Below, in pieces: positions 1 to 26,026 of a stretch of 26,026 bases of DNA. Below the pieces are notes generated by a model, which saw only the letters and a program-made list of their open reading frames with translations, had not been told where the DNA came from and ran no database searches. This DNA comes from a virus: positions 1 through 26,026 of IMG/VR virus record IMGVR_UViG_3300006077_000026. One strand, given 5' to 3'. How positions within the stretch are numbered: position 1 is the stretch's first letter; every line of letters starts with the position of its first letter. The translations under genes and the position numbers were made by a program.

Positions 1-54
1 TGTTAGGAGACGAGGGCTCGAACCCCGCTTAAACATAGCCTGCATGCTCTCCTA
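1..54 (-). other. tRNA-like T-arm/acceptor minihelix
   Basis: Reading the minus strand, TAGGAGA (54-48) pairs perfectly with TCTCCTA (10-4). Directly inside the 3' half is a canonical T-arm: CGGGG, loop TTCGAGC, CCTCG. Only 20 nt separate the 5' acceptor strand from the T-arm, where a normal tRNA has about 41, so there is no room for both a D-arm and an anticodon arm. It may be a tRNA remnant, a truncated tRNA or a tRNA-like RNA domain. The window begins here, so context is missing. Confidence 0.4.
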
Positions 55-60
55 CCGATA

Positions 61-520
61 TTTACCTAGAGTTAATTACGCTCTAGTCATAAAAGCCAGC
101 CGCTAAACTGTCATCGTCTTTTATGCTTCTACCCATATAATATATCTTTAGGATGATATACTATACCGCTCTACAGAAGATGTATCACGTATTGCCAGCA
201 TTAATTTGTTGTCTAGTTGGCATAGCGAGTTAGTACTTTCATTAAAAAGGGATAATGCATGATATTTTTATTCCTCCACTAGGTTTACTCTCATCCTAGT
301 GTGGATATCATTTCACATTACTTTAACTAGTCACTGTATATTGTGCTGACCTTTTGCAACATACTTCACCTAGTTTACTAATACTAACCCTAGCCTATAT
401 TAAATATATAGAATTAGTTTTACAACATCCCGGTTGGAACATCATGACCAGCCAGCTGTTCAACCTGACTTCGCGCTTTTCTATTATACTCCGGCACACC
501 GTTAAGCTTAATGTACGAGT
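61..520. other. Gene-free, hairpin-rich stretch
   Basis: No convincing coding frame is present over about 460 nt. Several stems are visible. CTAGAG (66-71) pairs with CTCTAG (81-86). ATGATAT (259-265) pairs with ATATCAT (305-311), enclosing CACTAGG (277-283) paired with CCTAGTG (295-301). GGTTGGAACA (432-441) pairs with TGTTCAACC (457-465) with one bulged base. The nested pair of stems at 259-311 is the strongest. One or more structured non-coding RNAs, or a remnant tRNA cluster, are possible; the strand cannot be decided. Confidence 0.35.
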
Positions 521-547
521 AGCGGAGCCCATCCCGCGTTAAGGCAA
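521..547 (-). repeat. Post-stop repeat, copy 1 (GCGGG hairpin)
   Basis: First of four near-identical copies of a 27-nt element that sits just 3' of a stop codon in the leftward array. Minus-strand core is GCGGG, 6-nt loop, TCCGC (a 5-bp stem). This copy has TTAAC before the stem instead of TTTAT. It follows the stop of the 553-942 gene by about 5 nt. Confidence 0.7.
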
Positions 548-552
548 AAAGT

Positions 553-942
553 TTATTCGTCTTTAATCTGAACTGGCTCATAACCTTTATCAGACCAATA
601 ATTTATAAGCGCTATAAATGGCTCATAAATTTCTCTCAACACACGAATATGCTTAATGAAATCTTCTTCACTAGTAAGTTCAACATTATGAGCTCTAAAG
701 TTTAAAAGTGAGATACCTGTATCTTGGAGTAGATATAACGCTACATTTTTCCAACCTTTAGTATAATCACCCTGAAAAGCTATTGCCCAACCTATAACGT
801 CATACCAGTTATGAGGAGAAGTTCCAGGAAAAGCATATTTCTTTGGGTGTACTTCTTTACCCCAAAATCTAGCAGCTTCTTCATCCAATTTCTTGATTCT
901 TACTGCTTCACCATTCTTATCAATTATTTTAAATGAATTCAT
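553..942 (-). CDS. Hypothetical phage protein, 129 aa
   Basis: I do not recognise this protein. It is a mixed polar, aromatic-rich globular protein with many Trp and Tyr residues in the middle and second half, and no signal peptide or membrane segment. The start at 942 is chosen because its leader, AATCTAAATT directly before ATG, is shared with the neighbouring gene starting at 1268; no Shine-Dalgarno site is seen. It is the last gene of a leftward group of four small genes whose stop codons are each followed by the same 27-nt repeat. An early or accessory function is plausible from position and size but nothing in the sequence names it. Confidence 0.75.
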   Translation of the reverse strand: MNSFKIIDKNGEAVRIKKLDEEAARFWGKEVHPKKYAFPGTSPHNWYDVIGWAIAFQGDYTKGWKNVALYLLQDTGISLLNFRAHNVELTSEEDFIKHIRVLREIYEPFIALINYWSDKGYEPVQIKDE

Positions 943-967
943 AATTTAGATTTATTTATGATTGTGT

Positions 968-995
968 AGCGGAGCCCATCCCGCATAAAGGCAAA
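968..995 (-). repeat. Post-stop repeat, copy 2 (GCGGG hairpin)
   Basis: Second copy, lying between the stop of the gene at 999-1268 and the start at 942. Minus strand GCGGG-ATGGGC-TCCGC can form a 5-bp stem with a 6-nt loop. GCC just upstream could instead pair with GGC in the loop, so two exclusive folds are possible. Confidence 0.75.
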
Positions 996-998
996 TAA

Positions 999-1268
999 TT
1001 ATAAAGAACTCTTTATTAACTCAATACTAGCACCATTATGTCTAATTATATTAGTCTTTAAGTCAATAAAGTATTTTTCCTCTGGTTGCATTTCTGCCAT
1101 AATGTCTAAAACAACACTAGGAACTTTACCAATTAATCTATTGTAAGTACGGCCTGAAGATTCCATGAATCCTTCATAATACTCATAGTACAAGTTAATC
1201 ATTAAAGCTGCAACTGTATGCCATTCTCTATTTGAATAAGCAATTACAAAAAGTCTTTTATTTATCAT
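999..1268 (-). CDS. Hypothetical phage protein, 89 aa
   Basis: Unrecognised small protein. The N-terminal half is rich in aromatic and aliphatic residues (a run including three Tyr near residues 26-31), and the C-terminal half is more charged. No membrane segment is convincing. The leader before the ATG, ATCATAAATAAATCTAAATT, matches that of the next gene downstream (start 942) almost base for base, which supports this start and suggests duplicated expression signals. The stop is followed within a few bases by a copy of the 27-nt hairpin repeat. Function unknown. Confidence 0.72.
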   Translation of the reverse strand: MINKRLFVIAYSNREWHTVAALMINLYYEYYEGFMESSGRTYNRLIGKVPSVVLDIMAEMQPEEKYFIDLKTNIIRHNGASIELIKSSL

Positions 1269-1292
1269 AATTTAGATTTATTTATGATTAAA

Positions 1293-1320
1293 AGCGGAGC
1301 CCATCCCGCATAAAGGCAAA
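1293..1320 (-). repeat. Post-stop repeat, copy 3 (GCGGG hairpin)
   Basis: Third copy, between the stop of the gene at 1324-1575 and the start at 1268. The core is identical to copy 2, including the GCGGG/TCCGC stem and the ATGGGC loop. Confidence 0.75.
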
Positions 1321-1323
1321 TAA

Positions 1324-1575
1324 TTAATATTTCTTATACTTAGCTAAAATCTCATTATAATAATTTAAAGCATCATCATAATCTTCAAAAGTCTTTCTAG
1401 CTATAGACTTCATTGGTCTAAATGTACTAACCGAAAAACTAACAAGAACATCTCCAGTAAGAGTATTATAGTTAAAGTGAGTAGCTAAATCTAAATTAGA
1501 GCTACCTTCTCCTTCTACAAATACAACATCTAAACCAGCAATTTCACACGAAGTAATATTATCTTTTCTTTCCAT
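1324..1575 (-). CDS. Hypothetical phage protein, 83 aa
   Basis: Unrecognised. A longer frame is open to 1611, but I take the ATG at 1575 because its leader, TAAATTATATTAA directly before the start, matches that of the gene starting at 1788, and because the longer form would run into the repeat at 1593-1619. The C-terminal region (an aromatic/Asp-rich segment, then N-Y-Y-N-E-I-L-A-K-Y) looks like a short amphipathic helix, and the 1627-1788 protein also ends in a K/D-rich helix of the form A-A-K-E-Y-L. The two may be distant paralogs. Function unknown. Confidence 0.68.
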   Translation of the reverse strand: MERKDNITSCEIAGLDVVFVEGEGSSNLDLATHFNYNTLTGDVLVSFSVSTFRPMKSIARKTFEDYDDALNYYNEILAKYKKY

Positions 1576-1592
1576 TTTAATATAATTTAAAA

Positions 1593-1619
1593 AGCGGAGC
1601 CTATCCCGCATAAGGCAAA
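1593..1619 (-). repeat. Post-stop repeat, copy 4 (GCGGG hairpin)
   Basis: Fourth and most divergent copy. The loop is ATAGGC rather than ATGGGC, and one T is missing before the stem. The outer stem GCGGG/TCCGC is intact. It follows the stop of the 1627-1788 gene by 7 nt. Confidence 0.7.
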
Positions 1620-1626
1620 TAATTAA

Positions 1627-1788
1627 TTATAAAGATTCAAGATACTCTTTAGCAGCATTTCTATCTTTAAACTTTGGTAGATCTCTATCCATTCTACCTT
1701 GAAAAGAAGCTACAGTACCTCTATCATTAACATAGAAAGTATCTAATATAACACCTTCTGACCATCCAAAAATCTTTAAATCTTCCAT
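1627..1788 (-). CDS. Small hypothetical protein, 53 aa
   Basis: This short frame begins MEDLKIFGWSEG and ends EYLESL. Support comes from context: it fills the gap in a regularly spaced leftward array, its leader (TAAATTATATTAA then G-ATG) matches the next gene's, and a copy of the 27-nt post-stop repeat follows its TAA. The protein has an N-terminal hydrophobic/aromatic part and a charged C-terminal helix (K-F-K-D-R-N-A-A-K-E). It resembles the small single-domain phage proteins common in early regions, but I recognise no family. Confidence 0.65.
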   Translation of the reverse strand: MEDLKIFGWSEGVILDTFYVNDRGTVASFQGRMDRDLPKFKDRNAAKEYLESL

Positions 1789-1820
1789 CTTAATATAATT
1801 TAAATTTATTTATATATAGA

Positions 1821-1884
1821 TAGGAGTGAGGGAATCGAACCCCCATTAACCGTTCTCCTAAACGCCCTTTGAATTTATCTCCCA
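1821..1884 (-). other. Degenerate tRNA-like sequence
   Basis: On the minus strand a canonical T-arm is present: GGGGG, loop TTCGATT, CCCTC. It is followed by A and CTCCTA. The acceptor 5' partner could be TGGGAG (1884-1879, six pairs including one G-T) or the nearer TAGGAG (1860-1855). Between them CGTT-TAGGAG-AACG can form a four-pair hairpin with a 6-nt loop in the anticodon-arm position. No proper D-arm or 7-nt anticodon loop is seen. It could be a decayed tRNA or a tRNA-like RNA; I would not assign an anticodon. Confidence 0.35.
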
Positions 1885-1970
1885 GGCAACTTAACTTTAA
1901 TTAATTATCCAAATGGAAAACTTTTACTATTGTCTCGTAAGAAAATACTAAAAGCTTTAGCAAAAATAGA

Positions 1971-2002
1971 CTCCCGCTAATATTATTAGCAATTAACGGG
2001 AG
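1971..2002 (-). terminator. Probable intrinsic terminator after 2014-2604 gene
   Basis: On the minus strand CTCCCG (2002-1997) pairs with CGGGAG (1976-1971), with a second stem GCTAAT/ATTAGC inside it, followed by TCTATTTTTG. It starts 12 nt after the stop of the leftward 196-aa gene. Confidence 0.6.
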
Positions 2003-2013
2003 CCTAGAGCACA

Positions 2014-2604
2014 TTAGGATATTAATTGGATTTTAACCTTCTTAACAGGTGCATCTGGATCAGCTTTATAAATGTCTTCAACAGTCCAGTTCTTAGCGTT
2101 AGCAAAGAAAGGTGTGTTAACTTTGGCTGGTCTAGAATACAATCCACTGATAGTCAGGTTATTATCCGCCATTTCTTGTTGGAATTCCTTATACATGTGA
2201 AGTGGATATCTGGTAACCTTATCACCATTATCACGTGTATACTGTGCATTTTCCACGTGCACAATTTTAAATTTACTAGGAATTTGAATCTCATCGTTGT
2301 CACCCATCATCTCGATAAGCAACTTATACAATGGAGTATACTCTGTTTTATCATCAACTGTCGTATCCATATCAACAGCATCAGTAAACATAAGCGCATT
2401 CCTATTAAACCTTTTCACTTCTTCATCAGCTTTGTTCTCGTACAAATAGCTCTTATAGCCATTCGTATTAACTTCTGCATCCTGATAGTGAAACTCAGCA
2501 TCTTGTAAGTCCGAAGCCTTACCATTTAGTAGATTAGACGCTGATACTAGACCTTTCAGCTCTTTTTTGCTGATAGTCTCTACTACTACTTCTTGAGTAC
2601 TCAT
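2014..2604 (-). CDS. Hypothetical protein, 196 aa; paralog of the 3865-4356 product
   Basis: Acidic, soluble protein of unknown function. It aligns by eye with the 163-aa product of 3865-4356. Both have an N-terminal E-L-x-x-L-V-x-A-x-N-x-L followed by a D/Y-rich stretch, a middle Y-K/Y-V-Y segment leading to a conserved F-N/F-K, A and D, then S-K-F-K-I-V or S-S-F-E-V-V, and a Y-P-hydrophobic-Y/L-K-x-x-EFQ region (EFQQEMADNN here, EFQSAQKANGG there). Two copies in one array suggest duplication and an abundant or dosage-sensitive role. The gene has its own upstream motif copies (2731-2748 and 2801-2819) and a downstream hairpin terminator, so it is probably a single-gene unit. Confidence 0.8.
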   Translation of the reverse strand: MSTQEVVVETISKKELKGLVSASNLLNGKASDLQDAEFHYQDAEVNTNGYKSYLYENKADEEVKRFNRNALMFTDAVDMDTTVDDKTEYTPLYKLLIEMMGDNDEIQIPSKFKIVHVENAQYTRDNGDKVTRYPLHMYKEFQQEMADNNLTISGLYSRPAKVNTPFFANAKNWTVEDIYKADPDAPVKKVKIQLIS

Positions 2605-2730
2605 AGTAATTTAATTTAAAATTAATTAATTAATAAAACAATGCGATTTTTGTAAACCCGGAGGGAAAACAAATGCACAACATAACTGTAATAGTAATTA
2701 TGTAATCGCGGTAGTGCAAAAAGATTAATA

Positions 2731-2748
2731 GTCAAAGGGGCGTTGGTC
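2731..2748 (-). promoter_or_regulatory. GACCAAC-type leftward control motif, copy 1
   Basis: Minus strand GACCAACGCCCCTTTGAC followed by TATTAATC. It lies 127 nt upstream of the start at 2604. One of five similar sites (consensus GACCAAC, N6-7, TTTGAC or TGAC, then an AT-rich tract), probably a promoter or operator. Confidence 0.5.
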
Positions 2749-2774
2749 TCGCAAGAGTGAGTCGCAAGAGTGAG
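2749..2774. repeat. 13-bp perfect tandem repeat (2 copies)
   Basis: TCGCAAGAGTGAG occurs twice in direct succession (2749-2761 and 2762-2774), between the two GACCAAC motif copies. It could be a binding site array or slipped-strand duplication. Confidence 0.8.
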
Positions 2775-2800
2775 CCGGTGTGAGCGTAAGGTAGCCTGGT

Positions 2801-2819
2801 GTCAAAGAGGGCGTTGGTC
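2801..2819 (-). promoter_or_regulatory. GACCAAC-type leftward control motif, copy 2
   Basis: Minus strand GACCAACGCCCTCTTTGAC. It lies just after the end of the 2840-3154 gene and, with copy 1, upstream of the 2014-2604 gene. No AT-rich tract follows here, unlike the other copies. Confidence 0.4.
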
Positions 2820-2839
2820 CCCGAAATAAAATAAACCCC

Positions 2840-3154
2840 CTAGAATGGAGGTCTATTGCTGAATATGTCAGTGCCAAGATTGATAGTCCCATTGTCCACA
2901 CTAGCTATGGTGAATTGCTTCATAATCCTATAGCTCTCAAGGTCATCCATAGACTCCAACTTAACATACTTTACACCATCATAAGACAACTGATATATAC
3001 TTCTCCTGCTTATTCTAACTCGTAGACCACTAGGAGATGTGTAAGTATATACCTTGCCATAAGGAGAAAAGAATACTTCTCCATTATTATACACCCCTAT
3101 CTCAGCATTTTTAGGTGCCAAGATAGGAAGTGAATATAAATCCGCATTAGTCAT
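2840..3154 (-). CDS. Hypothetical protein, 104 aa
   Basis: Unrecognised. The protein is beta-rich in appearance, with alternating hydrophobic residues and many Gly, Ser and Tyr (Y-N-N-G-E-V-F-F-S-P-Y-G-K-V-Y-T-Y, then S-G-L-R-V-R-I-S-R-R-S-I-Y), which suggests a small beta-barrel or sheet domain. No membrane segment is seen. Its start lies 2 nt beyond the TAG of the 3157-3465 gene, so the pair is probably translationally coupled. A weak hairpin overlaps its stop codon (CCTCC/GGGGG, followed by TTTATTTT) and may end the transcript. Confidence 0.7.
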   Translation of the reverse strand: MTNADLYSLPILAPKNAEIGVYNNGEVFFSPYGKVYTYTSPSGLRVRISRRSIYQLSYDGVKYVKLESMDDLESYRIMKQFTIASVDNGTINLGTDIFSNRPPF

Positions 3155-3156
3155 AC

Positions 3157-3465
3157 CTATTTAGGTAAGTCAACATGGATTTCTTGTGGAAGGTCAGGTA
3201 GCTCTTGAGCCATCTTAACCATGGCTAACACAGTAATACCTGTGTCTGCATGATTTTTCAACAGCTCTTTAGCATGCTGATCTACAGCATACAGCTCTTC
3301 AGGACTAATAGTCCCGTCAACAATCCTTGGTGCTAATGACTTGATTAGCATTGTGAACGCACCAGCATTCAGTCTCTCTGCGAATGCGTCTAACTCATCC
3401 ACAGTTACATTCATAGCTGTCATTCTTAATGTAGCTACTAATTTGTTTACTTTTTCCATTTTCAT
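3157..3465 (-). CDS. Hypothetical helical protein, 102 aa
   Basis: Unrecognised. The protein is predominantly alpha-helical by composition (long runs of A, L, E, K and M, few aromatics, and Pro mainly near residue 45 and the C-terminus). There are two possible starts, ATG at 3465 and ATG at 3459; I keep the first. The leader TTTAATAAATAAA is A/T-rich without a Shine-Dalgarno site. Upstream, between its start and the stop of the 3528-3785 gene, is the first pseudoknot (3491-3519). It is coupled to the 2840-3154 gene downstream. Function unknown. Confidence 0.72.
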   Translation of the reverse strand: MKMEKVNKLVATLRMTAMNVTVDELDAFAERLNAGAFTMLIKSLAPRIVDGTISPEELYAVDQHAKELLKNHADTGITVLAMVKMAQELPDLPQEIHVDLPK

Positions 3466-3490
3466 TTTATTTATTAAAGTTTTTAAAAGA

Positions 3491-3519
3491 TGAGCCTTTT
3501 TATATCTTGCTCAGGATAT
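3491..3519 (-). promoter_or_regulatory. H-type RNA pseudoknot, copy 1
   Basis: Minus strand order: ATATC, C, TGAGC, AA, GATAT, AAAAAG, GCTCA. Stem 1 is ATATC/GATAT and stem 2 is TGAGC/GCTCA, interlocked as in an H-type pseudoknot with a 1-nt first loop and an A-rich third loop. It begins 8 nt after the TAA of the 3528-3785 gene. Confidence 0.75.
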
Positions 3520-3527
3520 TGAGAGTA

Positions 3528-3785
3528 TTAACGCTTAATTTGTTCGATTAGTTCTCTCGTAACTTCGAACACGTCTCTTTCAGGTAAACCAGGAATCACG
3601 AGTCTCTTGGCTATAGTACGAAGTATACCCCTGCATGCTTCTCCTTGGCGAAGATGATTTTCATCGCCATAATTCCCTTTTAGATCTGTTAGCCAGTAGA
3701 TTTGTAGAGCTTGCTCATATGGTATCTCTACAATGTTTCTCTCTCTGTTTACTCTGATTCCTGTAATTTCTTTTTCTGTTTTCAT
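3528..3785 (-). CDS. Hypothetical protein, 85 aa
   Basis: Unrecognised. A short beta-like N-terminus (I-T-G-I-R-V-N-R-E-R-N-I-V-E-I-P) is followed by an aromatic segment (Q-I-Y-W-L) and two helices rich in Arg and Leu, ending in E-L-I-E-Q-I-K-R. It looks like a compact basic globular domain and could bind nucleic acid or a host protein, but no motif proves that. It is flanked on both sides by pseudoknot copies, one after its own stop and one in its leader (3828-3856). Confidence 0.72.
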   Translation of the reverse strand: MKTEKEITGIRVNRERNIVEIPYEQALQIYWLTDLKGNYGDENHLRQGEACRGILRTIAKRLVIPGLPERDVFEVTRELIEQIKR

Positions 3786-3827
3786 TTTTCTATTATTTAT
3801 AAATTAAATTAAAGTTTTTAAAAAAGA

Positions 3828-3856
3828 TGAGCCTTTTTATAACATGCTCAGGTTAT
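3828..3856 (-). promoter_or_regulatory. H-type RNA pseudoknot, copy 2
   Basis: Minus strand: ATAAC, C, TGAGC, AT, GTTAT, AAAAAG, GCTCA. Stem 1 differs from copy 1 at two positions per strand, and pairing is kept. It begins 8 nt after the TAA of the 3865-4356 gene. Confidence 0.75.
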
Positions 3857-3864
3857 TAAGTTCA

Positions 3865-4356
3865 TTAAGCTGGGATAAGTATAGGCGAAGCTATATGAAG
3901 CTTGCGATAGTATTTATCCTTGTGCTCGTCTGTAGGCTCTGTAGCAAATAAGGTGTCGTACATTGCTTGTGTAGCAACTCCCCCGTTTGCTTTTTGAGCA
4001 CTCTGAAATTCGTCATAACCCTTAAGTGCATACATAGGGTAATGTTTCTTCGAAGTTTCAGGCTCAGGATCCTTTTTGACAACTTCGAAGCTACTAGCGA
4101 GCTTGTACTTGTCTGCAGACGTTAACTCTTCAAGCATAGACTTACCGTCAATGTACATAGCCTTAAAATTCTTAAAGCTAATAGATACATGTTTTTCCGT
4201 AGTATCATGCTTGTATACGTATTTCTTAGTGTTGTAAGTCTTGTTAACCACAACATCTTCGTAAGAATACGTACCTATCTCTAAGTCCTGTGTTAGGACA
4301 TTTCTCGCAGGAACTAGAGATAAAAGTTCTCCGCGAGTAAATTCTACTGTTTCCAT
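3865..4356 (-). CDS. Hypothetical protein, 163 aa; paralog of the 2014-2604 product
   Basis: Acidic soluble protein of unknown function, related by eye to the 196-aa product of 2014-2604. The shared features are the N-terminal G-E-L-L-S-L-V-P-A-R-N-V-L block, the Tyr-rich stretch, S-S-F-E-V-V-K and a D-E-F-Q-S segment near residue 115. It is shorter by about 30 residues, mostly in the middle and at the C-terminus. A GACCAAC motif copy lies 49 nt upstream of the start (4405-4423), so it probably heads a leftward transcript running to 2840. Its TAA overlaps a TGA (TAATGA), and a pseudoknot follows. Confidence 0.78.
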   Translation of the reverse strand: METVEFTRGELLSLVPARNVLTQDLEIGTYSYEDVVVNKTYNTKKYVYKHDTTEKHVSISFKNFKAMYIDGKSMLEELTSADKYKLASSFEVVKKDPEPETSKKHYPMYALKGYDEFQSAQKANGGVATQAMYDTLFATEPTDEHKDKYYRKLHIASPILIPA

Positions 4357-4404
4357 GTGAATTTATTTTTAGTTAATAATTAATTAAAGTTGAGATTGAT
4401 ATAA

Positions 4405-4423
4405 GTCATTTAGGGAGTTGGTC
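4405..4423 (-). promoter_or_regulatory. GACCAAC-type leftward control motif, copy 3
   Basis: Minus strand GACCAACTCCCTAAATGAC, followed by TTATATC. It is placed between pseudoknot copy 3 and the start at 4356, as expected of a promoter or operator for the 4356-to-2840 unit. Confidence 0.5.
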
Positions 4424-4441
4424 CCGAGATAAAATAAGAAA

Positions 4442-4470
4442 TGAGCAGTTTTACGTCATGCTCAGGACGT
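4442..4470 (-). promoter_or_regulatory. H-type RNA pseudoknot, copy 3
   Basis: Minus strand: ACGTC, C, TGAGCA, T, GACGT, AAAAC, TGCTCA. Stem 1 is completely re-sequenced relative to copies 1 and 2 yet still pairs. Stem 2 gains one pair. It begins 8 nt after the TAA of the 4479-4739 gene. Confidence 0.78.
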
Positions 4471-4478
4471 TAAGGTCA

Positions 4479-4739
4479 TTACACTAATGTAGGAAGATCG
4501 TCTAGATCTAGCCTATTAAGTGTATCTAACTTGGATATATCATATATCACAAGTTTATCTCTTAGCAGTACCAATAAATGGTCGTCAGCTATCTTAGCTC
4601 TGATAGCCTTGCCATTAACTACTATTATCTTGCTACCTTTGTCAAAAGCAACAGGATTTATTGATATGCAGTCTGCATTGCCAGAATATAGTCTTCCTGC
4701 TATATCTGCCTTTATTTTATTAAGAGTATCGAAAGTCAT
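4479..4739 (-). CDS. Hypothetical protein, 86 aa
   Basis: Unrecognised. The N-terminal helix (T-L-N-K-I-K-A-D-I-A-G-R-L) is followed by short hydrophobic strands (S-K-I-I-V-V-N-G-K-A-I-R-A-K-I and H-L-L-V-L-L-R-D-K-L-V-I-Y-D), a pattern suggesting a small alpha/beta domain. No membrane segment is seen. It lies in the same leftward unit as 4809-5186, with pseudoknot copy 4 in the leader and copy 3 after its stop. Its stop is TAATGA, as in the neighbouring genes. Function unknown. Confidence 0.72.
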   Translation of the reverse strand: MTFDTLNKIKADIAGRLYSGNADCISINPVAFDKGSKIIVVNGKAIRAKIADDHLLVLLRDKLVIYDISKLDTLNRLDLDDLPTLV

Positions 4740-4772
4740 AACAAAAAATGTTTTAAAATTAAAAATAAGAAA

Positions 4773-4801
4773 TGAGCAGTTTGATTACTTGCTCAGGTAA
4801 T
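4773..4801 (-). promoter_or_regulatory. H-type RNA pseudoknot, copy 4
   Basis: Minus strand: ATTAC, C, TGAGCA, A, GTAAT, CAAAC, TGCTCA. Stem 1 is again changed on both strands with pairing kept. It begins 7 nt after the TAA of the 4809-5186 gene. Confidence 0.78.
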
Positions 4802-4808
4802 AAGGTCA

Positions 4809-5186
4809 TTACACGCTAACCCAGCCTTTATGCACAAACGTGCTTACTTTCTTGATAGAGCCATCAGGCTGAGGAATGTCAGTAGACACTCTATCAGAAA
4901 ATGCGTAAAGTAGCGTAGGCTTCTTGAATAGCGGAGTTCGAGCCAACCACTTTCCTAGCACTAACTGAAACGCAGGGCTTCCAGCAGGTTGTACCAAGAT
5001 TGTGTTAGCTGTAACCCTGATTAGACGCTTAGCCAGAGCGTCAAGGTCAGTATCCTGTTTGATATTAGACAACTGACTTTGAAGGTCAGCGTCAATATCA
5101 GCAAGAAAAACCACTTTACCGTCTAGAGTATCCAGCTGTAGATCGGAAGGCTTATGTGGCGAAGCCCAAACAAATAAATTCGTCAT
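4809..5186 (-). CDS. Hypothetical protein, 125 aa
   Basis: Unrecognised. A hydrophobic/aromatic N-terminus (M-T-N-L-F-V-W-A-S-P-H-K-P) leads into an Asp-rich segment with V-V-F-L-A-D-I-D-A-D, a helical stretch, then W-L-A-R-T-P-L-F-K-K and a C-terminal beta-like segment ending in V-S-V. No signal peptide cleavage site or catalytic motif is evident. It is the first gene of a leftward unit. Its unusually long 5' region contains a structured element at 5212-5352 and a GACCAAC motif at 5369-5387, so leader-level control is plausible. Confidence 0.72.
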   Translation of the reverse strand: MTNLFVWASPHKPSDLQLDTLDGKVVFLADIDADLQSQLSNIKQDTDLDALAKRLIRVTANTILVQPAGSPAFQLVLGKWLARTPLFKKPTLLYAFSDRVSTDIPQPDGSIKKVSTFVHKGWVSV

Positions 5187-5211
5187 GATTAGATAAAGAA
5201 ATTTAAGTTAA

Positions 5212-5352
5212 GAAATAGGATGTTTATTGTACTAAGTACATCCATGAAAACTTAGTTCTATTTCATTACTTGTTATAGGTAAATAGACAAACCCCATAAC
5301 AAGCTACGGCCCTTATATGCTCTCATGAGAGAACAGGGATTGCATACCGTAG
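5212..5352 (-). ncRNA. Structured leader or small RNA with three stem domains
   Basis: Three consecutive domains fold within 141 nt. GAAATAG (5212-5218) pairs with CTATTTC (5258-5264) around an inner hairpin (GATGT/ACATC). CTTGTTAT (5269-5276) pairs with ATAACAAG (5296-5303). CTACGG (5304-5309) pairs with CCGTAG (5347-5352), enclosing CCCT/AGGG and CTCT/AGAG. No frame is coded. All neighbours are leftward, so it is probably the 5' untranslated region of the 5186 gene or a separate RNA. I recognise no known riboswitch class. Confidence 0.55.
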
Positions 5353-5368
5353 TGCAGAATATATAAAA

Positions 5369-5387
5369 GTCAAACTGGCTGTTGGTC
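5369..5387 (-). promoter_or_regulatory. GACCAAC-type leftward control motif, copy 4
   Basis: Minus strand GACCAACAGCCAGTTTGAC, followed by TTTTATATATTC and then TGCACTACGG. The downstream part matches copy 1 as well, which argues for a shared promoter rather than a chance heptamer. Confidence 0.5.
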
Positions 5388-5391
5388 ACAA

Positions 5392-5407
5392 GGGAAAGAT
5401 ACTTCCC
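5392..5407 (-). terminator. Hairpin directly after the 5411 stop
   Basis: GGGAA (5392-5396) pairs with TTCCC (5403-5407) with a 6-nt loop, starting 3 nt after the TAG. There is no T-run, so it may be a transcript-end stabiliser rather than a terminator. Confidence 0.35.
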
Positions 5408-5410
5408 ACT

Positions 5411-5623
5411 CTAGAAGATATAGATATTATCATCTCTCCTAGAGTAGTTATCATCCTTCCTGGGAAATGCTGAGTGAGGCGCTCTTTCACACGCTCTCTC
5501 TACATTGCTCCATCTCCCATGGAGAGAGAGCATTTCCCTGAACTCTTCTCTATCGCATACTGATGCGTAGTCAGAGTTAGCTACTTTGTTTAAGGTAGCC
5601 ACTTCTTTCAAGCTAACAAACAT
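5411..5623 (-). CDS. Hypothetical protein, 70 aa
   Basis: Unrecognised. The frame is open to a TTG at 5650, but I take ATG at 5623 because its leader (AAATACTTTATT) is of the A/T-rich type used throughout the array and because the longer form would start only 6 nt from the pseudoknot at 5657-5692. The protein is charged, with a helical N-terminal half and an Arg/Asp-rich C-terminal half containing D-D-N-Y-S-R-R-D-D-N-I-Y. It is downstream of, and probably co-transcribed with, the small membrane protein at 5706-5864. Confidence 0.65.
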   Translation of the reverse strand: MFVSLKEVATLNKVANSDYASVCDREEFREMLSLHGRWSNVERACERAPHSAFPRKDDNYSRRDDNIYIF

Positions 5624-5656
5624 AATAAAGTATTTTAAATTGATAATCAATTAAAG

Positions 5657-5692
5657 GAGCAGTTGTCCACGTGTTGAGATGCTCAGCTCAAC
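5657..5692 (-). promoter_or_regulatory. H-type RNA pseudoknot, copy 5 (variant)
   Basis: Minus strand: GTTGAG, C, TGAGCA, T, CTCAAC, an 11-nt third loop, then TGCTC. Stem 1 has six pairs of wholly different sequence from the other copies. Stem 2 (GAGCA/TGCTC) is the same. It begins 13 nt after the TAG of the 5706-5864 gene. Confidence 0.68.
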
Positions 5693-5705
5693 TTATCTGA
5701 TGATA

Positions 5706-5864
5706 CTAAAGTATTGCCAATGCACCTTTGCGCATTGTATAGAAACCTAGCAACACCAATGGTATAGACACCATACTATCTAAGGCAACTGCCATACCGA
5801 TAGATGTGATACCAACCATTGTGAAGAAGGTAAACTTTAGTATCATCATAAGATATTTATCCAT
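5706..5864 (-). CDS. Small two-helix membrane protein, 52 aa
   Basis: The protein begins MDKYLMMILKF and ends GALAIL. It is almost entirely hydrophobic. Residues about 6-28 and 31-43 form two possible membrane segments broken by A-L-D-S, and a short basic patch (M-R-K) precedes the end. Size and topology fit a holin-like or small inner-membrane phage protein, but this is only inference because no lysis gene is adjacent. A GACCAAC motif lies about 33 nt upstream of the start, and a pseudoknot variant follows the stop, as for the other array genes. Confidence 0.68.
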   Translation of the reverse strand: MDKYLMMILKFTFFTMVGITSIGMAVALDSMVSIPLVLLGFYTMRKGALAIL

Positions 5865-5897
5865 AATGATGATGATTTAGTTCATGATATATATATT

Positions 5898-5915
5898 CCA
5901 TTGCGGGGGTTGGTC
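5898..5915 (-). promoter_or_regulatory. GACCAAC-type leftward control motif, copy 5
   Basis: Minus strand GACCAACCCCCGCAATGG, followed by an AT-rich tract of alternating TA. It is the nearest copy to a start codon (5864). The second half (TGG rather than TGAC) is the most divergent. Confidence 0.45.
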
Positions 5916-6084
5916 CCTATAATATTGAATATAGTACACTACCCCTACACACCTTCGAATTAATATTAATTTTCATTTGAAATTCTAAAATAAAAAATCA
6001 TTTTCCCTAGAAATTCGAGGTGGGATTAAAAATTATAGTGTATATACGACTCCTTGTAACGCCCCTATTTTTAAAATAAAAAAC

Positions 6085-6118
6085 CCCAATTCCATAGGAA
6101 AAGGGGTGGGGTCTTTAT
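6085..6118 (-). terminator. Intrinsic terminator of the 6129-6860 gene
   Basis: On the minus strand ACCCC and CCCC segments pair with GGGGT across a loop containing TCC/GGA, followed by TTTTTTATTTT. It lies a few bases after the TAG at 6129. This is the clearest leftward terminator in the window. Confidence 0.7.
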
Positions 6119-6128
6119 ATAAGGGACT

Positions 6129-6860
6129 CTATTTTTTACGTCTGTAAAAGAGGCCTCCTGAATTAAAGAGTCTTGGCTTCTGGGCTGAGAACCCTGCCGT
6201 TCCAAAAGTGTTTGGAGTAGGTGGTTGTGGTTTGTATAGAGGCTGGCCTGGTACTACTTTGTTTGGTGCAAAGTTACTGTTAGGCTGAAAGGTCTGAGTT
6301 GGACTATATCTCTGAGCTCTATTTGCTGCAGCCTTAGCTGGGTCATCATTTAGTCTAGTGTTTTTGTATCTGGCCATTGCTGCTTGGTCAAAGTTACTAG
6401 GCTTTTGCTGAGTATATTTGCTTAGTTGAGGATCTCTGTCTGGCATCTTTGCTGCCTTCTCTGCCATGTCCATACTCATTTTGTTACGGAATTGTGTGTT
6501 TGCTGCTGTGGTGTCGGCCTCTGTTCTTATCTTGTCCTGGACTTTTTGCTTTCTGGCATCACCTATCATGTTGGCAATCTTCTGAGTTTGGCCCATTGCG
6601 AATTGTGCTGCTGCCATATATCCTCCTGCTGCGAACTTCTTTGTAGGGTCTGATACTTTACCTCCAGCTTCCTTCATTTTACCTCCTCCGCATTTGGCTT
6701 TACCGCCTTTGCATTTCTTTTCTGCCTCCATAGCTGCACGGATCTTCTTTACTTTACCGCCTTTGCTCTTTTCTTTCATACCTTCTGAGAAGGTTTCTGA
6801 ACCTATTCTAGGGTCTGGATTCCTAGAAGTTACCTTCATAAACATTTTTGCTTTGTTCAT
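6129..6860 (-). CDS. Gly/Lys-rich protein with C-terminal GGLFYRR peptide, 243 aa
   Basis: No family recognised. The N-terminal third is basic and Gly/Lys-rich with repeated K-G-G-K units (residues about 33-70) and a few cysteines, suggesting nucleic-acid contact or disorder. A small hydrophobic, Ala/Gly-rich helix follows (F-A-A-G-G-Y-M-A-A-A-Q-F), then a helical middle and a Pro/Gln/Asn-rich tail. The last 11 residues (N-S-G-G-L-F-Y-R-R-K-K) match the terminal G-G-I-L-Y-K peptide of the rightward virion-type proteins at 10764-13024. This gene is therefore probably a virion component although it is transcribed leftward. It starts at the divergent control region. Confidence 0.8.
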   Translation of the reverse strand: MNKAKMFMKVTSRNPDPRIGSETFSEGMKEKSKGGKVKKIRAAMEAEKKCKGGKAKCGGGKMKEAGGKVSDPTKKFAAGGYMAAAQFAMGQTQKIANMIGDARKQKVQDKIRTEADTTAANTQFRNKMSMDMAEKAAKMPDRDPQLSKYTQQKPSNFDQAAMARYKNTRLNDDPAKAAANRAQRYSPTQTFQPNSNFAPNKVVPGQPLYKPQPPTPNTFGTAGFSAQKPRLFNSGGLFYRRKK

Positions 6861-6981
6861 AATTTATATTTTTAATTGTTACACGTGTAGTTTAATAATA
6901 CGAAATTTAAAGGATGTGCACTTCTGATTTTGTGTGTATTAAAGACGTGTGTAAAAAGGGAGGGGGAATGAGGCGCTAGCC

Positions 6982-7005
6982 GAAGGGGGTGGGTTTTCCC
7001 CCTTC
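6982..7005. terminator. 8-bp GC-rich hairpin
   Basis: GAAGGGGG (6982-6989) pairs perfectly with CCCCCTTC (6998-7005) around an 8-nt loop. No long T-run follows on either strand, so it may insulate the divergent units rather than terminate. Confidence 0.45.
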
Positions 7006-7055
7006 TATATTCTAGAAGCCTCTAGAGGCCCAGTGTTTTCAGGGGTTAAGGTCCG

Positions 7056-7097
7056 TTTGATGGGCACTTTTGCACATTTGATGGGCACTTTTGCACA
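7056..7097. repeat. 21-bp perfect tandem repeat (iteron-like)
   Basis: TTTGATGGGCACTTTTGCACA occurs twice back to back, minus one ambiguity at neither copy. Related GTGCACTT sequences lie at about 6915 and, on the other strand, at about 7144. The array sits just upstream of a winged-helix-like gene, which suggests a binding site for that protein. Confidence 0.75.
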
Positions 7098-7167
7098 CAC
7101 CCTCTTTTTTGACTTTGTAAAATTAACTAATTTTGGCTTACCAAAAGTGCACACGTTGAATTTAAAA

Positions 7168-7178
7168 TAAGTATTATA
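7168..7178 (+). promoter_or_regulatory. GTATTATA promoter-like box before 7194
   Basis: TAAGTATTATA matches the 3' part of the TTTAGTATTATA box found before rightward genes at 8630, 13642 and 22390. It is closer to the start codon (16 nt) than the others. Confidence 0.4.
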
Positions 7179-7193
7179 ATAGTATAAAAGGAT

Positions 7194-7928
7194 ATGAAAG
7201 ATATGGAGAAGAGTTCTAGTATTACATTGTTGACTGATCACAAAGCTATGGGAGTATTTGCAAAGATGCCGTTGTTTAATAAGGAGGGTATGGATTTGTC
7301 TCCTAGCGAAGCTGTTGTATTGAGTTGGATAAGCGTTAGTAAATTTGAAGGATATGGTATAAATAGAGATCTTATGGATAGGAAAGGGAGGGTTAGTACT
7401 TCACTTGTTAGTCTAGAGGCTGCTATTGGTACTAGTAGAAGGGTTATTAGGAGAACACTTGATTCTCTGGTTGAGAAAGAGTTGTTAGAAGTGGAGTATG
7501 GTACTGAGGGTATAGCTATAAAGTATGATCTTACAGTTAGTAAAGAGTTTAGAATGGTGACTAAATCGCTGATAGTATCTGATATATTTAATTTTAAACT
7601 TAAAGGCTTCATAATAAATATGCTTTTAACTACTAGAAACTATGTTATTAGATTTGATAGTATAAAGCATATGTCAGAATCTCTTAAATTGAATAGGAGA
7701 ACAGTAAAGAAGTACTACGAAGAATTAAAGGAGTTAGGATTTGTAACTGATATTAAAGGTACTTCGGTGATAGATATGAGAGAGTTATTTATTGCCTCAG
7801 TGGATAGGAACAGTGACGAGGTTGTTGAGCTTAGAGGGGAATTAGAAAAAGAAAGAAGTAAGAGTGAGTATCTTCTACATAAGCTAGAAGAGCTTGATAA
7901 GAAATTAAATAACTACATAAATAGATAA
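7194..7928 (+). CDS. Winged-helix-type DNA-binding protein (regulator or replication initiator), 244 aa
   Basis: Two segments look like helix-turn-helix units. Around residues 63-100, S-L-V-S-L-E-A-A-I-G-T-S-R-R-V-I-R-R-T-L is followed by a charged helix and a beta-like wing. Around residues 155-180, H-M-S-E-S-L-K-L-N-R-R-T-V-K-K-Y-Y is followed by E-L-K-E-L-G-F-V. A coiled coil (residues about 212-240) ends the protein and could dimerise it. It is the first rightward gene and sits directly beside the 21-bp tandem repeats. I infer a transcription switch or an initiator that binds them; the sequence cannot separate these. An alternative start is ATG at 7203. Confidence 0.68.
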   Translation: MKDMEKSSSITLLTDHKAMGVFAKMPLFNKEGMDLSPSEAVVLSWISVSKFEGYGINRDLMDRKGRVSTSLVSLEAAIGTSRRVIRRTLDSLVEKELLEVEYGTEGIAIKYDLTVSKEFRMVTKSLIVSDIFNFKLKGFIINMLLTTRNYVIRFDSIKHMSESLKLNRRTVKKYYEELKELGFVTDIKGTSVIDMRELFIASVDRNSDEVVELRGELEKERSKSEYLLHKLEELDKKLNNYINR

Positions 7929-7930
7929 TT

Positions 7931-8578
7931 ATGAAATATACATACATACTTAAGGATGTGGACAATGACCTTTTTAAGATAGGGAGGACAAGTAATCCAC
8001 AAGTGAGGTTTGATTCGCTGTGTATCAAAGATAGGCTGTATCCTGTGGCATTGTTCAAGGGAGATCATGAGCTAGAACTACATAAGGAGTTTAAAGAGAA
8101 TAGAGTAGAGCATCCGGATAAGACTATGGGAGGGTACACGGAATTCTTCAAGCGTGGAGGAAAATTCGATGACTTTGTTAAGAAGTTTGAGGAGTCAGAA
8201 GTACCTTATTGTAAACCTACAGCTCTTGTAAAAGAAATGATGGAAGCAGGTAAGGTAATATTATCAGATCCTTTCATGCTCTGGGATATACAGAATGATA
8301 AGTTTGGTTGGTACCGTCTAGGAAACATACTGCTAAGAGGGCTTGGTAAGTTAGAGGACAAAGGACCAAAAGGAGGAATAGTAGTTCATGGTAAGGATAT
8401 ATCTAATATAAATAACAAGATAGCTATAACTGCTAGGCTATATGATGACATCCTAAATGACGATGATATAAACATCAAGATATACGATTCGATGGACAAC
8501 ATCGTTGTCAATGTTGATGACTTCGTAGTTAAAGCGCCATTCCCAGAAAGAGTGTTATATGTAGTGGTTACTTCGTAA
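7931..8578 (+). CDS. T5orf172-type GIY-YIG protein, 215 aa
   Basis: Residues about 2-28 read K-Y-T-Y-I-L-K-D, then D-L-F-K-I-G-R-T-S-N-P and R-F-D-S-L. This is the pattern of the T5orf172/MUG113 branch of the GIY-YIG nuclease superfamily, where Y-x-Y and K-I-G-R-T hold the core and a downstream E is expected. H-x-x-F near residue 52 and E-F-F near residue 71 are compatible. Residues beyond about 90 are unrecognised. It lies 2 nt after the winged-helix gene and is probably co-transcribed with it. In phages this domain occurs in nucleases and in antirepressor-like or DNA-binding proteins, so the activity is uncertain. Confidence 0.75.
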   Translation: MKYTYILKDVDNDLFKIGRTSNPQVRFDSLCIKDRLYPVALFKGDHELELHKEFKENRVEHPDKTMGGYTEFFKRGGKFDDFVKKFEESEVPYCKPTALVKEMMEAGKVILSDPFMLWDIQNDKFGWYRLGNILLRGLGKLEDKGPKGGIVVHGKDISNINNKIAITARLYDDILNDDDINIKIYDSMDNIVVNVDDFVVKAPFPERVLYVVVTS

Positions 8579-8580
8579 TA

Positions 8581-8592
8581 TTTAGTATTATA
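8581..8592 (+). promoter_or_regulatory. TTTAGTATTATA promoter-like box
   Basis: TTTAGTATTATA lies 38 nt before the start at 8630, with the same 12-mer at 13585 and 22331. Spacing to the start codon is similar (38-48 nt), as expected for a phage-specific rightward promoter. Confidence 0.6.
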
Positions 8593-8629
8593 CTAATGAT
8601 ACGTATTTTAATCATTAATAATTATTAAC

Positions 8630-10762
8630 ATGAGTAAAGGAATATTTTACAAAAGTAAAAAGCAAAAGTTCCAGAGCGGAGGACCTATGGTAGGAGCTAA
8701 TGGACAGTATGCAATGAACTTTGATGTACCGAACCAAACAGAGGCAGTGGCAGGACGTAACTTGCCAGCTACGGTATATAGACCAACATATACAGGATCT
8801 GCACAACCAGGAAGGGCGTCGGCAGGAACATATGCAGATTTCGTAAACAGAATCGATGGCAGAGGATGGGGATATAATCCACCAAATAATGGAGCCAATT
8901 TACCAGCAACTAGAAATAATTTACCTTCTACGGTGTATAGACCGACTTATGATGGGTCTATGCAGCCAGGAAGAGCACCGGTAAATGGATCAGCAGGAAC
9001 ATATGCAGATTTTGCAGGTAGGATAGACGGCAGAGGATGGGGTTACAACCCGCCAAATAACGGTGCTAACCTTCCAGCTACACGAAACAACTTACCAGCC
9101 CAAATACCTGGGAACGGAGTAGTAGGCGGAGAACCTACCCCATATGGCCCTGGTTATAGCAATAGATACGACGTATCTGATGCACAGATAGCTGAATATG
9201 GTAAACGCGGTCTAGACATGTACGGAAGACTTAGCAATTTGGGATCAGGAGCAGGAATGGCTGGGGCAGCCTTTGGATTGGGAGCAGCAGCAATCTCTCA
9301 GATAGAGCCACAGTACAGGGAGATACAACATAATATGCAAGACCCTAGGTATAACACAACGTCTAAAGTAAGTGATTACACACAGAATCCTTATCCAGGG
9401 CAGCAGGTAGGTACAGGACAGAATACCGGTACTAAACCTGAATATAATGTAGGATTTAGATATCCATATCTAGAGCATAAACAGGAGATGCATTCTATAA
9501 GTAGAGTACATGGTAATCAATCAAGGTCTTTATTTGGTAATCCTAATGAGGCTGAAAACTTAGAAAGCAAGATCTCAGGCGCTGTTGGAGCCCCTGTAAG
9601 AGCGCTTATGAATTCAGGATTAAATAGATACAACGCTGTAAGAGATTACATGGAAACACCTAATAAAGGGGCAGTATCTTCTGCAGAAATGACTCCAGGA
9701 GGAGGTAAAGGTACTGTAGATGCTGAAACTCAAAGAGGATATGTACAACATCAGAATCAAAATAAGATAAAATCAGACAAAGTTGGTAAGAATGACTGGC
9801 AATTCCAGGACAACGTCATAGCTAACGATATTTTAGGTGTAGATACCAATGATAATAAGTCAGTTAGAAAATTGCAGACATTCTTAGCGGATAGTAACTT
9901 TGATATTGGAGAGTTTGGTGCAGGTGGAGTAGATGGTAAATTTGGTGACATGACCAGAGGTGCTACTAGAAACTTCGGTAATCTTATCTCAAGTGATAAA
10001 GGTATACGACAACTTAAAAAGGAGTCACCTCACTTAAGAGATATGTGGCAGAGTTCAGCTGATAAGGCAGGAAAAGGAGCTACACAAGAACAGATAAATC
10101 AGCAGTTTAGAAAAGACGTTGCTGAGAATATTGCAAGATATAGCGGTGACGAGGGTACTAATCAAGCATTAGCTGCAGGTACACAAGGACGTAAAGGTAA
10201 TAAGACCATGGGCTATGGTGCATCAGCTGTTCAGCAAGGAAACAATACAAGTAATAAGGATGCTTATGAGAAGTCTTCTAGTGAGGGAGCTAAATCTTAT
10301 AAAGATAAGAAAGGTATCATAAGAAAGACTGGTAAACAAGGATCTAGCTACAAAGCTGAAAAGAAGAAACCTCAGCTAAAGAGTCAGAAATTACCTGCTT
10401 CTTCAAATGCTACTTCTAGGGGAGAGGCTTTTAAGAAAGCTAGAAAAGAAGGTAAAGCCGAATTTACTTGGAAAGGTAAGAAGTATAATACTAGACAGTC
10501 AGGAGAAAGTGATGCTGCTTGGAGAAAAAGCATAAAGAATAGGTCTTCTGCTACAAAATCTGTGAGCAATGTAAAGTCAAAAGGGACTTCTGAGTCATTA
10601 AAAAGAACTTCTGTTAAAGGAACTGTAAGTAGTGGAGCTGATTTCCAGGCTGCTGTAGCTAAGGAAATGAAGAACTGGCAGAAATATTCTAAGGATAGAA
10701 ATGTTGCAGAGCAGAAGATTAGAGCTAAACTAAGAACTGCTAAAGTTTTAAAGAATAAGTAG
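8630..10762 (+). CDS. Virion-type protein with repeat and peptidoglycan-binding-like domain, 710 aa
   Basis: The N-terminus M-S-K-G-I-F-Y-K, then K-F-Q-S-G-G, is related to the terminal peptides of neighbouring proteins. Residues 45-97 and 98-154 are a near-identical tandem repeat (L-P-x-T-V-Y-R-P-T-Y ... I-D-G-R-G-W-G-Y-N-P-P). An Ala/Gly-rich hydrophobic stretch lies at about 200-225. Residues about 405-452 resemble a PG_binding_1 domain: V-R-K-L-Q-T-F-L, G-G-V-D-G-K-F-G and T-R-x-A-T-R-N-F. The last third is strongly basic (Lys/Ser-rich). I infer a structural or internal virion protein that touches the cell wall during entry. No catalytic domain is seen. A tail protein is the alternative. 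Confidence 0.72.
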   Translation: MSKGIFYKSKKQKFQSGGPMVGANGQYAMNFDVPNQTEAVAGRNLPATVYRPTYTGSAQPGRASAGTYADFVNRIDGRGWGYNPPNNGANLPATRNNLPSTVYRPTYDGSMQPGRAPVNGSAGTYADFAGRIDGRGWGYNPPNNGANLPATRNNLPAQIPGNGVVGGEPTPYGPGYSNRYDVSDAQIAEYGKRGLDMYGRLSNLGSGAGMAGAAFGLGAAAISQIEPQYREIQHNMQDPRYNTTSKVSDYTQNPYPGQQVGTGQNTGTKPEYNVGFRYPYLEHKQEMHSISRVHGNQSRSLFGNPNEAENLESKISGAVGAPVRALMNSGLNRYNAVRDYMETPNKGAVSSAEMTPGGGKGTVDAETQRGYVQHQNQNKIKSDKVGKNDWQFQDNVIANDILGVDTNDNKSVRKLQTFLADSNFDIGEFGAGGVDGKFGDMTRGATRNFGNLISSDKGIRQLKKESPHLRDMWQSSADKAGKGATQEQINQQFRKDVAENIARYSGDEGTNQALAAGTQGRKGNKTMGYGASAVQQGNNTSNKDAYEKSSSEGAKSYKDKKGIIRKTGKQGSSYKAEKKKPQLKSQKLPASSNATSRGEAFKKARKEGKAEFTWKGKKYNTRQSGESDAAWRKSIKNRSSATKSVSNVKSKGTSESLKRTSVKGTVSSGADFQAAVAKEMKNWQKYSKDRNVAEQKIRAKLRTAKVLKNK

Positions 10763-10763
10763 C

Positions 10764-11543
10764 ATGAGTAAACTATTATACTCTAAAAAAGGTAATGGTA
10801 GGGTAGCTAACTTTATTATGGATCGAATCCGTGAAGATGAACGCTTCAGGAGTATGCCAATAGAAGCTCAGAAGGAGTTTGAGGCAAGAACTCATTACGG
10901 AAACTACGATCTAGACGAAAGTGAGCTACCTAAATTTGCCAAGTGGATGCAGGATAACAAAAATAGTTATTGGGATGCGGAGTCTTATGATCCTGTGGTT
11001 GCTTATAAAGCACAGCTAAAGAAAGCAGCTAACGGACATACTGGGGATTTAGGTAAGAAACCATTCCACCCTACATTCTCGAACGAGTCTATATACCACC
11101 AAAAGGACTATAACGAGCATGAACGCGGAGGTGGAGGAGCTTGGGTAAATGCACCTAGCGGTAATTCTTATTTTGCACCCTCTGGTACTAATATGTATTT
11201 TGCTCATGGCTTTAGAGATTTTGAGGGTACTACAGGCTTGAGAGGGCGTATGAATTCTCAGGGAGACTTCTATACTAATATAGTAAAATTACCTAGGTCT
11301 AATCGGGCATGGGATCAGGAGGCTGCTGACCAAGAGAACGCAATGGTACGTGACTATACAGGGATGGATTTTGACCATCCTGAGAATAGTACTGGACCTA
11401 TGACAGAAGCGCAGATACGTGCCGGTAAAGAGAAGTTTAAAGAAACTGATAGACGTACCGAAGCTAGGTGGGATAAATATAAAGAAGGTATGCAAAAATA
11501 CTATAATAAGAAAAGACAGGGAGGAATCCTTTATAAACTATAG
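10764..11543 (+). CDS. Virion-type protein with GGILYKL C-terminus, 259 aa
   Basis: It starts 1 nt after the preceding stop. Residues 4-9 (L-L-Y-S-K-K) and the C-terminal K-K-R-Q-G-G-I-L-Y-K-L carry the peptide shared across this gene group. The centre (about residues 70-135) reads Y-D-P-V-V-A-Y-K, G-H-T-G-D-L, K-K-P-F-H-P-T-F-S-N-E-S-I-Y and G-G-A-W-V. This recalls a motif I know from phage and prophage virion proteins (Y-D-x-R-x-x-x-K ... H-P-T-F-S-x-E-S), seen often in structural clusters but without an assigned function. The composition is hydrophilic with no membrane segment. I infer an internal or tail-associated structural protein. Confidence 0.68.
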   Translation: MSKLLYSKKGNGRVANFIMDRIREDERFRSMPIEAQKEFEARTHYGNYDLDESELPKFAKWMQDNKNSYWDAESYDPVVAYKAQLKKAANGHTGDLGKKPFHPTFSNESIYHQKDYNEHERGGGGAWVNAPSGNSYFAPSGTNMYFAHGFRDFEGTTGLRGRMNSQGDFYTNIVKLPRSNRAWDQEAADQENAMVRDYTGMDFDHPENSTGPMTEAQIRAGKEKFKETDRRTEARWDKYKEGMQKYYNKKRQGGILYKL

Positions 11544-11545
11544 AT

Positions 11546-13024
11546 ATGGCAAAGAAAACAAATGACCCTAAAAGTAAAAAGGAAAGAGATAAGGCGTGGT
11601 ATGAAGTGGCGTGGGACGGCATGACTTCGAATAACGAAGATGACGCTAAAGCAAAGTTTGCTACAGATTATGCTGCAAAATTAAAGACCCAGGCAGAAGC
11701 CGAACAGGGTACCTTTACTGACCTAGATAACAAAAACCCTATAAAACAAGCATGGACTTCTTTTACTCATAGTAAGTTTATGAATAACCCTTACGTAGAG
11801 TTTGCATCTCCTATGGGTATGGCAAAGTATGTAGGTGATACTGCAGCTGACTTTCACTCGGCTGGACAACATGCCACCAGAGGAGAGTATGGTGATGCGA
11901 TAGACACAGCAGCAGGTGCTACTTTAAATGTTGCAGCAGGGGCAGTACTTGGTAAGGTATTCGATAAACTACCAATGCTAAGAAAGGGAGCAACTAAAGA
12001 GGCAACTAAAGGAATACAGGTAGAGACTGCGGTAATTGCGCCTAAGATGAAGCCTATGAAAGAGGGGTATCGCTTCAATGGAGCACCTACTAGAGAAGGA
12101 ATAATAAGTACTCAGCAGAGGATACGAGGGCAGCATGTGTTGGATGCTGAGTTAGAAAAAGTAAAGCAAGCAGTAAGTACTCCTGAAGGAAGAAAAAGGC
12201 TAAAGTCTTTGCACATGGACCCTGATAAAGTAAAGGACATAAAAGCAGTTTACGACCATAATTATAAGTCTGCAAATGCGTTTTATTCTCCTGATGAAAA
12301 TACGGTAAATTTTGGCCCAGTATTAACATTTAAACCGGGTACATATGAGATGGGCGATGTCAGGAGAGGTATATTGGAGCATGAATTTGGCCATGGGTTA
12401 CAGGATACATACAATAGAGGATTCAGAGATAATGTACTAAAGATGGATAGGGTTAAGAACTATTTGAAGGATTTCGAGAGTGAAATGTTTTTAAGCAGAT
12501 TTGGGCGTCCTGGACCTGTATGGGATGAGCAACGTGACGAGATAATGAAGGCAGTAAATATTAGTCCACTAGACAGAAAACTTGGTAAACTCATTCTGAA
12601 AGGAGACAAGGGATCTACTCAAAGCTTTGGAAAGGATAATACATCGCTAAGAGAAGATATACCTAGTTTTAGAGGAAAACATAAGAGTTCGGCTGATTAT
12701 TTTAGAACAGGGTCTGGCGAAAATGAGAGAATGCCTTTTTTAACAGAGACTAGGCAGGATATGCTTTCGAGAGGGGATATTAAGCATAGACACCAGAAGG
12801 TGACACCTGAGAGGGTTAAGGAAATATATGATTCCTATAAACAGTTACCATTATCTGAGCAAGGCGACAGAATATTCAATATTATTGATGGGAGTAAAAG
12901 TGAGAATTTTAAGATTCTGGCTAGAGCTTTGAATAGATTACCAGCAGCTGTAGGTGTTGGAGCAGGCCTTGGGGCATATAGTAAAGAAAAGAAAAGACGA
13001 GGAGGGATCCTTTATAAAAGATAA
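11546..13024 (+). CDS. Putative zinc metallopeptidase, virion-type, 492 aa
   Basis: Residues 279-283 read HEFGH inside R-R-G-I-L-E-H-E-F-G-H-G-L-Q, a classic HExxH zinc-binding and catalytic motif in a helix. A third ligand cannot be fixed by eye. Residues about 55-140 form a module shared with the 175-aa neighbour (Q-G-x-F-T-D, N-P-x-x-Q-x-W, H-S-K, N-P-Y-V). There is an Ala/Gly-rich hydrophobic stretch at about 125-138 and another before the end. The C-terminus is K-K-R-R-G-G-I-L-Y-K-R. I infer a protease packaged in or carried by the virion, acting either in head maturation or on host proteins after ejection. Confidence 0.75.
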   Translation: MAKKTNDPKSKKERDKAWYEVAWDGMTSNNEDDAKAKFATDYAAKLKTQAEAEQGTFTDLDNKNPIKQAWTSFTHSKFMNNPYVEFASPMGMAKYVGDTAADFHSAGQHATRGEYGDAIDTAAGATLNVAAGAVLGKVFDKLPMLRKGATKEATKGIQVETAVIAPKMKPMKEGYRFNGAPTREGIISTQQRIRGQHVLDAELEKVKQAVSTPEGRKRLKSLHMDPDKVKDIKAVYDHNYKSANAFYSPDENTVNFGPVLTFKPGTYEMGDVRRGILEHEFGHGLQDTYNRGFRDNVLKMDRVKNYLKDFESEMFLSRFGRPGPVWDEQRDEIMKAVNISPLDRKLGKLILKGDKGSTQSFGKDNTSLREDIPSFRGKHKSSADYFRTGSGENERMPFLTETRQDMLSRGDIKHRHQKVTPERVKEIYDSYKQLPLSEQGDRIFNIIDGSKSENFKILARALNRLPAAVGVGAGLGAYSKEKKRRGGILYKR

Positions 13025-13027
13025 ATT

Positions 13028-13555
13028 ATGGGAAGACTATTATATTCAAAAGGTACTCCAGACGGAGCAAGCGAAAACTTTCAAAGCATTAAAGCAAAGG
13101 CTTTGCCTGATAAACGCGTACAGTATCAATCCCCTAACCAGAAGGTGGAGGATATAGAGCTGCCGCCAGTAAAGCCTAGAATAGTTGATCTACACAGAGA
13201 TCAACTTGGGAACTATTCGGAAAAACCAAAACTGGAGTATGCAGAGGATCAGGGAGAGTTTACGGATGCGTCCAAAATAAATCCATTGGAGCAGTGGTGG
13301 GTAGATGCTAAGCACTCTAAATTATTGGATAATCCCTACGTGGACTATACCCCTTTGAGCGCTCTTAAAATGGCACCTGATATTCCATATAACTTTTACA
13401 GCGGAGGTAAAGATTTAATAAATGGTAACTACAGAAGTGGAGCTAAAAAAATGATTACAGGCTCGGTGGAGGCTGTGTTGACTGGTACAGCGGCTACGTT
13501 CCTTAAGAGACAGGCCTCAATGGCCCTTACTAGGTACTTAACTAAGAAGATATAA
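13028..13555 (+). CDS. Protein sharing a module with the metallopeptidase, 175 aa
   Basis: It begins M-G-R-L-L-Y-S-K-G, again the short terminal peptide of this gene group. Residues about 77-160 parallel residues 54-140 of the upstream 492-aa protein: D-Q-G-E-F-T-D, I-N-P-L-E-Q-W-W, K-H-S-K-L-L-D-N-P-Y-V-D, then an F-Y-S-G-G segment and a hydrophobic Ala/Gly-rich helix. It lacks the HExxH region. It is therefore a truncated paralog or a stand-alone copy of the non-catalytic module. It follows its neighbour by 3 nt and is the last gene before the promoter box at 13585. Confidence 0.7.
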   Translation: MGRLLYSKGTPDGASENFQSIKAKALPDKRVQYQSPNQKVEDIELPPVKPRIVDLHRDQLGNYSEKPKLEYAEDQGEFTDASKINPLEQWWVDAKHSKLLDNPYVDYTPLSALKMAPDIPYNFYSGGKDLINGNYRSGAKKMITGSVEAVLTGTAATFLKRQASMALTRYLTKKI

Positions 13556-13584
13556 GCTTTGTTCCTAATATTCTCTGAATTATA

Positions 13585-13596
13585 TTTAGTATTATA
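13585..13596 (+). promoter_or_regulatory. TTTAGTATTATA promoter-like box
   Basis: Identical 12-mer to the boxes at 8581 and 22331, 46 nt before the start at 13642. It probably drives the nuclease-to-connector operon. Confidence 0.6.
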
Positions 13597-13641
13597 TTAA
13601 TATGAGCTATACTGAAATAGCTAATATGAAAAATAAGAGAT

Positions 13642-14556
13642 ATGTATGTACCAGAGAATAAAGAAAAGATATTTGTTGAAGGTGTAGAGGTTCAGAACGT
13701 GAGCCCAGACGGTAAGGTTATATTTATCGAAGACACTCACAAATACTACCACATAGACGATATAAAGGACGGAAAGCTTGTTCCTTTTAACAAGAGTAAG
13801 TATAAATTCAAATCTCCTACAGGAATAATCAGTGACTTTCACGAGCACTTCGACGCTATACCTATAAGTGAGAAATACGTCAAAAAACATAATCTAGATA
13901 TTACTGCAGAGGAATTGCGAGAGCAATGGGCAGAAAAAGCAAGAGTGGCCAGCGATAGAGGGTCGCTCTTACATAGTTTAGGGGAAAGCATATTTGACGG
14001 CTGGGATTTTGGGGAATTACCAGATCTCCCACAGGTAGGTAATTTAATGAATGCATTAGAAGAAGTATATAAAGGTAATTGGCAACTAGCTAAGACTGAG
14101 GTACTTGTGTATAACACAGGATTCAAGATAGCGGGACAAGCAGATATACTTTTAAAAAGACCAATAGATTCTGGGTTCGAGTATGGAATATTTGACTACA
14201 AGTTTTTAAAGGAAGCCCTAAGTAAGAAAAGTTTCTATAACCCTAGAACTAGACAGTACAAGAAAATGTTTGGTCCCTTCAGGCATTTACCAGATACAAA
14301 TTTTTATCACTACAGTATACAGTTAGAAATGTACCGAATGCTTATGGGAGCGTTTGGGGACAAGATAGTGGCTAAAACTCTTGTTGTGGTAACTGAAGAC
14401 GCTCACTACTTAGAAGAGTGCTTAGACATACGCTTATGGGTAGATCAGGAGGGATTCCTACAAGCTAAGTACCCTATATGGGACGGCAAGATGTATGACA
14501 GTTCTAAAGACCCGAAATATAAAAAGAATAGATATAGAATAATAGAAATAAGTTAA
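13642..14556 (+). CDS. PD-(D/E)XK nuclease, RecB/Cas4-like, 304 aa
   Basis: All core motifs of the RecB-type branch of the superfamily are visible in order: R106-G-S-L-L-H111 with E115; then G-Q-A-D168 with K-T-E-V upstream; D185-Y-K187 in F-D-Y-K; and Q227-L-E-M-Y231 (QxxxY). The metal ligands would be H111, D168 and D185, with K187 catalytic. Such enzymes are 5'-3' or structure-specific nucleases used in phage replication, recombination or DNA processing. It heads the operon that goes on to the terminase, so a role in preparing DNA for packaging or resolving branches is plausible. No helicase domain and no Fe-S cysteines are seen. Confidence 0.85.
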   Translation: MYVPENKEKIFVEGVEVQNVSPDGKVIFIEDTHKYYHIDDIKDGKLVPFNKSKYKFKSPTGIISDFHEHFDAIPISEKYVKKHNLDITAEELREQWAEKARVASDRGSLLHSLGESIFDGWDFGELPDLPQVGNLMNALEEVYKGNWQLAKTEVLVYNTGFKIAGQADILLKRPIDSGFEYGIFDYKFLKEALSKKSFYNPRTRQYKKMFGPFRHLPDTNFYHYSIQLEMYRMLMGAFGDKIVAKTLVVVTEDAHYLEECLDIRLWVDQEGFLQAKYPIWDGKMYDSSKDPKYKKNRYRIIEIS

Positions 14557-14563
14557 TAACATT

Positions 14564-14776
14564 ATGAAACATGAAAAAGTATTTTTTACAGTAGGTGATA
14601 CTGTTAGATTAAAACAGGACTTAAGATTTAAGCCTGAAATGCTTGTACAAAGCATAGATAAAAGTACCTTTGGGGAAAAGCCTACATTGTTAGGTGTAAC
14701 TTGTATATGGTTTACATCCACAGGACAATTACAAAAACATAGATTCAGTACTAAGGATCTAGAACTTATAGACTAA
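14564..14776 (+). CDS. DUF2158-like small protein, 70 aa
   Basis: The order of conserved features fits the YodC/DUF2158 family: F-T-V-G-D-T-V-R-L-K near the N-terminus, a hydrophobic strand with M-L-V-Q-S-I, then V-T-C-I-W-F-T-S-T-G-Q-L-Q (the family has V-x-C-x-W-F-D-x-x-G-x-L-Q) and a final F-S-T-K-D-L-E. These are small beta-barrel proteins of unknown biochemical role. It lies 7 nt after the nuclease gene and 5 nt before the next. Length matches the family. Function in the phage is unknown; an accessory factor for DNA or chaperone interaction is only a guess. Confidence 0.7.
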   Translation: MKHEKVFFTVGDTVRLKQDLRFKPEMLVQSIDKSTFGEKPTLLGVTCIWFTSTGQLQKHRFSTKDLELID

Positions 14777-14781
14777 ACAAC

Positions 14782-15354
14782 ATGCTAAAATTTATACTAG
14801 ATAAGGATAAGATAATTTTGTCTCCTGAGATAGTCCTGATAGATTCTCTTAAGGAGTTATATGACATGCCTAATGGACCTAAACTGCTACAGTCAATATA
14901 CTACATGCATTCGCGTGAGGATAATAATCCTTTTAGAGATCTTGACGATGTAGTTAAAGAGTCAAATGTATTTATGGCGATCTTTAAGAAGGAGTCGTTA
15001 AAGGCTTTAAAGCTTAGTAAGAAAGCGCTTGAAGTGTATAGAAGAGCTGAAGCTGATTTTTTGAAGTTTACATTAACACCAGAGTCTAGACTTAAAGACT
15101 CTATTGATCGTAAACTGGATGAGATATCTAGATTGTTAAATGATACTATACCTTCGATAGAAGAAAATGTTACCAAAAGTGGTGAAGTTAAGTTTAACTC
15201 TAACCTTACTATTATACTTAACTTATTTAGTAAGATAGAAGTAATTATGAAAGCTAGAAACACACTTGCTACCGCAATACTTAAGAATGAGAGTAAAGGT
15301 AGATTACGAGGTGGTGGATCTTCTAGTTTCCGAGAAAGAGGAGTATTTAAATAA
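14782..15354 (+). CDS. Helical protein upstream of terminase; possible TerS, 190 aa
   Basis: The protein is almost wholly alpha-helical by composition. A first globular helical region (residues 1-95) is followed by two long amphipathic helices (about 95-170) and a Gly/Arg/Ser-rich tail (residues 173-190). It sits 6 nt before the large terminase gene, where the small terminase subunit usually lies, and size and helicity fit an oligomeric TerS. No helix-turn-helix is obvious, so the assignment rests on position. Sequence conservation of TerS is poor in general. The basic tail could bind DNA or TerL. Confidence 0.5.
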   Translation: MLKFILDKDKIILSPEIVLIDSLKELYDMPNGPKLLQSIYYMHSREDNNPFRDLDDVVKESNVFMAIFKKESLKALKLSKKALEVYRRAEADFLKFTLTPESRLKDSIDRKLDEISRLLNDTIPSIEENVTKSGEVKFNSNLTIILNLFSKIEVIMKARNTLATAILKNESKGRLRGGGSSSFRERGVFK

Positions 15355-15360
15355 ACAAAG

Positions 15361-17565
15361 ATGAGGATAAATTCTAGACTGTCATACGATCCGTTTGATG
15401 CTAAAAAGGTACCTTTTTTAAAGCATGTTGGAGATAAAATATTTAATGGTAGGTTTGATGTAACTGATGCTACGAAGAAACTTCCTGGTATTGTTACTGG
15501 TGAAGAAGAGATTAAACTTCGTGACTATCTGGTTTACAGACCTTTACCTAAAGCTATTGCATCTCTGCGTATAAAACCGGAAGCTCACCCTGAAAGTTAT
15601 GAAATGCAGGAATGGTATCAGAAGGTATGGAGAGCAGTTCATGAGGGTATCCATATTGACGGGGAGTATTATAACCCTATCTTTGTATTTTGGTTAGTCC
15701 TATTTACATTCGAAGTGCAGGTATTTGACGATAAAGGTAATTTACTTCCAGATCAATCGGAGATAGGTAAACCTACATATTCTACAATCGATAGATATAT
15801 TTTTGATAACGTGTGGAAAGCCTACAAGACTAGGAAGTATGTAGCGCTAATGTCAGGTCGTGGTATTGGTAAATCCTTTATAACTGTTTGTATTACAGAG
15901 TGGTACTATACACTTTTTGATAACCAAGAGATTATTATCTCAGGTACTTCTGAAGACATTACATCTGAGGCATGGTCTAAAGTAGTAGGTTCCCTCAACT
16001 TTCTTGAGGATGCGTATCCAGGATTACGTCAGAAGAGGATAACAGACTCTGCTAAGAAGATAGTTTCTGGTGAGATTTACTATGACGAGTTTGGTAATAA
16101 GAAAGAAAGAGGAAGTCTAAACGAGATAGCTAGAATTATATATGGAGATAACCCTAACTCAACCAGGGGACGTCGTCCACACTTCCAGCACGTAGAGGAG
16201 TTCGCGGCATTTCCATCACACCCTTCTATTGGATCACTTAAAAACGTAATAGGTCAATCTAAAGGTTCTTGGTTAATTCAGGGATCTATTAAGAAAGCCT
16301 TCGTAATGTATACCGGAACGGGTGGATCTGTAAACAATAAGGATGCTGAAGATATCTTCATGAATCCTGAAGGTTTTAATATATTGCCAGTAGAGGAATG
16401 GGGAGATAAAAATCACCCTAACCAGAAGACAGGTTTATTTATACCATCTTCACTTAAGTATGGAGGCACATGGGAGTCATACGGGACGCCTGACATCGAG
16501 TTAGCTACCAAGTTGATGCTTGACTCCAGAGAACATCTAAAGTCCGATCCTGTGGCTTATACGCAAGAATTACAGGAATTCCCGATAACACTTGATGAGG
16601 TATTCTTACGTAAAGGTACTAATATATTTAATCAGGATAAGATATCTGAACAGATAGTAAATCTAAAGAATGCTAAAGAGAAGCCATGGTCTGTCGGTAA
16701 TCTAGAATACATACTAGACTCTAATGGAAATGTAGAAGGTGTAAGATTTGTTCAAGACAATAATGGTAAGTTTATAATAATAGAGAAACCACAAACATCT
16801 CCTGATGGGAATCCCTATAAAGGGCTATATGTAGGCGGGGTCGATAGTATCGATCAAGGTAATAATGACTCCCTTGTAGACGGATCTAAACTAGCCTGTG
16901 CTATAAAGAAAAGGATACCACCTAGCGGAATATTTTCTGGCACAAGTAATCTGTACGTGGCTTTCTATAATCACAGGTCTGACTCTGTTAGGTGGGATTA
17001 CGACAATATCTTAAAGTTGTCTATGTACTACAATGCACAGCTTAATGTGGAATACACAAAGATAAATATTGTTGCATATTTCCGTGAAAAGAAACAGTTC
17101 CATAGACTTATGAAAAGGCCTTCAATTGCTATAGGGTCTAATATATCTGGAGCCAAAGCGAGTATGCTAATAGGTACGCCTGTGAATGCGTCTCTTATTG
17201 ATCACCAGGATGAGAAGATTCAGACATACGTCGACGATTACTACTACCAAATACACTATCTGCCTATGTTAGAGCAGCTTAGGGATTATTCTAGGGAAGA
17301 TAGAACAGCATATGACCTTGTTATTGCGATGGGTCTTGCAGAACTAGCAGATGAGGATTTCATAGGTAAGCCTCCAATAGAAGCCTCACAGGCAAGTAAG
17401 GAACTCGAGGTATGGGGAATTTATAGAGATGCTAATGGGGCAAAACGTTGGGGAGTGATTCCTTCCAATAATAATAACGAAATAAGATCCATTTCAGAAG
17501 AAGAGTATGAATCTTTTGATGTTTCTCCTATAACCTGGGTAGAGCCGGGCACAAAAATTCAATAA
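15361..17565 (+). CDS. terL: Terminase large subunit, 734 aa
   Basis: DNA-packaging motor ATPase plus nuclease. The Walker A motif G-R-G-I-G-K-S is at residues 166-172, and a Walker B-like segment H-V-E-E with the acidic pair at 279-280 lies in F-Q-H-V-E-E-F. The C-terminal RNase H-fold nuclease has D495 in G-V-D-S-I-D and D652 in Y-D-L-V-I-A. Length and motif spacing fit large terminases of crAss-like and related phages. The motor docks on the portal to fill the head. The gene is preceded by the possible TerS and followed by a co-chaperonin and portal. Start choice: ATG six bases after the previous TAA. Confidence 0.93.
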   Translation: MRINSRLSYDPFDAKKVPFLKHVGDKIFNGRFDVTDATKKLPGIVTGEEEIKLRDYLVYRPLPKAIASLRIKPEAHPESYEMQEWYQKVWRAVHEGIHIDGEYYNPIFVFWLVLFTFEVQVFDDKGNLLPDQSEIGKPTYSTIDRYIFDNVWKAYKTRKYVALMSGRGIGKSFITVCITEWYYTLFDNQEIIISGTSEDITSEAWSKVVGSLNFLEDAYPGLRQKRITDSAKKIVSGEIYYDEFGNKKERGSLNEIARIIYGDNPNSTRGRRPHFQHVEEFAAFPSHPSIGSLKNVIGQSKGSWLIQGSIKKAFVMYTGTGGSVNNKDAEDIFMNPEGFNILPVEEWGDKNHPNQKTGLFIPSSLKYGGTWESYGTPDIELATKLMLDSREHLKSDPVAYTQELQEFPITLDEVFLRKGTNIFNQDKISEQIVNLKNAKEKPWSVGNLEYILDSNGNVEGVRFVQDNNGKFIIIEKPQTSPDGNPYKGLYVGGVDSIDQGNNDSLVDGSKLACAIKKRIPPSGIFSGTSNLYVAFYNHRSDSVRWDYDNILKLSMYYNAQLNVEYTKINIVAYFREKKQFHRLMKRPSIAIGSNISGAKASMLIGTPVNASLIDHQDEKIQTYVDDYYYQIHYLPMLEQLRDYSREDRTAYDLVIAMGLAELADEDFIGKPPIEASQASKELEVWGIYRDANGAKRWGVIPSNNNNEIRSISEEEYESFDVSPITWVEPGTKIQ

Positions 17566-17571
17566 TAATAT

Positions 17572-17579
17572 GTATTATA
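17572..17579 (+). promoter_or_regulatory. GTATTATA box before 17606
   Basis: GTATTATA with the AATAAT stretch before it resembles the TTTAGTATTATA box but lacks its 5' part. It lies 27 nt before the start of the co-chaperonin gene, in one of the few gaps of the operon. Confidence 0.35.
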
Positions 17580-17605
17580 GAGAATAGAATGTTTAATGAA
17601 TAAAT

Positions 17606-18277
17606 ATGAATAATATGTTACAAGAAGTTAAAAAGAAGAAGTTGACTACAAAGCTATCTATGGATTCTATAGAGCCAGTAGATGACTTACTATTAGTAAC
17701 TATCAAATCATGGCCAGCACAGACAAGCTCTGGGCTTATTGTGCCAGATAGTTACACAGTTATTAAGGGTGAGAAGTATATTACTGAAGTGCACTCTGTT
17801 GGGGAGAACGTTAAAATGGTTAAGCCAGGAGACGTTGTCATAGTTAGTATGTATTCCGGACACCATATTGCCACAAGCACAGGGTTTGGAAAACTAATAA
17901 GAGAAACAGATATAATTGCACATAAAAAAGAACAGAATATGATACTAGCACCAGAAACCTTTTTACCAGGAATGAACTATGTATTGGTAAAGATAGAGAA
18001 AGAAAAAGAATTAGTTACAGATGCAGGTATTGTTGTACCAGCGTCTTTCGCAGGAAATGATAAATCAAAGCAGGATGTCGCTACAGTGGTAGCAGAGGTT
18101 ATATCTGTAGGACCAACTAACGAGTACGGTAAGAAGTTTGATCAGGTTAAGCCTGGTACAAAGATCGTACTAGATTCATATGTAGGACTTGATATTCCTA
18201 ATATGGAAGTTACAGATGAGTCTATATACAGAGTAGTGTTCTCTAACGATATCCTAGGCATTATAAAAAGTAAGTAA
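17606..18277 (+). CDS. Tandem double GroES/Cpn10 co-chaperonin, 223 aa
   Basis: Two Cpn10 folds in one chain. The first (about residues 20-105) has I-E-P-V-D-D-L-L-L-V, S-S-G-L-I-V-P, V-G-E-N-V, V-K-P-G-D-V-V and D-I-I-A. The second (about 118-222) repeats these: P-G-M-N-Y-V-L-V, D-A-G-I-V-V-P, V-I-S-V-G-P, V-K-P-G-T-K-I-V-L and N-D-I-L-G-I-I. The G-I-V-V-P stretch precedes the mobile-loop position in Cpn10. Usual GroES is about 97 aa, so this is a fused pair, as in plastid Cpn20. It lies between terminase and portal, which suggests help in folding a head protein with host GroEL. Confidence 0.82.
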   Translation: MNNMLQEVKKKKLTTKLSMDSIEPVDDLLLVTIKSWPAQTSSGLIVPDSYTVIKGEKYITEVHSVGENVKMVKPGDVVIVSMYSGHHIATSTGFGKLIRETDIIAHKKEQNMILAPETFLPGMNYVLVKIEKEKELVTDAGIVVPASFAGNDKSKQDVATVVAEVISVGPTNEYGKKFDQVKPGTKIVLDSYVGLDIPNMEVTDESIYRVVFSNDILGIIKSK

Positions 18278-18282
18278 ACGCA

Positions 18283-20589
18283 ATGGCATTTAACTATAAC
18301 ACGGAAAATATGAAATCCGAACCTCTTTCTACCTTGAAAGAGAAGGAGAGTAACAAATATTTTGAGGAGCAGGCTAACTACTTCATATCGTTATTAGTAC
18401 ACGATAACAGCTATATTGACACGGCTAGAAATTACTACTCTAGTAAACGTAGCTTGGAAGATTTTCAGTTCTTAGAAGACGTGTATGGTATGCAGAATCC
18501 TATTGATTTAGGGTTTACAAATATAATCAAACCAAGGGTCGACGCACTAGTCGGCCTTAGTTTGTTGTCAGACCCGGAGTTCAAAGCAGAGTACACTGAT
18601 ATAGATACTATACAAAGTGCAGAGAATGAAAGGATGGACGCTTTCCTGGATGAGCTTGATAAATATGCAGAATCACATATAAGTAAGTTTGCAGAAAGGA
18701 ATGAGTCAGGCGAAGGAAACCCACAGGAAAAACAAAATACCGCAGATAAAAAGGAATCTTCACAATTCATAAAACAGCTGACAGAAAAATATGGGGAAGA
18801 TTTTGAGTCTACATACGCAGCAGCTGTAAATCATATACTTACACTTATAGAGACAGATACTGATATCGATATAAGAAACGTAAAGAAGAATGTAGCTAAA
18901 GATTACTTTATTACAGGACAAGCATATACGCGATCAAAATACGAGGGAATGGATAAGGACCCTTCTCTAGAGCGTATAATGCCGGAGCAGATATTTACAA
19001 ATAGACCAAGAATTGATACTGACCTAAAAAGAGCTGATGCTGTAGTATACAGAAGGTTAATGAGACCTCACCAGATCTTGAAAGAATTCGGCCATCTACT
19101 AAAGAAGGAGGATGCTGTTAAGATTTTTGGTAGGGCATACGGAGCTACTGGAGGGGATATAGATATTCCAATTGGGGCAAGAGATATGAACTTACCTAAT
19201 GATGTAGATGCTGGGGAGCAAATGGACTCTTTATATAAATCTACAGGGTATAGTAACGATAACCTTTCATACGGAGGATCTACTTATCCAGTATATCATG
19301 TTGAGTGGCTAGCTTCTACAAAGATTCCAGACGAAAAAGGTGGACATGTATACAGAGAAGATAGATATGAAGCTTATAGAATCGGTTCAGATATCTTTGT
19401 AGGAGGAAGAAGATGTGAGGAGGCTCCTAGAAGACAGGATAAACCGTGGAAGACGTCTTTATCTTATAGTGGTATAGTAAACCATCCTGGAAATGGGTAT
19501 ATAGTATCTATAGTATTACAGATGAAGGAGTTACAAGATCTTTACGATATTATAATGTTCTTTAGAAATAATACTGTAGCAGTATCTGGAGTATCAGGTT
19601 CTCGTGTAAACGTGGCAGCTATTCCAAAAGCACTTGGTAATAAGTTCATGGACAGACTTACAAAGTGGTTAACGTTAAGAAAACAGGGAGTAGAACTTGT
19701 AGACCCTACAGAAGAAGGGGCTCAGCTATTCCAACACTACGGAGATTTTAATGCAGCTATTAGAGGAGATACTATTCAAGGTATAAACGCTATTCTAGAA
19801 TCATTGACAGCTCAAGCAGATATTATTTCTGGAGTACCTAGACAAATGCTAGGTGTAATTGAGGAGAGAGACGCAGTTGAGAATGTTAAAGTAGGTATGA
19901 ACCAAGTATCTATACTTTCTTTAGAGATGTTTAGGGATGTGGATCTACTTTTAGCTAGAACATTACAACTTACATTGGATTCGTATAAGTACGCATATAG
20001 AAACTCTGGTATATCTGGAGTAGCTAAGAACGGCCTAGCAATGATACCTTTTCAAATAGACCCAAGCAGATACTCGGTTTCAGACCACCATATACACGTA
20101 ATATCGGCAGGACTAGAAGCTCCAAAGCTTATGAAAATTCAGGCCTTTGCAAAAGAACTTCTTGCAGGAGGTGCACTAGACCCAGATGTTATAAATACAC
20201 TTATGAATGTTAAGTCAATACAACAGGCTAACTACATAATTAAAAAGGGTATCGCCAAGAAGAAAGAAGAGACTCAAAACCTACAGCAGTTACAAGGACA
20301 GCTTGAAGAGGCTGCTAAGAATATCAAACAGCTTGAGGCTGAGATAGATAGACTTAATAATATGAGAACTGAGGTAGAGAAAGAGAAGATTGCTATGCAG
20401 AAAGAGCAGAATAAAGCAATGAACGATATAGCTAGTAGACGACTTGATCTTGATAAAAAGACTGAGGAGAAGAAGTTAGATCTAGGGGAAGAAGAAATAC
20501 AAATCAAGCGTACTATGGCTGAACTTGAGAGGGAACAGCTTCTACACGGTACAGGAAAAGAACAGGAAATAAATACTAATAAGGCGTAA
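18283..20589 (+). CDS. Portal protein, 768 aa
   Basis: The ring protein at one capsid vertex through which DNA is packaged and ejected. Support is position (after TerL and its co-chaperonin), length close to crAss-like portals (about 750-800) and layout: an N-terminal mixed region, a long alpha/beta middle with D-L-Y-D-I-I-M-F-F and G-V-P-R-Q-M-L-G-V segments around residues 410-525, and a C-terminal coiled coil of about 100 residues (roughly 655-755, rich in Q, E, K and L). The coiled coil would form the barrel or crown. The gene starts 5 nt after the previous stop. Confidence 0.85.
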   Translation: MAFNYNTENMKSEPLSTLKEKESNKYFEEQANYFISLLVHDNSYIDTARNYYSSKRSLEDFQFLEDVYGMQNPIDLGFTNIIKPRVDALVGLSLLSDPEFKAEYTDIDTIQSAENERMDAFLDELDKYAESHISKFAERNESGEGNPQEKQNTADKKESSQFIKQLTEKYGEDFESTYAAAVNHILTLIETDTDIDIRNVKKNVAKDYFITGQAYTRSKYEGMDKDPSLERIMPEQIFTNRPRIDTDLKRADAVVYRRLMRPHQILKEFGHLLKKEDAVKIFGRAYGATGGDIDIPIGARDMNLPNDVDAGEQMDSLYKSTGYSNDNLSYGGSTYPVYHVEWLASTKIPDEKGGHVYREDRYEAYRIGSDIFVGGRRCEEAPRRQDKPWKTSLSYSGIVNHPGNGYIVSIVLQMKELQDLYDIIMFFRNNTVAVSGVSGSRVNVAAIPKALGNKFMDRLTKWLTLRKQGVELVDPTEEGAQLFQHYGDFNAAIRGDTIQGINAILESLTAQADIISGVPRQMLGVIEERDAVENVKVGMNQVSILSLEMFRDVDLLLARTLQLTLDSYKYAYRNSGISGVAKNGLAMIPFQIDPSRYSVSDHHIHVISAGLEAPKLMKIQAFAKELLAGGALDPDVINTLMNVKSIQQANYIIKKGIAKKKEETQNLQQLQGQLEEAAKNIKQLEAEIDRLNNMRTEVEKEKIAMQKEQNKAMNDIASRRLDLDKKTEEKKLDLGEEEIQIKRTMAELEREQLLHGTGKEQEINTNKA

Positions 20590-20591
20590 CT

Positions 20592-21623
20592 ATGGATATT
20601 AAGAGTATAGAAATAAAAGATACTAACGGCTCGCTAAAAGAAGTACTGTGGAAGAACACTCCTCAGTACCCTTCAGTGGAAGCTTACCTAGAAATGGATA
20701 AGAAGACAAATAAGCAAGTTGTCAATATCCTTCCAGGAAATGTGAACTTTGTAACAGCAGGAGGAAACATTAACAATGGTTTAACATATCAGGCTTTTCT
20801 GACATATAACGGTACTTTGGCAACGAAGAATAAATTGTTTAAAAAGATATTGGTAGACGACCGTGGGGTGTTTTATAGGGATAATATTCCAGTGATGCAG
20901 TACTCTCCAGACGGTGTTGCGGCAATTAAAAAAGAAGACCTTGGAGACTCTATAATTGATCTTAGTATAAAGATGTATTCTGGGGTAGTTGACGTACTTG
21001 AATATAGAGAAGGAGATCTTACTAGAGGAGAGAAGAAGTATAACTTACGAGCTGTACATAATTACCCTATGGTTATAACTGAGGATGTTAATTCCGAGAA
21101 GGATGTGGTATTCCTAGACGGGTGGTACACATATACGTTTATCATATTTAGAGATATAAAATTAAACGATACGATTGTTAAAAAAGATTGGTACTATTCA
21201 TATAAAGGTATGACTTTCAAGGCATCAGCCGATGGTATAGTAGAAGACATAAATGGTTCTTTGTATGTATACAAAACAGGGACAGCTCCAGAAGACGGAG
21301 AACCTCAGAAGGAGTATATGGACTATATGGACCTAAGAGCTCAGCTAGAGTCAAGAGATGGTGTAGGAGATAACTATAACCACTCGTACGTTGAGACTCA
21401 GTTACTTATAACTGACGAAGTTAGAGATGCTATTACAGACGAGATTATGTGCTCTATCTGTAAGAATGATACTGGATGTGCATTTGCAGATTGGCAAGTG
21501 TTGACATTGAAAAGACAGGCTGCAGCCATCATGTTTTGGAATGAGCTATATAGAAATGCTCAGACTATAATAGAGTCTACTAGAAAAATGTGTCACCCTA
21601 AATATAGAGAAGAATGCTCATAA
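20592..21623 (+). CDS. Head-tail connector or collar candidate, 343 aa
   Basis: No family recognised. The middle is beta-rich with many aromatic residues (W-Y-T-Y-T-F, W-Y-Y-S-Y-K-G). The C-terminal ~75 residues hold six cysteines, including C-x2-C-x5-C and a closing C-x7-C (C-S-I-C ... C at about 291-299, C ... C near the end), which may bind metal or form disulfides in the virion. It starts 2 nt after the portal stop and overlaps the next gene by one base (TAATG). Genes at this position in related phages encode connector or ring proteins, so that role is inferred from context only. Confidence 0.6.
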   Translation: MDIKSIEIKDTNGSLKEVLWKNTPQYPSVEAYLEMDKKTNKQVVNILPGNVNFVTAGGNINNGLTYQAFLTYNGTLATKNKLFKKILVDDRGVFYRDNIPVMQYSPDGVAAIKKEDLGDSIIDLSIKMYSGVVDVLEYREGDLTRGEKKYNLRAVHNYPMVITEDVNSEKDVVFLDGWYTYTFIIFRDIKLNDTIVKKDWYYSYKGMTFKASADGIVEDINGSLYVYKTGTAPEDGEPQKEYMDYMDLRAQLESRDGVGDNYNHSYVETQLLITDEVRDAITDEIMCSICKNDTGCAFADWQVLTLKRQAAAIMFWNELYRNAQTIIESTRKMCHPKYREECS

Positions 21624-21880
21624 TGGAAGATATATGGACGGCCATAGACAAGGCCCGAGAAGAGTCAGCACAGTTACAGTTGGACATAGCTAATAAAAGC
21701 AAGTTCTCTGGAGATATAACGCTGTTTGATAAAATGCAGGTTAAGTCCACAGCATTAATGGCGTACGTAGAGGCGTTATCATCATACACTTTACACGAGT
21801 CTATAGAGATAGACGAAACTATAGAGATACTAGTAAGCAATATAAAACTATTAACAAAAGATTTACGACAATGGGGTTAG
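21623..21880 (+). CDS. Small helical protein, 85 aa
   Basis: I take the ATG at 21623, which overlaps the preceding TAA as TAATG, rather than the in-frame ATG at 21614. The protein is alpha-helical and acidic with heptad-like spacing (A-R-E-E-S-A-Q-L-Q-L-D, E-T-I-E-I-L-V-S-N-I-K-L-L). It overlaps the next gene by 10 nt, so translation is coupled on both sides. No family is recognised. Position between portal and scaffold suggests a small head or connector assembly factor. Confidence 0.65.
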   Translation: MEDIWTAIDKAREESAQLQLDIANKSKFSGDITLFDKMQVKSTALMAYVEALSSYTLHESIEIDETIEILVSNIKLLTKDLRQWG

Positions 21881-22320
21881 GAGGATACAGAACATATAGA
21901 GAGAAGTACATAGATACAGGCATGGAGGTACCAGAAATTACCATCAGCCAAAAGGACTTTGTACCAAACTTTAAAAATCAAAACACATTACAAGTGTGGA
22001 ATATATCAGGGAACTTGAATGCTGTCAACGTTAGCCAATGGGTTAAGGACACATTAGCTGATAGATCAGTACATACTATACAGATAATCAATAACGTAGG
22101 AGGTAAAGATGTACCACTTAGATTTGATAACATGTATTACTTAGAGGACGATATTCCTGACTTTACACCGGATAAGTTACCAGAACTAGAGACTACTATA
22201 CTTATACGTTCTGGAGAGACTGCATTTTTCTATGCTACAGCCTATAATAAAAACAATAATATTATACTTGCTCTTAGAAAAGGAACGCAGGATACAAGGG
22301 AGGAACACCCTATAAAATAG
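21871..22320 (+). CDS. Hypothetical structural protein, 149 aa
   Basis: Starts inside the end of the previous gene, 10 nt before its last base. The protein is beta-rich, with alternating hydrophobic residues and a Trp at about residue 43 (Q-V-W-N-I-S-G). Its ending is D-T-R-E-E-H-P-I-K. It has no signal peptide. It is the last gene of the tightly packed nuclease-to-connector operon, before the promoter box at 22331. I infer a small decoration or connector protein, without sequence proof. Confidence 0.65.
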   Translation: MGLGGYRTYREKYIDTGMEVPEITISQKDFVPNFKNQNTLQVWNISGNLNAVNVSQWVKDTLADRSVHTIQIINNVGGKDVPLRFDNMYYLEDDIPDFTPDKLPELETTILIRSGETAFFYATAYNKNNNIILALRKGTQDTREEHPIK

Positions 22321-22330
22321 TAAATAAAAG

Positions 22331-22342
22331 TTTAGTATTATA
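22331..22342 (+). promoter_or_regulatory. TTTAGTATTATA promoter-like box
   Basis: The third identical copy of the 12-mer, 48 nt before the scaffold start at 22390. It lies in the only sizeable gap between 22320 and 22390. Confidence 0.6.
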
Positions 22343-22389
22343 AACTTAGAAGGTTAGCAAAATGTTAACTATAATAAATATGAAATGAT

Positions 22390-23520
22390 ATGAATAATTA
22401 CACAGAAGAAGACCTATTCGAAGATGACGACATCTCCGTAAATGGTAACGAAGGCGGAGGCGGTGGAGCCCTTGCCGGAGAGTACAGTGACGACCCAGGT
22501 AATGAGATAGAGCCTGAAGAAGTTGTACCTGAAGTTCCTGAAACTCAGCCAGACTATTCTGGAGAGGGAAGTGAGCACATAGGATCTGACGATCTTGACG
22601 GAGTAGAAAGATTTTTATCTAGCTACGGGATTCAAGGTGGAATGATCGAGTTTGAAGATGGTGAGGCAACTCACTTTAGCGAGTTATCTGCAGAAGAGCA
22701 AGAAAACGTATTAGAATCTCTTACAATGGAAGCAGTTCCAACTATAGAGGAAAAATACAATCTTGACGAGGCTGAGATTAATCTGCTTAACGTTCTTAGA
22801 GAATCTGATCAAAGTCCAGAAGATTTTATCAATAACTTGGTAGATTACAGACTAGGACATGCATTAGCACAGAGAGATGCAGCAAGCATTGATTTTGAAA
22901 ACATGCCTGCAGAATCTATGTATGTTAGACATCTTATAGATACAAATCCTGAAATGTCAGATGACGAGATAGCTTCAGAGCTTGAGAAAGCAAAGAACTT
23001 ATCTACATTTGATAGCACAGTAGACACTATCAAGAATGCGTACATAGCAGAGCAGCAAGCAATGTTATATAATCAGCAAAGAGAACAGGATGAGGCTTTC
23101 TATAATGACCTAGAGTTGCAAAGAGAAGCAGTAGTTCAGACAGTAGAAGGTATCAATGATATCTCTGGAGCTCCTATTACAAATGATATGAAAGAGTACT
23201 TACTTGGAGATATCATGGAGTTAAATGAGGATCGTGATCCTATCCTTATGGAGAAGATATTCAGTGACCCACAGACTATGTTTGAAGTTAACTGGTTTAT
23301 CAACTACGGTAAGGATTACATAAATAATATTAACGACTACTGGAAGAAAGAAGTTTCTAAAGCTGCTAAGAATGGCTACAATAAAGCTGTTAGAGGTATG
23401 TCTGGAACTCCGATTTCTAGAAATGCTGGAGACGTAGGTAGATCACCTAGAGATGTATATAGAGAAGCAGGTCCAGGTAGTTATGGAGAAATAGCTTCAG
23501 AAGAAGATTTATTTGAATAA
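22390..23520 (+). CDS. Acidic scaffold-like protein, 376 aa
   Basis: Placed directly before the major capsid gene, where scaffolding proteins lie. The first ~60 residues are highly acidic and low-complexity (Glu/Asp/Gly/Pro), the middle is helical (residues ~85-310), and the C-terminal ~50 residues are basic to Ser/Gly-rich. The hexapeptide E-E-D-L-F-E occurs twice, at residues 6-11 and as the last six residues (371-376). That would fit short capsid-binding tails at both ends of an elongated scaffold. Function as a scaffold is inferred from order and composition; no protease domain is seen. A gp of the head core is the alternative. Confidence 0.65.
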   Translation: MNNYTEEDLFEDDDISVNGNEGGGGGALAGEYSDDPGNEIEPEEVVPEVPETQPDYSGEGSEHIGSDDLDGVERFLSSYGIQGGMIEFEDGEATHFSELSAEEQENVLESLTMEAVPTIEEKYNLDEAEINLLNVLRESDQSPEDFINNLVDYRLGHALAQRDAASIDFENMPAESMYVRHLIDTNPEMSDDEIASELEKAKNLSTFDSTVDTIKNAYIAEQQAMLYNQQREQDEAFYNDLELQREAVVQTVEGINDISGAPITNDMKEYLLGDIMELNEDRDPILMEKIFSDPQTMFEVNWFINYGKDYINNINDYWKKEVSKAAKNGYNKAVRGMSGTPISRNAGDVGRSPRDVYREAGPGSYGEIASEEDLFE

Positions 23521-23574
23521 AAAATAGTATAATTATAATTATAAACCCGGCATAGTGCCAAAAAACAATAACAA
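23521..23574 (+). promoter_or_regulatory. Leader of the major capsid gene
   Basis: Holds AT-rich AGTATAATTATAA (23526-23538) and a small hairpin GGCA-TAG-TGCC at 23549-23559, followed by A-rich sequence to the ATG. It probably carries a promoter and an mRNA-stabilising 5' hairpin. Confidence 0.4.
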
Positions 23575-24993
23575 ATGAGAATAGTAGATAGAAGATTTAT
23601 CGACAAGAACATTGCTACTACTCGTACTCGTCAACACTTTGGATCTCTTTTAGGAGAGAAACCTCATGTGATGGGACAAGTAGTTAGAATGTATCCGCGT
23701 TTGACAATCAGTAACCTTACTGAAGGATTAAGAAACGTGTACACAAACAAGAAGTCAGAAGGTGGCTTTACTCCAATTAACTCAATGGCCGTTCAGTGGA
23801 CAATTGATGTTAACTACATTAAGAAAGTAAGAATTGTAGCTGATGCTACACCTACTTCAGGAGTATTCGAAGTAATGCTAGAAGAGAAGTATTACAACAA
23901 GAACGAAACTTTCGCTCTAGAAAACAACCAACAACTTATCGTAGTTGCTCCACCACAAATGGTTGCACCTAAAAGATGGAAGTATATGGTTAAATTAATT
24001 GGTAATCAAGGAGGAGCTCCTGCAGCTTCTGCTCTTAAGAAAGGAAAACTTACAAGATTCCGTTCAAACTACCACCCAGAATTATCTGTTAGAGGTTACG
24101 TTAAGTACCAATTCAACACAGAGACACACCGTAACTACTTATCTAAGCACAGATCTTCAGATGTTCAGTCTGCAGAGTACGCTGCTTCTCAAGACTACTA
24201 CGTAGAGAGAAACAAGAAAAATGCTAAGAATGGTAAAGTAGAGTACGAATACTACAGACTTCAGAAGTTAGAGAAGGACGTATTAGAGTCTTACCTATGG
24301 GCTAGAGAAAACCACTTACTTTTCGGTACGTCAAACTATGACGCAAACGGAAAATGTACAATGCAAGACGAAAAAGGACAAGACATCTCTATTGGTGATG
24401 GTGTTATCAAGCAGATCGAAAGATACTGTGAGAAGTTCTCTTACTCTGTATTAACTACAAGATGGATCGAGGATGCAATGGCAGCTATGAGAGAGAAATC
24501 TCCAAACTCTATTGGAAACACTTATGCTTTCGTTGTTAACGAGAGATTATACGATCAATTAGGACGTGTTCTTAGAGAAGACTTAAGATTTGTTAATAGT
24601 TCTAAAGGTGATGATAGACATTACTGGACTAACAAAGACGGTAAGAAGATCCAAGTTGGAGCTCATTACGACTCTTACACTTTCCAAGGAAACACTGTTG
24701 TGTTCATGGTAGACAAGATCTTATCTGACGAGTACCCTTACTCTGGATACGGTTTCTGTATCAATGCAGGAGTTGACCAAACTAACTCTACATCTGGAAT
24801 CTCAATGTTTACATTAGAAGGACGTGAAATGCTTTCTGGTAAATTAAGAGGTATGGGTGGATTCTCTGGTAAAGAGACTGGAGTTGACTTGGCTACATCT
24901 GTAGATGGAAGTGAGTATCACTTATTAGGTTATAGTGGTGTTGTTGTATTCAACCCTTACAACGCTGTAATCATAAAAGAATCTGTGGTTTAA
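23575..24993 (+). CDS. Major capsid protein, 472 aa
   Basis: Likely HK97-fold capsid subunit. Evidence is its position after the scaffold, length typical of crAss-like capsid proteins, its own leader, and strong codon bias: the gene favours C-ending codons for Asn, Tyr, His and Phe and repeats a narrow codon set, unlike its neighbours, as expected for the most highly expressed gene. The sequence is beta-rich with a basic N-terminus (M-R-I-V-D-R-R-F-I) and a helical stretch near residues 255-320. Domain borders cannot be fixed by eye. It is followed by an intrinsic terminator (25015-25042). Confidence 0.8.
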   Translation: MRIVDRRFIDKNIATTRTRQHFGSLLGEKPHVMGQVVRMYPRLTISNLTEGLRNVYTNKKSEGGFTPINSMAVQWTIDVNYIKKVRIVADATPTSGVFEVMLEEKYYNKNETFALENNQQLIVVAPPQMVAPKRWKYMVKLIGNQGGAPAASALKKGKLTRFRSNYHPELSVRGYVKYQFNTETHRNYLSKHRSSDVQSAEYAASQDYYVERNKKNAKNGKVEYEYYRLQKLEKDVLESYLWARENHLLFGTSNYDANGKCTMQDEKGQDISIGDGVIKQIERYCEKFSYSVLTTRWIEDAMAAMREKSPNSIGNTYAFVVNERLYDQLGRVLREDLRFVNSSKGDDRHYWTNKDGKKIQVGAHYDSYTFQGNTVVFMVDKILSDEYPYSGYGFCINAGVDQTNSTSGISMFTLEGREMLSGKLRGMGGFSGKETGVDLATSVDGSEYHLLGYSGVVVFNPYNAVIIKESVV

Positions 24994-25014
24994 CGATCAC
25001 TGTTCGGAAGGCCT

Positions 25015-25042
25015 AAGGGGGAGCCTCAATCCCCCTTTATTA
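25015..25042 (+). terminator. Intrinsic terminator after the capsid gene
   Basis: AAGGGGGA (25015-25022) pairs with TCCCCCTT (25030-25037), loop GCCTCAA, then TATTA. It is a strong rightward terminator 22 nt after the capsid stop. Confidence 0.8.
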
Positions 25043-25072
25043 ATGTTAATATGGAATAATAAAATAAATAAA

Positions 25073-25996
25073 ATGGATAATTCAACAACTGGTCTTACTA
25101 ATGACCAAATTACATCAGGCACACCATCACAAAAGAAAATAGTATTAAAGGCATTTTTTAAAGATGACAAGTGCACCGTATCTCCAGCAAAGGATATAAA
25201 TGGTAGATACGCAGGTATTCAAGAGAATATACCTGAAATCAAGAAACTAGAGATGGGATATGTACCATCAGTAGACAGTCATGTAAAGATTTATGACGGA
25301 ATGGAAATAGATCTAAATGACGAATCTTGGGCAAAGGACTGGGAATGGATGAAACACTGCCAAGAAATCGCTCCATCGTTCCATGAGGGACAAGAAACAC
25401 CAGGAGCTTATTTCTACATCTATAGACCAGGTTATGAGTCTTCTAAGAAAGTTGAAGCAGAGCGCGAAGTAATCAAGCTTAAAACATACATTCTTGAGGA
25501 TACTCCAGAAAACCTTTACAACAGAGCTAAGGTATTAGGTACAGATATGGATGACTCTACGTTATCAGACGTACAGGAATTCTTATTAGGCTTAGCTATA
25601 ACATCTCCACAAATGATTAAGAATGTATACGAGAGTAGATCATTCGCATTAGAGTTGTTATTCTTAGACGCTATGAGTAAAGGAATCATAACTAAAAAAG
25701 GTAGTTCATATACATTCGGAAATATCTTCCTAGGTGTAGATAAGAAATCAGTTATAGCATTTTTAGGTAACACTAGAAACGTTGCTACTGTTTCATCTAT
25801 CGAAGGAATGACTTATGGAAAGAAAGCTGTATATGATAAATCTTTAGAAAACGAGGTTGTATCTGACGATATTATAATCGACGAGGATGAAGACCTTAAA
25901 GAAAGAGAAGAAGCAGCTAAAGCGACACCAAAAGGTAGGAAGCTATCTGCAACTCAAGCAGCGGCAGCAGCAAGAGCAACAAATAAAAGAAAGTAA
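25073..25996 (+). CDS. Hypothetical virion protein, 307 aa
   Basis: The frame opens at 25043, but I take the ATG at 25073 because the first lies immediately behind the terminator, while AATAAAATAAATAAA before 25073 is the kind of A-rich leader used elsewhere. The first half is mixed with W-A-K-D-W-E-W-M-K, the middle is helical, and the C-terminus is acidic (I-I-I-D-E-D-E-D-L-K) followed by an Ala/Lys-rich tail. No family is recognised. Its place after the capsid gene suggests a head or tail component. It overlaps the next gene by one base (TAATG). Confidence 0.7.
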   Translation: MDNSTTGLTNDQITSGTPSQKKIVLKAFFKDDKCTVSPAKDINGRYAGIQENIPEIKKLEMGYVPSVDSHVKIYDGMEIDLNDESWAKDWEWMKHCQEIAPSFHEGQETPGAYFYIYRPGYESSKKVEAEREVIKLKTYILEDTPENLYNRAKVLGTDMDDSTLSDVQEFLLGLAITSPQMIKNVYESRSFALELLFLDAMSKGIITKKGSSYTFGNIFLGVDKKSVIAFLGNTRNVATVSSIEGMTYGKKAVYDKSLENEVVSDDIIIDEDEDLKEREEAAKATPKGRKLSATQAAAAARATNKRK

Positions 25997-26026
25997 TGGT
26001 AACTATCAGATCAGTCTATTTAGACG
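25996..26026 (+). CDS. Partial gene cut by window end
   Basis: ATG at 25996 overlaps the previous TAA (TAATG). It opens M-V-T-I-R-S-V-Y-L-D and continues beyond the window. Too little is present to name it. Confidence 0.6.
   Translation, partial: MVTIRSVYLD

Follow-up and report, generated by a model that had tools for sequence, protein, structure and literature searches.

Phage RNA pseudoknots with nearly fixed loops that lie just 3ʹ of stop codons

Introduction

What is the short element that recurs on the minus strand, just 3ʹ of stop codons, in a 26,026-nt stretch of viral DNA (positions 1 to 26,026 of IMG/VR record IMGVR_UViG_3300006077_000026; hereafter "the window"), and what might it do for the mRNAs that carry it? 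A sequence-only reading of the window had proposed a family of five H-type pseudoknots with compensatory covariation. It had offered ribosome release or re-initiation, transcript-end protection, or binding of a phage protein as possible roles.

Pseudoknots in the window

All five minus-strand stretches read as that proposal described, and four of them are regular. In copy 1 (4773–4801), stem 1 pairs ATTAC (4801–4797) with GTAAT (4788–4784), the first loop (L1) is the C at 4796, stem 2 pairs TGAGC (4795–4791) with GCTCA (4777–4773), L2 is AA and L3 is CAAACT. Copy 2 (4442–4470) has stem 1 ACGTC/GACGT, with AT as L2 and AAAACT as L3; copy 3 (3828–3856) has ATAAC/GTTAT, AT and AAAAAG; copy 4 (3491–3519) has ATATC/GATAT, AA and AAAAAG. 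As had been claimed, stem 1 differs between copies and still pairs, perfectly in all four regular copies. Stem 2 (GAGC/GCTC) is indeed fixed within the window, but it covaries in the wider family. L3 is A-rich as described; its length is 6 nt in all four copies, not 5–6 nt, with the form NAAA(CT or AG). Each of the four regular sites has the dyad TGAGC-N-GCTCA. Its five matches in the window as a whole compare with an expectation of 0.24, and that count was not reached in any of 100 shuffles.

The regular copies are single, spaced 331–614 nt apart and followed by T-rich DNA. They had been placed 7–8 nt after a stop codon, and the measured distances are 7, 8, 8 and 8 nt. Copy 1 starts 7 nt 3ʹ of the stop of a minus-strand gene (5186–4809; 125 aa; no PHROG or Pfam match) that ends in TAA, then an in-frame TGA. 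The other three copies each start 8 nt 3ʹ of a minus-strand gene: copy 2 follows 4739–4479 (86 aa, no Pfam match, ending TAA TGA), copy 3 follows 4356–3865 (163 aa, no PHROG or Pfam match, ending TAA TGA) and copy 4 follows 3785–3528 (85 aa, no PHROG or Pfam match, ending TAA). The genes 3ʹ of the window copies had no Pfam match, and no ssb gene is among them.

The fifth stretch (5657–5692, minus strand) lies 13 nt 3ʹ of the stop of an ORF (5864–5706). It reads GTTGAG/CTCAAC as stem 1, followed by C, TGAGC, AT, a 12-nt L3 ending in AACT, and GCTC. It therefore retains C-TGAGC-AT and AACT-GCTC. Because its long L3 lacks AAA, its closing pair is inverted and its long-loop form was found at none of the other loci where we sought it, we regard this copy only as a probable relative of the regular four.

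A large family of phage pseudoknots

Protein-based routes to relatives failed: searches of viral contigs found no relative of the 162-aa gene or of the terminase. Hence, we sought relatives by DNA patterns. A blastn search with window positions 1–7200 gave no phage match, and a second intergenic repeat of the window had no match in viral contigs. The pattern searches revealed a family with a consensus of ~29 nt: A-NNN-C / C / TGAGC / AW / G-NNN-T / NAAA(CT or AG) / GCTC(A). With the inner pairs of stem 1 left free, this pattern was found in at least 119 stretches of viral contigs, whereas its reversed version gave no matches.

Covariation of each stem was judged on sets in which that stem was unconstrained, using pair counts with shuffles and slides. 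Stem 1 is Watson-Crick paired at 86%, versus 33% when shuffled, and there are double changes at all three free pairs. A search with the positions of stem 2 free recovered at least eight stem types. Covariation is also seen at one orthologous cyanophage site. When all loops were unconstrained, 53 of 56 distinct matches had the family loops, with one base in L1 and six in L3. A looser descriptor gave 503 matches (49 with the shuffled and 81 with the reversed version); since ~10–16% of these are expected by chance, our conclusions are drawn from the stricter sets. Folding programs that are blind to pseudoknots show one stem at a time. The covariation proposed for the window is thus supported in homologues far outside it: the element is an H-type RNA pseudoknot with two interlocked, covarying stems, a short L1 and an L3 long enough to span stem 1, and the window copies belong to a large family with nearly fixed loops.

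Genomic context and carriers

The position just 3ʹ of stop codons likewise holds far beyond the window. The distance from the stop codon is 4–8 nt for 133 of 254 copies, and 41 of 56 copies in an independent set lie 4–7 nt 3ʹ of a stop. The preceding gene is on the same strand in 269 cases, versus 11 on the other. At the stop codons 5ʹ of the element, TGA is avoided, strong stops are preferred and second in-frame stops are enriched. Records carry between one and seven copies. Many copies have a same-strand gene start 20–40 nt downstream, and placement relative to the next start is not fixed. Copies occur within operons and also ahead of convergent genes (31 cases). The neighboring genes have no common function, and those downstream are diverse.

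In addition, 105 copies lie 3–14 nt 5ʹ of a tRNA gene and none directly after one. tRNA-Asp accounts for 98 of these 105, an excess that probably reflects one lineage. A permuted tmRNA precursor also carries a copy, which precedes the coding piece by 3 nt. The flanks of the element are G-poor. At least seven T in the 12 nt after the element were found for 46 of 353 copies; most copies have no U-tract.

Among the named carriers are T7-like, T4-like, N4-like, crAss-like, Lactobacillus and Mycobacterium phages, for instance Lactobacillus phage phiAQ113 and Mycobacterium phage Labelle; the element is also found in cyanobacterial phages and many uncultured phages. The Lactobacillus copies, like those in the window, are followed by a T-rich stretch. 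Weak BLAST matches in Staphylococcus phages are left out of this list; Lak-A1 and CF8 were rejected as carriers because their matches are also weak and the knot is not formed as read.

Relationship to described RNA families

Rfam 15 has no family matching the element, which is hence new to the RNA-family library that we searched. The element was also undescribed in the literature searches made, and an earlier description may exist outside Rfam. The nearest Rfam family is GP20-b (RF03003), a phage RNA whose location ahead of the GP20 gene of Lactobacillus phage phiAQ113 coincides with that of the element. The GP20-b consensus includes a comparable hairpin whose loop contains UAAAA and, as judged by eye, the flanking sequence might pair to give another stem interlocked with the first. 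In contrast to our element, the Rfam model has no pseudoknot and includes a second hairpin. The best score, 26.2 bits, is below the gathering cut-off of 36.2, and there was no match in the window, phiEF-1.1 or P7.1; hence, we do not assign the element to GP20-b.

Other known RNAs resemble the element in layout or location. Pseudoknot PK1 of tmRNA has an H-type layout with an A-rich third loop. The element has a similar layout and one copy in a phage tmRNA precursor, but in the spacer before the coding piece, away from the position of PK1. REP elements of E. coli shield upstream RNA from 3ʹ exonucleases. Like REP/BIME sequences, our element is a structured RNA between cistrons, located after a stop codon on the transcribed strand; however, its sequence and fold are unrelated, and protection by the phage element is only putative. 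The pseudoknot of T2/T4 gene 32, to which the element had been likened, is also an H-type pseudoknot in a phage message, and has a one-base first loop. That RNA occurs once, 67 nt 5ʹ of the start of gene 32, and is bound by gp32 (PMC3014915), whereas the element has many copies after the stops of unrelated genes, with fixed loops; the likeness is one of structure and nothing beyond it. STAXI RNAs are also multi-copy pseudoknots, but they have UUCG loops and occur near DNA-handling genes as tandem sets of two or three (Weinberg 2010; PMC2864571). Our copies are single, follow stops, are hundreds of nucleotides apart in the window and have no Rfam match, which argues against membership of STAXI. 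In their arrangement, the copies do not fit a type III toxin-antitoxin RNA (ToxI-like), which has tandem pseudoknot repeats beside a toxin gene: they are dispersed, one per stop codon.

Discussion

What is the functional significance of a pseudoknot just 3ʹ of a stop codon? Among the roles offered earlier, transcript-end protection appears to fit the sequence data best. We tentatively favor, at somewhat less than an even chance, a model in which the knot, immediately behind the last ribosome, mechanically shields the mRNA from decay. The knot would be stiff, with the C of L1 occupying the deep groove of stem 2 and the A-rich L3 running along the shallow groove of stem 1. Abutting the terminating ribosome, it would leave little naked RNA behind the gene. 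After cleavage of the polycistronic message at a more 3ʹ site, whether by a host RNase or, where a tRNA follows, by RNase P, the knot and its short tail could stop 3ʹ-to-5ʹ exonucleases, and the knot could hide the stretch after the stop from endonucleases. Each cistron would thereby have its own end cap. Since copies lie shortly before tRNAs and none just after, cleavage by RNase P would leave the knot with a short 3ʹ tail, and copies within operons and before convergent genes are as an end cap would predict. The G-poor flanks also speak for the shield. The unrelated phages that carry the element favor a mechanical role or a universal partner. Several points weigh against the shield. The near-invariance of the loops would be explained equally well by a bound partner; blocking exonucleases needs no exact spacing of 4–8 nt, which could point to the ribosome; two 5-bp stems are small for stopping RNase R; and the tRNA-linked copies are mostly of one type, probably from one lineage.

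We consider four alternatives less probable. A knot at the mRNA entry site could block ribosome sliding or re-initiation, or hide the post-stop region from ribosome-coupled nucleases such as RNase LS. This is unlikely, even though, given the ribosome footprint, a spacing of 4–8 nt puts stem 1 against the leading edge of the ribosome, and both the preference for strong stops and the many same-strand starts shortly downstream are consistent with it. In T4, cleavage by RNase LS is seen 20–25 nt 3ʹ of a stop at which ribosomes pause (PMC3014915), a range that falls within the span of the knot. However, there is no re-initiation to block ahead of the convergent genes, and such a role is not needed at the copies that precede tRNA and tmRNA. 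The nearly invariant loop bases could instead be bound by a small molecule, or by some widely conserved protein of the host, with the upstream or downstream gene being regulated as a result; small pseudoknots can act as aptamers (preQ1-I). Neighbors without a common function, the variable position relative to the next start and the presence of several copies per genome make this rather improbable. A dedicated phage-encoded partner, as had been suggested, is unlikely, given that phage groups with no relationship to each other share these loops.

T-rich stretches after the window and Lactobacillus copies, and after a minority elsewhere, would suit a transcription terminator or pause signal with a pseudoknot in place of the usual hairpin. 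We consider this doubtful: most copies have no U-tract, the next same-strand gene often begins 20–40 nt downstream, and the program's terminator scan omits these sites. Retroviral and luteoviral pseudoknots stimulate readthrough or frameshifting, and their topology and spacing are alike. For the phage element such a role is very improbable, given the depletion of TGA, the enrichment of second in-frame stops, the in-frame TAATGA before three of the four window copies and, by eye, the absence of a slippery heptamer before them.

More broadly, it is possible, if short of probable, that one sequence-locked knot in unrelated tailed phages, whose hosts span several phyla, either docks at the terminating ribosome or blocks exonucleases, and so protects the 3ʹ end of every cistron and tRNA-processed message. 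Recurrence in such diverse phages points to one shared way of handling message ends in any bacterial host, and gives a testable handle on phage mRNA stability. In raw phage genomes, the element may be useful as a marker of transcript boundaries, and a synthetic construct might use it as a short stabilizer. A host CRISPR array also targets it repeatedly: five spacers match the element in this type III-A array, whose Cas1 has no fused reverse-transcriptase domain, which argues against spacer acquisition from RNA.

The four pseudoknots and a fifth, probable copy

Four regular H-type pseudoknots of ~29 nt lie on the minus strand of the window (read from 3200 to 6000), exactly where the sequence-only reading had put them (4773-4801, 4442-4470, 3828-3856 and 3491-3519). 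Each consists of a 5-bp stem 1, C, TGAGC, AA or AT, the partner strand of stem 1, a 6-nt A-rich loop and GCTCA. As also proposed, stem 1 has four different sequences with full pairing in each, and the copies begin 7, 8, 8 and 8 nt 3ʹ of a stop codon, judging by ORF ends. The TGAGC/GCTCA dyad has five matches in the window, far above the 0.24 expected by chance. The fifth proposed copy (5657-5692, minus strand) retains C-TGAGC-AT, AACT-GCTC and a 6-bp stem 1, but its third loop is 12 nt long. We sought this long-loop form elsewhere and saw it at no other locus; hence, copy 5 is only a probable relative, its kinship unproven. The 26-kb viral record itself is distantly crAss-like, based on terminase matches.

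A family spread across unrelated phages

It is almost certain that these pseudoknots belong to a real family. A search pattern that leaves the three inner stem-1 pairs unconstrained, ANNNCCTGAGCAWGNNNTNAAANNGCTCA, matched at least 119 stretches in viral contigs, whereas the reversed pattern matched none there; all five stem-1 pairs are formed in 100 of 129 examined matches. Among 40 records scanned whole, 35 have 1 to 7 copies, and the reversed control again has none. Bacterial and archaeal genomes (257 Gb) contain only 23 matching stretches. Several of these occur in a common Clostridia context that resembles a prophage, and one sits within a CRISPR array. Named carriers, leaving out the weak matches in Lak-A1 and CF8, are ParKuw1 (Autographiviridae), S-RIM4 and S-H35 (Kyanoviridae), EE36phi1 (Schitoviridae), cr8_1 and cr7_1 (Crassvirales), phiAQ113, phiEF-1.1 and P7.1 (Lactobacillus group), Mycobacterium phage Labelle, a Christensenellales phage, S-EIVl, Lentibacter ICBM2 and Vibrio D456.

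No family in Rfam 15 matches the pseudoknot. GP20-b, which scores 26.2 bits (36.2 needed) at one Lactobacillus site overlapping a copy, is perhaps distantly related. Two other pseudoknots, the T4 gene 32 operator and STAXI, differ from the phage family in place and layout.

Covarying stems and near-invariant loops

Selection has acted on both stems of this RNA element and on its loops. To avoid circularity, each stem was tested on sets whose search had left that stem free. For stem 1, 86% of pairs are Watson-Crick, compared with 33% after shuffling (85 distinct sequences, inner pairs free). In a subset of 42 sequences, picked by hand and including window copies, there are 70 double-change cells compared with 26.7 after shuffling, and a shift of the partner by 1–3 columns abolishes the pairing. 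A search that held stem 1 at AAATC/GATTT and left stem 2 free at all ten positions returned GAGC/GCTC, AGGC/GCCT, GGCC/GGCC, AAGC/GCTT, GGAC/GTCC, TAGC/GCTA, GAGT/ACTC and GAGA/TCTC, besides four unrelated, chance matches. Compensatory covariation, proposed from the window, thus extends beyond it for both stems in pair counts against shuffles and slides; the accompanying view of stem 2 as fixed (GAGC/GCTC) holds for the regular window copies but not across the family. Cyanophages S-RIM4 and S-H35 share one orthologous copy in which a stem-1 A-U pair is replaced by U-A in near-identical surroundings.

A further search fixed stem 1 as AATTC/GAATT but left all loop bases and the third-loop length open; it matched 86 stretches, 56 of them distinct. 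Family loops occur in 53 of the 56; the other three look like chance matches. In the 53, the first loop is always C, the second is AA or AT (AC once), and the third is always 6 nt long: AAAACT (43), AAAAAG (5) or a first-base variant (5). Loops this constant would be expected if the pseudoknot is compact and has groove triples, or if it binds a partner. The last two third-loop bases (29-mer positions 23-24) are CT in 85% of family copies and AG in 13%, and apparently switch together, which hints at a contact beyond secondary structure.

Placement at message ends

By simple ORF calls, as opposed to curated annotation, a stop codon on the same strand lies no more than 150 nt upstream of 254 of 336 good copies with flanks, and in 133 of these the distance is 4–8 nt; same-strand ORFs of 100 aa or longer contain only three of the 336. 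In the partly independent set gathered with free loops, 41 of 56 lie 4–7 nt after a stop. The upstream gene shares the strand of the copy in 269 cases and has the opposite strand in 11; the element therefore acts as RNA. Genes adjoining copies have no function in common. The element is tied to message ends, not to particular genes. Its flanks are G-poor.

Some copies precede tRNAs: 105 of 454 lie 3–14 nt upstream of a tRNA 5ʹ end, probably mostly in one lineage, since 98 adjoin tRNA-Asp. None of the 454 lies within 120 nt after a tRNA. The permuted tmRNA precursor of crAss-like phage cr7_1 (locus L233:1103-1338) contains a copy in its intervening segment, 3 nt before the coding piece. In the Christensenellales phage (L231:1527-1683), a DUF2800 RNA (RF02960) begins right at the pseudoknot 3ʹ end; Clostridia loci L126, L127, L130 and L131 have a similar context.

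A CRISPR array that targets the pseudoknot

An Ignavibacteria chromosome (L318, L319; G027:C1 from 1029058) carries a 141-repeat CRISPR array adjoined by a type III-A operon encoding Csm1/Cas10, Csm4, RAMP proteins, Cas6, Cas1 and a Card1-like protein. Five of the 140 spacers contain all or most of the pseudoknot sequence, with different stems 1 but identical orientation. The repeat end ATTGAGAC suggests transcription leading away from the cas genes; in that case, all five guides would be antisense to the pseudoknot RNA.

Possible functions

What is the function of the pseudoknot? Our best guess from sequence, a tentative one, is that it shields the message end from mRNA decay. Such a shield would account for placement after stops, both inside operons and at operon ends; it would also explain the G-poor flanks and why copies precede rather than follow tRNAs. 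RNase P cleavage at a downstream tRNA would leave a tail of 3–14 nt 3ʹ of the knot. The pseudoknot may also hide the stretch 20–25 nt after the stop; in T4, ribosome pausing at a nonsense codon is accompanied by RNase LS cleavage 20–25 nt after it (PMC3014915).

The leading alternative is an insulator directed at the ribosome, followed by a ligand or protein site. A phage-specific protein partner is unlikely because the carriers are unrelated phages; their spread is easier to reconcile with a mechanical block that needs no partner, or with a universal partner such as the ribosome or an exonuclease. Next in order is a terminator in some AT-rich lineages, possibly including that of the window; a T-rich tail follows only 46 of 353 copies. 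The data speak against readthrough and frameshifting: the stop before a copy is TAA in 140 of 196 cases and TGA in 13 (elsewhere, 2180 and 817 of 3610), and before copies the stop is more often backed up by another one, in frame and within three codons (35% vs 24%).

Other repeats and RNA-like elements in the window

Another repeat, TTTGCCTTTATGCGGGATGGGCTCCGC (505-558, 952-1005, 1277-1330 and 1577-1630, minus strand), lies after four further stop codons in the gene cluster that carries the pseudoknots. Its GCC/GGC and GCGG/CCGC could interlock, and it is unmatched in viral contigs. At 1-80 and 1821-1870 (minus strand) there are two tRNA-like ends, GGTTCGAGCCC and GGTTCGATTCCC, each with a T arm and an acceptor stem; ARAGORN makes no call at either, and they are perhaps a tmRNA or split RNA. 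A third intergenic repeat, GGGACCAACNCCC with variants, has four minus-strand copies (2801-2821, 4405-4425, 5369-5389 and 5897-5917).
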